Assembly: GCA_947642555.1 (NCBI GenBank) | Contig: CANRSX010000023.1 | Coordinates: forward strand, 1-64,000 | Source of the DNA: an uncultured Roseburia sp. | GTDB taxonomy: Bacteria; Bacillota; Clostridia; Lachnospirales; Lachnospiraceae | DNA: 64,000 nt | Reading direction: 5' to 3' | Shown: positions 1-64,000 of the stretch, one piece after another | Layout: each line of letters begins with the position of its first letter | Position numbering within the stretch: the first letter of the stretch is position 1 | Notes under the pieces: generated by a model | Told to the model about the DNA's origin: nothing | What the model saw: only the letters and a program-made list of their open reading frames with translations | Database searches by the model: none | Made by a program: the position numbers and the translations under genes

Positions 1-1
1 G

Positions 2-85
2 GCGGTTATGGCGCTGGACCGGGCGGTAAGGAATGGCGGGAGTGCGGGGAGCGTGTATGATGAGAGGGGGATTTTGTCCTTTTAA
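2..85 (+). CDS. C-terminal end of an unidentified gene cut by the window edge
   Basis: Frame 2 is open from the first base to a TAA at 83-85 and reads as 27 plausible residues ending ...VYDERGILSF. Codon use is rich in GCG, CGG and GTG like neighbouring genes, and the other two frames look less coding. It is too short to assign a family. It could also be non-coding; only sequence to the left of the window would settle this. Confidence 0.35.
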   Translation, partial: AVMALDRAVRNGGSAGSVYDERGILSF

Positions 86-146
86 TGTTGGCGGTTTTCT
101 GGTATACTGGGTGGCATAAATATGGCTATGGATTAGGAGAGCGGGA

Positions 147-692
147 ATGGAACAGGGCAGGATGATTGTGCTTACAGGGGCACCGGGAACCGGGAAAACG
201 ACAGTGTCAGCTATCGTTGCGGAAAAGTCGGAGCGGAAGAAGTCAGTGCATATGCATACGGATGATTTTTACCATTATCTTTGCAAGGGGGCGATAGCGC
301 CGCATTTACCGGAGGCAGACGGGCAGAACCTGATTGTGACAGAGGCTTTTTTAGAGGCAGCGAAGCGTTATGCCCGCGGTGGGTATGATGTTATTGTGGA
401 TGGCGTGGTAGGCCCGTGGTTTTTGGAGCCGTGGCGCAGGGTTGTCCGGGAGGGATATGAGGTACATTATGTTATTTTGAGGGCAGGTAAAGAGGAAACT
501 TTAAAACGGGCGGTATGCCGGTCAAAATTGGACAGGGCGGCCAATATAGAATTGGTGGAAGTGATGTGGGAGCAGTTTCAGGATCTTGGGGCGTATGAAT
601 CAAATGTGATCGATACAACGGATTGTTCGCTGGAGGAAACGGTTTCCATGGTCTTGAAAAAGGTTGCGGATGGAACGGCTCTGCTTTGGTGA
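147..692 (+). CDS. P-loop AAA/zeta-toxin-like small kinase
   Basis: The 181-residue protein has a Walker A motif near its N-terminus (GAPGTGKTT, about residues 10-18), then HTDDFYHYL, where an Asp in a THTDD-type context fits a phosphoacceptor or metal-binding residue of nucleoside/zeta-type kinases. IVDGVVGPW lies mid-protein and a lid-like KEETLKRAVCRSK follows at about 112-124. These features fit the chloramphenicol phosphotransferase/zeta toxin/AAA_33 group that phosphorylates small molecules; the substrate is unknown. GGAGAGCGGGA precedes the ATG; an internal ATG at 162 is an alternative start. It appears monocistronic and carries no antitoxin-like neighbour, so a housekeeping kinase is likelier than a toxin. 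Confidence 0.7.
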   Translation: MEQGRMIVLTGAPGTGKTTVSAIVAEKSERKKSVHMHTDDFYHYLCKGAIAPHLPEADGQNLIVTEAFLEAAKRYARGGYDVIVDGVVGPWFLEPWRRVVREGYEVHYVILRAGKEETLKRAVCRSKLDRAANIELVEVMWEQFQDLGAYESNVIDTTDCSLEETVSMVLKKVADGTALLW

Positions 693-979
693 GCGTTTTT
701 TATGGGATGGAGTCTGATATTTGGGAAGAGGTGCAGGCAGTGAACGGCAGAGTGTATGAGTATGAGTCCCTGCTCTATGAAGCGGGGGAGACAGGCGGTT
801 GCGGATTCTGGCGGAGGCTGTGGCGTCCCTGCCGGTGTATTTGTACCGGTATGCGGGGAAGGATATGAAGTCTCCTCTTTTTGTTTTACCATTCAGGAAC
901 AAATCAGACCCGTTCGGGAAAAACTACACACGACATAAAAACTGCATGTTATGCTGGATCCTGAAAGGAGTGATACAGT
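693..979 (+). other. Intergenic gap with possible decayed short gene
   Basis: No intact gene is evident over these 287 bases. Two adjacent frames look weakly coding: one gives ...AVNGRVYEYESLLYEAGET and, after a shift near 795, the other gives RILAEAVASLPVYLYRYAGKD. That pattern would suit a small frameshifted gene but is only suggestive. The ribosome binding site of the following ABC gene (AAAGGAG) is at the right edge. Confidence 0.25.
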
Positions 980-1831
980 ATGACAGACGAGTACATCAGG
1001 CTGGACCACATCTCAAAGTCCTTCGGACAGACACAGGTGCTGAAGGATCTGGATGCGGTCCTGCACAGGGGAGAGATCCTGGGATTCTTAGGGCCCAGCG
1101 GCGCGGGAAAGACCACGACGATCCGGATTCTCACCGGACAGTTAAAGGCGACGTCCGGGGACGCGTATGTGCTGGGGATCCATGTGAAAAACATCGACGA
1201 GACGATCTACGAGCAGATCGGGATCGTCACGGACCAGTCGGGCGTCTACGAACGGCTGAGCGTATGGGATAACCTGAAGTATTTTGCACAGATCCACGGG
1301 GTGTCCGCGGGTCGGACAGAAGAAATTTTAAAGCGCGTGGGGCTTTGGGAACACCGGAAAAAACCGGCGGGGAAGCTCTCAAAAGGACAGGCGCAGCGGC
1401 TGGTGCTCTCACGGGCGGTCCTGCACCGGCCGAAGGTGCTTTTCCTCGATGAGCCGACCAGCGGGCTCGATCCGTCCACCGCGTTAGACATCCACAGTCT
1501 GCTTCTGGAGATGAAGGAAGCGGGCATGGCGATCTTCCTCACGACCCACAATATGGAGGAGGCCACAAAGCTCTGCGACCATGTGGCGCTGTTAAACGAC
1601 GGGAAGATCGTGGAGTATGGCACGCCGGAGGAGCTCTGCCAGCGGTACAACCGGGAAAAACGCTACCGCATCCGTTTATCCGACGGGACGAAACGGATCC
1701 TTGGACAGACGCAGGAGGATATAACTACACTTGCGGATGCGCTTGGAAGAGATGCGGTTTTAAGCCTGCATTCCTGCGAGCCGACGTTAGAGAGCGTGTT
1801 TCTCACCGTAACCGGAAGAGCGCTGACATAA
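980..1831 (+). CDS. ABC-2 type exporter, ATP-binding subunit
   Basis: A 283-residue nucleotide-binding protein of the drug/lantibiotic or Nod-factor exporter type. The Walker A is GPSGAGKTT (about residue 39), the signature is LSKGQAQRL, the Walker B is [12 protein letters not shown] and the switch histidine lies in LTTHN. About 80 C-terminal residues after the ATPase core (from EYGTPEELCQRY) match the accessory region of this class. AAAGGAG sits upstream of the ATG. It hydrolyses ATP at the inner face of the membrane to drive the permease encoded 19 bp downstream. The exported substrate cannot be told from sequence. Confidence 0.9.
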   Translation: MTDEYIRLDHISKSFGQTQVLKDLDAVLHRGEILGFLGPSGAGKTTTIRILTGQLKATSGDAYVLGIHVKNIDETIYEQIGIVTDQSGVYERLSVWDNLKYFAQIHGVSAGRTEEILKRVGLWEHRKKPAGKLSKGQAQRLVLSRAVLHRPKVLFLDEPTSGLDPSTALDIHSLLLEMKEAGMAIFLTTHNMEEATKLCDHVALLNDGKIVEYGTPEELCQRYNREKRYRIRLSDGTKRILGQTQEDITTLADALGRDAVLSLHSCEPTLESVFLTVTGRALT

Positions 1832-1850
1832 TTTTTCAGGAGGAATTTCA

Positions 1851-2600
1851 ATGACATCATTTCACGGAAAACGATTTGCAGCGGTCTGTGCCATGAAGTG
1901 GCGGACCCTGTTTTCAAAAAATTTTATTGCGATGCCCCTCTTTTCCATCGGGATTACACTGGTGATGAATCTGGTGTACGGATCGATCAGCTCGTCCCGG
2001 GGCAATGAGATGACGGATGCGCTGCGCGTGATGGCGGTCGGCACGGGGGTGGTCATGAACAGCACGATGACCGGGATTCTCTGCACCGGCATGGCGTTGG
2101 CGGAGGAGAAGGAAAAGCACACGCTGCGGGCGCTGATGACCTCCTCGGTCAGCGGCCTGGAATTCTTTTTCGGGAGCGTGGCGCCGGTGGCGGTGATGAC
2201 GGTGATCGTAAACTGCATCCTTGTGCTGGCAGGCGGACTCATGCCGACGCCCGCGGGCTGGCTTCTGTGGATCGGCGTGTCGGCGCTGTGCGCGGCGGCG
2301 GCCGTGGTGACGGGAATGATCTTCGGCATCTGCGCGAAAGACCAGGTGACGGCCAGCACGATCATGTCGCTGCCGATGCTGGTTTTGGTCATGATTCCCG
2401 TCTTCGGCGAGTTTAACGAAACGATGGCGCGGATCTCAAAGTGCCTGTTTACCGGGGTGCTCCAGGAGACGTTAAACACCCTCGCCGGGGAAGCGCCCGC
2501 GGTGAGAGTGTCCGGCCTTCTGGTGATCGCGGCAGAGATTGCGGCCGCGGCGGTGATTTTCGTGCTGGTGTACCGCAGGAACGGATACGATAAGGACTGA
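1851..2600 (+). CDS. ABC-2 type exporter, permease subunit
   Basis: A 249-residue integral membrane protein with about six hydrophobic segments: around residues 25-45, 62-85, 105-130, 138-165, 170-190 and 222-243. This is the usual size and layout for an ABC-2 permease partnered with a separate ATPase. GGAGG lies 7 bp before the ATG. It follows the ATPase gene closely and ends 10 bp from the converging FtsX-type gene, with no obvious terminator between them. Confidence 0.85.
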   Translation: MTSFHGKRFAAVCAMKWRTLFSKNFIAMPLFSIGITLVMNLVYGSISSSRGNEMTDALRVMAVGTGVVMNSTMTGILCTGMALAEEKEKHTLRALMTSSVSGLEFFFGSVAPVAVMTVIVNCILVLAGGLMPTPAGWLLWIGVSALCAAAAVVTGMIFGICAKDQVTASTIMSLPMLVLVMIPVFGEFNETMARISKCLFTGVLQETLNTLAGEAPAVRVSGLLVIAAEIAAAAVIFVLVYRRNGYDKD

Positions 2601-2610
2601 GGGTCTTTGG

Positions 2611-3687
2611 CTATTCCATCATGATTTCCCCGAGGGGGACGCGCTTTATTTTTTCCGCGGCAAAGTGCATCATCAGCTCATAAAAGAGCAGAAAGGCAGC
2701 GAGGGAGAGCAGCATGACGGGAATGTCGAACTCATACGCAGGAAGTCCGGGGAAATCGGCAAACACGAGATCCACCATGAGCCGGAGCAGCGCGTACTGA
2801 TAGACGGTCCCCAGCGCAAAGCCCGCAAATGCCACCGGACGGTATCCGCCGAGCAGCGCCCGGTGGCATTCCTTTCTGGTGTAGCCGAAAACCCGCATCA
2901 GGGCGATGGTTTTTGTATTGCCGCGGACGACGGTCGTGACAGCGAGAAAGAGCGTCGTGCAGGCGAGGATGAGTCCGATCACCAGTATCATGGCCCCCAT
3001 CATGGCGCTGGAGAGCTCATCCATGCCGGCGGACATCTGCGTCATGGAGGAAAAGCAGAAGGAGGCAAACGCGATAAAAAACACGAGCGCCCATTTTGCG
3101 GTGGCGTGGCGGGCCGGGCTCATTTTTAACAGGGGAAGCACCGGCTGCCGCAGCTTCAATAAGGCATAAAATATCGAGAGCAGGGCAAAGAAGGCGGTCG
3201 GCAGCGCCACGAGATACATAAGGAGCGCAGGGTGAAACCGTATCGCGATCTCAGGCAGGATGTGATCCTTGTTCTGGAGACGGTAAAATTCCGGCATCAG
3301 GAGAAACGCGCCCGCAAAACCGGCGGCGGTTCCGAGAAAAATACTCGTCCCGAATACCCAGAAATGCTTTGCCACGTGAAAGCTGGAGTATCCCAGCGCT
3401 TTTAAGATTCCCAGCTCTTTTTTGTGCGCGTCGATGTAATATCCGATATAAAAGATCAGCGTGACGATGGTTGTAATCAGGAGACATCCGCCGCTGACCA
3501 GGCAGACTACCTTTGCCGTGGAGACCTGCGCCTGATAATACAGGAGCGCCTGATCCGATGCCAGCAGGTTTTCTATGGAACGGATATCCAGATAAAAATT
3601 TAAAAACATCGTGCATACGAGCACGGCGCAGCAGGCAATCACGGAAATCACGATCAGCTTTGCCGCGTCTTTTATTCCTACGATCAT
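2611..3687 (-). CDS. FtsX-like permease of a MacB-type exporter
   Basis: The protein has two FtsX-type membrane modules. One is around residues 50-140 and contains KKELGILKALGYS; the second is around 225-340 and contains KTIALMRVFGYTRKE. Each pairs a cytoplasmic coupling helix with flanking membrane segments. At 358 residues it lacks the large extracellular domain of full MacB proteins. The ORF track starts at 3708, but ATG 3687 is preferred: it follows the ATPase stop by 4 bp and has GGTGAG in front. It should pair with the ATPase at 3692-4384, and both lie downstream of the TetR gene. Confidence 0.85.
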   Translation of the reverse strand: MIVGIKDAAKLIVISVIACCAVLVCTMFLNFYLDIRSIENLLASDQALLYYQAQVSTAKVVCLVSGGCLLITTIVTLIFYIGYYIDAHKKELGILKALGYSSFHVAKHFWVFGTSIFLGTAAGFAGAFLLMPEFYRLQNKDHILPEIAIRFHPALLMYLVALPTAFFALLSIFYALLKLRQPVLPLLKMSPARHATAKWALVFFIAFASFCFSSMTQMSAGMDELSSAMMGAMILVIGLILACTTLFLAVTTVVRGNTKTIALMRVFGYTRKECHRALLGGYRPVAFAGFALGTVYQYALLRLMVDLVFADFPGLPAYEFDIPVMLLSLAAFLLFYELMMHFAAEKIKRVPLGEIMME

Positions 3688-3691
3688 GTTC

Positions 3692-4384
3692 TCACCATCC
3701 AATCTCATACGCGTTTTTTCGCGCAGTGTTTGTGCAAAGCTCCTGGATACTTCCGCTGTTCATCCGGATCACGGTATCCGCCATTTCCGCGATGTTCTGA
3801 TTGTGCGTGACCATTACGATCGTAAAACCGTATTCCATCTGCAGCTTACAGATATAGTCCAGCACCTGCCTGCCGGTCGCCTCGTCGAGCGCTCCGGTCG
3901 GCTCATCGAGAAAGAGAACCTTCGGCTTTTTCGCCAGCGCGCGGGCAACCGATACCCGCTGCTGTTCGCCGCCGGAGAGCTCTGACGGGTATTTGTGCAG
4001 CTTCTGTCCCAGCCCGACGGCCCGGATCATGTCCTCAAAGTCCTTATTTCCCGCCAGGTCTGCGCCAAGCTTCACATTTTTCCTCACATCCATGCCGGGG
4101 AGCAGATAGTACTGCTGGAAAATAAAGCCCACCGTATCCCTGCGAAACCGGGTCAGCTTCGCCTCGTCGAGCGCCGTGATATCAGCCCCGTCATAAAAGA
4201 TCTGGCCGCTGTCCGGCCGGTCGAGGCCGGAGACGATCTGTAAGAGCGTGGATTTTCCGGAGCCGGACGCGCCTAAGATCACGGTAAACGAGCCGTCCCG
4301 GATCTGAAAACTGATTTCCCTGAGCACCTGAAAGCGGCTTTCCCTGCTCCCGTAATATTTTGTGACATGTTTTACATCAATCAT
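3692..4384 (-). CDS. MacB/LolD-type ABC transporter ATP-binding protein
   Basis: A 230-residue ATPase carrying Walker [10 protein letters not shown] (about residues 37-45), signature LSGGEQQRV, Walker [14 protein letters not shown] and the switch motif VTHN. The GEQQRV signature and DEPTGALD Walker B are characteristic of the MacB/LolD/FtsE group that works with FtsX-type permeases, matching the next gene. It begins 4 bp after the TetR gene and lies within a few bases of the permease start, so tetR-ATPase-permease form one operon read from the promoter at 5053-5080. Confidence 0.92.
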
Positions 4385-4388
4385 GGTG

Positions 4389-5000
4389 TCATCCTTTCTG
4401 AGTGTTTTCCTGTGATGGTGCCTCCGTCGGTGTTCTGGCCGCCATGAGGGGGAGCAGACCGGTAAATACCTCCGTTAAAAGCCTTCCGATCTCTTCGGCC
4501 TCAAAACGGCACATCCCTGTCGCGCACAGGGTTGCGATTCCGTGGGAATAGATCCAGAGGTGCCGGTAAAGCCGCTCCGCCCGGGGGCGTGTCAGGCCGT
4601 AGCCGTCCGTGATGGAGGAGAGGATGCGCTCATAGCTCTCGTCGATCAGCTGAAGCACATCCGCAAGCTCCGGGACCTTTTCGTGCTCTGCCATAAAAAG
4701 CAGCTGAAACAGCTTTGGCTCATCGATGGCAAACTGAATGTACTGCATACCGACGCCCTTAAAGGCGGGAGAGAGGGCGAGGCCGCGGTCCACATAGCCC
4801 TTATAAACCTCCCTGGCTGCACAAAGAACCGCCTCCTGCACCTCCTCCATTGAGGCAAACACGGTAAAAACCGGGCAGGCGGAGCTGCCGAGCCTAAGCC
4901 CCAGCGCCCGGGCGGTCAGGGCTTTTGGCCCGCGCTCGCGCACAAGCTGCAGTGCGGCCGCAGTGATTTCTTCTTTTTTAAATTTTGCTTTGGGCGGCAT
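4389..5000 (-). CDS. TetR/AcrR family transcriptional regulator
   Basis: A 203-residue regulator. Its N-terminal 60 residues form the TetR helix-turn-helix (ITAAALQLVRERGPKALTARALGLRLG, continuing to about residue 57). The remainder is a helical ligand-binding and dimerisation domain resembling the TetR_C group with a WIYSHGIA segment. It is the first gene of the exporter operon. A perfect 14-bp palindrome just upstream, overlapping the likely transcription start, suggests that it represses its own operon until an inducer, perhaps the exported compound, binds. Start: ATG at 5000 with AGGAGG-like TCCTCCT complement 4-10 bp upstream. Confidence 0.9.
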   Translation of the reverse strand: MPPKAKFKKEEITAAALQLVRERGPKALTARALGLRLGSSACPVFTVFASMEEVQEAVLCAAREVYKGYVDRGLALSPAFKGVGMQYIQFAIDEPKLFQLLFMAEHEKVPELADVLQLIDESYERILSSITDGYGLTRPRAERLYRHLWIYSHGIATLCATGMCRFEAEEIGRLLTEVFTGLLPLMAARTPTEAPSQENTQKG

Positions 5001-5016
5001 AAATCCTCCTTTTTTC

Positions 5017-5030
5017 AGAACGATCGTTCT
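5017..5030. promoter_or_regulatory. Palindromic TetR operator
   Basis: AGAACGATCGTTCT is a perfect 14-bp palindrome. A second smaller palindrome, AACATATGTT, lies at 5033-5042. Both lie between the -10 box and the tetR start codon, where repressor binding would block transcription. Assigning them to the adjacent TetR protein is inference. Confidence 0.7.
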
Positions 5031-5052
5031 ATAACATATGTTCTAAAAACGG

Positions 5053-5080
5053 ATTATACACTTTTTTCAAAAAATGTCAA
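5053..5080 (-). promoter_or_regulatory. Sigma-A promoter of the tetR-exporter operon
   Basis: Read on the minus strand, the sequence gives a perfect -35 TTGACA (5080-5075), a 16-bp spacer and a perfect -10 TATAAT (5058-5053). Initiation would fall near 5046, a few bases before the palindromic operator. Confidence 0.8.
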
Positions 5081-5179
5081 TACTTGTGAGACAATTTGCC
5101 CTGCTGCTCCGTCTTATATATAGAGAATATGAAAGGACAGACGGACCGGTAAGCGCCGGGCCAGAAGGAGGGGGAGAGA

Positions 5180-5275
5180 ATGGCGGAAGAGAAAAAAATC
5201 GTTTGGAGCTTAATCTGTCTGACGGTGATTACGGTGGTGTGCTGCATGATTGACAGCGGATTTCTGATGCTCTGA
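5180..5275 (+). CDS. 31-residue putative membrane microprotein
   Basis: Not in the ORF track. The ORF reads MAEEKKIVWS followed by a hydrophobic stretch (about residues 9-22, LICLTVITVVCCM) and the tail IDSGFLML. An unusually strong AGAAGGAGGGGGAGAG ribosome binding site precedes the ATG at the right distance. A possible promoter (TTGCCC...TATATA) lies around 5097-5125. A charged N-terminus, a single short membrane helix and a polar tail would suit a small membrane peptide. It sits just upstream of the GH13 gene and may be co-transcribed. Function is unknown; a decayed leader peptide is possible. Confidence 0.5.
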   Translation: MAEEKKIVWSLICLTVITVVCCMIDSGFLML

Positions 5276-5340
5276 TCTGCTTGTGTTTCCGGCGAAGTTC
5301 CTTTATACTGATAGAAAAGCCAGCGGAAAGGAGCAGTATC

Positions 5341-7287
5341 ATGCCAGAGATCACGATGAATAGCACATTAAAAGAAGTTTACGCCCGTCCGGTGGGGCAC
5401 GACGTCATAAAAAAGATCCTGCTGACAGCAGCCGTCCCGGAGTGGATTCTGACGAAGGCTGCGGGCGGGATCTCACTTAAGACCGCCGCAAAGCTGGCGG
5501 GGAAGGTGCTGGATGAGGCGTTTTGGGAGACCTTTCTCGCGCTGGTGAATCTGGAGCGGGATGATCCGCGAAAGCTGCCGGATATGGAGAAAGCTGCGCG
5601 GCAGACGGCAGGCGCGAGGAATGGAGCCGGTGCGGCGGGAAAACGGCAGTGGTGGAAGGAGGCCGTCTTTTATCAGATCTACCCGCGGAGCTTTGCGGAT
5701 GCGGACGGGGACGGCGTCGGGGATCTCAGGGGCATCATCGGAAAACTGGATGATTTAAAGCGGTTCGGGGTGGACGCGCTCTGGCTCTCGCCGGTGTATG
5801 ATTCGCCAAATGACGATAACGGCTACGATATCCGGGATTATCAGAAGATCCTGGCGGAATTCGGGACGATGGAGGATTTTGACGCGCTGCTTGAGGGGGC
5901 GCATGCGCGGGGGATGCGGCTGATCATGGATCTGGTGGTGAATCACACCTCGGACGAGCACCGCTGGTTTACGGAGGCAGTGCGGGATCCAAAAGGCCCG
6001 TACCACGACTATTATCTGTTTCGGAAAAGCGGGGACGGCAGTCCGCCGAACAACTGGACCTCTTTTTTCGGGCAGGGAAAAAGCGGGGACGCCTGGAAGT
6101 ATATCGAAGAAAACGACGAGTGGGCGCTCCATTTGTTTTCGCCGAAGCAGATGGACTTAAACTGGGAAAATCCGTCCCTGCGCGCGGATGTGGCGGAGAT
6201 GGTGCGCTGGTGGTTAAATAAGGGTGTGGACGGCTTCCGGATGGACGTGATCAATTATATCTCAAAGCGTGAGGGGCTGCCGGACGGAAATGAGAGCGTG
6301 GGAGAGCTGATCGGCTACACGGGAATCGAGCACTATTTTTACGGGCCGCGCCTGCACGAATATCTAAGGGAGCTGCGGGCGGCGTCCTTTGACCGCTACG
6401 GCGCGTGCACCGTGGGGGAGACGCCGGGGATCGGCATGGAGATGGCGAAGCTGCTCACCCATGAGAGCCGCGGGGAGCTGGATATGATCTTTTCCTTTGA
6501 TCACTTAGAGACGCCCGGACATGCGCGGTTTGACGAGTACCGTTACGACCTGAATTACCTGAAACAGTACTACATCGAGTGGATGACGCGGTATGCCGGC
6601 AAATGCCAGATGACGCTGTTTTACGAAAATCATGACAATCCGCGGATGATCTCAAAGGTGAACCCGGATCCGAAGTTCCGGTATGCCGTCGGGACGCTGC
6701 TTGCGATGATACAGATGACCTTAAAGGGGACGCCGTTTCTCTATCAGGGACAGGAGTACGGCGCGGTGAATGTGCCGTTTTCGGACATGTCGCAGATTAC
6801 GGATGTCGAGAGCATCAATCTGTATGAGCAGTTCTGTGAGACGATGTCAGAGGAGGAGGCGTTCCGGAAAATCCTCTCGGGCACCAGGGATCACGCCCGG
6901 GCCATGATGGACTGGAAGGAGGCCGCGGCGCAGCGGCGCGACCGGGACTGTGTCTATTATTTTTACAAAAAACTGATCGCCCTGCGCAAAGCCCACGAGG
7001 CCCTGGTGTATGGGGATGTGAGGTTCGTGCACACGGGCAGGAAAAATCTCTTCGCCTGGTACCGCAGGCTGGAGGGGGACCTTTGGTATGTGGAGTGCAA
7101 TCTGTGTGAAAAACCGATCCTGCGGCCGGGAAGGCCCACCGTGGCAGGAGCGGGGATTGCACACCCGGGGAATCATCCGGCAGGCGGATTTCACGGGGTT
7201 CTTACAAATGTAAAGCAACCGGAGCGCAGATGGATGCAGCCCTATGAGGCATGTCTGTACCGCCTGACGGGGGGAGAGCCATGCTGA
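5341..7287 (+). CDS. GH13 alpha-glucosidase (oligo-1,6-glucosidase type) with extra N-terminal domain
   Basis: Start ATG 5341 is chosen for its AAAGGAG site; the ORF track's earlier start lacks one. This gives 648 residues. About 100 helical residues (from MNSTLKEVYARPVGHDVIKK) precede the GH13 barrel, which begins at WWKEAVFYQIYPRSF. Family motifs are clear: region I VVNHTSDEH, nucleophile Asp in GFRMDVIN, acid/base Glu in VGETPG, and the transition-state stabiliser ENHDNPR. A C-terminal beta domain closes the protein. It should cleave alpha-glucosidic bonds in short malto- or isomalto-oligosaccharides; with no signal peptide it is cytoplasmic. The next gene overlaps its stop codon. Confidence 0.92.
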   Translation: MPEITMNSTLKEVYARPVGHDVIKKILLTAAVPEWILTKAAGGISLKTAAKLAGKVLDEAFWETFLALVNLERDDPRKLPDMEKAARQTAGARNGAGAAGKRQWWKEAVFYQIYPRSFADADGDGVGDLRGIIGKLDDLKRFGVDALWLSPVYDSPNDDNGYDIRDYQKILAEFGTMEDFDALLEGAHARGMRLIMDLVVNHTSDEHRWFTEAVRDPKGPYHDYYLFRKSGDGSPPNNWTSFFGQGKSGDAWKYIEENDEWALHLFSPKQMDLNWENPSLRADVAEMVRWWLNKGVDGFRMDVINYISKREGLPDGNESVGELIGYTGIEHYFYGPRLHEYLRELRAASFDRYGACTVGETPGIGMEMAKLLTHESRGELDMIFSFDHLETPGHARFDEYRYDLNYLKQYYIEWMTRYAGKCQMTLFYENHDNPRMISKVNPDPKFRYAVGTLLAMIQMTLKGTPFLYQGQEYGAVNVPFSDMSQITDVESINLYEQFCETMSEEEAFRKILSGTRDHARAMMDWKEAAAQRRDRDCVYYFYKKLIALRKAHEALVYGDVRFVHTGRKNLFAWYRRLEGDLWYVECNLCEKPILRPGRPTVAGAGIAHPGNHPAGGFHGVLTNVKQPERRWMQPYEACLYRLTGGEPC

Positions 7288-8630
7288 CGTGGAACATGCT
7301 GCTGAATAATTATCTGGATCTGCTGATGGGCTATGCCTCGCTGGTGACCTATCTGTTTGCCGTGAGGAATGAGCATGCGGTGCGAAGGAAGCTCAAATAT
7401 CTGCCGCTGATTCTGCCAGGGACGGTTCTGGTGATGGCGGCTACTGTTGTGTATTATTTTTGGTTTTCTCTTCCTGGCTTGTATATTGTGCTGTCCGCCG
7501 CCAATGTGATTGTGTGTGTCAGATGGGCGATGCGGGTGTGGCGGCTTTCTTTCTGGCAGGCGGTCTCCTCGACGTGCATGGCCGGGATCCTGCAGGTGGC
7601 GACTGTGACGTTTATGCGGATTTTCGAGCTGCTGCTGCCCGGTGTGCCGGAGAATGCTGCTGCCGTGTATGGAATGTACGGGATTGCGGTTTTATGCTCG
7701 GCGGCGGGGGCTTTCCTGCTGTATAAGCTGCGGTTCGGGGAGGCATTTCTGCTGCTGACTGAGGATGAAAAGGGGCAGGTGAAGACGGCGCTGATTCTGA
7801 TCGCGCTGGTTGTGACGATGGAGGTGTTTTTCCGGCTGCAGCGGGGGATCCTGCCGCAGTACCAGATGGCATATTTCGGGCTGCTGATCGTACTGGTGGC
7901 GCTGATTGTCGTGTTTGTGATCAGCCTGGCCAGGCGGTTTGACGCCGGGAGACAGTTGAAGATCTGGCAGGATGTAATCGCGCGGCAGCGGGTCTATGAA
8001 CAGGATCTGGAGGAGATCCGAAGGGAGGTCCGCTCCTTCCGCCATGACTATAAGAACCTTCTGGCGGGCCTCTCCGAGCAGGCGAATGAGGGGGAGATGG
8101 AAGGGGTCCGCGCCACGTTAGCGGAGCTTGACGCGGGCTTTGACCGCCGCCTGGGCGAGAAGATCACCCGGTCCACCCAGATCGGAAACTTACAGATCCT
8201 CCCGGTGCGGAGCCTTCTTTTGGGCAGGATCGCAGCCATGAGGGAAAAGGGGATCGCCTGCCGGTTTGAGGCCCTCTATCCGGTGGAATCGGTCAGTATG
8301 GATATCTGGGATTATATCCGCTGCCTGGGCGTGCTTCTGGACAATGCCGCGGAGGCGGCGGTTAAGACAGCGGATCCGCGGGTGGAGATTGTGCTGCTCG
8401 CAGAGGAAGAACGGCTGTACTTACGCGTGTCGAACAGCTGGGATGAAGCGGCGGATCCCGCGCGTTTTTTTGAGGAGGGCTTCTCGACGAAGGGCGCGGG
8501 CAGAGGGCTCGGCCTGTCCGGCTATCAGCGCATCCTGACGGACTATCCGAACGCCACGGCCTCCACGGAATGGGGGGACGGCATGTTCGTGCAGGAGCTG
8601 ACCGTATCGGGAGGAGGAAAACAGAGATGA
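7281..8630 (+). CDS. GHKL-family sensor histidine kinase (AgrC/VirS-like)
   Basis: Start ATG 7281 (GGGGGGAG upstream) overlaps the GH13 stop, implying coupled translation. The first 225 or so residues of this 449-residue protein form about six membrane helices. A short coiled linker leads to the phosphoacceptor motif RSFRHDYKNLLAGL at about residue 252, then a GHKL ATPase with N-box LLDNAAEAA and G-box GAGRGLGLSGY. This is the peptide-sensing AgrC architecture. Unusually, no LytTR response regulator is adjacent; the following gene is an MBL hydrolase. The last 80 or so bases belong to a 105-bp sequence repeated at 9403. Confidence 0.88.
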   Translation: MLTWNMLLNNYLDLLMGYASLVTYLFAVRNEHAVRRKLKYLPLILPGTVLVMAATVVYYFWFSLPGLYIVLSAANVIVCVRWAMRVWRLSFWQAVSSTCMAGILQVATVTFMRIFELLLPGVPENAAAVYGMYGIAVLCSAAGAFLLYKLRFGEAFLLLTEDEKGQVKTALILIALVVTMEVFFRLQRGILPQYQMAYFGLLIVLVALIVVFVISLARRFDAGRQLKIWQDVIARQRVYEQDLEEIRREVRSFRHDYKNLLAGLSEQANEGEMEGVRATLAELDAGFDRRLGEKITRSTQIGNLQILPVRSLLLGRIAAMREKGIACRFEALYPVESVSMDIWDYIRCLGVLLDNAAEAAVKTADPRVEIVLLAEEERLYLRVSNSWDEAADPARFFEEGFSTKGAGRGLGLSGYQRILTDYPNATASTEWGDGMFVQELTVSGGGKQR

Positions 8631-8650
8631 GAATACTGGCACTGATGGAA
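8546..8650 (+). repeat. 105-bp perfect direct repeat, left copy
   Basis: This segment is identical base for base to 9403-9507 (offset 857). It covers the 3' end of the histidine kinase gene, its stop codon and the first eight codons of the MBL gene. The copies bracket the AT-rich segment 8651-9402, so the insertion duplicated host sequence. Confidence 0.95.
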
Positions 8651-8698
8651 TATGAATCATTTCCGGTTGTGAATGGAGATCTGTGCGTGTTACAATGA
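8627..8698 (+). pseudogene. Truncated duplicate of the MBL gene start
   Basis: The ATG overlapping the kinase stop begins with the same codons as the downstream MBL gene (MRILALME) but diverges after eight codons into inserted sequence. It stops after 23 residues (...VVNGDLCVLQ). It is the original start of the MBL gene, cut off when the insertion occurred. Confidence 0.75.
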
Positions 8699-8818
8699 TT
8701 TCAACACGATGGAGGAATATTATGGAAACATTGGAAACCGCGCTGATAAATATACATTGCAAATGTCAGATCATGATTTTAGATAAAAATATATAAATCG
8801 CGATTTTGGGAGGGCGTT

Positions 8819-9166
8819 ATGTTTAATGAAATATGTATATATGAGGCAAAATTAACCAGGCTCGATGAAATTGAAGAGTTAATGAAAGAAGTAGCTGAAT
8901 TTTATTTGGAGCAGGATGGTGTTATTGATGTACATTACATAAAACGAACTCATAGGCAAAAAGATTTTAATGCGGTTAAAGAAGGAGAGTTACCTATCCG
9001 TCTTACAAGAAATGCAGGCAAGGTAACATATGTTTTATATTGGGTACTGGAAAACGAAGAAGCTCATGCAAGAATATCTAAACTTGGTGTGGAGAAATTT
9101 TATAAACGCTGGAATCGATGCTTAACCACAATGCCTAAAATAATTCTTGGTGAAAATGTCATCTAA
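8819..9166 (+). CDS. Small alpha/beta-barrel (ABM-like) protein
   Basis: A 115-residue soluble protein beginning MFNEICIYEAKLTRLDEIEELM. Alternating beta strands and amphipathic helices, with VIDVHYIKRTH and VTYVLYWVLENEEAHARI segments, resemble the dimeric alpha-beta barrel of antibiotic-biosynthesis-monooxygenase or stress-responsive families. This fold assignment is by eye only. GGGAGGGCGTT precedes the ATG. The codon use (AAA, GAA, TTA) is AT-rich compared with flanking genes, supporting recent acquisition. No catalytic role can be assigned. Confidence 0.6.
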   Translation: MFNEICIYEAKLTRLDEIEELMKEVAEFYLEQDGVIDVHYIKRTHRQKDFNAVKEGELPIRLTRNAGKVTYVLYWVLENEEAHARISKLGVEKFYKRWNRCLTTMPKIILGENVI

Positions 9167-9247
9167 CCTGTAACTTCCGGTTTATAGAACCGTTTGATTG
9201 TTGACGATTATGTGATTTATGTAGAAATATACTTTATACTTCAATAT

Positions 9248-9301
9248 TTATACATCAGGAACACTTTCCCGAAAGGGGAGCATAAAAAAAGAAGCGAGTA
9301 A
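9248..9301 (+). pseudogene. Remnant resembling the C-terminus of a short holin-like type I toxin
   Basis: The open frame ending at TAA 9299-9301 translates to LYIRNTFPKGEHKKRSE. From memory, this basic tail resembles short holin-like toxin peptides of Lachnospiraceae and related Firmicutes. The upstream in-frame sequence reaches a stop without an ATG and lacks the expected hydrophobic helix, so only the tail and following RNA structure appear to survive. The match is recalled, not computed. Confidence 0.35.
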
Positions 9302-9346
9302 CCCACTCAGGACTAACGGGTAGCCAGTGGTACAAAACCGCTTCTC
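9283..9346 (-). ncRNA. Structured RNA element or terminator, possibly an antisense antitoxin RNA
   Basis: The outer stem AGAAGCG (9290-9296) pairs with CGCTTCT (9339-9345). An inner stem CCACT (9303-9307) pairs with AGTGG (9326-9330). On the minus strand the outer stem is followed by a run of six T residues, so it would terminate a minus-strand transcript. It overlaps the toxin-like remnant, as an antisense RNA would. Confidence 0.4.
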
Positions 9347-9402
9347 TTTGCTTAAAAAAATATCACCGGGCAGAAGATTTGTCAATCCTTTTTTCGGCTT
9401 TG

Positions 9403-9507
9403 TCCGAACGCCACGGCCTCCACGGAATGGGGGGACGGCATGTTCGTGCAGGAGCTGACCGTATCGGGAGGAGGAAAACAGAGATGAGAATACTGGCACT
9501 GATGGAA
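9403..9507 (+). repeat. 105-bp perfect direct repeat, right copy
   Basis: Identical to 8546-8650. It restores the start codon, ribosome binding site (GGGAGGAGG) and first eight codons of the MBL gene, so that gene remains expressible after the insertion. Confidence 0.95.
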
Positions 9508-10359
9508 AATACCTGCGGGCGGCAGGACTGTAAAATCGAGCACGGGCTTTCGCTCTATATCGAGACCGCCGGACATAAGCTGCTGGCGGATACGGGGGCC
9601 TCGCCCGCTTTTATGGAAAATGCGAAAACCCTCGGCGTGGATCTGGACGCGGTTGACACGGTGATCATCAGCCATGGCCATTATGACCATGCGGGCGGCC
9701 TGATGGAATTTTGCAGAGCCCATCCGCGCGCAAAGGTGTGGATGCAGCGGCTGGCGGGGGAGGATTATTATCACGGGGAGCGCTACATCGGGATCGACAA
9801 ACATCTGATGAAACTGCCGCAGGTATGGCTTCTGGACGGGGATATCACAATCGATGAGGAGCTGTCTCTTTTTACCGGCATCACGGGCAGACGCTGTTTC
9901 CCGGAGGGCAACCGTGCGCTGATGCACCGGAGGGCCGCAGCGCATATGCCTTGCAGCGTCTGCACCGACGAGCCGGATTCTTTCGCTGACGAGCCGGATT
10001 CCTGCGTCGACGAGCCGGATTCCTTTGCGCACGAGCAGTGCCTCGTGATCCGGGAGGGGGAGCGGCGCGTGCTGATCTCCGGGTGCGCGCACAACGGCAT
10101 TTTAAATATCCTCGACCGGTACCGGGAGCAGTATCACGGGGAGCCTGACGTCGTGATCAGCGGATTTCACATGATGAAAAAAACGGAATACACCGAAGCG
10201 GAGCGGCAGGTGATCTCAGATACTGCGCGCGAGCTCGCCGGATACCGGTCCGTCTTCTACACCGGGCACTGCACCGGGGAGGCGGCGATCGCGCTGATGC
10301 GGCCCGTCATGGGGGAGAAGCTTAAGGTGCTGCATTGCGGGATGGAGATGTTTTTATAG
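9484..10359 (+). CDS. MBL-fold metallo-hydrolase
   Basis: A 291-residue protein with start ATG 9484, identical in context to the truncated copy at 8627. The metal-binding motif SHGHYDHAGG (about residue 61) is the HxHxDH signature. Further ligands are likely the histidines in SGCAHNGILN and ISGFHMM. The arrangement matches the MJ0296/7,8-dihydropterin-6-methyl-4-(beta-D-ribofuranosyl)aminobenzene phosphate synthase-like group. A variable loop carries three tandem heptapeptides (DEPDSxx). Before the insertion it was probably co-translated with the histidine kinase. Substrate is unknown. Confidence 0.85.
   Translation: MRILALMENTCGRQDCKIEHGLSLYIETAGHKLLADTGASPAFMENAKTLGVDLDAVDTVIISHGHYDHAGGLMEFCRAHPRAKVWMQRLAGEDYYHGERYIGIDKHLMKLPQVWLLDGDITIDEELSLFTGITGRRCFPEGNRALMHRRAAAHMPCSVCTDEPDSFADEPDSCVDEPDSFAHEQCLVIREGERRVLISGCAHNGILNILDRYREQYHGEPDVVISGFHMMKKTEYTEAERQVISDTARELAGYRSVFYTGHCTGEAAIALMRPVMGEKLKVLHCGMEMFL
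9967..10029 (+). repeat. Three tandem 21-bp units inside the MBL gene
   Basis: GACGAGCCGGATTC plus seven variable bases occurs three times head to tail, encoding DEPDSFA, DEPDSCV and DEPDSFA. The reading frame is preserved. The acidic insert lies in a loop between the metal-site strands, and copy number probably varies by slippage. Confidence 0.9.
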
Positions 10360-10389
10360 AAAATAAAAACGGGAAAGGGGGAGCAGGTA

Positions 10390-11954
10390 ATGGGGATTTA
10401 TATCAATCCGGGATATAAACGTTTTCAGGAGGCAGTTTCATCAGAAATCTATATAGACAAAACCGAGCTGATTGCATATACCAATCAATGTGTGAATACA
10501 GAACAGAAATATATTTGTGTGAGCAGACCACGTCGTTTTGGAAAATCAATTGCTGCAAATATGCTTGCTGCATATTATGGCTGTAAAGTCAGTTCGGATG
10601 AATTATTTTATGATTATAAAATCGCTGCAAAAGATTCTTATCATCAGCATCTGAATCAATATAATGTCATATTTCTGAATATGCAGGAATTTCTGAGTAA
10701 TTCGGCAAATATGACAGAGATGACAGATCTGATTAAACGAAGTATTTTATGGGAGCTTTTGGAGGAGTGGCCCGATTTCAGATATTTTGACCAGCATAAT
10801 CTTGTGCGCACACTGAATGACGTGTTTCATAACACACAGGTGCCGTTTATTTTTATTATCGATGAATGGGACTGTATTTTCAGAGAGAAAAAGAATCATT
10901 TTGAGGAACAGAAAGAATATTTGGATTTTTTGCGATTGCTTCTGAAAGATCAGGCATATGTCGGACTTGCCTATATGACGGGAATTCTGCCGGTCAAAAA
11001 GTACGGAACACATTCTGCCTTGAATATGTTTGACGAATATTCCATGACAAATCCGGGACCGCTCGCGGAATTTTCTGGTTTTACAGAAACGGAAGTCAGA
11101 AATCTGTGTGAGGTTTATCATATGGATTTTGATGAGGCTGAACGCTGGTATGACGGATATTGCTTTGATGGTACGGAGCATATCTACAGCCCGAGATCAG
11201 TGGTGCGTGCGATGATGAACCATCGATACGACAGCTACTGGAATCAGACGGAAAGCTTTGAGGCGCTTCGAACCTACATCGTGATGAATTTTGATGGATT
11301 AAAAGACGCGGTGACAAGATTGCTTGCAGGGGAACGCGTAGGTATTGACACGGAGTCATTCAGCAATGATATGAATACGTTCCATGTAGCGGATGATGTG
11401 CTGACACTGCTGATTCATCTGGGATATCTGGCATATGATTTTATCAGAAAAGAAGTATATATTCCAAATTCCGAAGTGGCAGGTGCCTTTACTGCGGCAG
11501 TTCGTGCATCAGGCTGGAATAAAGTGGCCAAAGCAATTGAAAATTCGGACAGACTGCTTCAGGCAGTGTGGAGTCAGGATGAGACGTCTGTGGCAGCTGG
11601 AATAGAGGAGGTCATTTAGAGACATCGATACTGGCCTACAATGATGAGAATGCACTTTCCTGCACGATTGCACTGGCATTATACAGTGCAAAAGAATACT
11701 ACCTGACAGTACGGGAATTTCCAACAGGAAAAGGATTTGCTGATCTTGTTTATCTTCCGAGAGGAAAATATTATGACAAACCGGCTCTTGTGGTAGAGTT
11801 GAAGTGGAACAAACCGGCACAATGTGCGATAACACAAATAAAGGAAAAACAATATCCGAAATCACTTGCTGACTATGAAGGAAGGATCCTGCTGGTCGGT
11901 ATCAGCTACGATCCGGAATCAAAACTTCACGAGTGTATCATAGAGCCGGCGTGA
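10390..11954 (+). pseudogene. AAA-ATPase-like / PD-(D/E)XK nuclease protein, frameshifted
   Basis: The first frame (10390-11619, 409 residues) carries Walker A-like RPRRFGKS and Walker B IFIIDEWD, typical of the AAA-ATPase_like family (PF09820). It stops at TAG 11617. The -1 frame continues smoothly with HLETSILAYNDENALSC and then KGFADLVYLP...ALVVELKWNK, the catalytic D and ExK of the PDDEXK_9 nuclease domain (PF08011), ending at 11954. A one-base loss near 11612 (GAGGAGGT|CAT) explains the break. The gene is AT-rich relative to its surroundings, suggesting transfer. These proteins are abundant in Bacteroides and Clostridia, and their role is unsettled. A sequencing error cannot be excluded. 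Confidence 0.8.
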
Positions 11955-11975
11955 CCGGCTCTTCCTTTTTTCTTT
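11942..11975 (+). terminator. Rho-independent terminator
   Basis: AGAGCCGG pairs perfectly with CCGGCTCT around a CGTGA loop, followed by a T-rich tail (CTTCCTTTTTTC). The stem overlaps the stop codon of the frameshifted ATPase/nuclease gene. Confidence 0.85.
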
Positions 11976-12062
11976 TTTTCGTGAACCTTTTTTTCGCTCA
12001 TGACCATATACAGGTGAAGGGCAATCAAACCCGGACAGACGTCTGAACTGGAGGAACAGGAA

Positions 12063-12599
12063 ATGAGCCATAAAGAGCTGGAAGAATGCATAACGACCTG
12101 CGGGACGGATCTTTTTTCCTTCTGCTGCCAGCTTACCAGAAACCGGCAGGAGGCGGAGGATCTCTACCAGGACACCTTCTTAAAGGCGATAGAGCTTGCG
12201 GAGAGACTGGATCCGGACAGGAACGTAAAGAGCGCGCTGCTCTCGATCGCGGTAAACCTCTGGAGGAACCGGCGCAGAAAAATGGCGATCCGTTTAAGGA
12301 TTACCGGGCCGCAGATCTCCGTCGAGGATATGGAGACACAGATCCCGGAGCGGGGCGCCGCCGTGGAGGACGCCTGCATTGACAGGGAGGAGCGGCGTAT
12401 CGTGCGGGAGGCTGTCGCGGCACTGCCGGAGCGCTACCGGCTGCCGGTGCTGCTGCGCTACATGGAGGAACTGAAAGTATCCGAGATCTCACAGGTCTTA
12501 GGCGTGCCGGAGGGCACGGTAAAAAGCAGGCTTTACAAAGCGAAACGGCTGCTGGAAAAAGAATTGGAGGTTGTTTTAAATGAAGCATGGGATGGATGA
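12063..12599 (+). CDS. ECF-type RNA polymerase sigma factor
   Basis: A 178-residue sigma-70 family protein. Region 2 (NRQEAEDLYQDTFLKAIE, about residues 28-45) binds core polymerase and the -10 element. Region 4 (SEISQVLGVPEGTVKSRLYKAKRLL, about 142-166) recognises -35 elements. GGAGGAACAGGAA precedes the ATG. Its 3' end overlaps the start of the next gene by 20 bp, the usual coupling of an ECF sigma factor to its membrane regulator. The regulon is not evident here apart from likely autoregulation. Confidence 0.9.
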   Translation: MSHKELEECITTCGTDLFSFCCQLTRNRQEAEDLYQDTFLKAIELAERLDPDRNVKSALLSIAVNLWRNRRRKMAIRLRITGPQISVEDMETQIPERGAAVEDACIDREERRIVREAVAALPERYRLPVLLRYMEELKVSEISQVLGVPEGTVKSRLYKAKRLLEKELEVVLNEAWDG

Positions 12600-13779
12600 A
12601 CTTTTAAAACGTGCCCTTACTCCGGATGACCGGCCGGATCCATGGCTGAACCAGAACATTTTGCACAGGGCAGAGGAGATGACATTCATGAAAAAGAAAA
12701 AAAGAAAAAACATGGTAGCGGCAGCGTCCGTAATTACATTCGGGCTGCTTCTGGGCTCCACCTCCGCGTATGCGGCATGGCGGCTTATGACCCCGTCACA
12801 GGTGGCGGAGCACGGCGGAGACGAGCGGCTTGCGGAAGCATTTTCGGGGGAGGATGCGATCTTTGTCAATGAGACGCAGGAGTATCAGGGGTACCGCATC
12901 ACGTTTCTCGGGGCGGTTGCGGGGAAGGATCTGAGTGATTTCCTGGCGACGGACGACCAGGGCCAGGTATTAAACGACCGTTTTTACAGCGTCGTATCGA
13001 TCGAGCACACCGACGGCACGCCGATGGCGGATACCACGGATCCGGCCTACGGGGAGGAACCGTTTCTGGTCTCACCCTATATCCGCGGACTGGACCCGGC
13101 ATGGAACAATATTTTCACGATGGGCGGAGGATATTCTGCGTTTGTAGAAAATGGTGTCGAGTACCGGCTGGTGGAGATGGACAATGTGGAAATCTTTGCG
13201 GACCGCGGGATGTATCTCGGCGTAAATTCCGGCAGCTTTTATGACAATACGGCGTACCGGTATGACGAGAGCACCGGGGAGATCACACGGAATGAAGCTT
13301 ACGGCGGCGTGAATGCGCTCTTTGCCCTGCCGCTTGACCCGGCAAAAGGGGATCCGGCGGCGGCGCAGGCCTACCTCGATGAAATGAAACGTGAGATGGA
13401 GGAGCCGGACGAGATTACATTTGAAGGGATCGACGCGAAAATCGACGCGTGGACGAACGCCCTTGACCTCGCGGAGCTTGAGACGTACTGCGAGCGGATC
13501 GAGGGGACGACGATGATCTGTACGCCGGACGCGGAGGGCGTGGCGGAGTATTCGTATGATCTCGGGAATGAGGGCAGCGGCAGCGGAGGCTTCTTTGTAA
13601 ACGAATGCTTCCCCGCGGGAACCGCACCGGGAACCAGGTGTATCAACGGATTTAGCTGGGGCGAGAACGGAATGGCTGATCTTAAGATCGAGATCGTTGA
13701 GTTAAACGAAGACGGCACGGTGACCTTTGCGGTGTACCGGCCGACAGAGGAGACGATCAGAGCGGTGGAACAGCAGTAA
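12580..13779 (+). CDS. Membrane-anchored anti-sigma-like partner with large extracellular domain
   Basis: This 399-residue protein starts inside the sigma gene (GGAGG then ATG 12580). About 45 cytoplasmic residues (MDELLKRALTPDDRPDPWLN...) precede a single membrane helix at about 46-65 (MVAAASVITFGLLLGS, YAA). An acidic extracellular domain of about 330 residues follows, rich in DG/GE and aromatic residues. Position and topology fit an anti-sigma factor of the DUF4179-like class that holds the ECF sigma factor until an external signal is sensed. No enzymatic motif was seen, and the assignment rests mainly on context. Confidence 0.7.
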   Translation: MKHGMDELLKRALTPDDRPDPWLNQNILHRAEEMTFMKKKKRKNMVAAASVITFGLLLGSTSAYAAWRLMTPSQVAEHGGDERLAEAFSGEDAIFVNETQEYQGYRITFLGAVAGKDLSDFLATDDQGQVLNDRFYSVVSIEHTDGTPMADTTDPAYGEEPFLVSPYIRGLDPAWNNIFTMGGGYSAFVENGVEYRLVEMDNVEIFADRGMYLGVNSGSFYDNTAYRYDESTGEITRNEAYGGVNALFALPLDPAKGDPAAAQAYLDEMKREMEEPDEITFEGIDAKIDAWTNALDLAELETYCERIEGTTMICTPDAEGVAEYSYDLGNEGSGSGGFFVNECFPAGTAPGTRCINGFSWGENGMADLKIEIVELNEDGTVTFAVYRPTEETIRAVEQQ

Positions 13780-13907
13780 AACATGCGCTGATCCTGTCCG
13801 GTGGAGCAGCAGTAAAATGAGCGCCTGCCTTGCGCGATGCGGCAGCCTGTAGTATGATAGATGCCAGGGAAGGAAGATCATGGGATGAAAAAAGGAGAAC
13901 ATGCCGG

Positions 13908-15185
13908 ATGGAAGGAACAGAAATACTGGACATTGTCATCGTTGTTCTGCTTCTTGTGGTGATCATACTGCAGGTGGCTGGGCGGCGCAGGAAGTCTGAC
14001 ACGGATACCGTCGTATCGCTCTTAAAACGCACCGCGGGGGAACAGCGCGAGACCGTGCGAAAACAGATCGCGGACGGCGCGACCGAACAGTTTGAGCGTT
14101 TCGGCCTGATCCAGAAGAGCATTCAGGAGACGCTTCAGACAAACCGCAGGGAGGAAAACCGGCAGCTGGACGCTTTTGCAGGGCGTCTCGACGCCCGGCT
14201 TTCCTCCATGATGCGGGCAGACGCCGACAATATCGAAAAGATCAGCGCCACGCTCGAGCGCAGAATGAAGGAATTGCAGGAGAGCAACGAGAAGCGGCTC
14301 GAGCAGATGCAGGGCGTGGTGGATGAGAAGCTGCAGAAGACATTAGAAACCCGCCTGGCACGCTCCTTTGAGCTGGTCAGCAGACAGCTTGAGAGCGTGG
14401 GGCAGGGACTGGGCGAGATGAAAGCGCTCGCCGCGGACGCGAGATCGCTGAAAAATGCACTTACAAACGTAAAAGAACGCGGCACTTACGGGGAGATTCG
14501 TCTGGAAAAGCTGCTCTCCGATATCCTCACGCCGGGCCAGTATGAAAAAAATGCGGAGATCACGCCCCAGAGACGCGTGGAATTTGCCATAAAGCTTCCG
14601 GGCAGCGGGGATGAGCCGCTGCTTTTGCCGGTTGACAGCAAATTTCCGATCGAGGACTATAACCGTCTTCTGGACGCGGAGGATAGGTCTGCGATGGAAG
14701 AGGCGAAACGCTCGCTTGCCATAAAAATCCGCGCGTTCGCAAAAGACATCCACGACAAATATATCGCGCCGCCGAAGACCACGGATTTTGCGCTGATGTT
14801 TCTCCCCACCGAGGGCTTATACGCGCAGGTCGTTCAGAACGCGGCATTGTTTGAGGAGCTTCGTGATAAATACAGGGTTACTGCCGTCGGTGCGACCACG
14901 CTTTCGGCGTTCCTTTCATCCCTGCAGATGGGATTTCAGACGCTTGCCATCGAGCAGCGGTCGCAGGAGGTGTGGGATACCCTGCGCGCCGTGAAGGCGG
15001 AATTTATCAAATTCGGGAACCTTTTGGATAAGGCGCACAAACAGATACAGACCGCCGACAACACGCTCTCGGAACTCGTCGGAAGGCGCACAAGGGCCAT
15101 CAACCGCACGCTGCGCGGTGTGGAGGAGCTGCCGGAATCAGGAGGAGCTCTTCTGTCCGATTTCGAGGATGCGGACGATCCCTAA
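13908..15185 (+). CDS. rmuC: DNA recombination protein RmuC
   Basis: ATG 13908 (AGGAG 10 bp upstream) gives 425 residues, close to the family norm. An N-terminal membrane helix (about residues 5-24, ILDIVIVVLLLVVIILQVA) is followed by a long coiled coil to about 185. The conserved RmuC domain follows, with KERGTYGEIRLEKLLSDIL, LPVDSKFPIEDY and FLPTEGLYAQV motifs. RmuC is a restriction-endonuclease-fold protein that limits inversions between short inverted repeats. Its stop overlaps the converging cupin gene by 4 bp. The ORF track's start at 13830 has no ribosome binding site. Confidence 0.93.
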   Translation: MEGTEILDIVIVVLLLVVIILQVAGRRRKSDTDTVVSLLKRTAGEQRETVRKQIADGATEQFERFGLIQKSIQETLQTNRREENRQLDAFAGRLDARLSSMMRADADNIEKISATLERRMKELQESNEKRLEQMQGVVDEKLQKTLETRLARSFELVSRQLESVGQGLGEMKALAADARSLKNALTNVKERGTYGEIRLEKLLSDILTPGQYEKNAEITPQRRVEFAIKLPGSGDEPLLLPVDSKFPIEDYNRLLDAEDRSAMEEAKRSLAIKIRAFAKDIHDKYIAPPKTTDFALMFLPTEGLYAQVVQNAALFEELRDKYRVTAVGATTLSAFLSSLQMGFQTLAIEQRSQEVWDTLRAVKAEFIKFGNLLDKAHKQIQTADNTLSELVGRRTRAINRTLRGVEELPESGGALLSDFEDADDP

Positions 15186-15532
15186 CGGTAGAGAATCAGC
15201 GCGATAAACTCGAGCGGCACGTCGCCGGTATTCGCAAGGCCGTGTCCCTCTCCGGCTCCGGTAAAGGTGACGTCGCCGGCAGAGACCGGGACGACGGTGC
15301 CGTTGTCGTTAAATTCCCCGCTGCCGCTGTAAATATAATACGTCTCGGACTCGTTTGTGTGGGTGTGATAGCCGATGGCACAGCCGGGGGCAAGCGTGCT
15401 GTGCGCAAAGACGCGGCCCTTTCCGTACATTTCTTCCGCGCCGTTTAACAGGTGACGGACCGTGATGTCGCCGGTTCCGTCAAACGGCGCCGGTTTGTGC
15501 TCGACCTGCTTCTGGTCATTTTTACGTATCAT
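15182..15532 (-). CDS. Cupin-domain small protein
   Basis: A 116-residue single-domain cupin. Motif 1 is GYHTHTNESETYYIYSG and motif 2 is GDVTFTGAGEGHGLANTG, giving the metal-binding His/His/Glu and His set. Such proteins bind small sugars or acids, or act as isomerases. GGAGG lies 8 bp before the ATG and a near-consensus promoter is at 15559-15587. The operator at 15593-15612 sits just upstream of that promoter, so it may belong to the LacI regulon, although the site is outside the core promoter. Confidence 0.88.
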   Translation of the reverse strand: MIRKNDQKQVEHKPAPFDGTGDITVRHLLNGAEEMYGKGRVFAHSTLAPGCAIGYHTHTNESETYYIYSGSGEFNDNGTVVPVSAGDVTFTGAGEGHGLANTGDVPLEFIALILYR

Positions 15533-15558
15533 AAGAATACCTCCTTTTCATAACTTTT

Positions 15559-15587
15559 ATCATAAGATGTCCGGCATTCCCTGTCAA
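15559..15587 (-). promoter_or_regulatory. Promoter of the cupin gene
   Basis: Minus-strand TTGACA (15587-15582), a 17-bp spacer and TATGAT (15564-15559) form a near-perfect sigma-A promoter 27 bp before the cupin start codon. Confidence 0.8.
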
Positions 15588-15592
15588 GACAA

Positions 15593-15612
15593 TTTTGCAA
15601 TCGATTCCAAAA
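15593..15612. promoter_or_regulatory. LacI-type operator between cupin and lacI-family genes
   Basis: TTTTGCAATCGATTCCAAAA is a 20-bp palindrome with one mismatched pair around the central AATCGATT. The same core recurs at 16940-16975 and 26924-26960. It lies upstream of both divergent promoters, consistent with autoregulation by the adjacent regulator. It also fits the loose CcpA cre consensus, so catabolite control is an alternative. Confidence 0.7.
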
Positions 15613-15640
15613 AGTGCTTCCCACAAAGCCGGAAACCGGG

Positions 15641-15669
15641 TTGACAAGCAGGGAAAAACAGGGAATAAT
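15641..15669 (+). promoter_or_regulatory. Promoter of the LacI-family gene
   Basis: TTGACA (15641-15646), a 17-bp spacer and AATAAT (15664-15669) lie 20 bp before the start codon, with GTAGGGGGA as the ribosome binding site. Confidence 0.65.
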
Positions 15670-15689
15670 TGAAGTAGGGGGAAAATGAT

Positions 15690-16676
15690 ATGACGATATA
15701 TGACATTGCAAAGGAGGCCGGTGTGTCGGCCAGCACGGTATCCAGGGTGGTAAACGACAAGCCGGGGGTTCATCCCTTAACAAAAGAAAAAATAGAAGGA
15801 CTATTGAAAAAATATAATTATTCTCCCGACGAGACGGCGAGGGGGCTGATCAAGCAGAAGAACCGGCTGATCGGGATTCTGGTGGCGGATATCAGAAATG
15901 TCCACTACACGGACGGCGCATACGCGGTAGAAAAAGAATTTGCCAGGCGGGGATACTGCTGCATTATTTTCAACACAGGGTCCGAGTCGGAGGAGAAGAC
16001 GGAGTATATTCAGATTTTAAGCCAGCGCAGGGTGGAGGGCGTCGTGATGATCGGCTCCACGTTTCAGACGAAGGAGGTGGAGGAGGCGATCGTGCGGTTT
16101 ATGCCGAAGATCCCGGTGATCATGGTAAACGGCTACCTGAAGCTGCCGAATGTCCGCGGCGTCCTGGCGGACGAGCGCTCCGGCGTGTCCGCGCTCGTAA
16201 GGCTTCTGGCGGAAAAAGGGCACCGGCACCTGGCCTTTGTGAACAACTGCTATACGCCCAGCAACCGCCTGAAAATTCAGGGGTTTGAGGAGGAGCTGGC
16301 GCACCAGGGGATCGAAGGGCCGGCGCTGGTGTACGACGCCCAGACGACATTTGAGAGCGCTTACGAGGTGACGAAGCGGCTGATGCAGGAGCACCCGGAG
16401 ACGGACGGCATCGTCTACAGCGTGGATCTTCTGGCCTCGGGCGGCGGGCGGGCGCTTGCCGATATGGGGTATCTGGTGCCGGACCAGGTGGCGTACACCG
16501 GGATCGACAATTCGATCTACGCGGAATTCAGCACGCCCAAGATCACCTCGCTTGACAATAAGCTGCCGGAATTAAGCCTCATGGCGTCGCGCTTTCTGGT
16601 GGATCTTCTGGAGGAACGCAGCGTGACGGAGAAGATGATGGTGTTCTCGTCGATTGCGGAGCGGGAGACGACATAG
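15690..16676 (+). CDS. LacI family transcriptional regulator
   Basis: A 328-residue regulator. The N-terminal headpiece MTIYDIAKEAGVSASTVSRVVND is the LacI helix-turn-helix, followed by the hinge helix and a periplasmic-binding-protein-like effector domain (RNRLIGILVADIRNVHYTDG onward). The effector pocket is not interpretable, so the inducer is unknown. It probably controls the operons at 16.9-26.9 kb and at 26.97 kb through paired ATCGAT-centred operators, and its own intergenic region through a single site. Confidence 0.92.
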   Translation: MTIYDIAKEAGVSASTVSRVVNDKPGVHPLTKEKIEGLLKKYNYSPDETARGLIKQKNRLIGILVADIRNVHYTDGAYAVEKEFARRGYCCIIFNTGSESEEKTEYIQILSQRRVEGVVMIGSTFQTKEVEEAIVRFMPKIPVIMVNGYLKLPNVRGVLADERSGVSALVRLLAEKGHRHLAFVNNCYTPSNRLKIQGFEEELAHQGIEGPALVYDAQTTFESAYEVTKRLMQEHPETDGIVYSVDLLASGGGRALADMGYLVPDQVAYTGIDNSIYAEFSTPKITSLDNKLPELSLMASRFLVDLLEERSVTEKMMVFSSIAERETT

Positions 16677-16770
16677 AGCTCACGGGGCTGTGAGACCGAT
16701 AACAGAAGAAATGGCTTACGGGCAGATGTTCTGACAGGCCGGTCCGGTCAGAATATCTGCTTTTCCACGA

Positions 16771-16800
16771 AAACAGGCACATCTGCGGCCTGTTTTTTTA
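16771..16800 (+). terminator. Rho-independent terminator after the LacI-family gene
   Basis: AACAGGC (16772-16778) pairs with GCCTGTT (16788-16794) and is followed by TTTTTA. An additional imperfect inverted repeat, TTCTGAC...GTCAGAA, lies just upstream at about 16729-16752. Confidence 0.75.
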
Positions 16801-16906
16801 GTCAGGAAAATCAGGATTCTTTCAGTATCAATCGCAAAAATCAGGATAATTTAACAATTGCCGGGTGCAAAAACGGGACTTATATGAACAAAATTCATAA
16901 TAAGGC

Positions 16907-16935
16907 TTGACATGCAGGATTTTTCATGCTACTGT
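16907..16935 (+). promoter_or_regulatory. Promoter of the reductase-transporter operon
   Basis: TTGACA (16907-16912), a 17-bp spacer and TACTGT (16930-16935) place initiation near 16942, exactly inside the first of two operators. It has the same architecture as the promoter at 26892-26920. Confidence 0.75.
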
Positions 16936-16939
16936 TTTA

Positions 16940-16975
16940 TTGCAATCGATTACAAAAACGCAATCGATATCAAAA
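16940..16975. promoter_or_regulatory. Tandem LacI-type operators
   Basis: TTGCAATCGATTACAA and GCAATCGATATCAA occur with their ATCGAT centres 18 bp apart, starting at the transcription start site. The composite sequence is almost identical to that at 26924-26960. Occupancy here would block initiation. Confidence 0.8.
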
Positions 16976-17037
16976 AACCTGACAGGCGCAACAAAGCGAA
17001 TGCGAATATCGTTCGCAATGCAGAAATGAGGAAAACG

Positions 17038-17967
17038 ATGAAAATAGCAATACTTGGAGCCGGCGCGATGGGGTCACTGTTCGGCGGTTATCTGTCCCGG
17101 CACAACGATGTCTGGCTGGTGGAGACGGATCAGGAGAAGGTGGATAAAATCAATCAGGAGGGCATCCGGATCCGGGAGGAAGGGGGAGACGAGACCTTTT
17201 ATCCCAAAGCGGTCCGCGATACGGCGGGGCTTTGCGTGATGGATCTGGTGATCATTTTTGTGAAGGCGATGTTTTCAAAAAGCGCGCTGGAGGCGAACCG
17301 GCATCTGATCGGAGCGGACACCTATGTGATGACGCTGCAGAACGGGGCCGGTCATGAGCACACCATTCTCGACTACGTGGACAGGGATCATGTGATTATC
17401 GGCACGACAAAGCATAACAGCTCCTTACTCGAACCGGGGTATATCCATCACGGGGGCGGGGGAGAGAGCAGCATCGGCCTGCTGGACAAAGGGAGTGAAG
17501 CGATCCGCCCGATTGCGGAGAATTTTACAGCATGCGGATTTGAGACGGACGTCTCGGACAATGTGAGAGAATCCATCTGGAAGAAGCTGTTTATCAATGT
17601 CTCCGCCAGCGTCATGACGGGGATCCTGCAGACGAACCTCGACTTTTTAAGGGACAGCGGCCACGCCTGGAAGCTGGTGGAGCAGCTGATCCGGGAGGCC
17701 GTGGCGGTGGCGAACGCCGACGGACTCGCATTTGCCGGGGAGGATGTGGTGCGGGATGTGCATACACTTGTAGAAAACGCCCGGGACGGCTACACCTCCA
17801 TCTATGCGGATCTGCGAAACGGGGTTCACACGGAGGTGGACACGATCAACGGTTCCGTGGTGCGGGCCGCAAAGCGGCTTGGGATTCCGGTGCCTGCCCA
17901 TGAATTTGTGGTTCTGCTGGTGCACGCGCTCGAGGACCGGGCGGATGCGGGCCATACGCCCGTGTGA
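17038..17967 (+). CDS. Ketopantoate reductase (ApbA/PanE) family oxidoreductase
   Basis: ATG 17038 gives MKIAILGAGAMGSLFGGYL, the canonical NADPH-binding Rossmann start (GxGxxG). The ORF track's ATG at 16912 lies inside the promoter. The 309-residue protein keeps the GTTKHNSS, KLFINVSAS (lysine and asparagine of the PanE active site) and DLRNG/TEVDTINGSVV segments. PanE enzymes reduce 2-oxo acids to 2-hydroxy acids. In this cluster a role in oxidising or reducing a branched 2-hydroxy/2-oxo acid substrate is more likely than pantothenate synthesis, since no other pan gene is near. Confidence 0.85.
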   Translation: MKIAILGAGAMGSLFGGYLSRHNDVWLVETDQEKVDKINQEGIRIREEGGDETFYPKAVRDTAGLCVMDLVIIFVKAMFSKSALEANRHLIGADTYVMTLQNGAGHEHTILDYVDRDHVIIGTTKHNSSLLEPGYIHHGGGGESSIGLLDKGSEAIRPIAENFTACGFETDVSDNVRESIWKKLFINVSASVMTGILQTNLDFLRDSGHAWKLVEQLIREAVAVANADGLAFAGEDVVRDVHTLVENARDGYTSIYADLRNGVHTEVDTINGSVVRAAKRLGIPVPAHEFVVLLVHALEDRADAGHTPV

Positions 17968-18015
17968 GGAAAGAGGACACAGCAATATGATAAGGAAAAA
18001 AGGAGGTAAGGATCG

Positions 18016-18939
18016 ATGAGTATTCCTACATTACAGTCGGTGCTGGCGGAGGGACAGCTGATTGCACCGGACACCTTTGACGGAATCTCCACCCGCGCGG
18101 CGGAGCACATGGGCTGTAAAGGGGCGCTGCTCTCCGCGGCGGCGCTGACCCACACGGTACACGGGACGCCGGACGAGGGCACCCTTGGGGTTTCCGACAT
18201 GGTCTGGTCCCTGACCCGGTTTGTGGAGGACAACTGCGGTATTCCGCTGATCGTGGAGGTCAGGAGCGGGTACAGCGATAATCTGCGCATCATGCCCTAC
18301 GACCTGGAGCGGATCGTAAAGGCGGGGGCGGCGGCCATGCTCTTAGACGACCGCGCCTTCGGGTGCGGGAGCGATTCGCCGGAGCTTACCCTGGTGAGCC
18401 CGGAGGTCTTCGCGAAAAAGGTCGCCATTGCCGTGGAGGCGGCGTCGAATACGGACTGTATGGTGCTGGCCCGCAGCTATGCGACGGAGAAGGAGGACGC
18501 CATCGCAAGATGTAAGGCCGCCAGAGAGGCGGGAGCGCAGCTTGTGGGCGCGGTGTGCATGCACACGGAAGCGGACGCAGAGCGGTTTGCGGCGGAAGTC
18601 CCCGGGGCGAAGCTGTGGAGCGACCTGACGGTTCTGGACGGAAAGCCCGAGGTGACGGCGGAGAAGCTTGAGGAGCTGGGCTACGGTCTGGTCTTTATCA
18701 CCTTTATGGAGAAGGCCTCCTGGTTCGGGGATATGGATTACGGCGTGAAAAACTGGGCAAATAAGAATACGGTGTACGCCGATCTGCACGATTTTGACGG
18801 ATATCTGCGGGATGAGAACGGAAACCTCAGGGATTATCACTATATCTTCAGCTACTGGAAAAAATGGATGCCGCTGGAAAAGAGATTTGAGGACCTAAGC
18901 GGGCTGGGCGACGAGGCGTTTCAGGAGGGCAGGAAATGA
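18016..18939 (+). CDS. PEP-mutase/isocitrate-lyase superfamily protein with altered metal site
   Basis: A 307-residue TIM-barrel protein of the same superfamily as the next gene. Alignment by eye shows VEVRSGYS where active members have a VDxDxGYG metal-binding motif, and LARSYATEKEDAIARC where the neighbour has IARTEAG...DEAITRC. LLDDRAFG retains the third acidic position. Replacing a metal-binding aspartate with arginine suggests changed chemistry or a non-catalytic partner of the downstream paralog. AAGGAGGT precedes the ATG, and its stop overlaps the next start (ATGA). Confidence 0.78.
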   Translation: MSIPTLQSVLAEGQLIAPDTFDGISTRAAEHMGCKGALLSAAALTHTVHGTPDEGTLGVSDMVWSLTRFVEDNCGIPLIVEVRSGYSDNLRIMPYDLERIVKAGAAAMLLDDRAFGCGSDSPELTLVSPEVFAKKVAIAVEAASNTDCMVLARSYATEKEDAIARCKAAREAGAQLVGAVCMHTEADAERFAAEVPGAKLWSDLTVLDGKPEVTAEKLEELGYGLVFITFMEKASWFGDMDYGVKNWANKNTVYADLHDFDGYLRDENGNLRDYHYIFSYWKKWMPLEKRFEDLSGLGDEAFQEGRK

Positions 18940-19835
18940 GGAAAAAGATAACCGGAATGGAGCTTTTTAATCAGGGAGAGCAGGTATTTGCCCCCTGTGT
19001 CTACGACTGTATGACAGCGGTTGCAGCAGAGAAAAGCGGCTTCCCCTGCATGATGTTAAGCGGCGGGGCGATCGCCTACAGCATGGACGGCCAGCCGGAT
19101 ATGGCGCTGGCCACAGTGGACGAGGTTATTACGATTGTAGAAGCCATTACAAACTGTACGAATATCCCGCTGCTGGTGGATTTTGACGACGGCTACGGGG
19201 AGAGCCCGGCGGTGGTTTACCGGAATGTGAAGCGCCTGATCCGGGCGGGCGCGGCGGGTTTTACCCTGGATGACAGTACCGGGTTCCGCGGGTTTGAGCG
19301 GCATGAGTATTATAATGCCAATCCGGATGAGGTCAACCCGGCGCTGGTGAACCCCTCTTATAAGACGATCCCCAGGGAGCGCTGGCTGGCAAAGATCAAA
19401 GCCGCGGTGGCTGCCTGCGAGGGAACCGGCTGCGTCTGCATCGCCCGCACGGAGGCAGGTCCTTCCTACGGGATGGATGAGGCGATCACGCGCTGTGTGC
19501 TGTCAAAGAAGCTCGGGGCGCCCATGACGACGGTCTGCGGCGGGATGAACGACCTGGCCATGGGGACGCGGGTGGCCGAAAAGGATCTGGGCTGGAAGAT
19601 GTGGCCGGACGTCATGGTGGTAAACGGCAGACCCACCGTGGAGCTGCCGGATATCTGGAATCTGGGCTTTAACCTGGTCACCATGCACGTGTTTGAGAAG
19701 GCGGCGCTTTACGGCATGATCAAATACGGCCTGAAGGATTTAAAGGAGAAAAACGTAGTTTTCAGCACTGCCCACGCCATGGGAGGCCGCACGGAGGAAG
19801 AGCAGAAGGAGCTTTTATCCATGCGCAGGAGGTAA
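18936..19835 (+). CDS. PEP-mutase/isocitrate-lyase superfamily C-C lyase
   Basis: A 299-residue TIM-barrel enzyme with the Mg-binding motif LLVDFDDGYGES, LDDSTGFRG and IARTEAGPSYG, all conserved in methylisocitrate lyase, 2,3-dimethylmalate lyase and oxaloacetate decarboxylase relatives. The isocitrate lyase KKCGH cysteine motif is absent. It probably cleaves or decarboxylates a 2-hydroxy or 2-oxo dicarboxylate. The ATGA overlap with the upstream paralog implies stoichiometric expression, so a mixed oligomer is possible. The exact substrate is unknown. Confidence 0.82.
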   Translation: MRKKITGMELFNQGEQVFAPCVYDCMTAVAAEKSGFPCMMLSGGAIAYSMDGQPDMALATVDEVITIVEAITNCTNIPLLVDFDDGYGESPAVVYRNVKRLIRAGAAGFTLDDSTGFRGFERHEYYNANPDEVNPALVNPSYKTIPRERWLAKIKAAVAACEGTGCVCIARTEAGPSYGMDEAITRCVLSKKLGAPMTTVCGGMNDLAMGTRVAEKDLGWKMWPDVMVVNGRPTVELPDIWNLGFNLVTMHVFEKAALYGMIKYGLKDLKEKNVVFSTAHAMGGRTEEEQKELLSMRRR

Positions 19836-19900
19836 GGGAAGGATGTGCAGGAGCACATGAAACATATGTTCCAAATATTCAAAAAAAGGAGGAAAAGGAA

Positions 19901-21565
19901 ATGAAAAAAGGAGTTGCAATGCTGCTGATCGCGGCGATGAGCGTTTCCCTGGCCGCGTGCGGAGACAAAGGCAGCGCGGGAAGTGCAGGCGCCGGCGACG
20001 CGGGAAATGCGGGGGCAGAGGATGCCGGGAGCGCCGGAAGCGGCGACGAGGATGCCGGGACGACCCCGGAGGCGGGTGACACGGAGGCAGCGCCCTCAGG
20101 CGGTTCCGCAGAGCCGGTGGCCGGAGGGACGGTGAATATCCCGATCACGGACGATCCCACCACGCTTCAGGGCTGGATGATGCGAAATTCAAATGAGGGC
20201 GTTATCTCCCCGGCGATTTATGAGACGCTGCTTAAGTATGACGAGACCGGAAAGCCGCAGCCGTATCTGCTGGAGTCCTTTACGGGCGATCCGGAAGCGC
20301 TGACCTACACGCTGGTGGTGAAGGACGGCATCACCTTCCAGGACGGGACGCCTCTGGATGCGGAGGCGGTAAAGTGGAACCTGGATTACTACAAGGAGAA
20401 CGGCGTCCTCACCGGTTCCTATTTCAACTATGTGGACAGCGTCGAGGTGACAGACGAGAAGACGGTTGTCGTACATATGTCCAGCTGGGACGCGCTCTTT
20501 GACTACGGTCTGGCGAGAACCTGCTTTGTCTGCAGTCCCACCGCGGTAGAGTCCCTGGGACCGGACGGATTCAATGAGGCTCCGGTGGGAACCGGCGCGT
20601 TTAAGGTGACAAAGTGGAGCCATGGCGAGGGAATCTATACCGAGAGATACGATGATTACTGGCAGGGTAAGCCGTACCTTGACAATGTAAACTTCGTGAT
20701 CTATTCCTCCACGGCAACCCAGCAGGCCGCGCTGGAGGTGGGCGATCTGGACGTCATGAATCTCTCCGGAGACGCCGTGACGGCGGATGCGCTGAAAGCA
20801 AAGGGCTATAACCTGACCAACGCGGCGATCCCGTCTACCGGTTATACCTTATGCTTCAACAGTCTGGCGGACGGTCCTCTGACCGACGTGCGCGTCCGTC
20901 AGGCCATCGCATACGCGGTGGACGCGGAAGAGATCTGCAATTCCCTGTTAGGCGACGGCGCTTACGGTGAGGCTTCCACCCAGTGGGCAGTCACGACGTC
21001 GGCGGAGTACAACAGCGAGGTCACCGGCTACGGCTACGACGTGGAGAAGGCAAAGGCCCTTCTTGCGGAAGCGGGCTATGGAGACGGCTTTGAGCTGACG
21101 ATCAATTTCCAGGTCGGCGATTTTGCGAAGAGCGTCTGCCAGATCATTCAGGCGGAGCTGCAGCAGATCGGCATCACGGTGACCTTAAATCAGATCGAGG
21201 TTGCCAACTATGCGGATTATCTCGGAGAGTGGGACGGCATCCTGTTCCATCCGATGGGATTAGGAAACGGGCAGTTCTCGCAGGTCGCGGCGAACATGAT
21301 CCCGGGCGCGCGGTTCGGCGGCGCTACCTTCCTGCACGACGAGGAGTCGGTGGGCCTGATCAATGAGGCGATCGTGTCGGATCAGGAGACGTTAAGCCAG
21401 AATTTAAAGGGCGCGGTGAAGATCCTCTTCCAGGACAATGTCGAGCTCTATACCGTGGCGATCACCTATTCCACCGCAGTGACGAGTCCGAAGCTGCACG
21501 GTGATTACGGCTCCATCCAGGGGAACGGCGCCACCTGGCATGAGCTTTGGAAGGAAGCGGAATAA
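19901..21565 (+). CDS. Family 5 (peptide/nickel-type) ABC transporter substrate-binding lipoprotein
   Basis: A 554-residue lipoprotein. The signal peptide has lipobox SLAAC (Cys at about 20), then a low-complexity Gly/Ala/Asp/Glu linker to about residue 70. The SBP_bac_5 fold follows, with LLKYDETGKPQPYLLESF, YTLVVKDGITFQDGTPLDAEAVKWNLD and DVRVRQAIAYAVD motifs. It captures a ligand outside the membrane for the permeases encoded next. Although the family is called peptide-binding, gene context suggests a carboxylate or conjugate. GGAGGAAAAGG precedes the ATG. Confidence 0.92.
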   Translation: MKKGVAMLLIAAMSVSLAACGDKGSAGSAGAGDAGNAGAEDAGSAGSGDEDAGTTPEAGDTEAAPSGGSAEPVAGGTVNIPITDDPTTLQGWMMRNSNEGVISPAIYETLLKYDETGKPQPYLLESFTGDPEALTYTLVVKDGITFQDGTPLDAEAVKWNLDYYKENGVLTGSYFNYVDSVEVTDEKTVVVHMSSWDALFDYGLARTCFVCSPTAVESLGPDGFNEAPVGTGAFKVTKWSHGEGIYTERYDDYWQGKPYLDNVNFVIYSSTATQQAALEVGDLDVMNLSGDAVTADALKAKGYNLTNAAIPSTGYTLCFNSLADGPLTDVRVRQAIAYAVDAEEICNSLLGDGAYGEASTQWAVTTSAEYNSEVTGYGYDVEKAKALLAEAGYGDGFELTINFQVGDFAKSVCQIIQAELQQIGITVTLNQIEVANYADYLGEWDGILFHPMGLGNGQFSQVAANMIPGARFGGATFLHDEESVGLINEAIVSDQETLSQNLKGAVKILFQDNVELYTVAITYSTAVTSPKLHGDYGSIQGNGATWHELWKEAE

Positions 21566-21580
21566 GAATTGAGAAAGCCG

Positions 21581-21617
21581 GGGCATGCGCTGTCAGACGA
21601 AGGCATGGCGCATGCCC
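21581..21617 (+). terminator. Intercistronic hairpin between binding protein and permease genes
   Basis: GGGCATGCGC pairs perfectly with GCGCATGCCC, followed only by CTTTGTTTCG. The weak T-tract suggests partial termination or mRNA stabilisation, which commonly lets the binding protein be made in excess of the permeases. Confidence 0.7.
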
Positions 21618-21673
21618 TTTGTTTCGCCCATTCTGCGAAGCATGGCTGAACGTTAGAGAGAGGTGGTGATTTT

Positions 21674-22624
21674 ATGGGACGGTATCTTTTAAAGAGGCTG
21701 GGGATCTCCGTTCTGGTGGTATTCCTGGTTTCCGTCATATCCTTCACACTGGTTCATATGCTTCCCGGCGATCCGGCGGTCCTCGCCCTGGGATCGGAGG
21801 CGTCGGAGCAGGACGTCGAGGCGTTCCGGAAGGAGTACCATCTGGACCGCCCCGTAGCGGAACAATATGTGATCTGGATCAGAGAGATCCTCCACGGGGA
21901 TCTGGGAGATTCCATTACCTACAGCAGACCGGTGACGGCGTGTCTGGCGGAGCGTCTTCCGCGGACGATTTCCATCGGCCTTCCGGCCCTGATTCTTTCA
22001 AGTATGTTCGGAATTTTCTGCGGGATCGTCAGCGCGGTGAAGCGCGGAAAGTTTGTGGACAATCTGATTACGTTTGTCAGCACGATCGGGCTTGGCGCGC
22101 CGCAGTTCTGGCTGGGGATCCTGGGAGTCTATATTTTCGGCATGAAGCTAAAGCTGTTGCCCCTTTCCGGCTATGTGGCTCCCTCTGAAAACTTCGGACA
22201 GTATGTCTATTACGGCGTCATGCCGATCCTGATCTTATCCTTCGGGCTTCTCGCATCCGTCTCCCGTCAGACCAGGTCGAATATGCTGGAGGTGATCAAC
22301 CAGGATTATATCCGCACGGCCCGGGCAAACGGGCTGGTGGAGAAGAGCGTGGTGTACAAGCACGCGCTGAAAAACGCCCTGATCCCGGTGATCACGACCA
22401 TCGGCCTGCAGGTGCGCGTGGTGGTCGGCGGTTCCCTGATGGTGGAGCAGGTCTTTAACATCGCCGGGATCGGAACGCTGATCGTGAGCGCGATCAACGG
22501 CAGGGACTACATGGTGGTGCAGGGCTGTGTGTTCGTGATCTCCGTGTTTATCGTACTCGTCAACTTTGTCATTGATTTACTGTACGGATTCGTGGATCCC
22601 CGTGTCCGTAAATCCTGGAGGTGA
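21674..22624 (+). CDS. DppB/OppB-type ABC transporter permease
   Basis: A 316-residue membrane protein with six helices. It begins with the classic MGRYLLKRLGISVLVVFLVSVISFTL and contains the family segment MLPGDPAVLALG. The EAA loop that contacts the ATPases is at about residues 210-230 (YIRTARANGLVEKSVVYKHALKNALIP). GAGAGAGGTGG precedes the ATG. It forms a heterodimer with the next gene product. Confidence 0.93.
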   Translation: MGRYLLKRLGISVLVVFLVSVISFTLVHMLPGDPAVLALGSEASEQDVEAFRKEYHLDRPVAEQYVIWIREILHGDLGDSITYSRPVTACLAERLPRTISIGLPALILSSMFGIFCGIVSAVKRGKFVDNLITFVSTIGLGAPQFWLGILGVYIFGMKLKLLPLSGYVAPSENFGQYVYYGVMPILILSFGLLASVSRQTRSNMLEVINQDYIRTARANGLVEKSVVYKHALKNALIPVITTIGLQVRVVVGGSLMVEQVFNIAGIGTLIVSAINGRDYMVVQGCVFVISVFIVLVNFVIDLLYGFVDPRVRKSWR

Positions 22625-22629
22625 GCCGT

Positions 22630-23502
22630 ATGTCGGATCGAAACGTAACAAAAGCAAACGGTGTGAAACGCTTCTTCCGGATCTTTTTCAGCCGTGGCTG
22701 GGTGACAAAAATCTGTTTCGGGATCATCGTTTTATTTGTGCTGATCGCGGTCTTTGCGCCCGTTCTGACGCCCTGGACCCCGTATGAGCAGAATCTTAGG
22801 AATATTCTGGCGGGCCCGGGGAAGGAGCATCTGCTGGGCTGCGACAATATCGGCCGGGATACGCTGACCCGCCTTTTGTACGGCGCGCGGATCTCGCTTG
22901 TGACAGGACTGCTCTCGAGTATCTGGGCGGCGGTCGTCGGCACCACCATCGGGCTGATCGCCGGATACGTGGGCGGCTGGGTGAATTCCGCCATCATGCG
23001 GATCACGGACGCCATGATTGCGATTCCGCCGATTATCTTTACGATGGTGCTCTCCACCATGGTGACGGGAAATCTGCTGGGCATCAGCATTGTGATCGGG
23101 GTATCGATTATTCCCAGCTATATCCGTATGGTAAACGGGCTGGTGATGAGCCTTCGGGAAAACGATTATGTGACCGCGGCGGATCTCATCGGGCAGAAGC
23201 AGCTGGTGATCATGTTCCGGCATCTGCTGCCGAACTGTCTGGCGTCCCTGATCGTCACATTTACGATGAATGTAGGCACCGCGATCATGCTGGAATCCAC
23301 CTTAAGCTATCTGGGCGTCGGCATTATACCGCCCACGCCGGCATGGGGCGTTATGGTTTCCGAGGGATACAAATATCTGTTTAACCAGCCGCTGGTGGCG
23401 ATCCTTCCCGGTATCTGCATTATGCTGGTGGTGATTGCGTTTAATATTGTCGGCGACGCGCTCCGCGATGCCCTTGATCCGAGACTGAGGGGGAAACTGT
23501 GA
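22630..23502 (+). CDS. DppC/OppC-type ABC transporter permease
   Basis: ATG 22630 has GGAGGTGA 5 bp upstream and is preferred over GTG 22621; this gives 290 residues. The N-terminal cytoplasmic region and first helix are followed by PLLGxDxxGRD-type HLLGCDNIGRDTLTRLLYGARISL and an EAA loop DYVTAADLIGQKQLVIMFRHLLPN. Both features define DppC-type permeases. Its stop overlaps the next start. Confidence 0.93.
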   Translation: MSDRNVTKANGVKRFFRIFFSRGWVTKICFGIIVLFVLIAVFAPVLTPWTPYEQNLRNILAGPGKEHLLGCDNIGRDTLTRLLYGARISLVTGLLSSIWAAVVGTTIGLIAGYVGGWVNSAIMRITDAMIAIPPIIFTMVLSTMVTGNLLGISIVIGVSIIPSYIRMVNGLVMSLRENDYVTAADLIGQKQLVIMFRHLLPNCLASLIVTFTMNVGTAIMLESTLSYLGVGIIPPTPAWGVMVSEGYKYLFNQPLVAILPGICIMLVVIAFNIVGDALRDALDPRLRGKL

Positions 23503-24506
23503 TGGAAGAAAAAATTTTATTGGACGTAAAAAATCTCCGCACCTCCTTTTTTACCGACGCAGGGGAAGTAAAATCCGTAAATGACGTCAGCTTTTATGTA
23601 AAAGAAAAAGAGATCGTGGCGGTGGTGGGGGAATCCGGGAGCGGGAAATCCGTGACCCAGCTTTCCGTCCTGCAGCTCATCCAGTCCCCGCCGGGTAAAA
23701 TCTTAGGCGGAGAGGTATGGTTTGAGGGAGAAAATCTGCTGACCTATTCGAAAAAACAGATGTGCGGGATCCGCGGCAACGGGATCTCCATGATCTTCCA
23801 GGAGCCCATGACCAGCTTAAATCCGGTCTATACGATCGGAAACCAGCTGACGGAGGTGCTGCGGGCCCACCACAAAAATATGACAAAGCAGGAGGCCTGG
23901 AAGCGGGGCGTGGAGGCGCTGGCAGCGGTGGGAATTCCGGATCCGGAAGCGCGGATGAAGAATTATCCCTTTGAGATGAGCGGCGGCATGCGCCAGCGCG
24001 CCATGATCGCCATCTCGGTGGCCTGCAACTCCAGGCTGATCGTGGCGGATGAGCCCACGACGGCGCTGGATGTGACGACCCAGGCCCAGGTCATGGAGCT
24101 GCTTCTCTCCCTGGTGGAAAAGAACGGGACTTCTATCATTGTAGTCACTCATAACCTGGGGCTTGTGACCCGCTATGCGGACCGCATCTACGTGATGTAC
24201 GCGGGGCGCATCGTGGAGTCGGGCACCACGGAGATGCTGCTGACGAATCCCAGGCATCCTTACACCCTGGGGCTTCTGGCGTCCGTTCCGAAGCTTGACA
24301 GCGACAAGGAGGAAAAGCTGATCCCCATCGAGGGGACGCCGCCCAATCTGGCGCAGATGCCGGAGTACTGCTCCTTTTATCCGCGCTGTCCTTACGCCTG
24401 TGAGGAGTGCAGACAGAAGGAAGCGCCCGTCCTTCGCCCGGTGGGGGAGGAGGGACACTTCATGGCATGCCACCGGGATGTGAAAGGAGGAAAGACAGAT
24501 GGCTGA
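23502..24506 (+). CDS. DppD/OppD-type ABC transporter ATP-binding protein
   Basis: ATG 23502 overlaps the permease stop (TGATG); GTG 23499 is an alternative. The 334-residue protein has Walker A GESGSGKS, signature [12 protein letters not shown], Walker [14 protein letters not shown] and the C-terminal oligopeptide-transporter extension with a four-cysteine-like segment [17 protein letters not shown]. That motif in this family can bind an iron-sulfur cluster. It pairs with the downstream ATPase. Confidence 0.94.
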
Positions 24507-25485
24507 AAAAGAGATTCTGTTGAAGGTTGAGAATCTGAAGATGCACTTTCCGGCGGGCCGGACCCTGTTCGGGAAGACAACCTCCTGGGTAAAAGCGGTG
24601 GACGGCGTGTCGTTTGAGGTGGAGAAGGGAAAAACCTTTGGTCTTGTCGGCGAATCGGGCTGCGGCAAGACGACGGCCGGAAAATGTATCCTGCGGGTCA
24701 ATAAGCCGACGGAAGGCCATATCTGGTACAAGGGAAAGGATATCAGCAGGGCCTCCAGGGCGGAGATGAAGTCGATCCGGCGGGAGATCCAGCTGATTTT
24801 CCAGGATCCCTACGGTTCCCTGGATCCCAGGCAGTCCGCCGGCTCCATCATTAAGGAAGCCATCGTGACGGGAAAGGAGCGCTGCAGTGAGGCTCAGGTC
24901 GCGGACCGGGTAAAGGAGCTTCTGGAGACGGTGGAGCTTCTGCCGGAGATGGGGGACCGCTATCCCCATGAGATGAGCGGAGGTCAGCGCCAGCGGCTGG
25001 GAATCGCCCGGGCCCTGGCCTGCAACCCGGAGCTGATCGTATGCGACGAGCCGGTATCCGCGCTGGACGTGTCGATCCAGGCCCAGGTGATCAATCTGTT
25101 CCAGTCCCTGCAGGAGAAGTCCGGATTTACCTATGTCTTTATCGCCCATGATCTCGCGGTGGTAAGGCACATCGCGGACGTCATCGGCGTCATGTATCTC
25201 GGACACATCGTGGAGATCATGGAGGCGGAGGAGATCTATTCAAACCCGATCCATCCGTATACGAAGGCGCTGCTCTCGGCAGTGCCCATCACGGATTATT
25301 ATACGGAAAAATCCAGGCAGCGGATTCTCTTAGAGGGAGAGGTCCCAAGCCCGATCAACGCCCCGAAGGGCTGTCCGTTCCATCCCCGCTGCATCTATGC
25401 CACGGAGCGGTGCAGGCAGGAGGTTCCGGCGTTAACTGACACCGGAGGCGGTCATTATGTGGCCTGCCATCTGTGCGGGGAATAA
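24499..25485 (+). CDS. DppF/OppF-type ABC transporter ATP-binding protein
   Basis: A 328-residue ATPase overlapping the previous gene by 8 bp (AAAGGAGG before the ATG). Walker A is GESGCGKTT, signature MSGGQRQRLGIA, Walker B LIVCDEPVSALDVS, and the C-terminus carries GCPFHPRCIYATERC, the OPT extension with cysteines. It completes a five-gene import system (binding protein, two permeases, two ATPases). Confidence 0.94.
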   Translation: MAEKEILLKVENLKMHFPAGRTLFGKTTSWVKAVDGVSFEVEKGKTFGLVGESGCGKTTAGKCILRVNKPTEGHIWYKGKDISRASRAEMKSIRREIQLIFQDPYGSLDPRQSAGSIIKEAIVTGKERCSEAQVADRVKELLETVELLPEMGDRYPHEMSGGQRQRLGIARALACNPELIVCDEPVSALDVSIQAQVINLFQSLQEKSGFTYVFIAHDLAVVRHIADVIGVMYLGHIVEIMEAEEIYSNPIHPYTKALLSAVPITDYYTEKSRQRILLEGEVPSPINAPKGCPFHPRCIYATERCRQEVPALTDTGGGHYVACHLCGE

Positions 25486-25524
25486 AGGGGCAGGCTGTGG
25501 GTGAAAGCGGCGGGAAGGATTGCT

Positions 25525-26895
25525 ATGGGATCAGACGTTTATGCGGACGAGAATAAAATGGGCGTGATGCCGGTGGGGAAGCTGCTGTTTACCATGGCCG
25601 CTCCCCTGACAGTCTCCCTGATGGTACAGGCTCTGTACAATGTCATTGACAGTCTGTTTCTTTCCCATCTGGGAGAAAACGTGCTGGCCGCCATCTCACT
25701 GGCCGCCACGGTTCAGAATTTTATGAGTTCCATGGCGGCGGGGCTTGGCGTGGGGGCCAATGCGCTGGTGACGTCTTATCTGGGAAAACGGGACCGTGAG
25801 AAGGCTTCTGAGGCGGCGCTCTGCGGGATCTGGATCGAGTTCGTCTGCATGCTGTTCTTTTTTTTCGCGGGACTGTTCCTGGTGAAGCAGTATTTTCTGT
25901 TTCAGACGGATCATCCGGAGATTGTCGGTTACGGGACCGCATACCTGCGGATCTGCATGGCGGGGTCCCTCGGCATGTTCGGGGAGATCATCTTTGAGCG
26001 GCTGCTGCAGTCAGCGGGGAAGACAGTCTGTACCATGATCACCCAGGGAACCGGCGCCGTCGTCAATATCCTTCTGGACGCGGCGCTGATCTTCGGCGTG
26101 CCGGGGATTCTTCCCGCGATGGGAATCCGGGGGGCGGCAGCGGCCACCGTCTGCGGCCAGTGGATCGCCATGGGGCTGGCCCTCTGGCTGAACGTGAGAG
26201 AGAACCGGGAGCTTTCCTTTCGTCTGAAAGGGTTCCGGCCGTCTCATGATATGACGGCTGCCATTCTGCGCGTCGGCATCCCGTCCGCTGTGGCGGGTTC
26301 CGTGGGATCGTTTATGTTTTTCCTGCTCAACCGGCTGATCGCCTCCTTTTCCACCACGGCGCTGGCGGTGTTCGGCATCTATAACCGGCTGCAGCATTTT
26401 ATCCTGACGCCCATGATCGGAATCACGAACAGTGTGGTTTCCGTCTCTGCATATAATTACGGGGCGAGAAAGAAAAAAAGGATCACGGATACCTTCCGGT
26501 GGGGGATGATCTACGGATCAGTGATGATGACTTTTGCCGCCTTCTGTTTTCTGCTGTTTCCGGAAGCCATCATGGCGCCCTTTCACCCGACGGAGGAAAT
26601 GCTTGCCGTCGGAATCCCGATATTCAGGATCGTGGAATTTACATTTGTCTTCTCTCCGCTCTCGATGATAAACTGCTCCCTGTTTCAGGGGCTGGGAAAC
26701 GGCGGGTACAGCCTGGTGGTGACGGTGGCACGGCAGATCCTCATCCGGGTGCCCCTGGCGTACCTGTTTGCCTTATCCGGCGATCTGTCGCTGGTCTGGT
26801 ACTGCTGGCCGGTCTCGGAGGTCTGCTCGGATCTCATCAGCCTGGCGCTGCTTCGCAGGATGTATAAAAAAGTGCTTTGCGCGCAAAAAACTTGA
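25525..26895 (+). CDS. MATE family multidrug/metabolite exporter
   Basis: ATG 25525 with GGGAAGGA 5 bp upstream is preferred over GTG 25501, giving 456 residues with about 12 membrane helices in two six-helix halves. Family features include PLTVSLMVQALYNVIDSLFLSHLG and AGLGVGANALVTSYLGKRD near the N-terminus and GLGNGGYSLVVTVARQI in the second half. It is the last gene of the LacI-controlled operon, so it may expel a by-product of the imported substrate or be carried along by position. Confidence 0.9.
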   Translation: MGSDVYADENKMGVMPVGKLLFTMAAPLTVSLMVQALYNVIDSLFLSHLGENVLAAISLAATVQNFMSSMAAGLGVGANALVTSYLGKRDREKASEAALCGIWIEFVCMLFFFFAGLFLVKQYFLFQTDHPEIVGYGTAYLRICMAGSLGMFGEIIFERLLQSAGKTVCTMITQGTGAVVNILLDAALIFGVPGILPAMGIRGAAAATVCGQWIAMGLALWLNVRENRELSFRLKGFRPSHDMTAAILRVGIPSAVAGSVGSFMFFLLNRLIASFSTTALAVFGIYNRLQHFILTPMIGITNSVVSVSAYNYGARKKKRITDTFRWGMIYGSVMMTFAAFCFLLFPEAIMAPFHPTEEMLAVGIPIFRIVEFTFVFSPLSMINCSLFQGLGNGGYSLVVTVARQILIRVPLAYLFALSGDLSLVWYCWPVSEVCSDLISLALLRRMYKKVLCAQKT

Positions 26896-26920
26896 CAAGC
26901 TGTTCGATAGGTGTTATCGT
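26892..26920 (+). promoter_or_regulatory. Promoter of the cyclase-family gene
   Basis: TTGACA (26892-26897), 17 bp and TATCGT (26915-26920). The -35 box overlaps the MATE stop codon. Initiation falls near 26927, inside the first operator, mirroring the arrangement at 16907-16942. Confidence 0.75.
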
Positions 26921-26923
26921 TGG

Positions 26924-26960
26924 TTTGCAATCGATACCAAAAACGCAATCGATATCAATC
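26924..26960. promoter_or_regulatory. Tandem LacI-type operators, second copy
   Basis: TTTGCAATCGATACCAAA and ACGCAATCGATATCAATC have ATCGAT centres 18 bp apart. From GCAATCGAT through GATATCAA this differs from the operator pair at 16940-16975 at only two positions, so both promoters should answer to one repressor. Confidence 0.8.
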
Positions 26961-26974
26961 AGGAGGAAGCAGAA

Positions 26975-27655
26975 ATGAGTGTATGTAAACTGGGGAATGT
27001 AAGAATTGTTGATCTGACGAAGCAGCTGGATCCGGCGACCGAGACGAGACGCTGCCATCTGTTTCGTTTTAATACGGGCGGTCCGATCCCGGATTTCCAC
27101 ACGATTATGGATCTGACCAGCCACCTGGGGACGCATGTGGAGTGTCCGTATCACCACGACGACAACTGGCCTTCCGCGGCGGAGCTTCCGCTGGATACCT
27201 TTATGGGAAGAGCGGTATATCTGACGATTGACGCCGCGCCGAACAGCTATATCACGGCGGAGATCCTCGATCAGGTCTGCGCGGGAAAGGTGCGGGAGCA
27301 TGACATTCTGATCCTGGATTCCCCGCATAAGCTGCCGCCCTTCACGCCGGATACCAATACGGAAAAGGATAAGAGACTGTTTGTCAACGGTGAGACAGCG
27401 CAGTGGATGGTGGATCATAAGATCAAGTGTGTGGGCTTTGGCGACGGCGTCTCCATCGAGAACCGCAACGAGGACGTGAAGCCGTTCCACGATATATGCA
27501 TGGCGGAAAATATCGTGTTCCTGGAGGTGCTTAAGAATCTGGAGGAGTTAGAGCAGGAGGTATTCTTTATGTCCTATACGCCGCTCCCGATCATGGGGCT
27601 CGATTCCTGTCCGATCCGGGCGTATGCGATCGAAGGGCTTGCAGAGTTTTCATAA
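26975..27655 (+). CDS. Cyclase-family (kynurenine formamidase-like) metal hydrolase
   Basis: A 226-residue protein starting at ATG 26975 (AGGAGG 8 bp upstream). It carries the cyclase-family metal motif HLGTHVECPYHHDD (HxGTHxDxPxH) and DILILDSPHK, plus a VGFGDGVSIENRN segment. Family members hydrolyse amides such as N-formylkynurenine or act on cyclic or lactone substrates. It has its own copy of the operon-type promoter and operators, so it belongs to the same pathway as the 16.9-26.9 kb operon while being separately transcribed. Confidence 0.85.
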   Translation: MSVCKLGNVRIVDLTKQLDPATETRRCHLFRFNTGGPIPDFHTIMDLTSHLGTHVECPYHHDDNWPSAAELPLDTFMGRAVYLTIDAAPNSYITAEILDQVCAGKVREHDILILDSPHKLPPFTPDTNTEKDKRLFVNGETAQWMVDHKIKCVGFGDGVSIENRNEDVKPFHDICMAENIVFLEVLKNLEELEQEVFFMSYTPLPIMGLDSCPIRAYAIEGLAEFS

Positions 27656-27771
27656 GGAGAAGCATTTCACAGCATTCAGAGTGCATGTTACATCATATGG
27701 CCTGATTCGTCATCCCAAAAAGCCGAAAGAAACGGAGTAACGGAAGAAAACGTGAAAAGGAGGCTATAAGG

Positions 27772-28632
27772 ATGAAGACAAAGAAAAGCAGACGAATCGC
27801 GGCGTTTCTTGCTGTCTGCATGACAGGAGCGCTGGCAGCGGGCTGCGGCTCGGGCGCGGATAAGGCCAAAGCGCCGGCGGATGCGCGGACGGAAGAACAG
27901 AGCGGCGCGCCGTCGGCGGATGTGCGGACAGAAGAACAGGGTGGTGCGTCGTCGGCGGATGCGCGGGCAGAAGAACAGGGCGGCGCGTCGTCGGCGGAGA
28001 CGAATGAGGAGGCTTCCGCGGGAAAATGGCAGGTGCTGGGGCTGGAGGAAGCCGCGGCTGTTGACGCGGATTTCCTGGGAAAGGTCTGGAAAATAGAAGA
28101 GGATTCCTTTTATATCGTAGAAAAAAAGGTGAAGATTCTCGAGGACGGTTCCCTGGTGACCGGCGCCCCGGCCACTGGTGCGGATGTACCGGATTCCGAG
28201 CTCATTCCGGTCATTTTTGACGGGAACACCTGTTTTTACGTGAGGACGATTTCAGACAACGGAGAAACCACTGAGGACATGGAGGCCGGCTTTGAGGATC
28301 TGGAACTCTATATATCAGTTGACCTGAAAGGCAGATTTGAGCATGATGTCTTTTACGCGGATGAGATCCGGATGGAAAAAGATTCCGAAGGCATGGAATA
28401 TACAAAGAGCGACCCCGTTACCGGAATCGTAGAGACATATACGGATTCTATGATTGTAGTTAAAGATCCCGGCGACGGTATGACCTATTATTTTTCCACG
28501 GAACATGTCAGGGATGCGGAGGGCGATGCTCCGGTGGCTGTGGGCGATACGGTGGAGGTTACATACCGGGGCGTGCTGGGCAATGACGAAAAGAACCCCG
28601 GAGAGGCGTTAAAGATTGCGCCCGCCCCGTAA
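27772..28632 (+). CDS. Uncharacterised lipoprotein with three tandem 13-residue repeats
   Basis: A 286-residue lipoprotein; the signal peptide ends at lipobox ALAAGC (Cys at about 25). Residues 36-74 are three repeats of (A)DxRxEEQxGAxSx. A C-terminal domain of about 190 residues follows with two similar strand-rich blocks, EIDSFYIVEKKVKILED-like and DSMIVVKDPGDGMTYYF, suggesting an OB-like fold or surface-exposed binding domain. GGAGGCTATAAGG precedes the ATG. I recognise no family. A strong terminator follows. Confidence 0.7.
   Translation: MKTKKSRRIAAFLAVCMTGALAAGCGSGADKAKAPADARTEEQSGAPSADVRTEEQGGASSADARAEEQGGASSAETNEEASAGKWQVLGLEEAAAVDADFLGKVWKIEEDSFYIVEKKVKILEDGSLVTGAPATGADVPDSELIPVIFDGNTCFYVRTISDNGETTEDMEAGFEDLELYISVDLKGRFEHDVFYADEIRMEKDSEGMEYTKSDPVTGIVETYTDSMIVVKDPGDGMTYYFSTEHVRDAEGDAPVAVGDTVEVTYRGVLGNDEKNPGEALKIAPAP
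27877..27993 (+). repeat. Three tandem 39-bp units in the lipoprotein gene
   Basis: Units at 27877-27915, 27916-27954 and 27955-27993 begin GCGGATG(C/T)GCGG and encode ADARTEEQSGAPS-like peptides with few differences. They lie in the linker between the lipid anchor and the folded domain. Confidence 0.9.
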
Positions 28633-28679
28633 GCGCGGCGTTGCGAATAGCGCGGACAAAACTTATATTTTCCCGCAGG

Positions 28680-28730
28680 AATCCGGCAGAGACCAGGGGC
28701 GTACGCTCTCCCGGTCTCTGCCGGATTTTA
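28680..28730. terminator. Bidirectional terminator between convergent genes
   Basis: AATCCGGCAGAGACC pairs perfectly over 15 bp with GGTCTCTGCCGGATT, followed by TTTTA on the plus strand and preceded by an A-containing stretch for the minus strand. It separates the lipoprotein gene from the recombinase cassette. Confidence 0.85.
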
Positions 28731-29543
28731 TGAGGAGGACGGCTCTTTCGCCGGGCGTTTTGCGGCATAGAGCTTCTCCCAGCCCAGCGCATTGCTGTGC
28801 GTTTTTTTGTTATAGCAGATCAGCATGGCCTCCGCGAAGCCGAGGGAACCGGCACGCCGTTCGTTTGCGGTGCGCACGAGCTCACGGATGGAGATGAGGC
28901 CGAGCTTTTCTTTGAACAGATCTTCTCTGAGCGTGTCGCCGTACACCGAAACCAGCCGGGCGATGCCGTTTAGCATATTCGCGCTTAAGGACTGCGGGAC
29001 GCCCTCCCAGGTCCCGACGGCCAGCCGCAGGACGCGGTCAAGGACATGGAAGCCGTAACGGTCGTGAATCTGTTCCAGTGTGTACACGGCGCAGATGTGG
29101 CAGGGCCCCGGCTTGGGGGAGATGACAAGGCGGTATGATTCCACGAGATCACGGATGATCAGCTGTTTGTCGCTGCCGGCCTCGATACTGGCCATAAAGA
29201 TCTCGTAGGGCAAAAGCGGCTTTACGAATTTCTGCTGATTGGCAAAAATATCGGCTTCCCTGGCATACTTAAGGTCGTCGTAGATCATGCACCAGACCGG
29301 GGTCTCGCGGGAATCCGACACCAGCGCGATGATCTCGATCGTGTGCTGGCCGTTGAAGACATAATTGACGCCGTCTCTGCGGCTGACCTTGACCGGGTTG
29401 ATCTGATACAGGTCAAAATGCTCCGCGGCGTGCTGAATATGCCGGAGCGAGAGATTCCGCTGATATTCCTGGCTGGACACCAGGTTTTTGATCGGAATCT
29501 GTTCAAAGTGGACGTTTGGGACGAAACAGCTGTAGTTTTCCAT
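28728..29543 (-). CDS. ParB-like (DUF6551-type) protein
   Basis: ATG 29543 is preferred (GGAG 6 bp upstream) over 29555, giving 271 residues. The N-terminal 100 residues show a ParB/Srx-type fold: EYQRNLSLRHIQHAAEHFD, INPVKVSRRDGVNYVFNGQHT, then READIFANQQKF. These match the nucleotide-binding or ParB-N layout seen in DUF6551 proteins. The remainder is helical. It is the last gene of a four-gene minus-strand cassette and follows another ParB-like gene by 28 bp. DNA binding or CTP-dependent activity is possible but not shown by sequence. Confidence 0.65.
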   Translation of the reverse strand: MENYSCFVPNVHFEQIPIKNLVSSQEYQRNLSLRHIQHAAEHFDLYQINPVKVSRRDGVNYVFNGQHTIEIIALVSDSRETPVWCMIYDDLKYAREADIFANQQKFVKPLLPYEIFMASIEAGSDKQLIIRDLVESYRLVISPKPGPCHICAVYTLEQIHDRYGFHVLDRVLRLAVGTWEGVPQSLSANMLNGIARLVSVYGDTLREDLFKEKLGLISIRELVRTANERRAGSLGFAEAMLICYNKKTHSNALGWEKLYAAKRPAKEPSSS

Positions 29544-29571
29544 TGATTTCTCCATTCTGTGGTGTTGTGTC

Positions 29572-30534
29572 TTACGAATCCTGACCGGGTGACGCGGCGC
29601 CCGGCGCGCACTGCGCCATGGCGCGCAGAGCCGAGTTTACGGTTTCGGACAGCAGGGCAAGCTGCCTGCCGGTCCCCTCATACGTTTCAGGCGACACGGC
29701 GGAAAGGTCGCTTTGGGCAAAGGTGCGCTCAATGGATCCGATCCAGGAGGGAATCGTATAGCGCAGGCTCTGCATTCCCGCATCCGGGTCGTAGGCAGGC
29801 ATCTCCTTGATCGCGGTTCTGATCGCGGGGGCGTCGGCCTTTTTTTCGGCGGAACGCTCTGCCGTTCGTTTTGCATGCGGACCGGGAGCGCTAAGATCCG
29901 ACCGGGTGAGCCTTCCCCTCTGACTGTCCGCGAGTCTGCGGGTATGATGCTTTAACTGTTCTTTTGACAGCTTTGCAAAGACGACTGCATTTTCATATGA
30001 GATTGCAATCCGCCCGTCAAGAATTCCGTTTGCGAGCTCCGGCTCGAGACTGCGGATGCGGTCAATGGCTGCGGCGAGCGTCCCGGCTTTGTAAACGGTG
30101 TGCATGGACATGCCGCAGGCTGCTCCGAGCCGCGCGCCGATCACGGCCCGCGGATGCGGGGAGGAAGGATCCCTGCGGGTGCGGTCGCGGTATGCGATAT
30201 TTTTTGCGGCGGTAAAAAATGTCCCGATCAGATACCGCCGGAACATGGCGGGAAGGAATTCTTTTTCCAGGTGCGCCTGACAGATGCAGCAGACGGCGTC
30301 CTCGCGTCCGGGAAAGCTCTGGACGGATACTTCAAATGGAATATCGTATTTCCTGCAAATGTCGTATCTGAGGTGCCCGTCGATGATCCGTCCGTTCCAC
30401 ACCAGAAGAGGGGTGAGACAGCCGTATGTCCGCAGCTGTTCCTCCAGCAGGGCATAATCCGCGGGGGGAAGCCCGGGGGAGAGATGCCTGAATTCCGTGT
30501 CGTTATACCGTGTCTGTTTTGTCTGTCTGTTCAT
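29572..30534 (-). CDS. ParB N-terminal domain protein
   Basis: A 320-residue protein. Residues 15-60 read LSPGLPPADYALLEEQLRTYG then CLTPLLVWNGRIIDGHLRYDICRKY, the ParB-N pattern (xPLxVWxxxIIDGHxRY) of ParB/RepB/Spo0J relatives. A helix-turn-helix-like segment lies at about 130-160 (RLGAACGMSMHTVYKAGTLAAAI). A charged linker and C-terminal helical region follow. It overlaps the upstream gene by 32 bp, so translation is coupled. It probably binds DNA. The absence of ParA argues against a partition role. Confidence 0.75.
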   Translation of the reverse strand: MNRQTKQTRYNDTEFRHLSPGLPPADYALLEEQLRTYGCLTPLLVWNGRIIDGHLRYDICRKYDIPFEVSVQSFPGREDAVCCICQAHLEKEFLPAMFRRYLIGTFFTAAKNIAYRDRTRRDPSSPHPRAVIGARLGAACGMSMHTVYKAGTLAAAIDRIRSLEPELANGILDGRIAISYENAVVFAKLSKEQLKHHTRRLADSQRGRLTRSDLSAPGPHAKRTAERSAEKKADAPAIRTAIKEMPAYDPDAGMQSLRYTIPSWIGSIERTFAQSDLSAVSPETYEGTGRQLALLSETVNSALRAMAQCAPGAASPGQDS

Positions 30535-31081
30535 GCGGTTCCTTTCCCCGGTGCAGGCCCTCTGTCAGCGTGAGGACGGTGTTTTCCTCAAAGGTCTGTA
30601 CCGGCAGGTTCTGGTGTCTGGCAGCCGGGACGCCGAACTGTGATTCCCATGAAGCGGGATAGCGCGGCGTCTGTCCGGGAGGGCCGGGGGCATAGCATTC
30701 CGGCGCGTTTAAGTCAAAGGCCAGGAGAACATCCGCGCCGTCGGTGACCTGTTTCCCCAGAAGCCGGTAGCGGAGGACAGGGTCCCATCCGAGCAGAGAA
30801 AAAAGCTTTGCAGAAAAGGCCGGACAGGGAATCTGGCGGGGGCGTCTTTTGCCGCTGCCGGCGGAACACCAGCGGAGCGCGTCTTTATCTTCCGGAAGGC
30901 TTTTGCGCAGCAGCAGCTTCTTTTTCTGCGGGTGGATCAGAAACTGGATACAGGCGGTCTCTGGCCACAGGTTCAGACAGACCATATTGACGTAAACCCG
31001 GTTTTTGTAAAAGGTCAGAGACGGCTCGTTCGTGTGGGCAAAAAATTCGCCGTGCACCACCTCATACCCGTCCCCGGTCAT
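30503..31081 (-). CDS. Small protein sharing the recombinase tail domain
   Basis: A 192-residue protein of no named family that I recognise. It matches the C-terminal region of the recombinase encoded immediately upstream in several blocks: FLIHPQKKKLLLR against LLIHPDRLSFAVR; FSLLGWDPVLRYRLLGKQ against FSLCRWDPALTYRITGTL; LLAFDLNAP against LLFDLHNAH; and ASWESQFG against SVWESRRS. Its start overlaps the recombinase stop (ATGA type), so the two are co-translated. It may be an accessory subunit that joins the recombinase synaptic complex. Confidence 0.6.
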   Translation of the reverse strand: MTGDGYEVVHGEFFAHTNEPSLTFYKNRVYVNMVCLNLWPETACIQFLIHPQKKKLLLRKSLPEDKDALRWCSAGSGKRRPRQIPCPAFSAKLFSLLGWDPVLRYRLLGKQVTDGADVLLAFDLNAPECYAPGPPGQTPRYPASWESQFGVPAARHQNLPVQTFEENTVLTLTEGLHRGKEPHEQTDKTDTV

Positions 31082-33015
31082 GGCGTATCCTTTCGCAGCT
31101 CCGCAAGCAGCGCGAGAATCTGCCTTCTGAGCTCTCTGCGGGTGCTGACGCCAAAGGAGGGGTCGTGGCGGCTCCCGGCGCTGCGCCGGCTCTCCCAGAC
31201 AGAGGAAACAAGCGTCTGCTGCCGGTACCTGCCATCGTAGTACGCTTCGCCGAATGCAGCGGGATGGGCGTTATGCAGGTCAAACAGCAGGAATTCTTCG
31301 TTTCCTTTGCGAAAAAGCGTGCCTGTGATGCGGTATGTGAGAGCAGGATCCCAGCGGCAGAGGGAGAAGAGTACCGGCAGAAACGCCCTGCCGCCGATCG
31401 GACGCGGGCGAATGACGGATCGACAGATGTCGCTGCCGGGCGGATCAGTTTGTCTGTTAGCGTTATCGCCGGACGGGGCATTCTCTCTGCTGGCGTCACC
31501 GTCCTGTACACTCGCCCAGCGAACCGCTTCCCGGCGCGCGGCGGGGCAGGGCCGGACGGCGAAGGAGAGCCGGTCCGGGTGAATCAGAAGCTCTGCGTGC
31601 GACGCGGACCGGAAAAAACTGCGCACACTGACGGCGTTAAAGCGCAGGGAGCCGGACGAGAAGACGACGGCAGGCTGATCCGCCATGTCAAACAGGCGCG
31701 CGCTTACGGTCTCGTAGCCGCGCAGGTCAAAGGAGCCTGCGGGCGCTGTCACACAGGGCGCAGCCGGATACAGCGCAGCCGCAGTGGCCGGATCCGGACG
31801 CGCGGTATCTGCCGTGCCGGGCGCAGTGGCCGGATCCGGACGCGCGGTATCTGCCGTGCCGGGCGCAGTGGCCGGATGCGCATGGGCGCTTCGGGAAGCG
31901 AGACGGTAATCATCCGCGGTAAAGCCGGCCCATCTCGGATTGACCAGGACATACCCGTCAAAGACGCCGCCGGATACCGCCATCGGATGGGGCAGAAAAT
32001 TTCTGCCGCCGTAACGGGCGTTGCTGATCTGCTGCTGCGCGGCGATAAAATCCCCCCTGGAAATGATGGCGGCATGATGATTTTTCTGAAGATACTGATT
32101 GCGGTCAAACCGGTTCTTTTTTGAACGGTGGTCCAGATAGTTTGGCGTCCATGTTTTTCGCGCGAGCACGTCCCCGCAGTGTCGCTCATTCTGTAGGACG
32201 TTTAAGACGGAATGCTCCGACCAGCAGGAGACGCCTTTTTTGGTCGGACGGTTCAGACGTTCTAACAGGGCGGCGATCTTCCGGCAGCTGTGCCCGTACA
32301 GATATAAGGAAAAAATAAACCGCACGGTTTTAGCCTCCTCCTCGTTGACGATCAGGTTTCCGTCCGCGTCCTGATCATAGCCGAGCAGCGGCGGGGTCAG
32401 AAAGATGCCGCGCTTAAACCGCATCTCGATGGAGGCGTTCATGATCTCGCTTTTGTTGTGACTTTCCTCCTGCGCAAGCGTGGAGAGAAAGGACAGGCTC
32501 ATCTCACTGTCAGGATTTAAGGTGAAAATATTTTCCGTCTCAAAAAACACGCCGACCGGCGGCTTTAATTCCTTCAGCTCGCGGACAACGCGGATACAGT
32601 CGACGACATTGCGCGCGAACCGGGAAACGCTTTTCGTCACGATCAGATCCAGCTTTCCGTCCCGGCAGTCCGCGATCATCCGCAGAAACGCGTCCCGGTG
32701 CTGTAAGGAGGTGCCGGATATCCCTTCGTCGGCATAGATTTCCGCCAGCCGCCATCCCGCGTGGCGCTGCACGAGATCCTGATAATGGTTCCGCTGAAGC
32801 TCATAGGAGGAGGTCTGACGCGGATCATCCGTGGAGACGCGCGCGTATACGCCGACCCGTTTTTCGCGGAGACTGCCGTCAGGGTGATCTTTTGCGCGGG
32901 CGGGGATGACATCGAGAAGCGCGGTATCAATGCCGCGGTATCTGCTGCGGATCCGCTCTTTTTTTGCCGCGGTATCAAAACTCTGTTCTTTGCACTCTCT
33001 CATAAGCATCTCCAT
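31078..33015 (-). CDS. Large serine recombinase with unusual C-terminal extension
   Basis: A 645-residue protein. The resolvase domain begins VGVYARVSTDD with the catalytic serine at about residue 61, and continues with DEGISGTSLQHR and VTKSVSRFARN. A recombinase DNA-binding domain follows (GYDQDADGNLIVNEEEAKTV..., ERLNRPTKKGVS, NERHCGDVLARKT). Instead of the usual zinc ribbon it has a VLVNPRWAGFTADDYRLAS segment, an Ala/Pro-rich linker with tandem repeats, and a tail domain shared with the next gene. Starts at 33015 or 33003 are both plausible. It heads the cassette. It may act on DNA inversion or excision; no att sites could be recognised by eye. Confidence 0.85.
   Translation of the reverse strand: MEMLMRECKEQSFDTAAKKERIRSRYRGIDTALLDVIPARAKDHPDGSLREKRVGVYARVSTDDPRQTSSYELQRNHYQDLVQRHAGWRLAEIYADEGISGTSLQHRDAFLRMIADCRDGKLDLIVTKSVSRFARNVVDCIRVVRELKELKPPVGVFFETENIFTLNPDSEMSLSFLSTLAQEESHNKSEIMNASIEMRFKRGIFLTPPLLGYDQDADGNLIVNEEEAKTVRFIFSLYLYGHSCRKIAALLERLNRPTKKGVSCWSEHSVLNVLQNERHCGDVLARKTWTPNYLDHRSKKNRFDRNQYLQKNHHAAIISRGDFIAAQQQISNARYGGRNFLPHPMAVSGGVFDGYVLVNPRWAGFTADDYRLASRSAHAHPATAPGTADTARPDPATAPGTADTARPDPATAAALYPAAPCVTAPAGSFDLRGYETVSARLFDMADQPAVVFSSGSLRFNAVSVRSFFRSASHAELLIHPDRLSFAVRPCPAARREAVRWASVQDGDASRENAPSGDNANRQTDPPGSDICRSVIRPRPIGGRAFLPVLFSLCRWDPALTYRITGTLFRKGNEEFLLFDLHNAHPAAFGEAYYDGRYRQQTLVSSVWESRRSAGSRHDPSFGVSTRRELRRQILALLAELRKDTP
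31781..31877 (-). repeat. Two perfect 42-bp tandem repeats plus a 13-bp partial copy in the recombinase gene
   Basis: GCAGTGGCCGGATCCGGACG plus 22 further bases occurs at 31781-31822 and 31823-31864, and the first 13 bases recur at 31865-31877. They encode the 14-residue linker repeat ATAPGTADTARPDP. Perfect identity suggests a recent slippage expansion. Confidence 0.9.
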
Positions 33016-33077
33016 TTCTGCCGGCCTCCCCGCAATTCGCCGGTCATATGGCAGGCGCAGGTACTGTCTCTGTCCGG

Positions 33078-33083
33078 ATTATA
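33078..33083 (-). promoter_or_regulatory. Extended -10 promoter element for the recombinase cassette
   Basis: The minus strand reads ATGCTATAAT: a perfect TATAAT with the TGn extension, 63 bp before the recombinase start. No good -35 is visible, which extended -10 promoters tolerate. Confidence 0.55.
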
Positions 33084-33193
33084 GCATGAACAGGGGCTGA
33101 GAAACATGGCCCGGCGGGCAGGCAGTTGACCGGTGGGACAGGAAAGAGGTATCTTTTCCTGATAAAAGACCTGACTTACAAAGGAGGAGAACG

Positions 33194-33553
33194 ATGGGGG
33201 TAAATTTTGAACTGGTGGGAAAACGGATCAGGGAGGTGCGGACATCCAGACGGGTATCGCAGCAGGAGCTGGCGGAGTCGGCGGAGCTCTCGGCCGCGTA
33301 TATCAGCAGGATTGAGCGCGCGAGGAAGAAGACCAGCTTAGAATCGCTGGTAAAGATCGCGAATGTGCTGGGGGTTACGGTGGACGAGCTGCTCTGCGGC
33401 AACCAGATGTATGATCCGGCGGAATATCAGACTGATATGGATCTGGAGCTGGCGGACTGCAGCCACGTGGAAAAGCGGATCCTCTATGAGGTGGTGCGCT
33501 CGGTCAAGCGGATTATCCGGGAAAACAGCGGGCAGGACGGACGAAAGTCATAA
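33194..33553 (+). CDS. XRE-family HTH transcriptional regulator
   Basis: A 119-residue protein. Residues 6-65 form a Cro/C1-type helix-turn-helix (GKRIREVRTSRRVSQQELAE, ELSAAYISRIERARKKTSLESLVKIANVLGVTVDELL). The remaining 50 residues are an acidic then basic helix that could dimerise. AAAGGAGGAG precedes the ATG. It is transcribed divergently from the recombinase cassette across 178 bp, the usual position for its repressor, although co-expression with the downstream rhamnosidase gene is also possible. Confidence 0.88.
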   Translation: MGVNFELVGKRIREVRTSRRVSQQELAESAELSAAYISRIERARKKTSLESLVKIANVLGVTVDELLCGNQMYDPAEYQTDMDLELADCSHVEKRILYEVVRSVKRIIRENSGQDGRKS

Positions 33554-33637
33554 AATTGCAACGAACAGTTGGAAAAATGATAGCTTTTTTTCGCAAAAAA
33601 CGGTAAAATTCTGTAAAATGGCAAAGGAGAGAATGTT

Positions 33638-35755
33638 ATGGCGCAGTGGATGTGGAAGTTTGGAGAATTTGAGATTTATCATAACCTGCTGGTGCACAAC
33701 CGCAGGCAGCAGTACGGCTGGCCGGAGCCGCCCGTGTGGAAGCTTTACGCGCCGGAGAGCGTGGTCCGTTTCCGGAAGACCGTGACGACAGAGGGGGGAA
33801 CCTTCCGCATTTCCGCCTGCGGCAATACGGCGACAACGGTAGGAAATGTATTCCCGGATATCAGGAAATACGGCGGGAAAAAGGAGATCACATTAGAGCC
33901 CGGGACGACGGAGATCACGATCACGGTCTCCAATCCCGACACGTTTCCCTGCCTTTATATCGAGGGCGTGATCGAGAGCGGAGAGGGATGGATGGCGGAC
34001 GACTGCAGCGGGGAGTTTACACCGGTCGCTGCCGGCGCGTGGGCTGACAGTGCCCAAAAGACGCCGGAGGTCTTTCCGTTCGCGTACGAGAAGCTGGCGT
34101 ATACACAGAAACGCCCGGTAAAGGGCGGCTGGCTGTTTGATTTTGGAAAGGAGACCTTCGCGAAAACGAGGATCACGGGACTGCCGGACGGGGCGGACGT
34201 GCAGGTAAACTTCGGGGAATCGGAGGAGGAAGCGCTCGACGATACGTGGAGTGTGATCCACTTTTCCGTGCCGGGAGGTGTGGCGCCCACGGAAAAAACA
34301 CCGGACGATCCGTGCCGACGGGACGATGTGAGCAGGCTCTGGCAGAGGGAGGAGGACGGCGCTGTCGCGGTATCGCCCGTCGCATTCCGCTACATTTGGG
34401 TGGGGCCCGCAGCGCTGGCCCTGCCGACAGCGTCAGCAAAGCCGGAAGGATCCGGTCAGATGCCAGCGCCGGCAGCAACGATGCAGACCCCGCCACACAT
34501 CACGGCGGAGTACGAATACCTGCCGCTTACCCGGCGCGGGAGCTTCACCTGCACGGAGGAGATCGTGCAGCGCGTGTGGGACGTCGCGGCGTACACCTTC
34601 CACTTAAACTGCCGGGAGTTCTTTCTGGACGGGATCAAGCGCGACCGCTGGGTGTGGTCGGCAGACGCGTATCAGAGCCTGTTTGTGAACCGCTATTTAT
34701 TTTTCGACCCGGAGATTGAGAAGCGGACGTTAATCGCGCTTGGCGGAAAGCAGCCGTTTGTGATGCATATTAATACAATTGCAGATTACAGCTTTTTCTG
34801 GATCATCAGTCTCTATGAATACTACCGGACCTACGGCGATACGGCGTTTCTCGCACAGATCTGGCCGCAGCTTAGGGCCGTGATGGACTTCTGTATCGCG
34901 CGCACGGATGACGACGGCTTCCTGCGGGGGAGGGACGGCGACTGGATCTTCATCGACTGGGCGCCCATGGACAAGACCGGGGCGGTCTGCGGGGAGCAGA
35001 TTCTCTACGCGAAGGCAATGGAATGCTACGCGAAGATTGCGGAACTGACCGGGCATTCCGGAGACGGGCTGGGCGCTGTGGCAATGGAGCTGCAGGATAA
35101 AATTTTTGTGAAGTTTTATGACAAAGAAAAGGGCGTCTTTATCGACAGCTTCGAGTCCGGAAAGCGGAATGTGACGCGTCAGAGCAATATTCTCGCGTAT
35201 CTGTTCCTGCCGTGCGGGCCGACGTTAAGACGTCAGCTCTATGAGCGTGTGATTTTAAATGACGGGGTGGCGCAGATCACGACGCCGTATTTTAAATTTT
35301 ATGAGAATCAGGTGCACTGCATGGAGGGCAACGGCACGCTCCTTGAGACCTCGATCCGGGAGTATTACGGGAGCATGTTGGCGACCGGCGCGACGAGCCT
35401 GTACGAGGAATACGACCCGACGCTTTCCGGGACAAAGCACTATGCGATGTACGGCAATCCCTATGAGAAATCGCTCTGCCATGCGTGGAGCGCCAGCCCG
35501 GTTTATCTGCTCGGCGCGTACCGGCTCGGCGTAAAAAATACCGGGATTGCGTATCAGTCCTTTGAGGTCAGCCCGAATCCGGGGGATCTCGCGGAGTTCT
35601 CCGGCGTGGTCCCGCTGCCGGACGGCGAGGTGCGGGTGAGTGTGACGCCGGAGGAGATCCGTGCGGTATCGACCGTGCCGGGCGGCGTATTCTGCTATGG
35701 TGAAATCCGTCAGGCGATGGAGCCGGGAAAAGAGATTGCGGTAGCGCGCAGATAG
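33638..35755 (+). CDS. GH78-like alpha-L-rhamnosidase, short form
   Basis: A 705-residue protein with no signal peptide. The N-terminal beta region (about residues 1-300) precedes an (alpha/alpha)6 barrel starting around NCREFFLDGIKRDRWVWSADAYQS, where Asp/Arg/Asp residues correspond to the GH78 DCPQRxERxGWxGD region. Further barrel motifs include TIADYSFFWIISLYEYYRTYGD and SLCHAWSASPVYLLG, the latter typical of the GH78 C-terminal part. It should release terminal rhamnose or a related sugar in the cytoplasm. It is followed 43 bp later by a YesM kinase gene, so it may be the first gene of that regulatory operon. Phased A-tracts lie upstream. Confidence 0.8.
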   Translation: MAQWMWKFGEFEIYHNLLVHNRRQQYGWPEPPVWKLYAPESVVRFRKTVTTEGGTFRISACGNTATTVGNVFPDIRKYGGKKEITLEPGTTEITITVSNPDTFPCLYIEGVIESGEGWMADDCSGEFTPVAAGAWADSAQKTPEVFPFAYEKLAYTQKRPVKGGWLFDFGKETFAKTRITGLPDGADVQVNFGESEEEALDDTWSVIHFSVPGGVAPTEKTPDDPCRRDDVSRLWQREEDGAVAVSPVAFRYIWVGPAALALPTASAKPEGSGQMPAPAATMQTPPHITAEYEYLPLTRRGSFTCTEEIVQRVWDVAAYTFHLNCREFFLDGIKRDRWVWSADAYQSLFVNRYLFFDPEIEKRTLIALGGKQPFVMHINTIADYSFFWIISLYEYYRTYGDTAFLAQIWPQLRAVMDFCIARTDDDGFLRGRDGDWIFIDWAPMDKTGAVCGEQILYAKAMECYAKIAELTGHSGDGLGAVAMELQDKIFVKFYDKEKGVFIDSFESGKRNVTRQSNILAYLFLPCGPTLRRQLYERVILNDGVAQITTPYFKFYENQVHCMEGNGTLLETSIREYYGSMLATGATSLYEEYDPTLSGTKHYAMYGNPYEKSLCHAWSASPVYLLGAYRLGVKNTGIAYQSFEVSPNPGDLAEFSGVVPLPDGEVRVSVTPEEIRAVSTVPGGVFCYGEIRQAMEPGKEIAVARR

Positions 35756-35798
35756 CGCAGAAGCCGCGGGAAGCAGGCAAAAGGGGAGGGAACAGAGC

Positions 35799-37478
35799 GT
35801 GGCACAGAAAAATATCTCACTCAACCGTATGGCGGCCATGTCACTGCTTGTGGCTTACAGCGCAGTCCTGCTCCTTCTGGTCTGCATGGATTGTTTTCTG
35901 ATCGGAAGCTATCAGAAGAACCGGCGAATGGAGGAGGAGCAGCTGCTGAATGATTACGCGGACCGCGTCGGCAGCGACATGGAGGAGATCAACAGCACCT
36001 TTTATGACGTGTTCAATAACAACCGCTATTTTTCCGCGCTGACCGGCACGCTGACGGAGATGAAGCAGTATGACAATGAGTACGAGCTGGATTACAGCTT
36101 AAGGAACCGGATTTCACTGGAAGAGTGGATGCACGGATATGTCGCATATTACAATGCGGGCAGGAATGTGCGGTATCACATGGATACGACAAAGGTAGGA
36201 AATGAGGACAGCGCACGGATCCGGCAGATGGCGGCGGAGATGATGCAGCAGAATGTATCCGGCTGGCAGTGGGTGTTTCTGGAGACAGAGGAGCATCTTT
36301 ATGGTCTCCTCTTTGGAAAGAAGCGAAACGCATCCCTGTGCATGGTATATAATCTGGAGCAGGCCGGTCAGGATCTGCCCAGAGAGAAGGGAGAGCTGTT
36401 TTATCTGTATGGAGGACGCATTCTGGGGGACACGGCGTACGGGGATATGCAGCAGGAACTGGCGGAGGAGCCTGACGGTTCGCAGAGTAGCTTCCGGGGA
36501 TATATGGACGGCTCTTATCTCTATGCCAGACGGATTGAGAATACGGAGCTCTGGCTGTGCATGGCGGTGCCGGTGACGCTGTTTACCTATATGAATATCC
36601 CGCAGCTTCTTCTGGTGCTCTTTACGCTCGGCACCATGTTCGGCGCGTTCTGGCTCTGGCGGTATATCGCGAGGGAGCTGATTCTGCCGCTCCGTGAGCT
36701 CAGTGCGGTGATGAACCGGATCCGGGGAGGCGAGTGGGAGGCTGTGGTGGAGCACGGGGCGAGATTTGAGGAGATCCAGAGGATCAACGAGGCGCTCGGC
36801 GCGATGATGACGGAGATCAAAAAGCAGAAGATGCTCTCGTACGAACAGACCATCGAGAAACAGAAGGCGCAGATGCAGTACCTCCAGCTTCAGCTAAAGC
36901 CTCATTTTTATCTGAACAGCCTTAAGACGTTAAATGTCTTTGCCATGAACGGCGAGAGCGGGAAGATGCAGGATCTGATCATGCATCTCTCGCAGCATCT
37001 GCGCTATCTGCTGCAGTCGGAGCGCGAGATGGTGCCGCTTGCCGCGGAGATTGAATATGTCCGGAACTATGAACTGCTGCAGTCGGATATGAGGGGCAGA
37101 AGTTTTTCGATCCTGTGGAACGTACAGGAAGATCTGGCGCAGTGGCAGGTTCCGACCCTGTGTATACAGACATTTGTAGAAAACAGCTTTAAATACGCCA
37201 GGCTCGGCGCGGCAAAAAAGGAGCTCCTGATCGAGATTTCCGTCGGGGAGCTGGAGACGGAGGACGGGACCTTTCTGGATATCCATATCCGGGACAACGG
37301 CGCGGGATATCCGGACGAAATCCTGGAGGAAATCAACGACGAGCCGGTCGAGGGCGGCGTGAGCGTGGGGATTAACAATTTAAAGCGGCGCTGCCGTTTC
37401 CTCTATCAGGACTGGGTGGAATATGGCTTTTATAATGAGGAAGGCGCTGTGAGCGAACTGATCCTTCCATGGAAGTAG
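35799..37478 (+). CDS. YesM-type sensor histidine kinase
   Basis: A 559-residue kinase. A membrane helix at about 12-35 is followed by an extracellular sensor of about 230 residues, a second helix near 270-292 and a HAMP region. The His_kinase domain (PF06580 type) has its phosphoacceptor in LQLKPHFYLNSLKTL, then an ATPase with IQTFVENSFKYA (N-box) and IRDNGAGYPDEI. YesM kinases sense oligosaccharides or their binding proteins. The response regulator gene starts 58 bp downstream and a sugar ABC importer follows. GGGGAGGGAACAGAGC precedes the GTG start. Confidence 0.92.
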   Translation: MAQKNISLNRMAAMSLLVAYSAVLLLLVCMDCFLIGSYQKNRRMEEEQLLNDYADRVGSDMEEINSTFYDVFNNNRYFSALTGTLTEMKQYDNEYELDYSLRNRISLEEWMHGYVAYYNAGRNVRYHMDTTKVGNEDSARIRQMAAEMMQQNVSGWQWVFLETEEHLYGLLFGKKRNASLCMVYNLEQAGQDLPREKGELFYLYGGRILGDTAYGDMQQELAEEPDGSQSSFRGYMDGSYLYARRIENTELWLCMAVPVTLFTYMNIPQLLLVLFTLGTMFGAFWLWRYIARELILPLRELSAVMNRIRGGEWEAVVEHGARFEEIQRINEALGAMMTEIKKQKMLSYEQTIEKQKAQMQYLQLQLKPHFYLNSLKTLNVFAMNGESGKMQDLIMHLSQHLRYLLQSEREMVPLAAEIEYVRNYELLQSDMRGRSFSILWNVQEDLAQWQVPTLCIQTFVENSFKYARLGAAKKELLIEISVGELETEDGTFLDIHIRDNGAGYPDEILEEINDEPVEGGVSVGINNLKRRCRFLYQDWVEYGFYNEEGAVSELILPWK

Positions 37479-37536
37479 AAGGCTGTCGGGGGCGGATGTT
37501 TTTGCCGCCGCATCATAGAAGGGAGATGGGGAAGAG

Positions 37537-38823
37537 ATGAGGATTCTGATTGTGGACGACCAGAAACCGATTGTGGAGAGCTTAAAAAACGGAATACACT
37601 GGGAGCCGCTCGGGATTGAGGAGGTCTTTACCGCATGCAGCGCGAAGGAGGCCAGGCTTCTGCTGGTAAATTTTCAGATCGAGCTTCTGCTGACGGATAT
37701 CGAGATGCCGGAGGAGGACGGGCTTTCCCTGTTCCGCTGGGCGAGGGAGCAGGATCCGAGGCTGGTCGGGATCTTCCTGACCTCCCACGCGGATTTTTCC
37801 TATGCGAAGGAGGCGATCGGACTCGGCGGCTTTGACTATATCCTTCAGCCGGCGCGCTACGAGGAGGTGGAGCGCGTGCTGGGCCTTGCGGTGGAAAAGG
37901 TGCGGCAGAACGCGCGGATCCGCAGGCTGGAGCGGACGACGAAGCTGATCACCGAACAGCGGGACAGCATTCTGGAGCTGATGCTCGCCCGGTTTAAGGA
38001 AGACCGGGAGGAGGAGAACCAGGAGCTGGCCGCGCGCCTGATTCAGCTGTCCGACACGGATTTATCGCCCTGTGAGTTTTATCCCATGTGGGTGCAGGTC
38101 GTGCGTTTCGAGAAGATCTCGCACAGCTGGGACGAGAAGCTGATTAAGCTGGTGATCCGGAATGTGCTCGAGGAGCTTTTCGAGGAGGTGCAGATGAAAA
38201 TCTGCGTCGCGGCGGACGGGATTAACGATTACCTTGTGCTTGCGGCCGTAAGGCAGGGCACGCTTGACGCGGCGGGCTGGGAGCATGGGCTGTCGGAATT
38301 TATCCGTTTCGTGAACTCCCACATGGATTTTGAGATGGCGCTGTATCCGGACCGCGAAGCGTACCGCGGATTCCGGAAGGAGAGAATCACAGCCGTCCGC
38401 GAGAGAAGGAAGATCAACACAGGGAGAAAAGCGGAGATCTTCTGGGAGGATCCGGAGACGGATCCGGGCCAGGCGGTGGGCGAGGAGCGCATCGAGGCCG
38501 CGGTGCGCTACATCCGGAATAATATCAGCAGGAGCGTTTCACGGGCGGAGATGGCGGAGATGCTGCATCTGAACGAGGAATATTTTTCGCGGCTGTTTAA
38601 AAAATACACCGGCTATACGTTTAAGGACTATGAGATGATGGAGCGGATCAGCCAGGCGAAACGGATGCTGGCGAACTCTCATTTTTCTATCAGCATCATC
38701 GCCTCGAAGGTCGGGTACGACAATTTTTCCCACTTTTCCAAGATTTTTAAAAAGATGACGGGCTACACGCCGCAGGAGTGGAGAAAGGAGCAGAGCGGGA
38801 AGCGGACGGCGGGAAAGCCGTAG
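37537..38823 (+). CDS. YesN-type response regulator with AraC DNA-binding domain
   Basis: A 428-residue regulator. Receiver domain 1-120: MRILIVDDQKP with the acidic pair, phosphoacceptor Asp in LLLTDIEMPEEDG, and conserved Thr/Ser in LTSHADF. A middle domain of about 190 residues has no named motif. The AraC domain (about 320-420) includes NISRSVSRAEMAEMLHLNEEYFSRLFKKYTGYTF and IIASKVGYDNFSHFSKIFKKMTGYTPQEWR. It should activate the downstream importer through direct repeats such as those at 38909-38946. A terminator follows. Confidence 0.93.
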   Translation: MRILIVDDQKPIVESLKNGIHWEPLGIEEVFTACSAKEARLLLVNFQIELLLTDIEMPEEDGLSLFRWAREQDPRLVGIFLTSHADFSYAKEAIGLGGFDYILQPARYEEVERVLGLAVEKVRQNARIRRLERTTKLITEQRDSILELMLARFKEDREEENQELAARLIQLSDTDLSPCEFYPMWVQVVRFEKISHSWDEKLIKLVIRNVLEELFEEVQMKICVAADGINDYLVLAAVRQGTLDAAGWEHGLSEFIRFVNSHMDFEMALYPDREAYRGFRKERITAVRERRKINTGRKAEIFWEDPETDPGQAVGEERIEAAVRYIRNNISRSVSRAEMAEMLHLNEEYFSRLFKKYTGYTFKDYEMMERISQAKRMLANSHFSISIIASKVGYDNFSHFSKIFKKMTGYTPQEWRKEQSGKRTAGKP

Positions 38824-38878
38824 GTTTTATGCGATGTCACGGGAGCGTTAATTTCATATCACGAAAGGACAAAAACGG

Positions 38879-38930
38879 AATGTTCTTTTTGTGATCCGGG
38901 AAAACCTGGTCACGAAAAGAACATTTTTTG
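38879..38930 (+). terminator. Long hairpin terminator after the response regulator gene
   Basis: AATGTTCTTTTTGTGATC (38879-38896) pairs with GGTCACGAAAAGAACATT (38908-38925) with two mismatches, followed by TTTTG. The right arm overlaps the first half of a direct repeat, so folding and regulator binding share sequence. Confidence 0.7.
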
Positions 38931-38946
38931 GCACAAAAACAGCAGA
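38909..38946 (+). promoter_or_regulatory. 21-bp-period direct repeat upstream of the first sugar importer
   Basis: GTCACGAAAAGAAC and GGCACAAAAACAGC are spaced exactly 21 bp apart, two helical turns, immediately upstream of the -10-like TAAAAT at 38966. AraC-family proteins bind direct repeats of this spacing. The second half resembles the sites at 54397-54438. Confidence 0.5.
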
Positions 38947-38965
38947 TAGCCGCGGCTTTTTCCAA

Positions 38966-38980
38966 TAAAATAGCAGTATC
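38966..38980 (+). promoter_or_regulatory. Shared -10/start motif of binding-protein gene 1
   Basis: TAAAATAGCAGTATC differs at one base from TAAAATAACAGTATC at 42977-42991 upstream of the second binding-protein gene. TAAAAT would serve as the -10 box; no good -35 is present, in keeping with activator dependence. Confidence 0.55.
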
Positions 38981-39038
38981 AAATGAAGTCGACGTTCCGC
39001 AGAAAACAGCGCGGAATGCGATAGAATGGAGGAAGCAT

Positions 39039-40574
39039 ATGAAACTGAAAAAGTTACTTGGCGGTTTACTTGCCGCATCCATGGTACTCTCTCTTGCGGC
39101 CTGCGGCGGCGGGGACGGTGACAGCCAGACCGGCGGAAATGCGGGAGGCAGCACGGGCGGCGCGGTGTCCGGTACGGAGGCAGGCGGCAGCGCCGGTGGC
39201 GCGGCGGCGAACGGCGAGATGCCGGTAGTGAAGGCGGCTCTTCCGGGGGTGCTGGACATGACGGACTATCCGCTGGTGCAGGAGGAGATGAACAAGATCC
39301 TCGGCGAAAAGTACGGGATTCAGGTGGAGTTCACCTTTATCGGGATGGGTTCCTGGCAGCAGCAGACCAACCTGCTCTTAACCGGTAGCGATGTGGACAT
39401 GATCGCATACTTCCAGCTCCCGTTAAATACGTTCGTCTCAAACGGACAGTGTACGAACCTGGACGACTATGTGGCGAACGCCAGCGACGAGTTCAAGGCG
39501 CTGTTTACGGAAGAGCAGATGAACGGCTGTAAGATCAACGGCGTACAGTACGCGATCCCGAACCTTCGTAATTATGGAAACGATTTTATTATGCTCTGCG
39601 ACGAGGCGAAGCTGACGGAGCTGGGCTATAAGGCGGAAGACATTAAGACGATGGATGACGCTGAGGAGGTATTATACGCGGCGCATGAAAAATACCCGGA
39701 CATCTACACCGTGGTTCCGCAGTCAAACGCAACGTTTGTAAACGGCTGGACCTGGGACGGGCTGGGCGACCAGAATTACATTGGCGTGATCGGTAACTGC
39801 GGACAGGACACGACGGTGACGGATATTTTCGAGAATCCGGATTTTATTGAGTTCTGTACACGCACCCACAAGTGGTTTGAGGACGGCCTGATGATGGGCG
39901 ACGCCTTAAGCAACCAGGAGACGGGAAATGTACAGGTTCAGAACGGCGCGGCGTTTGCATACTTCGCGAACAGCTCCAACGCGGCTCCGCCTGCCGGACT
40001 GACGAAGAGCGTGATCGTCAGCAACTGGACGGACAGCACGAATATCTCCGCCCTGACCTATGGCATCAACCCGCTGTCCACTCAGCCGGATGCGGCCTGG
40101 ACGCTGCTTGAGGCTCTGTATACGGATACGGATCTGATGACCCTGTTAATCGACGGGATCGAGGGAACCCACTATGTGATGAACGACGACGGTTCCTGCT
40201 CCTATCCGGAGGGTGTGACATCTTCCAGCAGTACCTATGGCAACGCGACCTGCTACTGGGCAATGCCCTACGCGGTAGGCGTACCGCCCATCACGGATCT
40301 CGGATCCCCGACCTTCTTTGACGATCTGGTAGAGTTCAACAACGCGTCAAAGGTGTCGAAGGGCGCAGGCTTTGTGCTTGACACGGATGCCATGGGCATC
40401 ACGGATGAGTATGCGGCGTGCTTAAGCGTAAAGGATAAGTATTACAACGGTCTGATGAACGGTATCTTAGATCCGGAGACCGTGATGGCGCAGGCGCATC
40501 AGGAGATGGTGGACTCCGGGATCGAGAAGATCTGCGAGGCAAAACAGGCGGCGCTGGACGAATTATTAAAATAA
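39039..40574 (+). CDS. Extracellular sugar-binding lipoprotein (LplA type), importer 1
   Basis: ATG 39039 (GGAGGAAGC upstream) gives 511 residues; the ORF track's start 37 codons earlier has no ribosome binding site. The signal peptide ends at lipobox SLAAC, followed by a Gly/Ser-rich linker. The fold is that of large family 1 binding proteins that accompany LplB/YtcP (AraQ-like) permeases. Oligosaccharide-binding Trp residues are seen in WQQQTNLLL and GWTWDGLG. It is the first gene of a three-gene importer without its own ATPase, which is normal because these systems share an MsmX-type ATPase. Confidence 0.9.
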   Translation: MKLKKLLGGLLAASMVLSLAACGGGDGDSQTGGNAGGSTGGAVSGTEAGGSAGGAAANGEMPVVKAALPGVLDMTDYPLVQEEMNKILGEKYGIQVEFTFIGMGSWQQQTNLLLTGSDVDMIAYFQLPLNTFVSNGQCTNLDDYVANASDEFKALFTEEQMNGCKINGVQYAIPNLRNYGNDFIMLCDEAKLTELGYKAEDIKTMDDAEEVLYAAHEKYPDIYTVVPQSNATFVNGWTWDGLGDQNYIGVIGNCGQDTTVTDIFENPDFIEFCTRTHKWFEDGLMMGDALSNQETGNVQVQNGAAFAYFANSSNAAPPAGLTKSVIVSNWTDSTNISALTYGINPLSTQPDAAWTLLEALYTDTDLMTLLIDGIEGTHYVMNDDGSCSYPEGVTSSSSTYGNATCYWAMPYAVGVPPITDLGSPTFFDDLVEFNNASKVSKGAGFVLDTDAMGITDEYAACLSVKDKYYNGLMNGILDPETVMAQAHQEMVDSGIEKICEAKQAALDELLK

Positions 40575-40692
40575 ACACGCAAAACGACGGATGACGCATT
40601 GCGCGTGATATCCAGAACACAGAGGGTGGCCGGTGCAGAAATCAGTATTTTGGCGGATGCGCCGGCTGCTTTCAGGAAGGGGAGTAAGGGTC

Positions 40693-41613
40693 GTGAAGAA
40701 AAAGAGTATTAGAAATCTGAAAATGAAGCTCGCACTGTTCTCCATGATGATTCCGGGCGCCATTTATCTGATTATCAACAATTATATTCCGATGTTCGGT
40801 CTGCAGATCGCGTTTAAAAAATACGATTACAGCAAGGGGATGTGGAAGAGCCCCTGGACCGGGTTATCCAATTTTACATACCTGTTTAAGACAAAGGACG
40901 CGTTTAACATGACGCGCAACACCCTGCTGTACAATCTGGCCTTTATCATTTTAGGGACCGTTTTTGCGGTGGCCATCGCGATCATGTTAAACGAGCTTCG
41001 GAGCGCGAAGGCCAAAAAGCTTTATCAGGTGCTGTTTTTAATCCCGTACCTGATCTCCATGGTTGTCGTCAGCTATATCGTGTTTGCCTTCTTAAGCTAC
41101 GACAACGGCTTTATCAACAACAGTATCCTGCTTCCCCTGGGGGCGAAGGGGATCAACTGGTACACCGAGCCGAAGTACTGGCCGTTTATCCTGGTGCTGG
41201 TACATCTCTGGAAGGGCTTCGGTTACAGCAGTATCATCTATTTCGCCACGGTCATCGGCATCGATTCCGCGCTCTACGAGGCGGCGGTGATCGACGGCGC
41301 GAATTCCTGGCAGAGAATCTGGCATGTGACGCTGCCGGGGCTTAAGACGACGATTATCACGATGACGCTTCTGTCCGTGGGGCGGATCTTTTACTCGGAC
41401 TTCGGACTGTTCTATCAGGTGCCGCAGAATTCCGGTATGCTGGCCAACGTGACGCAGACCATCGACGTGTATGTATACAAGGGACTGACCCAGTTAAACG
41501 ATGTGGGACGTTCCTCGGCCGCAGGCTTCTACCAGTCCATCGTCGGGTTCTTAATGGTGCTTCTGGCAAACTTTATTGTGCGTAAGATCGATGAAGAGAG
41601 CGCACTGTTCTAA
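40693..41613 (+). CDS. LplB-type sugar ABC permease, importer 1
   Basis: GTG 40693 (AAGGGGAGTAAGGG upstream) gives 306 residues; a GTG at 40633 is the alternative. Six membrane helices begin at MKLALFSMMIPGAIYLIINNYIPMFGLQIAFKKYD, a hallmark of LplB. The EAA loop at about 205-225 reads YEAAVIDGANSWQRIWHVTLPG. It forms the membrane channel with the next protein. Confidence 0.92.
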   Translation: MKKKSIRNLKMKLALFSMMIPGAIYLIINNYIPMFGLQIAFKKYDYSKGMWKSPWTGLSNFTYLFKTKDAFNMTRNTLLYNLAFIILGTVFAVAIAIMLNELRSAKAKKLYQVLFLIPYLISMVVVSYIVFAFLSYDNGFINNSILLPLGAKGINWYTEPKYWPFILVLVHLWKGFGYSSIIYFATVIGIDSALYEAAVIDGANSWQRIWHVTLPGLKTTIITMTLLSVGRIFYSDFGLFYQVPQNSGMLANVTQTIDVYVYKGLTQLNDVGRSSAAGFYQSIVGFLMVLLANFIVRKIDEESALF

Positions 41614-41638
41614 GAAAAAAGAAAGGAGATAAAGCCGT

Positions 41639-42535
41639 ATGGAATCAATGGTTTCTCATAATAAAATCGGGCAGGCCATCATGCATATCATCTGTATCCT
41701 GCTGTGTGTCGCCTGTATCGCTCCTTTTGTGCTGCTGATCACTTCATCGCTGACGGAGGAGGCGACGCTGGTGCGGAACGGTTATTCGTTCCTGCCGGAG
41801 ACCTGGAGCCTGGAATCGTATCTGTATATCGCAAGGAAGGGAGCGACGATCTTCCGCGCTTACGGGATCACCGTGCTGGTGACGTTTATCGGTACGTCGG
41901 TCAGTCTTCTGATGACCATCATGTTCGCGTACCCGCTCTCGAGAAAAGAGCTGCCGGCCCGCTATCCGTTATCCTTCTTCGTGTTCTTCACGATGCTTTT
42001 TAACGGCGGACTGATCCCGACCTACATGATGTACACGAATACGTTTCATATCAATAATACGATTTTTGCCCTGCTGATCCCGGGCCTTCTGATGAATGCG
42101 TTTTACGTCATTATGATGCGCTCCTTCTTCACGGCAAATATCCCGGATTCCCTGATCGAGGCCGCGAGAATCGACGGGGCGGGAGAGTATCTGATTCTGT
42201 TTAAGGTTGTAGTTCCGCTGTCGGTCCCGATGATCGCGACCCTGGCGCTGATGGTGGGCTTAGGCTACTGGAACGACTGGCTCAACGGTCTTTATTACCT
42301 GACCGAGCCGAAGCTGTTCAGCATCCAGAACGTGTTGAATAAGATGGTGACGGACGTGCAGTTTTTACAGACAAACGCCAGCAGTGTGGCGGCAACCCTG
42401 GATACCTCGAAGCTCCCGAGCGTCGGAATCCGTATGGCGATCGCCGTCATCGGCGCGATCCCGATCCTGCTCGTGTACCCGTTCTTCCAGAAATACTTTG
42501 TCAAAGGTATCGTGGTCGGCGGTGTGAAGGGCTGA
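41639..42535 (+). CDS. AraQ/YtcP-type sugar ABC permease, importer 1
   Basis: A 298-residue membrane protein with six helices, starting at ATG 41639 (AAAGGAGAT). Family signatures are FMFNGGLIPTYMMY-like FTMLFNGGLIPTYM, the EAA loop LIEAARIDGAGEYLILFKVVVPLSVP, and the C-terminal YPFFQKYFVKGIVVGGVKG. It partners the LplB-type permease. A very strong terminator follows. Confidence 0.93.
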   Translation: MESMVSHNKIGQAIMHIICILLCVACIAPFVLLITSSLTEEATLVRNGYSFLPETWSLESYLYIARKGATIFRAYGITVLVTFIGTSVSLLMTIMFAYPLSRKELPARYPLSFFVFFTMLFNGGLIPTYMMYTNTFHINNTIFALLIPGLLMNAFYVIMMRSFFTANIPDSLIEAARIDGAGEYLILFKVVVPLSVPMIATLALMVGLGYWNDWLNGLYYLTEPKLFSIQNVLNKMVTDVQFLQTNASSVAATLDTSKLPSVGIRMAIAVIGAIPILLVYPFFQKYFVKGIVVGGVKG

Positions 42536-42550
42536 TGCGGACCGGTTCAT

Positions 42551-42618
42551 AAGAAAAGAAGACGGCAGAGGGAGACAACTTTCTTACGAAGTGTCTCCCT
42601 CTGCCGTCTTCTTTTCTT
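42551..42618. terminator. 27-bp-stem terminator closing importer 1
   Basis: AAGAAAAGAAGACGGCAGAG... pairs perfectly over 27 bp (42551-42577 with 42592-42618) around a 14-base loop. The U-rich right arm (CTTCTTTTCTT) completes it. It also abuts the 3' end of the small minus-strand pseudogene. Confidence 0.85.
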
Positions 42619-42857
42619 ACTCTTTTATAATATCCAGCTCTGTGAGACTGATTCCTGATGCAGTGAGAATGACTTTCAGTGCCGTATAACGCCGTTTCAT
42701 CTTCTGGTACGCTTCGGATTTCTTTGATCTCATCGATATCTGTCAGGTTTACACCGGAAACATTGAGAAATGTCTTTAAAAAGAGATAATCTTTCTTCAG
42801 GCTTTCGTATGTTTTCGTCGCACCCTCTTCTTTTGCGATCAGCATATGTCTCTGCAT
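42617..42857 (-). pseudogene. Small two-repeat protein gene broken by a frameshift
   Basis: The first frame from ATG 42857 gives ...YESLKKDYLFLKTFLNVSGVNLTDIDEIKEI. A second frame, entered near 42733, gives KSEAYQKMKRRYTALKVILTASGISLTELDIIKE and a stop at 42617. The two halves are similar (YxxLKxxxxxLKxxLxxSGxxLTxxDxIKE). So the intact gene encoded about 75 residues of tandem helical repeats and has lost its frame by a one- or two-base change. TATAAT lies just before the start codon region. Function is unknown. Confidence 0.5.
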
Positions 42858-42976
42858 TTATTATAGCAATCAATGGCAGAGGTGTAAAGCCTTTCTGAAC
42901 GATTACACAGAATGCAAAAGTCAACAATCTGAAAGTTCATGTCAAGATCTTTAATAGCAAAATCCACAAAAAAAGG

Positions 42977-42991
42977 TAAAATAACAGTATC
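42977..42991 (+). promoter_or_regulatory. Shared -10/start motif of binding-protein gene 2
   Basis: TAAAATAACAGTATC matches 14 of 15 bases of the motif at 38966-38980 and lies 45 bp before the second binding-protein gene. Confidence 0.55.
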
Positions 42992-43036
42992 GGAATTGTA
43001 ACAAATAAATTTTTACGGAGAGAAAGGGGATTATTT

Positions 43037-44683
43037 ATGAGAAAGAATATGGTGCGGCCCTTAAAGAGGCTGGCAGCGGCGGGAATGACGGCGGCGATGC
43101 TGTTTTCACTGGCAGCCTGCGGCGGTGGCGGAGACGATGCGGGACAGACGTCCGGCGGTGCGTCCGGCGGAACGGCCCCGGCAGGGACAGAGGCGCAGGG
43201 AGCGGCGGACCAGGGAGGCGGCAGTGATGACGGCGGTGCGGCTCCTGTGGCGGACGGCGAGACCTATAATGTCGTGCTGGAATGGCTGAGCATCGGGAAT
43301 ACGCCGTCGGAGGAAAATATTCAGAAGATTGAGGCCGCGATCAACGAGATCACGGTGCCGGAGATCGGGTGCACGGTTACCTTATATCCGGTGGAGCTGG
43401 GAAGCCTGTCAAACGATACGGCGCTTGCGGTATCCACGGGCGAGAAGATCGATCTTGTCTGCTCGGTCGGAACCGGTGTGGGTCCTCTGGTAGACCAGGG
43501 GCTGATCGTTCCGCTGGATGAATATCTGGAAAGCTCCGGACAAAATATGAAAAACTGTCTCGGCGACGCGCTGACCGGCGGATATTATAAGGGAGAGCTC
43601 TACGGCGTGCCGAACGCGTATGTGCAGAGCGAGAGCTACGGTTTTAACGCGCGCACCGATCTGCTGGAGAAATACGACATTGAGATCGACCCGGATAAGA
43701 TGTATACGCTCGATGATCTGACCGAGATCTTTGCGGTCATCAAGGAGGGCGAGGGCGACGGCTTCTACTGCGTGGCGGGAAATACTTCCACATCGGATAT
43801 TTTTACCACATATTACGGGGTTGTGGATAAGCTGGGCGCGACGACGGCATCCGGCGGGCTTCTCCTGGCGGATAACTGGGATAACACGACGATTGAGAAT
43901 ATTTACGCAAGCGAGCAGTACCGTCATTATGCGGAAGTGATGTATGACTGGGCGCAGAAAGGGTATATCCCCAGCGACGCGGCTTCCAACACGGATACCG
44001 ATACATCGCAGCTGCAGTCCGGCAACTTCCTCGGACGTATTGCGTGGACGACGCCGAACTCCTCCCCGAACTTTAAGGCGCAGACGGGAATCGACATGAC
44101 TGACATCGAGATGACCCCGCCCTACAAGGCGACGGACCGTTATCAGAATATCCTCTGGAGCGTCCCGGTGACCAGCGAGAACCCGGAAAAGGCGTTCCAG
44201 TTCCTGGATCTGCTTTACGGTGATAATGATCTTGACTCCATGCTGATGTTCGGGCTTGAGGGTGAGACATGGGAGCTTGTGGAGGACGACGGCAACGGTA
44301 ACCGCGTGGTAAAATTCGTGGATGGCGTGGATGCGACCACCGCACCGTTCTACTGCATGGCGGGCGTTTACGGCGACCGGTTAAGCTGGCCGATGTGGGA
44401 GCCGATGGATATCGGTATGAATGATATGATGCGGGAGTTCAACGACAGTGTGGAGTATGTCTCACCGGCTCTGGGCTACAGCTTTGAGATTACGGATGAG
44501 GTTTCCTCCAAATACTCGGCAGTCACTTCTGTCATTGCCCAGTATACGCCGATCATCTCGGCGGGCGCCGTGGATCCGGAGCAGTCCTTAGCAGAGTTTA
44601 ACAAAGCGTTGCAGGATGCGGGAATCGACGATATCATCGCGGAGAACCAGAGACAGCTGGACGAGTGGCTGGCGCAGCAGTAA
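43037..44683 (+). CDS. Extracellular sugar-binding lipoprotein (LplA type), importer 2
   Basis: A 548-residue lipoprotein (ATG 43037, GAAAGGGGA upstream). The signal peptide ends at lipobox SLAAC, followed by a Gly/Ala linker with TSGGASGGTAPAG. The mature domain contains VVLEWLSIGNTPSEENIQKIEAAINEI and later GRIAWTTPNSSPN, typical of YtcQ/LplA-like proteins. It is homologous in architecture to the protein of importer 1 but clearly divergent, so the two importers probably take different oligosaccharides. Confidence 0.9.
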   Translation: MRKNMVRPLKRLAAAGMTAAMLFSLAACGGGGDDAGQTSGGASGGTAPAGTEAQGAADQGGGSDDGGAAPVADGETYNVVLEWLSIGNTPSEENIQKIEAAINEITVPEIGCTVTLYPVELGSLSNDTALAVSTGEKIDLVCSVGTGVGPLVDQGLIVPLDEYLESSGQNMKNCLGDALTGGYYKGELYGVPNAYVQSESYGFNARTDLLEKYDIEIDPDKMYTLDDLTEIFAVIKEGEGDGFYCVAGNTSTSDIFTTYYGVVDKLGATTASGGLLLADNWDNTTIENIYASEQYRHYAEVMYDWAQKGYIPSDAASNTDTDTSQLQSGNFLGRIAWTTPNSSPNFKAQTGIDMTDIEMTPPYKATDRYQNILWSVPVTSENPEKAFQFLDLLYGDNDLDSMLMFGLEGETWELVEDDGNGNRVVKFVDGVDATTAPFYCMAGVYGDRLSWPMWEPMDIGMNDMMREFNDSVEYVSPALGYSFEITDEVSSKYSAVTSVIAQYTPIISAGAVDPEQSLAEFNKALQDAGIDDIIAENQRQLDEWLAQQ

Positions 44684-44721
44684 GCGCAGTCAGACGCAGA
44701 ACGGGAAACTGACATCAGACG

Positions 44722-44750
44722 GGGACGCGGAAAAAAACGCGTCCCTTTCT
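44722..44750 (+). terminator. Intercistronic hairpin in importer 2
   Basis: GGGACGCG pairs with CGCGTCCC around an A-rich loop, followed by TTTCT. It lies between the binding-protein and LplB genes, where it would reduce permease expression relative to the binding protein. Confidence 0.7.
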
Positions 44751-44775
44751 GCGAGGAGGGAGGCTATCAGAATTC

Positions 44776-45702
44776 ATGAGCAAGACGAAAAAACATAGGG
44801 TGCGCTGGAAACAGGTGCTGCCGATCTATCTGCTGGCGCTGCCGGGCATCATCTATATGATCTGCAACAACTATTTCCCGATGTTCGGCATTGTGATCGC
44901 GTTTAAAAAGCTGAATTTCGGAAAAGGGATTTTCGCCAGCGACTGGTGCGGCCTGCAGAATTTTGAATTCCTGTTTCAGAGCAGCACAGCATTTAATATC
45001 ATACGCAACACCATTCTTTACAATGTGGTTTTTATACTTCTCGGAAATATCGTGGCCATCGCCTGTGCGGTTTTCTTAAACGAGGTCCGCAATAAGGTGG
45101 CGTCGAGGCTGTATCAGAGCCTGATTTTACTGCCGTATCTGATGAGCTGGGTTGTGGTGAGCTACTTAGGATACGCATTTCTCTCGGCGGATACCGGAAT
45201 GATCAACAACTCGATCTTAAAAATGTTCGGACTGGATCCGGTCAACTGGTATAATACGCCGAAATACTGGCCGTTTATTCTCACATTTGTAAACCTGTGG
45301 AAGGGTACCGGCTACAGCATGATCATCTATTTTTCCAGTATCGTGGGGATCAGCAGCGACTACTATGAGGCGGCCCGGATTGACGGCGCCACGAAATGGC
45401 AGCAGATTAAGAATATCACGCTTCCGCTGTTAAAACCGACCATGATCACTCTGTTAATCCTTTCGGTCGGCCGGATTTTTAACTCGGACTTCGGACTCTT
45501 TTATCAGATGACGCGCAATACCGGCACGCTCTATGATGTGACGCAGACCATCGATGTGTATGTATATAACGCGCTGATGAAGCGGAGCGATTACGGCATG
45601 TCGAGCGCGGCGAGCGTCTTCCAGAGTGTGGTAGGCTTTGCGATGGTGATGATTACAAATGCAGTCGTGCGCAAAAAGAGCAGCGAAAATGCGCTGTTTT
45701 AA
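44776..45702 (+). CDS. LplB-type sugar ABC permease, importer 2
   Basis: A 308-residue, six-helix permease. The N-terminus reads VLPIYLLALPGIIYMICNNYFPMFGIVIAFKKLNF, nearly colinear with importer 1. The EAA loop is YEAARIDGATKWQQIKNITLPLLKP. GAGGAGGGAGG lies upstream, slightly distant from the ATG. It precedes its AraQ-type partner by 15 bp. Confidence 0.92.
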   Translation: MSKTKKHRVRWKQVLPIYLLALPGIIYMICNNYFPMFGIVIAFKKLNFGKGIFASDWCGLQNFEFLFQSSTAFNIIRNTILYNVVFILLGNIVAIACAVFLNEVRNKVASRLYQSLILLPYLMSWVVVSYLGYAFLSADTGMINNSILKMFGLDPVNWYNTPKYWPFILTFVNLWKGTGYSMIIYFSSIVGISSDYYEAARIDGATKWQQIKNITLPLLKPTMITLLILSVGRIFNSDFGLFYQMTRNTGTLYDVTQTIDVYVYNALMKRSDYGMSSAASVFQSVVGFAMVMITNAVVRKKSSENALF

Positions 45703-45717
45703 CGGGAGGTGGGAGAG

Positions 45718-46611
45718 ATGAAACAGAAAGACGGTTTGATATGGAGTATCGCTTCAAATGTGGTGATGGCGATTTTATCCCTGCTTGCGCTGCTGCCCTT
45801 TCTTCTGCTTGTGATGGCGTCCTTCACGGATAATCAGTGGGCAACGGCGAACGGGTTTTCCTTTTTTCCGGGGAAGTTCAGTACGGTCGCATATCAGTAC
45901 ATCTCGAATCAGTGGAGCACGATCGGCCGCGCATATCTGATGACGGTTGTAGTGACTGTGATCGGAACCGCTGCGAGCCTGTTTGTGACAGCCGGGTTTG
46001 CCTACGCGCTTGCCAGCGAGATTCTGCCGGGGCGGCGGGTCTTAAATTTCCTCTGCGTGTTCACGATGCTGTTTAACGGCGGCCTTGTGGCGAGCTATTA
46101 CTGCTGGGTATCGATCTTTCATGTGAAGGATACCCTTGGGGCGCTCATCCTGCCGGGACTTTTAATGAATGCGTTTAATGTCATCCTGGTGAAAAACTAT
46201 TTCCGCAACAGTGTGCCCGCTTCCCTGATCGAGGCCGCGCGCATCGACGGGGCGGGGGAGATCCGCATCTATGCGAAGATCGTCCTGCCGCTGTCCGTGC
46301 CGATCATCGCGACGATCGGGCTGATGACCGGTATCGCGTACTGGAACGACTGGACGAACGGTCTGTACTATCTGACCGAGCGGAACGGAAGGAATTTCTA
46401 CACGATCCAGCTGGTGTTAAACAGTATCAATGAGAATATCAATTTCTTAAGCGCAAACAGCAACATCGCGGCGCTCGGCAGTATGCAGCTGCCGTCCACG
46501 ACGATGCGTATGGCGATCGCGGTGGTGGGCATTCTGCCGGTCATCCTGGCGTACCCGTTTTTCCAGAAGTACTTTGTAAAGGGCATCACGCTGGGGGGCG
46601 TGAAGGAATAA
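45718..46611 (+). CDS. AraQ/YtcP-type sugar ABC permease, importer 2
   Basis: ATG 45718 (GGGAGGTGGGAG upstream) is preferred over GTG 45709, giving 297 residues. Six helices, FTMLFNGGLVASYY, the EAA loop LIEAARIDGAGEIRIYAKIVLPLSVP and the C-terminal YPFFQKYFVKGITLGGVKE match importer 1's permease. It completes importer 2 and is followed by a terminator. Confidence 0.93.
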   Translation: MKQKDGLIWSIASNVVMAILSLLALLPFLLLVMASFTDNQWATANGFSFFPGKFSTVAYQYISNQWSTIGRAYLMTVVVTVIGTAASLFVTAGFAYALASEILPGRRVLNFLCVFTMLFNGGLVASYYCWVSIFHVKDTLGALILPGLLMNAFNVILVKNYFRNSVPASLIEAARIDGAGEIRIYAKIVLPLSVPIIATIGLMTGIAYWNDWTNGLYYLTERNGRNFYTIQLVLNSINENINFLSANSNIAALGSMQLPSTTMRMAIAVVGILPVILAYPFFQKYFVKGITLGGVKE

Positions 46612-46667
46612 AAAAAGGGCTGTCACATCGCTGATTACCTAATCATTGATGCGACAGCCCCTTTTTT
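46612..46667. terminator. Bidirectional terminator after importer 2
   Basis: AAAAAAGGGCTGTC(A)CATC pairs with GATG(C)GACAGCCCCTTTTTT with one mismatch around an 18-20 base loop. A- and T-tracts on both sides allow termination in both directions, toward the importer and toward the small minus-strand gene. Confidence 0.9.
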
Positions 46668-46681
46668 GAAGTCAGTTTATT

Positions 46682-46819
46682 CTATTCTGATTTTTCCTTC
46701 CGTGCCATTTCCCTGACTTCCTGAATTGCGCGCCTGACTTCTTCCATATCCTTGCAGCCCTCAAATTTGTCAGCCACAAGATTCATAATAACCTCTAACT
46801 GTTTATCTGTCATAGTCAC
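46682..46819 (-). CDS. 45-residue protein of a small local family
   Basis: Not in the ORF track. GTG 46819 or ATG 46813 starts MTDKQLEVIMNLVADKFEGCKDMEEVRRAIQEV..., ending REMARKEKSE. GAAAGGGGGA gives a strong ribosome binding site. It is homologous to the 46-residue product at 51528-51668 (MTDxQ, GCKDxEE, ending in a charged helix). Two amphipathic helices with no signal peptide are expected. The family and role are unknown. It lies beside the YesN/YesM operon and could be a small regulator. Confidence 0.65.
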   Translation of the reverse strand: MTMTDKQLEVIMNLVADKFEGCKDMEEVRRAIQEVREMARKEKSE

Positions 46820-46903
46820 GACATCCCCCTTTCTCATAGTCAGATGATCGGTCTGGATAAATATAGTATATTCTAAAATAAGAAGCAGCGCAATCGATTT
46901 TAA

Positions 46904-47701
46904 TCAGGACTTGTTTTTTTCGTGTTCCTCCCGGTACTGGGAAGGGGTCACGCCCCAGTATTTTTTAAAGGTCGAGGTAAAATAGGGATAGTTGTTGTAC
47001 CCGACCTCGAGCGCGATATTGCTGACGGTATTGCCGCCCTCTGTGAGCAGCTGGGCGGCAAGCTCCATGCGCTCGCGGATGATGTACTGGCTGATCGAGA
47101 TTCCTCTGGCCTTTTTGAAAAGGCGGCTTAAATAGCTTAAGCTTAAATAATTTTTCTCCGCGATCTCGTTGACCGAGAGCTCCGGCGACGAGATATGCTC
47201 TAAAATATAATGAACCGTATTGTCGATGATATCCTGCGGGGAGGAGGTGCCCACGCCCTCGGAGACGGAGGAGGCGTGCATCTCCACCCACTGCCTGCCG
47301 TAGCGCTGCAGACGGTCGCTCTTTAAGCGCTCGACGCGTTTTTCGATCACCCTCGCGACCGCGGTTCCGATGGCCTCGGCCGTGGCGGGGAAGAGGATAT
47401 AGTCGCGGCAGTTTAGGTGCATGGCGTCGTGGATGTAGTCAAAATTGGCGTGGCAGGTCAGGAAGATGCAGTCGCAGGGCAGCTGCTTTTCCTCCACCCA
47501 GCGCAGCAGCTCAATCCCGTTTTCTCCGGGCATCTCGATGTCGCACAGCAGGATATCGATTTCCGTGGAGGAGAGGCATTCTTTTGCCTGATCCGCGTCA
47601 AACGCGCGGTAAACGTCGGAAATACCGTATCTGCTCCAGTCTATTTTTTCGGTGAGAAACGTAACCGTAAGCTCCATGTCATTTACAACCAGTAAGGTCA
47701 T
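46904..47701 (-). CDS. YesN-type response regulator with AraC DNA-binding domain
   Basis: ATG 47701 (AGGAGG 8 bp upstream) gives 265 residues; the ORF track's start at 47731 overlaps the kinase more. The receiver domain starts MTLLVVNDMELT, with phosphoacceptor Asp in ILLCDIEMPGENG and LTCHANFDY. The AraC domain spans about 165-262 (ISSPELSVNEIAEKNYLSLSYLSRLFKKARGISI; ALEVGYNNYPYFTSTFKKYWGVTPSQYRE). Compared with the 428-residue regulator at 37537 it lacks the middle domain. It overlaps no other gene after start correction, and follows its kinase by 22 bp. Confidence 0.9.
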   Translation of the reverse strand: MTLLVVNDMELTVTFLTEKIDWSRYGISDVYRAFDADQAKECLSSTEIDILLCDIEMPGENGIELLRWVEEKQLPCDCIFLTCHANFDYIHDAMHLNCRDYILFPATAEAIGTAVARVIEKRVERLKSDRLQRYGRQWVEMHASSVSEGVGTSSPQDIIDNTVHYILEHISSPELSVNEIAEKNYLSLSYLSRLFKKARGISISQYIIRERMELAAQLLTEGGNTVSNIALEVGYNNYPYFTSTFKKYWGVTPSQYREEHEKNKS

Positions 47702-47723
47702 GTATGAATCCTCCTGCATCTGC

Positions 47724-49400
47724 TTATTCATGTTCGTGCGTGCTGTTGTCGGATGGCAGCAGTGGGATCCGGATCGTTACGGATGTCCCTTTTCCGGGAG
47801 CGGAAGTAATCTGCATGCCGGCTTTGCCGTGATAGATTTTTTCCAGGCGCTGCCAGGAATTGGAAAGCCCTACGTGAACGCGCCCGGTGTCCTGCACGGA
47901 CTCCCCGCGGTTGATGGCCGCGACGGTATCCGCGGGCATCCCGATCCCGTCGTCCGTGATGGTAAACACGGCCTGCCCGTCCCGTTTTTCCAGCTTTAGC
48001 ACAATGTGAAGATATGCGCCGCGCGTTAAGGCGTGCGACATGATATTTTCGATAAAATTGTGGATCAGAAGCGGCGGGACGCTGACGTCGTTTATATCCT
48101 CCGGAAAATCATAGGCGATCTCAAAGCTGTCCGGATGCTGCACCGAGGCGATTCCGATATAGCCGCGGATGATTTCCGCTTCCGCCGAAAACGGGGAGAG
48201 CTGGTGGATCCCCTGGTAAATATAGCGGAAATAGCTGGACAGATAGAGGATAAATCCGCCGAGCTTTTCATTTTCCCCCATCTGGCAGAGGGTAAAGAGA
48301 ATGCCGAAGGTATTCTGCAGAAAATGAGGGCGGATCGTCAGCTGAAGATTGTCGAGTTCCACCTGCTGTCTGGCAAGCTGCTGCTCGTAGTTTTCGATGG
48401 TGAGCGTGTGAATATTGTCCGCCATGCGGTTAAACGCCAGCATGATCTCATGAAATTCCTTTGCATAGAGAACCGTGTCCTGATCGGAAAGACGGAACGC
48501 CTGGTTGCCTTCCTTTAACTGATTTAACGCGTACTGGATGGCGCGCAGCGGCCGGAGCAGGAGTATGGCGAGCGTTAAGATCAGCAGCGGTATGACCAGC
48601 AGATAAACCAGGGCAATTGAAAACGAATAGCGCTGAAAAACAGACAGATCTTTTAACGCTTCCTGCGTCTCGATGCGCACGATGATGAAAAGGCCGGCTC
48701 TCTCCGACGCGGAGGTGACAGTCAGAAACGAATCCGTATCCGTGTGAACCGCCGCGGGCAGGGTGGAAAAGGTGACAACGGCGCTGTCATAATCAAGGCG
48801 TTTTGCAATCGCCTCCTTTGTGTCCGACAGCCGGATGAGGGAGCCGAAGTACAGTCCGTTCTGAGAACCGGAATGGATCAGATACGGTTCCCCGTCTATG
48901 TCAGTCAGATTCCAGCTGGCGGAGTATGTTTCTGTTATATTACTTCGAATGTAGTCCGAGATCGACTGCGTGTCCAGCGCGACGGAGAGCGTGGGTTTTA
49001 CGAGAAGAAAATCCTTCAGCTTCGGAGAATACAGAAAATAGAGATCCCCGCAGTTCTGCTGGCCGCAGTTTTCGATGAGCTCCTGTGCGAGGATATATTT
49101 GCTGAGCTTGTAATACTCGTCTCCCTCCTGCCTTCGCACCGTCTGAAAATTGTCGTTGTTCGACATGATATCGCTCATATAGGAAGAAGCGCGTTCGATG
49201 CGCATATCAATGTCGTTGACGTAGATGGAAGAAATACTGCCGAGCGTATATTCCGCCTGATTCAGCAGCGCATCCGACGAGCGCCGCGCAGAATCGATAA
49301 ACAGAATATTCAGCGGCAGAATCAGTATAATCAGGATCAGAACAATAATGAATGAAACGGAATACAGCCGGTGAGGGCGAAATTGTGTCTGGATTTTCAT
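47724..49400 (-). CDS. YesM-type sensor histidine kinase
   Basis: ATG 49400 (MKIQTQF) is chosen; ATG 49409 and 49442 are alternatives. This gives about 558 residues: a first helix at about 12-32, an extracellular sensor, a second helix near 265-290, HAMP, the His_kinase domain with LQLTIRPHFLQNTFGILF, and an ATPase with IHNFIENIMSHAL and ITDDGIGMPADTV. It signals to the response regulator directly downstream. Divergent to it lies the chemoreceptor gene. It probably controls importer 2 or the nearby GH43 gene. Confidence 0.9.
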   Translation of the reverse strand: MKIQTQFRPHRLYSVSFIIVLILIILILPLNILFIDSARRSSDALLNQAEYTLGSISSIYVNDIDMRIERASSYMSDIMSNNDNFQTVRRQEGDEYYKLSKYILAQELIENCGQQNCGDLYFLYSPKLKDFLLVKPTLSVALDTQSISDYIRSNITETYSASWNLTDIDGEPYLIHSGSQNGLYFGSLIRLSDTKEAIAKRLDYDSAVVTFSTLPAAVHTDTDSFLTVTSASERAGLFIIVRIETQEALKDLSVFQRYSFSIALVYLLVIPLLILTLAILLLRPLRAIQYALNQLKEGNQAFRLSDQDTVLYAKEFHEIMLAFNRMADNIHTLTIENYEQQLARQQVELDNLQLTIRPHFLQNTFGILFTLCQMGENEKLGGFILYLSSYFRYIYQGIHQLSPFSAEAEIIRGYIGIASVQHPDSFEIAYDFPEDINDVSVPPLLIHNFIENIMSHALTRGAYLHIVLKLEKRDGQAVFTITDDGIGMPADTVAAINRGESVQDTGRVHVGLSNSWQRLEKIYHGKAGMQITSAPGKGTSVTIRIPLLPSDNSTHEHE

Positions 49401-49485
49401 ATATCTCATTCCTGCCTTCAGATGGATCATTTTTGTCTTCATTTTATCATATAATGTTCCGGCGTGTCCTGATTTCGTACAAATT

Positions 49486-49521
49486 GACAAAAAAATGAAA
49501 GCTTTGTATCAAAAAATGAAG
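49486..49521. promoter_or_regulatory. 22-bp-period repeat between YesM and chemoreceptor genes
   Basis: TTGACAAAAAAATGAAAG is followed 22 bp later by GTATCAAAAAATGAAGG. The composite (CAAAAAAATGAAA, seven bases, ATCAAAAARTG) recurs upstream of the GH43 gene at 51712-51745. It is a candidate site for the AraC-type regulator at 46904. Confidence 0.5.
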
Positions 49522-49534
49522 GATAAAAACGGGA

Positions 49535-49563
49535 TTGAACAGACAGGAAAAATCTGGTATAAT
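49535..49563 (+). promoter_or_regulatory. Sigma-A promoter of the chemoreceptor gene
   Basis: TTGAAC (49535-49540), a 17-bp spacer and a perfect TATAAT (49558-49563). A housekeeping promoter rather than a flagellar sigma-D type. Confidence 0.75.
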
Positions 49564-49607
49564 ATATCAGGCTTTCATATTAAAATATAATACGGGAGAG
49601 AGACAAA

Positions 49608-51359
49608 ATGGACACGAACAGAAGAACGGGTAATACGGTGGAAAAGATTTCCATGCTTTATTCGATCCGTACCAGAGTGATCGGTATGGCAATGGGGGCG
49701 ATCGTGATTGTCGGGATGTTTATGATTGCGATTTTCAGTGTGATGTCGTCAAAGCAGTTTAAGGATATGGTCGTCGGCTGTATGAACGAGATTGCCAGCT
49801 CCTATGGAAAGACGATGAATATCCGGGTTGCGGAGCTTGCCAGCGAGGGCGTCGAGCCGGACGTGGCGTTCTGGGAGGAAATGGTCGGCGGCGTCAATAT
49901 CATGGATCTGGACGGTTCCTATGCGTATGTGGTGGATCGGAACGGGACCATGTGCTATCACCCCACGGCCAGCAAGATCGGAAGCTCCGTGGAAAACGCA
50001 GCGGTAAAGGAAGCGGTGGCGCAGATTCAGGCGGGGAATATCCCAAAGGATATTGTTTCGATTCAGTATGATTACAAGGGAGAGAAAAAATACGCGGCCT
50101 ACAGCGTGACGGAGGACGGCTCCTACATATTTGTCATCACGGCGGATGAGGATGCGGCGATGAGCTCCTCGGGCGGAACCATGAAGTCCTCGGATGAGAT
50201 GCTTTTAACCTGTATGTTCTGGGGCGGGATCGCCATGCTTTTGTGTATGACCGCGACCTTCTTTATCTGCGGCGTGATCGTAAAGCCGTTAGGGCGGATC
50301 GCGCAGATTACGATGCGGTTTGCAGGACTTGATTTCAGGGAGGATCCTGCGCAGAGAAAGCTCAGTATGAGAAAGGACGAGATCGGGGCGATCAGCAGGG
50401 CGGTCGACGTCCTGCGGGGAGAACTCTCGGGCGTCATCGGCAGGATCGAGGAGCACAGCTCCACGGTGATGGAGACCTCCCATATGTTAAACAGCGATAC
50501 GGAATCCATCTTTAATACGGTTGAGCAGGCGGATCAGGCCGTGCAGGATATGGCGAGAAAGGCGACCTCGCAGGCGAATGAGACGCAGAATGCGACGGAA
50601 AATATCGTCATGATGGGAGACATGATTGAGGAGAACAATGCGGAGATGGATGTGCTCCACGAGACCGCGGAGAGCATGTATCACTCCAGCGAGGTGGCGG
50701 CGAAGACGCTTGACACGATGGACGAGGTGAATCAGAGGGCGCAGAAGGCGATCGACCTGATCTACGAGCAGACCAATACGACCAATGCGTCTGCCGTGCG
50801 GATCAAGGCGGCCACGACGCTGATCACCTCGATTGCCGAGGAGACGAATCTGCTCTCCTTAAACGCGTCGATCGAGGCGGCCAGGGCAGGAGAACAGGGA
50901 CGCGGATTTGCCGTTGTGGCGGAGGAGATCCGCAAGCTTGCGGAGGAATCCAACGCGTCCGCGAAGCAGATCGGCGAGATCATTTCCCTGCTGATGACCG
51001 ATTCCGAGAAGGCGGTCGGGACGATGAACGAGGTGAAGCAGGTGATGGGAGCCCAGAATGAAAATGTCGGCATGATGCGGGAGCGTTTCGCGGAGATGCA
51101 CGGCGGCATTGAAAAGACGCTTGAGGGCATCCAGATCATTGCGGACAAGATGGAGCAGATCGACCATGCGCGTACCAATATCGTGGACGTCGTTCAGAAC
51201 CTGACCGCGCTTGCGGAGGAGAATGCGGCGGGAACCGAGCAGACCTCCGCGTCCATCACGGAGGTGGGAGAGCGGATGTCGCGGATCGCCGAGAATTCCG
51301 GGGAGCTGCGTCAGATCGCGGACGGCCTGCAGAGCGAGATGGAAGTGTTCAGTCTGTAA
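49608..51359 (+). CDS. Methyl-accepting chemotaxis protein
   Basis: A 583-residue receptor. A membrane helix at about 24-46 is followed by a single Cache-like extracellular domain ([24 protein letters not shown], about 100-125), a second helix near 200-222, HAMP, and a long coiled cytoplasmic region. The signalling tip [38 protein letters not shown] is canonical for binding CheA/CheW. The LDxxG...YHP elements of the sensor resemble ligand-binding sCache domains. Its position beside sugar importers suggests that it steers cells toward the same substrate. It implies that the organism is motile. Confidence 0.93.
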
Positions 51360-51410
51360 GACCGCCAGCGTAAGGTGTGAAAAACTGAGATCATTCAGGC
51401 GTTATGGAGC

Positions 51411-51453
51411 CCTGCATGCACATGTGGATTTGTGTATGCAGGGTTGCATTTTT
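51411..51453 (+). terminator. Terminator after the chemoreceptor gene
   Basis: CCTGCATGCACA pairs with TGTGTATGCAGG with one mismatch, followed by GTTGCATTTTTAT. Confidence 0.75.
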
Positions 51454-51527
51454 ATATTAGAATGATTGACGGAATATCAATTATAGTGTATCTTATAAGT
51501 GAATCTGAACATAACGGGGGAAAGGAT

Positions 51528-51668
51528 ATGGTAGAACTTATGACGGACAGGCAGTACGACGGAATTCTGCAGATGATCGAAATGATAGTTGACGGATGCA
51601 AAGACATAGAGGAGGCAAAGAGAAAAATCGCAGAATTAAGGAAGGACAGAAAAGAAAAAGCAGAATAG
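51528..51668 (+). CDS. 46-residue protein of a small local family
   Basis: ATG 51528 with GGGGGAAAGG upstream gives MVELMTDRQYDGILQMIEMIVDGCKDIEEAKRKIAELRKDRKEKAE-type sequence; the ORF track's longer start is inside the preceding terminator. It aligns with the minus-strand protein at 46682-46819 (MTDxQ; GCKDxEE). Both end in a highly charged helix. The shared strong ribosome binding site (GGGGGA) supports genuine translation. No known family was recognised. Confidence 0.65.
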   Translation: MVELMTDRQYDGILQMIEMIVDGCKDIEEAKRKIAELRKDRKEKAE

Positions 51669-51678
51669 AGAATATGAG

Positions 51679-51704
51679 AGAGCGGAACCTGCCACCGCTC
51701 TTTT
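51679..51704 (+). terminator. Terminator after the 46-residue gene
   Basis: AGAGCGG (51679-51685) pairs with CCGCTCT (51695-51701), followed by TTTG. The short gene thus has its own transcription unit. Confidence 0.65.
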
Positions 51705-51711
51705 GATTATT

Positions 51712-51745
51712 ATCAAAAAAATGAAACACATGGATCAAAAAGTGT
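51712..51745 (+). promoter_or_regulatory. 22-bp-period repeat upstream of the GH43-like gene
   Basis: ATCAAAAAAATGAAAC and, 22 bp on, ATCAAAAAGTGTATAG. It matches the composite at 49486-49521 in both arms. It is a likely binding site for the local AraC-type response regulator. A TAAAAT box lies at about 51769. Confidence 0.5.
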
Positions 51746-51874
51746 ATAGAAAACCATGAAGCCAAAGTGTAAAATTGTCCTATACGGCAGATGCATGATT
51801 CCTGCCACCGCATGATTTCTGAACATTCGCAAGAGACGGCGGAATAAACTTCAGACACAGAAAGGGGAAGCTTT

Positions 51875-52933
51875 ATGGAAAAGTACACATCGATCCGTCC
51901 GGGCCAGGTATGGCTGGACACAGAGGGAAAGCGCATCCATGCTCACGGGGGCTCCATCTTTTATGAGAACGGAACCTACTACTGGTATGGAGAGAACAAG
52001 GAGAAGACGGACGGGAAGAACGGCATCTGGCACTGGGGCGTGAAGTGCTATGCGTCCACGGACCTCTACAACTGGGAGGACAAGGGGATTATCATCCCGC
52101 CGGAGCCGGACGATCCCGATTCCCCGCTGCACCCGTCGGCGTGCATGGACCGGCCGCATATCATCTACAACAGGGCGACGAAGAAATATGTCTGCTGGTT
52201 AAAGATTATGAATAAGGATCAGACCCAGTCCGAGACTGTGCTGACGGCGGATTCGATCTTAGGTCCGTACACGAAGGTGAGAGTGGGGCTTCGTCCCCTG
52301 GGCATGAGCGCCGGCGATTTTGATCTCGCGGTGGCGTCGGACGGCAAGGCATATTACTATTTTGAGCGCGTGCACTCCGAGACGATCTGCGCGGATCTGA
52401 CGGAGGACTACACGGATGTGACCGGATATTATTCCACACATTTCCCGCATCTGTGCCCGCCGGATGTGCGTGAGGCGACTGCGCATTTCCTGCGCAGGGG
52501 AAAGCATTACCTGATCACCTCCGGCACGACCGGGTATCTCCCGAACCCTTCTGAGGTCGCGGTCGGCGACAGCTGGCACGGCCCGTACCGGGTGCTGGGT
52601 GACCCGCATGTGGGGGATGAGAGCCGCACGTCGTTCCACTCCCAGATCTCCTCGGTCTTTAAGGTGCCGGGAAAGAAGGATCTGTATATCGCCTGCGCGG
52701 ACCGCTGGCTGCCGCAGGAGATGAAGCGCAAATATGAGGATTATGCGCCGATCTTCCGGAAGATTTTTGATCCGGACTTCGAGTGGAAGGGCGGCGATAT
52801 GTTTGCCGGCGAGGAGGATCATCCGGACGAGAACACATCTGTTGCGGATTACGTATGGCTGCCGCTCCGGTTTGACGGGGAGATGGTTTATATCGACTGG
52901 AAGGACGAGTGGCGGATCGAGGATTACGAGTAG
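51875..52933 (+). CDS. GH43-like five-bladed beta-propeller glycosidase
   Basis: A 352-residue protein with no signal peptide. The start PGQVWLDTEGKRIHAHGGSIFYENGTYYWYGENK has the Asp and HAHGG pattern of GH43-type propellers. DRPHIIYNRATKKYVCWL and GDFDLAVASDGKAYYYFER follow with further candidate catalytic acids (Asp in SAGDFDL, Glu in YYYFER). Members act on galactans, arabinans or related exo-substrates; specificity cannot be fixed here. AAAGGGGAAG precedes the ATG. A perfect terminator follows. Confidence 0.8.
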   Translation: MEKYTSIRPGQVWLDTEGKRIHAHGGSIFYENGTYYWYGENKEKTDGKNGIWHWGVKCYASTDLYNWEDKGIIIPPEPDDPDSPLHPSACMDRPHIIYNRATKKYVCWLKIMNKDQTQSETVLTADSILGPYTKVRVGLRPLGMSAGDFDLAVASDGKAYYYFERVHSETICADLTEDYTDVTGYYSTHFPHLCPPDVREATAHFLRRGKHYLITSGTTGYLPNPSEVAVGDSWHGPYRVLGDPHVGDESRTSFHSQISSVFKVPGKKDLYIACADRWLPQEMKRKYEDYAPIFRKIFDPDFEWKGGDMFAGEEDHPDENTSVADYVWLPLRFDGEMVYIDWKDEWRIEDYE

Positions 52934-52942
52934 ATAATAGTG

Positions 52943-52988
52943 CCCGCTGTTTATATGGTATGGTTCCGTATAAACAGCGGGTGTTTTT
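52943..52988 (+). terminator. Terminator after the GH43-like gene
   Basis: CCCGCTGTTTATA (52943-52955) pairs perfectly with TATAAACAGCGGG (52969-52981), followed by TGTTTTTGG. Confidence 0.9.
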
Positions 52989-53260
52989 GGGATGGATATG
53001 TGCGTAAACTGCTGATGTATTTGCCATGTGAATCACGCTCCTTTTTCTGTATGATAATCGAATTATATAGCAAATGTAAGCAAATACAGGCAAATTATGC
53101 CAGTAGCATACAGCAGAGGTGGCAGTTACAGACAGCTTGCATGGCATGTCAAAGGGGGCCAGTCGCGCACCGCATGAAATAAGTATGCTGCGGGCCGTCT
53201 TGCCGGAGACAAATCGTCAAGGACTTTTTAATCAAATTCACAAACTACCATATCGCCAGC
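52989..53260. other. Non-coding segment at the left end of a mobile-element scar
   Basis: No convincing gene is present. Short direct and inverted similarities occur (for example GCAAATGTAAGCAAATACAGGCAAATTATG with three CAAAT words). The base composition is more AT-rich than the flanking enzyme genes. It separates the GH43 terminator from the toxin-antitoxin promoter. Confidence 0.4.
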
Positions 53261-53288
53261 TTTACTTTTGGCTCTGAATGGGTATAAT
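53261..53288 (+). promoter_or_regulatory. Promoter of the toxin-antitoxin operon
   Basis: TTTACT (53261-53266), a 16-bp spacer and a perfect TATAAT (53283-53288). Confidence 0.6.
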
Positions 53289-53341
53289 AAAAGTGAACCT
53301 CGATTTTTCTTTAGATTTCAAGAATAGAAAGGGTGGCTTTT

Positions 53342-53620
53342 ATGAATTTAGCAAAAATCTCTGCGAATGGACAAATTACTGTGCCGGTAGAAATTCGTCG
53401 TCTGCTCGGCCTGAAATCCGGCGACAAGATTCTGTTTTACCAAAAGCAGGATGGAGAAGTGGTCTTAAGTAATGCCTCTGCACAGGCAATCCGTAAAGCG
53501 CAGGCTGCTTTTTCGGGCGCAGCCGAAGCTATGGGGATTTCCAGTGAAGAGGATGTGCAGGCTCTTGTGGATGAAGTACGTAAAGGCACTTCACAAAGTG
53601 CCTTGGGAAAGGAAAGGTAA
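53342..53620 (+). CDS. AbrB/MazE-type antitoxin
   Basis: ATG 53342 (AAAGGGTGG upstream) is preferred over GTG 53333; 92 residues. The N-terminal 45 residues form a SpoVT/AbrB swapped-hairpin DNA-binding domain (AKISANGQITVPVEIRRLLGLKSGDKILFY). The C-terminal half (SSEEDVQALVDEVRK) is a flexible toxin-binding tail. It is 2 bp from the PIN-domain gene, forming a type II toxin-antitoxin operon that probably represses itself. Confidence 0.88.
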   Translation: MNLAKISANGQITVPVEIRRLLGLKSGDKILFYQKQDGEVVLSNASAQAIRKAQAAFSGAAEAMGISSEEDVQALVDEVRKGTSQSALGKER

Positions 53621-53622
53621 AA

Positions 53623-54021
53623 ATGCGGATATTGGTCGATACAAACATTCTTTTTTCCGCATTGGTTTTTCCACGGTCAAGGCCGGCACAGGCTCTGCTC
53701 CATGTAGCCGATAACCATGAGATGGTCCTGTGTGACCGCAATATCATGGAACTACGGGATATTCTAGGGCGGAAAGCGCCTAAGTTCCTGCCGGATGCGG
53801 AAGTCCTGCTGGCGGAAATGTCTTATGAGCTGGTTCCGGCGGTAGACCATGCGGAAAAACTGATACGTGATGCAAAGGACCAGCCAATCCTGAATGCTGC
53901 CATTGTGTCTGATGTGGATATTATACTTACTGGCGACAAAGACTTTTTAAGCCTTGAAATGGAACATCCCAGATGTATGACTGTCGCACAGTTTTTAGAA
54001 AGTGAGGGTGTGGTGGAATGA
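53623..54021 (+). CDS. PIN-domain toxin (VapC-like)
   Basis: A 132-residue PIN-fold ribonuclease starting MRILVDTNILFSALVFP, with the first acidic residue in VDTN and the others in ELRDILG (Glu/Asp), AKDQPILNAAIVSDVDIILTGDKDFL (Asp), all of which co-ordinate Mg. It should cleave RNA when freed from the antitoxin encoded just upstream. GGAAAGGAAAGG precedes the ATG. Together with the antitoxin it sits in the mobile-element scar. Confidence 0.9.
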   Translation: MRILVDTNILFSALVFPRSRPAQALLHVADNHEMVLCDRNIMELRDILGRKAPKFLPDAEVLLAEMSYELVPAVDHAEKLIRDAKDQPILNAAIVSDVDIILTGDKDFLSLEMEHPRCMTVAQFLESEGVVE

Positions 54022-54036
54022 ACCTCACACTTTTTT
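54003..54036 (+). terminator. Terminator overlapping the toxin stop codon
   Basis: GTGAGG (54003-54008) pairs with CCTCAC, followed by ACTTTTTT. It begins inside the toxin coding sequence. Confidence 0.65.
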
Positions 54037-54043
54037 AGCAACA

Positions 54044-54081
54044 GAGAAACCGGCAGGCTGTTTTCAAATCGCCGGTTTCTC
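54044..54081. terminator. Second hairpin, likely terminator for the TnpW-like gene
   Basis: GAGAAACCGGC (54044-54054) pairs perfectly with GCCGGTTTCTC (54071-54081) around a 16-base loop. It lies just past the 3' end of the minus-strand TnpW-like gene. Confidence 0.7.
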
Positions 54082-54093
54082 ATTATGACGGAT

Positions 54094-54288
54094 TTATCCC
54101 ATCTGCTGTATCTCATTTTTCAGCATACGCTTAATCTTGTCGCTCATGGTCTCCGTGCTGGTCTCGCTGAAATGAATCCGCACGATATAGGTGGTGCGGC
54201 CTATCTTTTTCGCCAGTGCGGGCGGGTTCTCTGCCCTGGCTGCGGCTGTGGTGTCTGCTGCTTTCTGGATATTTTTCTCGCTGCTCAT
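54094..54288 (-). CDS. TnpW-like transposon-encoded protein
   Basis: ATG 54288 (GGAAAGGAG 9 bp upstream) gives 64 residues. The C-terminal half, KKIGRTTYIVRIHFSETSTETMSDKIKRML, is characteristic of TnpW-family proteins carried by conjugative transposons of Firmicutes; this is a recognition from memory. The ORF track extends 32 codons further upstream, and that extension (MIAKDHSATLFIADNG...) may be a fused remnant of a deleted neighbour. Function in transposition is not established. It marks a remnant of an excised or decayed element. Confidence 0.75.
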   Translation of the reverse strand: MSSEKNIQKAADTTAAARAENPPALAKKIGRTTYIVRIHFSETSTETMSDKIKRMLKNEIQQMG

Positions 54289-54396
54289 GGTATCATGCTC
54301 CTTTCCCGGACAGTCCCACGGTATGTATGGCGATTGCCCATTGTCTGCTATAAAAAGCGTTGCAGAGTGATCTTTGGCGATCATCCCGGAATCAAA

Positions 54397-54438
54397 TCAT
54401 AAAAACGATAGAACTTGTCATAAAAACAGATAGAAACA
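54397..54438 (+). promoter_or_regulatory. 21-bp-period direct repeat upstream of the large rhamnosidase gene
   Basis: TCATAAAAACGATAGAAC at 54397 and TCATAAAAACAGATAGAAAC at 54418 start exactly 21 bp apart, with 13 of the first 18 aligned bases or more identical. This is the spacing of AraC-family direct repeats. It is about 50 bp before the start codon, with a TATACT -10-like box at about 54453. Confidence 0.6.
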
Positions 54439-54490
54439 ACAAACTGTCTGCGGTATACTGATATCATGGATAAAGATACAGGAGGGAAAA

Positions 54491-57400
54491 ATGATGGGCA
54501 ATTTTCATATCGCAGAGGTACGGACGGAATATCAGGTACATCCGCTCGGCCTGGATGTGGCAAAACCGCACTTCTCGTGGAAGCTCGCTTCTTCGGAGCG
54601 CGGTTGTAAACAGAGCGCGTGGCAGGTGCTGGTAACGGCGGCGGATCAGAAGGAAGCGTGCTGGGATTCGGGCCGCGTGGAATCGGACTGCTCCACCGGC
54701 GTTTCCTATGAGGGGCCGGCGCTGTCGCCCTGCACGCGGTATGCGCTGACCGTTACGGTCTGGAATGAGAAGGGGGAGGCCGCGACGGCTGACAGCTGGT
54801 TTGAGACGGGACTGATGAATCCTTCCATCGACGCCTGGGACGGCGCGCAGTGGATCGGCGCGCCGGAGCGGTATGTCAGCGCGAAGGCGATGGGGGTCTT
54901 TGTGATCTCCGCGAAATTCAGGCTTACAGAGGGCAGCAGCCGCGCGGGAATCGTGTTCGGCGCGAACGATGCGCGTCTTATGGACGCGCGGAAAAATCAG
55001 TATGAGATCGCTGGAGAAAACTACATCCGTTACGTGATAAACGCAGAGCAGATCCCGGCCACGCTTGAGATTTACCGCGTCGGCTATCACCCGGAGGATA
55101 CGGCGGAGAAACCCTTTGCCACCGTGCCGGTGGTATCGTCAGCATACGGCAACCGGACCGGTTTTCTGCCGAAGGACGCGAAAGAGCAGGAGACACATCC
55201 GGTGATCACGGAGGAAAATCGCTGCGGGGAGCATGAGCTGACCGTCGAGGTGATCGGCGACTGCGCCTATGCGTATGTGGACGGGGTTCTCGTGGACGCG
55301 AAGGTGGAGCAGGCGTTTTTCGGCCCGGTGGTGAACGCGAGACAGTTAAATCCGCTGGGGCATAACGATACGACGACCTTCCCGCGTCTCTGTGAGATCG
55401 GATACTACGTCGGCGCGGGGGATACGGCGGAATTTGGCGATCTTGTCGTGAAAAATTACAGGGAACCGCGCAGCGAGGTGGCCCGTGTGAGCGGGGCGAC
55501 GCTCTCTGGCTTTGACGCGGCGGGAAATCCGGCCAGGATGCAGCAGGTAAAGGATCCCAGCGCCCATTCGATCCCCATGCTCCGCAGGGATTTTACAATT
55601 GACGGGGAAAAAGAAATCACAGGGGCGAGACTTTATATCACGGCCCGCGGAATCTACGACTGCCGGATCAACGGGAAGGAGATCACGGACACCTGGTTCA
55701 ATCCGGGCGCGTCCCAGTTTGACAAACACATCATGTACCAGACCTACGATGTGACGGAGCTGTTAAAGAACGGGGAAAACGGCATCGGGATCACGCTCGC
55801 TTCCGGCTGGTGGTGCGACGCGCAGACCTTTGTGCTGCGCAATTACAACTATTACGGGGATCAGGAATCCGTGCTTGCAAAGCTTATCGTGCGGTATGCG
55901 GACGGCAGCTGCGAGCGCATTGTGACCAACACGAAGGACTGGGATTACTACGGAGAGGGACCTTACACCTATGCCGGATTTTTCCAGGGTGAGCATCTGG
56001 ACGGGCGTCAGATCGCGGTTTACGAGGACTTTTCCAGGCCGGGATATCAGATCAGCGGCATGAAAAAGCCGGTGGAAATTCAGACTGTGGTGATTCCGGA
56101 GGCCGCGACGATGCCGCCGGGCTTCGGGCGCGCCTGGCCGAAGGTGGATCATACAAAGACGCAGATCGTGGGCGGCGTGAACGCGCCGGTGGTCGAGGTG
56201 TGCCGCCTTACGGCAAAATCTGTGACAGAGCCGCGGGAGGGCTTATATATCTATGATCTTAAGCAGGAGATCGCGGGCGTCCCGGTGATCCGTTTCCACG
56301 GAAAAGCGGGCACGGAGGTGACGATCCGCTACGGGGAGATCCTCTACCCAGAGCTCCCGGAGTACGGCAATCTCCACGGACTGATGCTGACCGAGAATTA
56401 CCGCGACGCGGAGAGCATCGACCACTATATCCTGCGGGGAGATCCGGACGGGGAGACCTGGTGCCCCAGATTTTCCTTCCACGGGTACCGCTACATCGAG
56501 ATTACCGGGATCGATACGCCGCCGGCCATAGAGGAGGTGGAGAGCATCCAGCTGTCCTCGGTGGCGGAGATTACCGGGGAGCTGGAGACGTCGCATCCGC
56601 TGGTAAACCGTTTTATCGAGAATGTAAAATGGTCGCAGCTGTGCAACTTTATCAGCATCCCGACCGACTGCCCGCAGCGGAACGAGCGCATGGGCTGGGC
56701 GGGCGACACGCATGTGTTCTGCCGCACGGCGACCTATCAGAGCGACACGCGGCTGTTTTACTACCGCTATCTGCAGGCGCTTGCCGATCTGCAGGAGGAG
56801 AGCGGCCAGATGCCGAATATCGCGCCGGCGGGCGGCGGATTCGGCGGTATCACCTACGAAAGCGCGATGATCCTGATGGTGTGGGAGCTCTATCAGCAGT
56901 ACGGGGATGTCGATGTGATCCGGGAATACTATCCCTGCATGAAAAAATGGATGGAGTACATTCACGGGCAGGGCATGCCGGGCACGGTGTTCGTCGGGCC
57001 GCTGGGAGACTGGCTGGCGCCGGAGGAGACGGACAACAACCTGATCTGGAATGCCTTTTACGGCCGTGACGCGGAGCTGATGAAAAAGCTGGCGACGGTG
57101 ATCGGCGAGGATGCGGACGCGGCGTATTATGCGGCGCAGGAGGAGGAGACCAGGCGTTACTGGAATGAGACGTTTGTCGATCCGGAGAGCGGAAAGACGC
57201 GGACGCTTCAGGGGGAGATCAACGATACCCAGTGCTCCTACGCGCTGCCGCTGGCATACCACATGTTTTCGGAGGAAAACAAGGCGCGGGCCTATGAGCA
57301 CCTGGCGCGGAAGACGGAGGAAGTGGGCTGTACGGTTTCCACCGGATTCTTCGGGACAGGCGTCTTAAATCCGATGCTCTCCGAGGGAGGCCGCACGGAT

Positions 57401-57850
57401 CTGGCATACCGCCTGATCACACAGACCGCGTACCCGTCCTGGCTCTATCCGGTGACCCAGGGAGCGACCACGATCTGGGAGCGCTGGAATTCCTACACGG
57501 TGGAGAACGGCTTCGGCGGAAATAATAACATGAATTCCTTCAACCACTATTCGCTTGGCTCCGTGCTCTCCTGGATCTACGAGACGGTGCTTGGAATCAG
57601 AAGAGAGGAAGAACACCCGGGCTATTCCCACTTTGCGTTACAGCCCGCAATGGAGTGCTTTGATTACGCGAAGGGCGGCTTTGAGACCGGCTACGGAAGG
57701 ATTGAGAGCCGCTGGGAGAAAACGGAGGGCGGATATCATTACGCGTGCCGGATCCCGGAGAATACCTCCGCGACGCTGATCCTGCCGGATGGAAAGGGCG
57801 GCGTGCGCAGGGAGGAGCTTGGCAGCGGCGAATATGAATTTGAGGGATAA
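54491..57850 (+). CDS. GH78 alpha-L-rhamnosidase, long form
   Basis: A 1,119-residue enzyme. N-terminal fibronectin-like strands (about residues 1-110, EYQVHPLGLDVAKPHFSWKL), a jelly-roll domain (about 110-330), a Bac_rhamnosid_N type domain (RDFTIDGEKEITGARLYITARGIYDCRINGKEI, about 365-400), then the (alpha/alpha)6 barrel. The barrel has the diagnostic ISIPTDCPQRNERMGWAGDT motif with catalytic acid residues, and GVTTVWERWNS-like GATTIWERWNSYT further on. A C-terminal beta domain closes it. No signal peptide, so it acts on imported rhamnosides in the cytoplasm. AGGAGGG precedes the ATG. Confidence 0.95.
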   Translation: MMGNFHIAEVRTEYQVHPLGLDVAKPHFSWKLASSERGCKQSAWQVLVTAADQKEACWDSGRVESDCSTGVSYEGPALSPCTRYALTVTVWNEKGEAATADSWFETGLMNPSIDAWDGAQWIGAPERYVSAKAMGVFVISAKFRLTEGSSRAGIVFGANDARLMDARKNQYEIAGENYIRYVINAEQIPATLEIYRVGYHPEDTAEKPFATVPVVSSAYGNRTGFLPKDAKEQETHPVITEENRCGEHELTVEVIGDCAYAYVDGVLVDAKVEQAFFGPVVNARQLNPLGHNDTTTFPRLCEIGYYVGAGDTAEFGDLVVKNYREPRSEVARVSGATLSGFDAAGNPARMQQVKDPSAHSIPMLRRDFTIDGEKEITGARLYITARGIYDCRINGKEITDTWFNPGASQFDKHIMYQTYDVTELLKNGENGIGITLASGWWCDAQTFVLRNYNYYGDQESVLAKLIVRYADGSCERIVTNTKDWDYYGEGPYTYAGFFQGEHLDGRQIAVYEDFSRPGYQISGMKKPVEIQTVVIPEAATMPPGFGRAWPKVDHTKTQIVGGVNAPVVEVCRLTAKSVTEPREGLYIYDLKQEIAGVPVIRFHGKAGTEVTIRYGEILYPELPEYGNLHGLMLTENYRDAESIDHYILRGDPDGETWCPRFSFHGYRYIEITGIDTPPAIEEVESIQLSSVAEITGELETSHPLVNRFIENVKWSQLCNFISIPTDCPQRNERMGWAGDTHVFCRTATYQSDTRLFYYRYLQALADLQEESGQMPNIAPAGGGFGGITYESAMILMVWELYQQYGDVDVIREYYPCMKKWMEYIHGQGMPGTVFVGPLGDWLAPEETDNNLIWNAFYGRDAELMKKLATVIGEDADAAYYAAQEEETRRYWNETFVDPESGKTRTLQGEINDTQCSYALPLAYHMFSEENKARAYEHLARKTEEVGCTVSTGFFGTGVLNPMLSEGGRTDLAYRLITQTAYPSWLYPVTQGATTIWERWNSYTVENGFGGNNNMNSFNHYSLGSVLSWIYETVLGIRREEEHPGYSHFALQPAMECFDYAKGGFETGYGRIESRWEKTEGGYHYACRIPENTSATLILPDGKGGVRREELGSGEYEFEG

Positions 57851-57903
57851 GTAGTCTGTTTCTGGCCAGGTGAAAAAGAAACCGGCTGTGAAAACATGGA
57901 TAA

Positions 57904-57960
57904 GGGGCTGTTGTAAACCGGCATGGATTGTGAAATTGCCGGCTGCAGCAGCCCCTTTTT
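57904..57960. terminator. Bidirectional terminator between rhamnosidase and activase genes
   Basis: GGGGCTG(T)TG pairs with CAGCAGCCCC, and a nested CCGGCA/TGCCGG arm lies inside. TTTTT follows on the plus strand. It separates converging transcripts. Confidence 0.8.
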
Positions 57961-57993
57961 ATTATTTCAATGTTAGATGTCAGATAGAGATCG

Positions 57994-60900
57994 CTATCCC
58001 TGCGCCAGATTCCGGTTCGCCGTGGAGAGCATCAGCTTGATGCGGTTTAGCTGGTTGACCTCGCTCGCGCCCGGATCGTAATCGATGGCAACGATATTGG
58101 CCTCCGGATGGCGGTGGCGCAGCTCCTTGATGACGCCCTTGCCGACCACATGGTTCGGCAGGCAGGCAAACGGCTGTGCGCAGACGATATTCGGCGTGCC
58201 GCTGTGGATCAGCTCTAACATCTCGCCGGTCAAGAACCATCCCTCGCCGGTCTGATTGCCCTCGGAGACGATGTCCCTCGCGTAGGAGGCGAGCGTGTCA
58301 ATGTGGGCGGGCGCGTCAAAGTGCCTGCTCTTTTCAAATTCGTCCCGCGCCGCGCCGCGCAGCCATTCAAAGAAATGGATGCCCAGGTGTCCGAGGCGTT
58401 TGGAGCGCCTGCTCATGCCGAGATTGTCTGCCTTAAAGTCATTGTTATAAAAGCAGTAGAGCAGGAAATCGGTCAGATCCGGCACCACGGCCTCCGCGCC
58501 CTCGGCCTCCAGAAGCTCCACGAGGTGATTGTTCGCGCCGGGGTGGAACTTGACTAAAATCTCCCCGACAATGCCGACCCGCGGCTTTTTCACGTCGAGC
58601 AGCTCCAGCCGGTCAAAATCGCGGATGATCTGGCGGCAGAGCTTTTTGTAACGGCGGTGGGAGAGGACGCCCTTTTGCGAGATAAAGGCGATAACCTCTT
58701 TTTTCCACTTCTCATGCAGCGCGTTCGCGGAACCGGGGACGGCCTCATACGGGCGCATCCGGTAGACGCAGCGCATGAAAATATCGCCGAACTCCAGCGC
58801 GTAAAGCCCGTGCTGTAAGAGCGCCGGGGTCAGCTTAAAGCCCGGGTTTGCCTCCAGCCCGCTCAGATTGATGGAAATTACCGGGACGTCCGGATATCCG
58901 GCGTTCTCGAGCGCACGGCGGATAAAGCCGATGTAGTTGCTGGCCCGGCAGCCGCCGCCGGTCTGCGAGATCAGGATCGCCGTCTTTGTCATGTCGTAAT
59001 CCCCGGAGAGCACGGCGGACATCAGCTGCCCCACCACGATCAGGGAGGGGTAGCAGGCGTCGTTGTTGACATATTTCAGCCCCACATCCACGGAACTGCG
59101 GCCGGAGACCTCAGGGATGACCAGATGGTATCCCGCGCTCTGGAAGGCGGGCTCTAACAGGTCAAAGTGGATCGGCGACATCTGCGGGCAGAGAATCGTG
59201 AAGGTATCCCGCATTTCCTCCGTAAATACCGTGCGGCTGTAGGCGGACGGCGCGATATCGCGCTTTTCCTGCCGCTTCTCCCTGACGCGGAGCGCGGAGA
59301 GCAGGGATCGGATGCGGATTCTGGCGGCCCCTAAGTTGTTTACCTCGTCAATCTTTAAACAGGTATAAATTTTTCCCGATTTCGTCAGAATATCGCTCAC
59401 CGCGTCGGTGGTGACCGCATCGAGACCACAGCCGAACGAATTCAGCTGGATCAGGTCAAGGTCGTCGCGCGTCTTTACAAAGTTTGCGGCCGCATACAGG
59501 CGGGAGTGATACATCCACTGATCCATCACGATGAGCGGGCGCTCCACCTCGTGCAGGTGGGAGACGGAGTCCTCGGTCAGCACGGCGATGCCGTAGGAAT
59601 TGATCAGCTCCGGGATCCCATGGTTGATCTCCGGGTCCACGTGGTAGGGGCGTCCGGCGAGCACGATCCCGCGCCGGTTGTGTTCCTTTAAATAGTCGAG
59701 CACCTCCATGCCTTTGTGCTGCATCTCCATGCGGACGACAGCCAGCTCCTTCCAGCCGGCGGAGACCGCCTCACGCACCGCGGACTCCGGAATGCCAAAT
59801 TCCGTCCCACAGAATGTTTTTATCAGCTGCGAGGAAATCGTGTCCTCGCTGGCAAAAGATAAAAATGGATTTAAGAAACGCATCTTTCCCGAAGTGATGT
59901 CGTCCACGTTGTTTTTGATGTTCTCCGCGTAGGAGGTGACGATCGGACAGTTGTAGTGATTATTCGAGTCCGGAAATTCATCCCGCTCGTACGGCACGCA
60001 GGGGTAAAAAATAAAATCTACATTCTGGTGAATCAGCCACGTCACGTGCCCGTGCGCGAGCTTTGCCGGATAGCACTCGGATTCGCTGGGGATCGAATCA
60101 ATTCCCAGCTCGTACAGCTTTCTCGTAGACTGCGGGGATAAGACGACTGAAAATCCAAGCTCCCGGAAAAATACCGCCCAGAACGGATAATTCTCGTACA
60201 TATTTAAGACGCGGGGAATCCCGACCGTACCGCGCGGCGCCTCCTTCGCCGGAATCGGCGGATAGTCGAACAGGCGCTTATTCTTATATTCATACAGGTT
60301 CGGGATATGCTCTTTGTTCTTTTCCTGGCCCAGGCCGCGCTCACAGCGGTTTCCGGTGATATACTGCCGGTTGCCCGAGAAACGGTTGATGGTGAGCAGG
60401 CAGTGGTTGGTACAGCCCTTGCAGCGCGTCAGCTTCGTGTCAAAGGTGAGTGCGTTGATCGCGCCGATGGAGAGCATCGTGGTCTGATAACCTGCCTCGT
60501 GGCGCTCCCTTGCGATCAGAGCCGCGCCGAACGCTCCCATAATCCCGGCGATGTCCGGCCGCACGCACTCTGTGCCGGAGATTTTCTCAAAGCTGCGGAG
60601 CACCGCGTCGTTGTAAAAGGTTCCGCCCTGCACGACGATGTGTTTTCCCAGCTGGCTTGCGTCGGAGAGCTTGATGACCTTATAAAGCGCGTTTTTGATC
60701 ACGGAATAGGCGAGCCCGGACGAGATATCCGCGACGGATGCGCCTTCCTTCTGCGCCTGCTTGACTTTGGAATTCATAAAGACTGTACACCGTGTGCCCA
60801 GGTCGATCGGATTGGGCGCGAAAAGAGCTTCCTTTGCAAAGTCCTCCACCGAGTAATTTAAGGATTTTGCAAAGGTCTCAATAAAGGAACCGCAGCCGGA

Positions 60901-62244
60901 AGAGCAGGCCTCGTTTAACTGCACGCTGTCCACGGTCTGATTTTTGATGCGGATGCATTTCATATCCTGTCCGCCGATGTCTAAGATGCAGTCCACCTCA
61001 GGATTAAAGAAAGCGGCGGCATAATAGTGCGCGACCGTCTCCACCTCGCCGTCGTCCAGAAGCAGCGCGGCCTTAAGCAGCGCCTCCCCGTAACCGGTGG
61101 AACAGGAATGCACGATATGCGCGGTGTCGGGCAGGAGCGAATAGATCTCCTGTAAGGAACGGATCGCGGTGGCAAGGGGGCTGCCGTTGTTGTTGCTGTA
61201 GAAGGAATAGAGCAGGGAACCGTCCTCGCCAACCAGTGCGACTTTTGTCGTTGTGGAGCCGGCGTCAATGCCGAGATAACAGTCGCCCTGGTAGGAAGCA
61301 AGCGGGGCGGATGGCACATGATGACCGTCGTGGCGCTCGCGGAAGGCCCTGTAATCCGCCTCGCCGGCAAACAGCGGCTCTAAGCGCGCCACCTCAAACG
61401 CGATCCGGATCCCGGACGCAAGGCGTTCCCGAAGCGCGTCCAGCGTCGTGGTGTGCTTTGCGCTGCTGTTTAAGGCGGAGCCGATCGCGGCAAAAAGATG
61501 CGAATTCTCCGGTGAGATCGCATGCTCGTCATCTAAGTGCAGGGTGCGGATAAACGCGGTTTTCAGCTCGGACAGGAAATGGAGCGGCCCGCCGAGAAAA
61601 GCGACATGACCGCGGATCGGTTTGCCGCAGGCCAGTCCGCTGATCGTCTGATTGACCACCGCCTGGAAAATCGAGGCGGAAAGATCCTCCCTGGTCGCCC
61701 CTTCGTTGATCAGGGGCTGGATGTCCGTTTTGGCAAAGACGCCGCAGCGCGCGGCGATCGGATAGATGGCCTTATAATGCTTCGCATATTCGTTGAGGCC
61801 GGAGGCATCGGTCTGGATGAGGGAAGCCATCTGGTCGATAAAGGAGCCGGTTCCGCCTGCGCAGATGCCGTTCATGCGCTGCTCGACATTGCCGCCCTCA
61901 AAATAGATGATCTTGGCGTCCTCCCCGCCGAGCTCGATCGCGACATCAGCCTGCGGCGCGTAATGCCGCAGCGCCGTGGACACGGAGATGACCTCCTGTA
62001 CAAACGGAACGCCGAGATGGTTGGCGAGCGCGAGCCCTCCGGAACCTGTGATCACCGGGGCCACGGCAAGGTCGCCGAGCGCATCGTGCGCCTTCTGGAT
62101 CAGAGAGGTAAGCGTCTCCTGGATATTGGCATAGTGTCTCTCATAATCGGAAAACAAAAGGACATCCCCGGCGTCAAGGACAGCGATCTTTACCGTAGTC
62201 GAGCCGATGTCGATGCCTAATTTATGTAGTGCTGTATCATTCAT
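57994..62244 (-). CDS. Acyl-CoA dehydratase activase fusion protein
   Basis: A 1,416-residue protein. Two BcrAD/BadFG-type ASKHA ATPase domains come first: [16 protein letters not shown] with [10 protein letters not shown] and ICAGGTGSF, then [17 protein letters not shown] with [10 protein letters not shown] and [10 protein letters not shown]. A DUF2229 region follows ([24 protein letters not shown], about 660). A C-terminal HgdB-like region comes last. Cysteines in the CAGGTG and CSSGCG loops resemble the [4Fe-4S] ligands of the archerase. Such activases use ATP to drive low-potential electron transfer. No substrate dehydratase lies nearby, so the partner is unknown. GGAGG precedes the ATG. 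Confidence 0.9.
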   Translation of the reverse strand: [1416 protein letters not shown]

Positions 62245-62371
62245 AAGGATACCTCCGTAACATCATATGCAGTGGCCGGACGGATATGCCGGGCTGCATC
62301 TGGGCAGATATGCCGGTGCGGCAAACGATCACCGGGCAAAATCTTAGCAGATTTTTAACGTGTTTCTTCCT

Positions 62372-62394
62372 ATTATAAAGTGTACGTGGTACAC
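62372..62394 (-). promoter_or_regulatory. Promoter with palindromic operator for the activase gene
   Basis: The minus strand has TATAAT (62377-62372). Immediately upstream, GTGTAC-GTG-GTACAC (62380-62394) forms a perfect 6+3+6 palindrome lying between the -10 and -35 regions, where a repressor or MerR-type activator could act. The cognate regulator is not in the window unless it is the MerR protein at 63632. Confidence 0.55.
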
Positions 62395-62490
62395 GTTTTG
62401 GCAACGTACATTATACGACAGGATTTTGCAAAAAACAATCAGTAAATGACAGGAAAAGTATAAACTTTTTGTGAAGAAGAACGGTGCGGA

Positions 62491-62519
62491 TTGACAAAGA
62501 TTTTAAGGATGGCTATACT
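62491..62519 (+). promoter_or_regulatory. Sigma-A promoter of the rhomboid-like gene
   Basis: TTGACA (62491-62496), a 17-bp spacer and TATACT (62514-62519). Confidence 0.8.
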
Positions 62520-62560
62520 TGAAGGAGTAAAAGCTACGATGAAAGCAGAGGTATTTTCCT

Positions 62561-63418
62561 ATGAACTGGCTGAATAAAATGGAGCGAAAGCTCGGGCGCT
62601 ACGCGGTGCCGAATCTGATCCTTTACCTGATCGGCGCCTATATGATCGGGTTTGTCCTTTACCGGATCACGCCAGGCATCCTGGATTATCTGGTGTTAAG
62701 CCCCTATCATATCCTGCACGGACAGGTGTGGAGACTGGTGACGTGGATTCTGATGCCGACGGACAGCAATCTGATCTTCCTTCTGATCATGGCGCTGCTT
62801 TATTACCAGCTGGGGACGGCGCTGGAACGGACCTGGGGAACCTTCCGGTTTAACGTCTATATTTTCAGCGGGATCCTTTTTACCGTGATCGGGGCGTTTC
62901 TGCTGTATGCCATTATGTTTGTGATTTACGGCGGCGTTACGTACGGGATGCTTTCGATTGGATATGGCTTCAGTACAAATTATATCAATATGTCGATCTT
63001 TCTCGCGTTTGCGCTGACATACCCGGAGATGCAGGTCATGCTGATGTTTGTGATTCCGGTGAAAATGAAATGGATGGCTGCGGTTTACGGGATCCTGACC
63101 ATACTCCAGTTTGTGGAGAGCGGCTGGGCGGGGCGGATCTCGATCTTTATGTCGCTGCTGAACTTTATCATTTTCTTTCTGTCGACGCGCGATTTCAGAC
63201 GATATTCGCCGCACGAGATACACCGGAGACAGCAGTTTAAGGCGCAGACGCGCCGCAGCGCAGTTTATCCGGGCGGGGCGCAGCACAAATGCGCGGTCTG
63301 CGGCAGGACGGATCTCGATGATCCGACGCTGGAGTTCCGGTTCTGTTCAAAGTGCGAGGGCAATTACGAATACTGTCAGGATCATCTGTTTACACATCAG
63401 CATAAGAGAAACGCTTAA
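62561..63418 (+). CDS. Rhomboid-fold membrane protein with C-terminal zinc-binding motif
   Basis: A 285-residue protein with about six helices. ILHGQVWRLVTWILMP and GTALERTWGTFRFNVYIFSGI match the rhomboid fold. The position of the catalytic serine (GxSG) reads GGVTYGMLS, and no partner histidine is obvious, so it is likely an inactive pseudo-rhomboid. A hydrophilic C-terminus holds CAVCG, then CSKCEGNYEYCQDH, a probable four-or-more-ligand zinc site. GAGGTATTTTCCT precedes the ATG. It has its own promoter and terminator. Function is unknown; a membrane quality-control role is a guess. Confidence 0.75.
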   Translation: MNWLNKMERKLGRYAVPNLILYLIGAYMIGFVLYRITPGILDYLVLSPYHILHGQVWRLVTWILMPTDSNLIFLLIMALLYYQLGTALERTWGTFRFNVYIFSGILFTVIGAFLLYAIMFVIYGGVTYGMLSIGYGFSTNYINMSIFLAFALTYPEMQVMLMFVIPVKMKWMAAVYGILTILQFVESGWAGRISIFMSLLNFIIFFLSTRDFRRYSPHEIHRRQQFKAQTRRSAVYPGGAQHKCAVCGRTDLDDPTLEFRFCSKCEGNYEYCQDHLFTHQHKRNA

Positions 63419-63420
63419 GA

Positions 63421-63462
63421 AAAGGTCAGAATCTGCCGGGAGAGCGGATTCTGACCTTTTTC
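63421..63462 (+). terminator. Terminator after the rhomboid-like gene
   Basis: AAAGGTCAGAATC (63421-63433) pairs perfectly with GATTCTGACCTTT (63447-63459), followed by TTC. Confidence 0.9.
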
Positions 63463-63518
63463 AATCGTTCGGTTTCGTCCATTTTGCGATGCAGGTCTGA
63501 ATTTTTGCATAAAAACCC

Positions 63519-63549
63519 TTGACTGTAAAGCCGCTTCATGCCTTATAAA
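63519..63549 (+). promoter_or_regulatory. MerR-type promoter with 19-bp spacer
   Basis: TTGACT (63519-63524) and TATAAA (63544-63549) are separated by 19 bp, the elongated spacing that MerR-family activators correct by DNA distortion. It lies about 80 bp before a MerR gene. Confidence 0.5.
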
Positions 63550-63631
63550 CAGGTCAGAAGCCGCGGATGAAGCCCTGATACGGCGACAGCCGGCACAAAA
63601 CGGGATTCCGCAGGAGAGAAGGAGGAGCAGT

Positions 63632-64000
63632 ATGACAATCAGAGAAGTGGAACAGAGGCTTAACGTGACACGGGCAAACGTCCGGTTCTACGAGAAGGAG
63701 GGACTGATTTTCCCGAAGAGAAATCCGTTAAATGATTACAGGGACTACTCGGAAGAGGATGTTGAAAGTTTAAATAAGATTATATTTTTAAGAGATATCG
63801 GAATCCCGATTGCGGACATCCGTGGCCTGATCCTTGGAAAAACGGGAATCCACGAGATTCTGCGCAGAAGGCAGGCGGCGCTTGAGAAGGAACAGCAGAA
63901 GACGGAAGGGGCGGTGAAGCTGTTGCGGGAGCTGCTCGCACAGCCGGAGTCTTCGTTTGCGGATCTGAAACTGCCGAAGATCCCGGAGGGGGAGGCAGGG
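63632..64000 (+). CDS. MerR family transcriptional regulator, truncated by window end
   Basis: Not in the ORF track because no stop lies in the window. 123 codons are visible, starting MTIREVEQRLNVTRANVRFYEKEGLIFPKRN, the winged helix-turn-helix of MerR proteins, then DYRDYSEEDVESLNKIIFLRDIGIPI. A long coiled-coil dimerisation helix (EILRRRQAALEKEQQKTEGAVKLLREL) follows. The effector domain runs beyond the window. GAAGGAGGAGC precedes the ATG. Confidence 0.9.
   Translation, partial: MTIREVEQRLNVTRANVRFYEKEGLIFPKRNPLNDYRDYSEEDVESLNKIIFLRDIGIPIADIRGLILGKTGIHEILRRRQAALEKEQQKTEGAVKLLRELLAQPESSFADLKLPKIPEGEAG

What the first reader, a model, noticed from the sequence alone, without database searches (positions are those of the whole stretch)
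28728..33015. Four-gene recombinase/ParB-like cassette of unknown purpose
A serine recombinase, a small protein sharing its tail domain, a ParB-N protein and a DUF6551-like ParB-fold protein are packed on one strand with overlapping stops and starts, opposite an XRE regulator and without ParA, capsid, conjugation or cargo genes. It is neither a normal integrase module nor a partition locus. A recombinase working with ParB-like clamps could form a programmed inversion, excision or DNA-defence system.
Basis: partly seen in the sequence, partly recalled or inferred. Interest (0 to 1): 0.75.

Follow-up and report, generated by a model that had tools for sequence, protein, structure and literature searches.

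The report
Phage-derived recombinase–ParB module, solitary copy
These genes are a working-looking copy of a conserved, undescribed gene set (a DNA-rearranging enzyme, its companion protein and two ParB-like proteins) that temperate gut phages and defence-carrying mobile elements share, stranded here alone between ordinary bacterial genes; its job is unknown but may be to exclude rival phages or mobile DNA.

Summary
The four genes are real and form a conserved unit, not a chance cluster. Homologous sets in Clostridia run: XRE regulator, serine recombinase (active-site residues conserved in 36 copies), tail protein 1, usually tail protein 2 (lost here), a ParB-like protein, and a DUF6551 protein. 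In IMG/VR viral contigs 99 of 99 usable loci (some duplicates) have the recombinase and ParB-like gene upstream of DUF6551. The set is the lysogeny-side operon of many Ca. Heliusvirales temperate phages, where GenBank calls nearly all its genes 'hypothetical protein'. It also sits in an ICE, in Tn554-like and Tni-type transposon islands, and alone in chromosomes. It therefore accompanies several unrelated integration machineries, so it is probably not the element's integrase. Neighbours in about ten independent loci are anti-phage systems. The window copy is nearest to one in an ICE (DUF6551 about 80% identical), has intact genes, lies between ordinary transport and sugar genes, and shows no convincing att repeats or invertible segment. 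Function is inferred: a mobile-element immunity/exclusion or lysogeny-maintenance module in which a ParB-like clamp directs a serine recombinase.

The parts
31078..33015 (-). Serine recombinase (645 aa): resolvase + recombinase domains, no zinc ribbon, novel C-terminal tail domain
   Evidence: Pfam; residues Y57, R59, S61, Q67, R132, R135 conserved in at least 95% of 36 homologues including this one
30503..31081 (-). Tail protein 1 (192 aa): stand-alone copy of the recombinase tail domain
   Evidence: phmmer E 1.6e-12 to recombinase tail; 35-45% identity to homologues; AlphaFold core pLDDT about 95, no significant PDB match
29572..30534 (-). ParB-like protein (320 aa): ParB-N fold with HTH region; P-motif GxxR present (DGHLRY at residue 52)
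   Evidence: AlphaFold pLDDT 88; Foldseek 5k5d E 2.7e-5, Spo0J 1vz0 E 3e-4; arginine kept in 51 of 59
28728..29555 (-). DUF6551 ParB-fold family protein (275 aa), the most conserved member; P-motif arginine replaced (NGQHTIE)
   Evidence: Pfam E 1.9e-26; 57-70% identity to phage and bacterial homologues; NGQHTIE in 14/14 aligned rows and 127 of 135 viral copies
33194..33553 (+). Divergent XRE-family regulator (119 aa); homologues lie beside or head the module in phages and islands
   Evidence: HTH_3 E 2e-14; phmmer matches beside the module in related loci
33016..33193 (.). Divergent intergenic region between the recombinase and XRE genes, with a TATAAT-like box on the recombinase side
   Evidence: sequence read directly; promoter assignment is inference
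28680..28727 (.). Terminator-like inverted repeat just after the last gene (DUF6551)
   Evidence: inverted repeat I2, 18-nt arms, 94% complementary

Best explanation
Shown: this is a solitary, intact-looking copy of a conserved mobile module (XRE - serine recombinase - tail protein 1 - [tail protein 2] - ParB-like - DUF6551) that is the lysogeny-side operon of temperate phages of Clostridia and is also carried by an ICE, transposon islands and defence islands. Strongly suggested: it is an accessory, not the integrase, because it rides with unrelated integration systems. Inferred mechanism: the XRE protein represses or times the unit. The ParB-like protein loads on DNA at a specific site through its HTH and NTP-binding domain. 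Together with DUF6551 and the tail proteins it brings the zinc-ribbon-less serine recombinase to that site, where it cuts or recombines incoming or sibling mobile DNA. The benefit to the carrier would be exclusion of competing phages and elements. The window copy was probably inherited from a lost phage or ICE and kept, or recently stranded.
For: Linkage: recombinase and ParB-like genes upstream of DUF6551 in 99/99 usable viral loci, some duplicate contigs; tail 1 in 94, tail 2 in 91. Same order in bacteria. Phages: 17 phage records carry close DUF6551 homologues, including all 14 of one capsid clade. Unrelated integration systems alongside: large serine recombinase pairs or trios (47 of 73 loci), tyrosine-recombinase trios of a split-cpaF island, TniA/TniB-type transposase (L160), ICE relaxase (L277). 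Defence neighbours. Islands I232 and I239: module block 93.7% and trio block 93.4% identical while R-M cargo is swapped. Window DUF6551 groups with ICE copy L277 at support 100/98, 80.5% identical.
Against: None of the four proteins matches a PADLOC defence model. Within one phage clade the module is constant, and sister phages keep a simpler recombinase plus small protein at the same spot, which looks more like a core lysogeny function than cargo. Defence genes are common on mobile elements generally, so adjacency is weak evidence and no background rate was measured. No DNA target site was identified. The DUF6551 protein has lost the NTP-binding arginine.
Confidence: 0.42

Rival explanations
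1. Lysogeny or element-maintenance module: the recombinase with tail and ParB-like partners controls integration direction, resolves multimers or stabilises the prophage or island; it assists the separate integrase rather than fighting other phages.
For: Position in the repressor operon, convergent and often base-adjacent to the large serine recombinase pair in phages; constant within a phage clade; sister phages have a shorter recombinase + small protein at the same place; island backbone keeps module and integrase trio together.
Against: Found with several unrelated integrases and also alone; sister phages lack the ParB pair; no att-like site next to it in the window.
Confidence: 0.35
2. The recombinase is itself an integrase and the window module is a minimal integrative element.
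For: Catalytic residues intact; one end of the cpaF island lies about 450 bp beyond the DUF6551 gene.
Against: The same island has a tyrosine recombinase trio at its other end; phages carry a separate serine integrase pair; zinc ribbon absent; solitary copies L278 and L280 could not be bounded on the second side.
Confidence: 0.08
3. In this genome the module is a functionless leftover of a lost prophage or ICE.
For: Tail protein 2 missing, tandem repeat expansion in the recombinase linker, no other element genes among the neighbours tested.
Against: All four ORFs intact; DUF6551 still 80% identical to the nearest relative with all conserved motifs; recombinase active site intact.
Confidence: 0.12
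4. Programmed DNA inversion or excision switch for the neighbouring genes.
For: A serine recombinase is present with an intact active site.
Against: No convincing inverted-repeat pair brackets a promoter or gene; only a marginal 18/20 direct repeat 28732/34349, one copy in the DUF6551 gene end and the other inside the rhamnosidase gene.
Confidence: 0.03

Closest known systems
Lysogeny region of Ca. Heliusvirales temperate phages (e.g. PV036410, PV036424, PV036458)
   Same: Same genes, same order, same strand; XRE-family repressor gene at the head; DUF6551 about 67-72% identical to the window
   Different: Phages carry tail protein 2, a separate integrase pair and structural genes; the window has none of these nearby. 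The description of the group (PMC9226167) lists nine core genes, none from this module, and its text has no mention of recombinase, integrase or ParB
Staphylococcal cassette chromosome recombinases CcrA/B/C
   Same: Best NCBIfam hits of the recombinase; some relatives lie in islands carrying R-M systems
   Different: Scores far below cut-offs (108.8 vs 900 bits); different tail and partners
Orphan ParB-CTPase-fold proteins of mobile elements, including DUF6551 (PMC12704722)
   Same: DUF6551 and ParB-N folds outside parAB operons; tested phage DUF6551 proteins bound CTP or ATP
   Different: That paper's text has no mention of a recombinase; the P-motif arginine is lost in this DUF6551 family
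Prophage superinfection-exclusion regions between repressor and integrase (own knowledge)
   Same: Similar genomic position; a lipoprotein gene lies near the repressor in phages and the ICE copy
   Different: Known examples, as far as I recall, do not use a serine recombinase with ParB-like partners; that lipoprotein is absent from the window

Membership tests
ParABS partition locus | ParA ATPase encoded with ParB | tested here: not met
   No ParA among module genes or the flanking proteins tested
ParABS partition locus | ParB-type fold with NTP-binding P-motif | tested here: met
   320-aa protein: Foldseek to ParB-N and Spo0J, GxxR present
ParABS partition locus | parS-like centromere site | tested here: inconclusive
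   Only a hairpin/dyad upstream of the recombinase in some phages, not found in the window; could be a terminator
DUF6551 (PF20188) | Profile match above gathering score | tested here: met
   93.5 bits vs cut-off 26.8
ParB-CTPase fold, NTP-binding (DUF6551 protein) | P-motif (GxxR) arginine, needed for NTP binding in the proteins tested in PMC12704722 | tested here: not met
   NGQHTIE, Thr in place of Arg, 14/14 rows and 127 of 135 viral copies
Large serine integrase | Catalytic serine recombinase core | tested here: met
Large serine integrase | Zinc ribbon (PF13408) after the recombinase domain | tested here: not met
   No PF13408 hit, although a sister-phage integrase hits it
Large serine integrase | att sites bounding the element | tested here: inconclusive
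   No flanking repeat beyond a marginal one and no empty site to compare; split-cpaF junctions belong to islands that carry another integrase
Ca. Heliusvirales prophage | Nine core genes (terminase, portal, protease, capsid, DNA polymerase and others) | tested here: not met
   Flanking proteins tested are transporters, kinase/regulator and sugar genes; not every window ORF was scanned
Known anti-phage defence system | Match to PADLOC models | tested here: not met
   No hit for any of the four proteins
Known anti-phage defence system | Protects a host from phage or foreign DNA | not testable with these tools
   Needs a plating or transformation assay
SCC cassette recombinase (Ccr) | NCBIfam equivalog score | tested here: not met
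   108.8 bits vs cut-off 900

The most novel reading that the evidence does not exclude
A previously undescribed anti-mobile-element system in which a ParB-like sliding clamp marks DNA and recruits a serine recombinase with an orphan tail domain to recombine or break it, spread by phages, ICEs and defence islands across Clostridia.
Probability: 0.33. Interest if true: 0.85.

Novelty: new variant of a known kind. Interest (0 to 1): 0.55.

Why it matters
A conserved five-gene unit that recurs in common human-gut temperate phages and in defence-bearing islands is annotated almost only as hypothetical proteins, and I found no description of it in the papers searched. Whether it excludes rivals or governs lysogeny, it would link ParB-type DNA clamps to site-specific recombination, a combination I did not find described. 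The solitary copies make it directly testable outside a phage.

Tried and rejected
1. Module as the integrase of the 21-22 kb islands that split cpaF: first favoured, then weakened when a tyrosine-recombinase trio was found at the other end. 2. Att duplication or invertible segment around the window copy: only a marginal repeat. 3. Empty-site mapping for the window: flanking genes are poorly conserved in 60 genus genomes and the flank DNA is not found in relatives beyond short matches. 4. Empty sites for copies L278 and L280: only the XRE-side boundary could be placed; the other flank is not shared with relatives, so these copies may sit at the edge of larger islands. 5. Fold of the tail domain: no PDB match; weak sliding-clamp hits (E 0.03, TM 0.14) are not evidence; a few viral hits to unnamed phage proteins. 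6. Conserved site search upstream of the recombinase: a dyad AATAACCACAGGTATA/TATACCTGTGGTTATT in about ten loci, near T tracts, could be a terminator or an operator. 7. Papers: searches on DUF6551, Heliusviridae, Heliusvirales and recombinase/ParB terms gave no description of the module.

Full report
What is there. The region 28728-33015 holds four minus-strand genes plus a divergent XRE gene at 33194-33553. The recombinase and the 192-aa gene overlap by 4 bp, the 192-aa and 320-aa genes by 32 bp, and the last two are 16 bp apart. Pfam confirms a resolvase and recombinase domain and DUF6551. The 192-aa protein is a stand-alone copy of the recombinase tail. The 320-aa protein has no Pfam hit but a confident ParB-type model: mean pLDDT 88, best PDB matches pNOB8-like ParB-N and Spo0J with probability 1.0. 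Its NTP motif GxxR is present and kept in 51 of 59 relatives; the DUF6551 protein instead has NGQHT in 14/14 aligned rows and 127 of 135 viral copies.

It is a conserved unit. Relatives in bacterial genomes show the order XRE, recombinase, tail 1, tail 2, ParB-like, DUF6551. A second architecture in Lachnospiraceae and Ruminococcus has XRE, an AAA_25 ATPase, recombinase, tail 1 and tail 2 without the ParB pair. In IMG/VR contigs, 99 of 99 loci with enough upstream sequence have recombinase and ParB-like genes ahead of DUF6551; tail 1 in 94 and tail 2 in 91 (some contigs are duplicates). The catalytic residues of the recombinase are conserved in at least 95% of 36 copies including this one. The window lacks tail 2; so does L077.

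Where it lives. Phages: 17 phage records, mostly complete Ca. Heliusvirales genomes, carry it; in those opened it lies between the repressor region and a convergent pair of large serine recombinases, with a few other genes between in some. All 14 phages of one capsid clade have it; three sister phages opened have a roughly 400-aa serine recombinase with a small protein near the same spot instead. Prophages: L276, with phage lysis and tail genes beside the integrase pair, and L082; in both the XRE side lies near an N-terminally shortened comEC (that comEC is interrupted is my reading). ICE: L277, beside a relaxase. Islands: in G239 and G232 a 21-22 kb insertion splits a type II/IV secretion ATPase gene; the module block is 93.7% and the far-end tyrosine-recombinase trio 93.4% identical, while the restriction system between them differs (type I vs MmeI-like IIG). 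A third genome, G155, has the same left junction with the other gene half on another contig. Transposon: L160 has TniB-like and Mu-type transposase genes plus TIR and TPR-S proteins. Chromosomal copies with no other element genes recognised nearby: the window, L278, L280, L281, L283.

Defence neighbours. About ten independent loci have a known or candidate anti-phage system within several kilobases: type I, type IIG, type III (two loci) and LlaJI restriction systems, Mza, AbiL, CBASS, PDC-M68 and TIR/TPR-S. L022 and L023 are 96% identical across the module but carry CBASS and PDC-M68 respectively. No matched background rate was measured, so this is suggestive only.

The window copy. Its DUF6551 groups with the ICE copy L277 with support 100/98; protein identities are 80.5% (DUF6551), 55.5% (recombinase), 45% (tail 1), 41% (ParB-like). 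Flanks are an oligopeptide transporter, MATE, cyclase and lipoprotein on one side and a rhamnosidase, two-component system and sugar ABC transporter on the other. Neither flanking gene is well conserved in the genus sample, so no empty site could be compared. Repeats flanking the module are marginal. It is the only copy of this DUF6551 family in its genome.

Interpretation. Because the same module travels with serine integrase pairs, tyrosine trios, a TniA/TniB-type transposon and an ICE, and also occurs alone, it is unlikely to be the integrase. Two functions remain: exclusion of competing mobile DNA, or control of lysogeny and maintenance. I put the first slightly ahead because of the defence company, the lysogeny-operon position, and the lipoprotein and second XRE gene that phage, prophage and ICE copies share. 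The constancy within a phage clade and the simpler version in sister phages argue for the second. The molecular steps (site loading by the ParB-like clamp, recruitment of the recombinase, cutting) are inference from domain content.

Novelty. GenBank annotates the module genes in the phage records opened almost only as hypothetical proteins; one record calls the XRE gene a transcriptional repressor. The description of the phage group lists nine core genes, none from this module. DUF6551 appears in one held paper, as a ParB-fold protein that can bind CTP or ATP. I found no description of the module, within the limits of an open-licence library.

Noticed in passing
window 31780-31905: 42-bp tandem repeat (two perfect copies and a partial third) in the linker before the recombinase tail, adding a 14-aa ARPDPATAPGTADT-type repeat not seen in the relatives compared
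   Followed up: partly
window 27872-27998: Three 39-bp-spaced tandem copies in the DUF5666 lipoprotein gene encoding an ADARTEEQ-type repeat
   Followed up: no
L025-L046: Second module architecture: divergent XRE, AAA_25 RepA-like ATPase, recombinase, tail 1, tail 2, without the ParB pair, in Lachnospiraceae and Ruminococcus; several lie near large serine recombinases
   Followed up: partly
L021:5296-5928 and similar ~210-aa ORFs upstream of the recombinase in 44 viral loci: An N-terminal recombinase-like protein precedes the active recombinase; in L021 the catalytic serine motif looks lost (YIRYFNQT), so it may be a dead regulatory paralogue
   Followed up: no
G239:C12:410362-432190; G232:C1:46606-67735: 21-22 kb island splitting a cpaF/tadA-type secretion ATPase gene, with swapped restriction cargo; ends show CTTATATG / CATATAAAG inverted repeats
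   Followed up: partly
L276:146-1738 and L082:9897-11492: comEC apparently shortened at its 5' side beside a module-bearing prophage, a possible comEC attachment site like comK in Listeria (analogy from own knowledge)
   Followed up: no
L111:9907, L168:5995, L171:6013, L177:6017, L153:6447: Dyad AATAACCACAGGTATA...TATACCTGTGGTTATT with nearby T tract upstream of the recombinase in diverse phages; terminator, attenuator or operator
   Followed up: partly
L276:3412-3897, L277:15735-16436, L118:14040-14726: Homologous predicted lipoprotein next to the second XRE gene in prophage, ICE and phage copies; candidate superinfection-exclusion protein
   Followed up: partly
G000:C9:55522-58812: Three serine recombinases in tandem elsewhere in the window's own genome
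   Followed up: no

Follow-up and report, generated by a model that had tools for sequence, protein, structure and literature searches.

In large serine recombinases, a zinc ribbon and a coiled-coil hairpin grip the outer att half-site and control synapsis. The window analysed here, a 64,000-nucleotide stretch of DNA from an uncultured Roseburia sp., encodes a serine recombinase whose C-terminus resembles a small protein, tail A, specified by the adjacent gene. This raises the questions of whether the resemblance is genuine, how the second copy arose and what a free copy of a recombinase domain might do.

The recombinase, tail A and two ParB-like proteins form a tight four-gene operon on the minus strand, with a divergent regulator (table 1) of the HTH_3 type that most relatives carry in the same position. 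ParB-like 1 gave weak PHROG matches of the ParB/methyltransferase N-terminal kind, and its relative in locus L032 matched the ParB-like partition protein phrog_4715 (5.4e-8). ParB-like 2 belongs with the DUF6551/ParB-CTPase-fold phage proteins on the strength of its PF20188 match; DUF6551 fusions bind CTP or ATP, and the paper describing them mentions neither recombinase nor integrase (PMC12704722). PADLOC returned no defence match, generic HTH models excepted. Cellular-type ORFs border the module directly (27.8–28.6 kb and 33.6–35.8 kb), so it does not lie within a recognisable prophage; structural and replication core genes of 'Ca. Heliusvirales' phages were not found around it, the module alone being common to both.

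Table 1. Features of the recombinase module in the window.
Feature	Position	Strand	Basis or remark
Large serine recombinase, 645 aa	31078..33015	-	Pfam, residue conservation
Zinc-less remnant at zinc-ribbon position, LPHPMAVSGGVFDGYVLVNPRWAGFTADDY, about residues 340-376	31888..31998	-	Pfam, CxxC count, AF2
Recombinase fused tail domain, about residues 423-584	31264..31749	-	Profile match 1.4e-45; confident AF2 fold
Stand-alone tail protein A (P0002), 192 aa	30503..31081	-	BLASTP, profiles, AF2
ATGA overlap, recombinase stop codon/tail A start codon	31078..31081	-	
ParB-like protein 1, 320 aa	29572..30534	-	32 bp overlap with tail A
ParB-like protein 2 (DUF6551), 275 aa	28728..29555	-	PF20188 1.9e-26; phrog_1033 ParB-like 5.1e-11
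Cro/CI-type HTH regulator, divergent, 119 aa	33194..33553	+	HTH_3 2.2e-14

A tail domain in place of the zinc ribbon

The sequence-only reading had proposed, from four matching blocks, that tail A duplicates the recombinase tail. The similarity lies far beyond chance: BLASTP aligned tail A with the recombinase C-terminus at 59.7 bits (E=1e-15), and profile–profile comparison yielded a probability of 100 and E=1.6e-45 with profiles of 22 and 20 sequences, and 1.9e-47 with larger profiles of about 100 sequences each. Three of the four blocks fall at homologous positions. The fourth (WESxxG) probably matches by chance: in the family alignments the P-x-x-W-x-x-x-FG element of tail A pairs not with the later VWES of the recombinase but with a 'P..W...FG' element, which reads PAAFG in the window (residues 585–589).

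AlphaFold2 (AF2) models of tail A and the recombinase, built from 94 and 85 aligned relatives, were confident (mean pLDDT 81.9 and 84.0, respectively; mostly above 90 for tail A residues 20–130). Both are predicted to follow the order E-E-H-E-E ... H-E-E, with elements at residues 21–25, 28–31, 33–38, 44–50, 55–61, 87–97, 104–114 and 117–123 of tail A and at 449–452, 456–459, 461–468, 473–479, 484–489, 546–553, 561–570 and 573–579 of the recombinase. The core domain of tail A spans residues 5–130 and is followed by a disordered C-terminus, while the fused tail carries a window-specific insertion at about residues 505–533. Judged by the profiles and the models, tail A and the recombinase C-terminus are genuine paralogues; homology and matching element order together point to a shared fold.

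In Pfam, the recombinase itself matched only the Resolvase (PF00239, residues 56–203, 1.8e-26) and Recombinase (PF07508, residues 225–331, 5.2e-20) domains. The catalytic Ser61 lies in YARVST and Arg132 and Arg135 in SRFARN; these three residues, along with Y57 and R59, are invariant across 85 relatives, and the catalytic residues of the enzyme are intact. The absence of a zinc ribbon, suspected from the sequence alone, was borne out. Pfam returned no Zn_ribbon_recom match in the recombinase, and 168 of 174 relatives lack a CxxC after the recombinase domain, compared with at least one CxxC in the same region of 131 of 137 neighbouring conventional recombinases. Where others carry the CxxC ribbon, tailed recombinases have a conserved xxGxLKGFVxINPRWAGFxxxDY element. 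The AF2 model shows no zinc ribbon at about residues 340–376 and no paired long helices of a coiled-coil hairpin in residues 334–448, a stretch that is partly of low confidence. Foldseek aligned about 320–330 columns of the recombinase with SPbeta integrase complexes in the PDB. Since the zinc ribbon is missing, we class the tailed recombinase as a divergent variant of the large serine recombinases rather than a canonical member.

The tail domain found no convincing match in Pfam, NCBIfam or PHROG and neither a sequence nor a fold match in the PDB, and is thus undescribed in the libraries searched. The strand–helix order suggested an AbrB/MazE swapped-hairpin fold, which we rejected when homology to PF04014 proved not significant (hhalign of 30 AbrB/MazE sequences with tail A, with the recombinase tail and with tail C, which is described below: E 0.09–0.19, probability below 1%). 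A DNA sliding clamp (DnaN) fold, the top PDB match in Foldseek, was likewise discarded (TM about 0.13, rmsd about 16 Å); none of the PDB matches, DnaN included, fell below E 0.001. Two small, uncharacterized phage proteins, Gp105 of Lactococcus phage KSY1 and a protein of Bacillus phage Mgbh1, have predicted folds like that of tail A (Foldseek probability 1.00; TM 0.64 and 0.62 on target, respectively). Lone tail-domain proteins also exist with no recombinase inside about 1.5 kb. The domain may therefore have functions unrelated to recombination, which tells against the reading favoured below; it is a small-protein fold of wider occurrence, recruited by this group of recombinases. All three tail copies have basic cores (median net charge +4 to +6 over about 125 residues), which is weak evidence compatible with DNA contact.

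An old module and its copy in the window

Relatives came from scans of genome, virus, phage and plasmid collections, for which the initial alignment, being too diverse, was divided into two clades. An operon of the order regulator, dead resolvase domain (in some), recombinase, tail A, tail C, ParB1, ParB2 recurs in about 200 loci of Clostridia, 'Ca. Heliusvirales' phages and other mobile elements. Gut Clostridia and their phages commonly carry the module, with its proteins annotated as hypothetical; a literature search found no description of it. Among the 103 non-redundant loci whose downstream sequence was long enough, tail A (present by construction), tail C, ParB1 and ParB2 were found in 103, 98, 97 and 98 loci, respectively. 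Translational coupling, proposed in the sequence-only reading, proved general: in 125 of 125 non-redundant loci, with the first start codon taken as the start, the gene after the recombinase either overlaps the recombinase stop or begins no more than 30 bp from it. A less biased search of 393 genomes with the recombinase tail only found 13 tailed recombinases, 11 of them with tail A within 1 kb; the two lacking it inside about 1.2 kb count against the partnership that we favour below.

The third copy of the tail domain, tail C, is a minimal one of about 125 aa, linked by profile matches to the recombinase tail (1e-19) and to tail A (6e-18). It is absent from the window and from L036, L039, L090 and L106, and its loss from the window's genus explains why the sequence-only reading did not see it. 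Also missed there were the membership of the ParB-like genes in the unit and the dead resolvase-domain protein of some relatives. Of 114 loci with upstream sequence, 21 have the latter ahead of the recombinase; it is a resolvase-like domain on its own, about 200 aa long, and aligned examples have lost the arginines of SRFARN as well as the catalytic serine (YARVST has become YIRYFN). As another trans-acting piece of a recombinase, we count it in favour of the partnership. One locus (L238) has a split form, in which the gene for a 403-aa zinc-less recombinase overlaps that for a free 149-aa tail protein; in another (L237) the same parts are fused, with a single tail and no second copy. The split form fits a partnership between recombinase and tail. 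In a second clade (L020–L029, L123–L137), the recombinase is preceded by an AAA_25 ATPase, and ParB-like genes were not detected.

Was tail A copied from its present neighbour, as first supposed? In a maximum-likelihood tree, the recombinase tails (36) and tail C (33) each occupy one side of a well-supported branch, tail A (36) is separable with at most one extra change, and the same sub-clades recur within all three. The copies hence arose before the module spread: recombinase tail, A and C are old, separate, co-inherited lineages. The module is an old conserved unit, and local duplication is excluded as the origin of tail A. Purifying selection acts on the three tail copies (dN/dS mostly 0.03–0.16); for tail A the values are 0.03–0.12 among phage or element pairs with measurable dS, and those for the recombinase are similar.

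The window holds an orphan module. In its genus (L038/L039), dN/dS is 0.30 for tail A, 0.22 for the recombinase and 0.05 for ParB2, and the L038 recombinase has an in-frame stop, as read from its split ORF. The window's recombinase tail has the longest branch in its class (1.88). In this chromosomal lineage the module may be in decay, or may have been put to another use. The loss of tail C and the divergence of the recombinase tail in the window copy are likewise set against our favoured reading.

Candidate roles of the free tail copies

The anatomy of the module is clear and conserved, but its mechanism is uncertain. The explanation that we prefer, and to which we give roughly even chances, is that the zinc-less recombinase and its trans-acting tail copies work together in one hetero-oligomeric synaptic complex. 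The recombinase has a new, compact α/β tail domain where the zinc ribbon and coiled-coil hairpin would be; tail A is an ancient copy of it that would act in trans, and a second, minimal copy is present in most relatives. Assembled with the cis tail, the free copies would contact the recombinase tail and/or flanking DNA and decide site pairing or direction, which is the usual job of the zinc-ribbon domain, its coiled coil and the recombination directionality factor (RDF). A role for tail A as partner subunit is the most economical idea. The split form, the dead resolvase domain, the basic cores and the ParB-like matches fit a sharing of C-terminal functions among several polypeptides, whose binding to one another we infer. 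An extension of this scheme, a dissected multi-subunit recombinase in which the active zinc-less enzyme is joined by A, C, in some lineages the dead resolvase domain, and gating by a ParB-like NTP switch, is a tentative suggestion that we would not expect to hold in full. If true, subunit composition, not a coiled coil and an RDF, would set synapsis and direction.

Which DNA the complex would act on is obscured by its company. The module sits beside two conventional zinc-ribbon serine recombinases in Heliusvirales records. A 19.6-kb element splits the host cpaF gene in Coprococcus comes, Blautia luti and Bilifractor porci, with one end close to ParB2 (99% identity between C. comes and B. luti over the 11.6 kb compared). 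We considered the tailed recombinase as its sole integrase and dropped the idea, as the element also encodes three tyrosine recombinases. The other recombinases in the complete elements examined prevent assignment of a substrate to the tailed recombinase, which counts against the synaptic-complex reading. Several hosts carry the module alone between chromosomal genes. Nothing syntenic turned up when empty sites were sought for the window and its sister orphan modules, and no att pair was assignable to the tailed recombinase. Comparison of L055 with L056 and L059 with L061 gave no common terminal sequence that would mark a fixed module end; similarity gives out around the start of the regulator on one side and around the end of ParB2 on the other.

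The same observations can be read in other ways. Tails A and C could be DNA-binding accessory or directionality proteins with att-flanking DNA as their target, or transcriptional regulators of the module, rather than parts of the recombinase, the shared domain being simply the element's sequence-recognition domain. The basic cores of all three copies, the lone homologues without recombinases and the co-encoded regulator and two ParB-like proteins would suit this, yet the constant translational coupling and the L238/L237 split and fused pair point to the recombinase as the partner, and the look-alike AbrB DNA-binding fold is not significant; we consider such a role rather improbable. Alternatively, the module could be a maintenance unit, in which the recombinase resolves multimers, tails A and C are architectural factors at the resolution site, and other recombinases integrate. 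The ParB-like proteins would then help to segregate an extrachromosomal form of the phage or element, or to switch its expression. Separate integrase-type genes (the zinc-ribbon serine recombinase pairs and the three tyrosine recombinases of the cpaF element) argue for this, as does the ParB-like fold of ParB1 and ParB2, given nucleotide binding by the DUF6551 fusions (PMC12704722). Multimer resolution has no obvious use in solitary chromosomal modules, which occur in several hosts, and we judge this version unlikely.

From the window's genus, it might be supposed that tail A is what remains, without function, of a second recombinase that broke down: there the module looks partly decayed, with tail C lost, the L038 stop and the raised dN/dS of tail A and recombinase. 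Elsewhere, tail A is under strong purifying selection, is kept in nearly every module and forms a deep separate lineage. For the family as a whole this idea is already largely refuted, and we regard it as very improbable.

Comparison with known systems

The tailed recombinases share their Resolvase and Recombinase domains and catalytic residues with the large serine recombinases (SPbeta SprA/YokA (9dxh), phiC31, TP901-1, TnpX and Ccr), but differ in lacking the zinc ribbon and coiled-coil hairpin, in their new tail and in the free copies of it in the same operon. In large serine recombinases, the zinc-ribbon domain and its coiled coil are regarded as the main determinants of partner site and direction. 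A widespread group without either, in which the replacement domain is encoded two or three times, would offer a natural experiment on how these choices are made, and a specificity subunit separate from the catalytic subunit could find use in recombination tools.

In being a small protein co-encoded with a serine recombinase and expected to act on it, tail A recalls RDFs such as SPbeta SprB/YotN and phiC31 gp3. To our knowledge, however, known RDFs are not paralogues of their integrase's own C-terminal domain, as tail A is. The CcrA/CcrB pair of SCC elements likewise places two recombinase-derived proteins side by side, and a CcrB model gave the best score on the N-terminal half of the recombinase. 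CcrA and CcrB are both full recombinases, whereas tail A has neither a catalytic nor a recombinase domain.

The recombinase gene in the window and in a sister species

In the window, the linker between the recombinase domain and the tail of the tailed recombinase carries a direct repeat, ATAPGTADTARPDP, present as two copies and one partial copy; none was seen among the aligned relatives. The recombinase ORF of a sister species (L038) is broken by an in-frame stop, while the genes downstream of it remain open.

Genes beside the module and lone tail domains

Directly upstream of the tailed recombinase, approximately 20 non-redundant loci encode a stand-alone resolvase-like N-terminal domain (approx. 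200 aa) without the catalytic serine. In a second module clade, the gene upstream of the recombinase encodes an AAA_25 (KaiC/RepA-like) ATPase; ParB-like genes were not detected in this clade. Heliusvirales phages encode a pair of further serine recombinases convergent to the module; two or three such genes were found in 22 of the 69 non-redundant loci having 8 kb downstream. The tail domain also has small relatives (approx. 110–140 aa) that stand alone, in genomes with no recombinase nearby.

Features in the window and in related loci (L), each numbered in its own coordinates
Feature	Locus	Position
Linker direct repeat	window	31770-31880
Interrupted recombinase ORF	L038	8414-10255
Stand-alone resolvase-like domain	L018	1072-1698
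Stand-alone resolvase-like domain	L173	5357-5998
Stand-alone resolvase-like domain	L178	1264-1875
AAA_25 ATPase	L022	5071-6063
AAA_25 ATPase	L028	5049-6044
Pair of further serine recombinases	L030, L033, L054, L061, L070, L071 and others	
Lone tail-domain relative	L222	1351-1743
Lone tail-domain relative	L223	1447-1782
Lone tail-domain relatives	L235, L236, L249, L357, L358	

An element splitting cpaF

In Coprococcus comes, Blautia luti and Bilifractor porci, the module lies inside a 19.6–21.8 kb element (loci L315–L322; sequences G776:C49, G777:C122 and G778:C12) that interrupts cpaF, the Tad pilus ATPase gene, at DMLQ/A-NTGHDG. Bounded by inverted repeats (CATATAAA / TTTATATG), the element encodes three tyrosine recombinases, DUF6262, TnpV and the tailed-recombinase module, with restriction-modification cargo (MmeI-type in L321). 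Between C. comes MSK.16.63 and B. luti MSK.16.34, the element shows 99.3% identity across the 11.6 kb compared, which suggests recent transfer.
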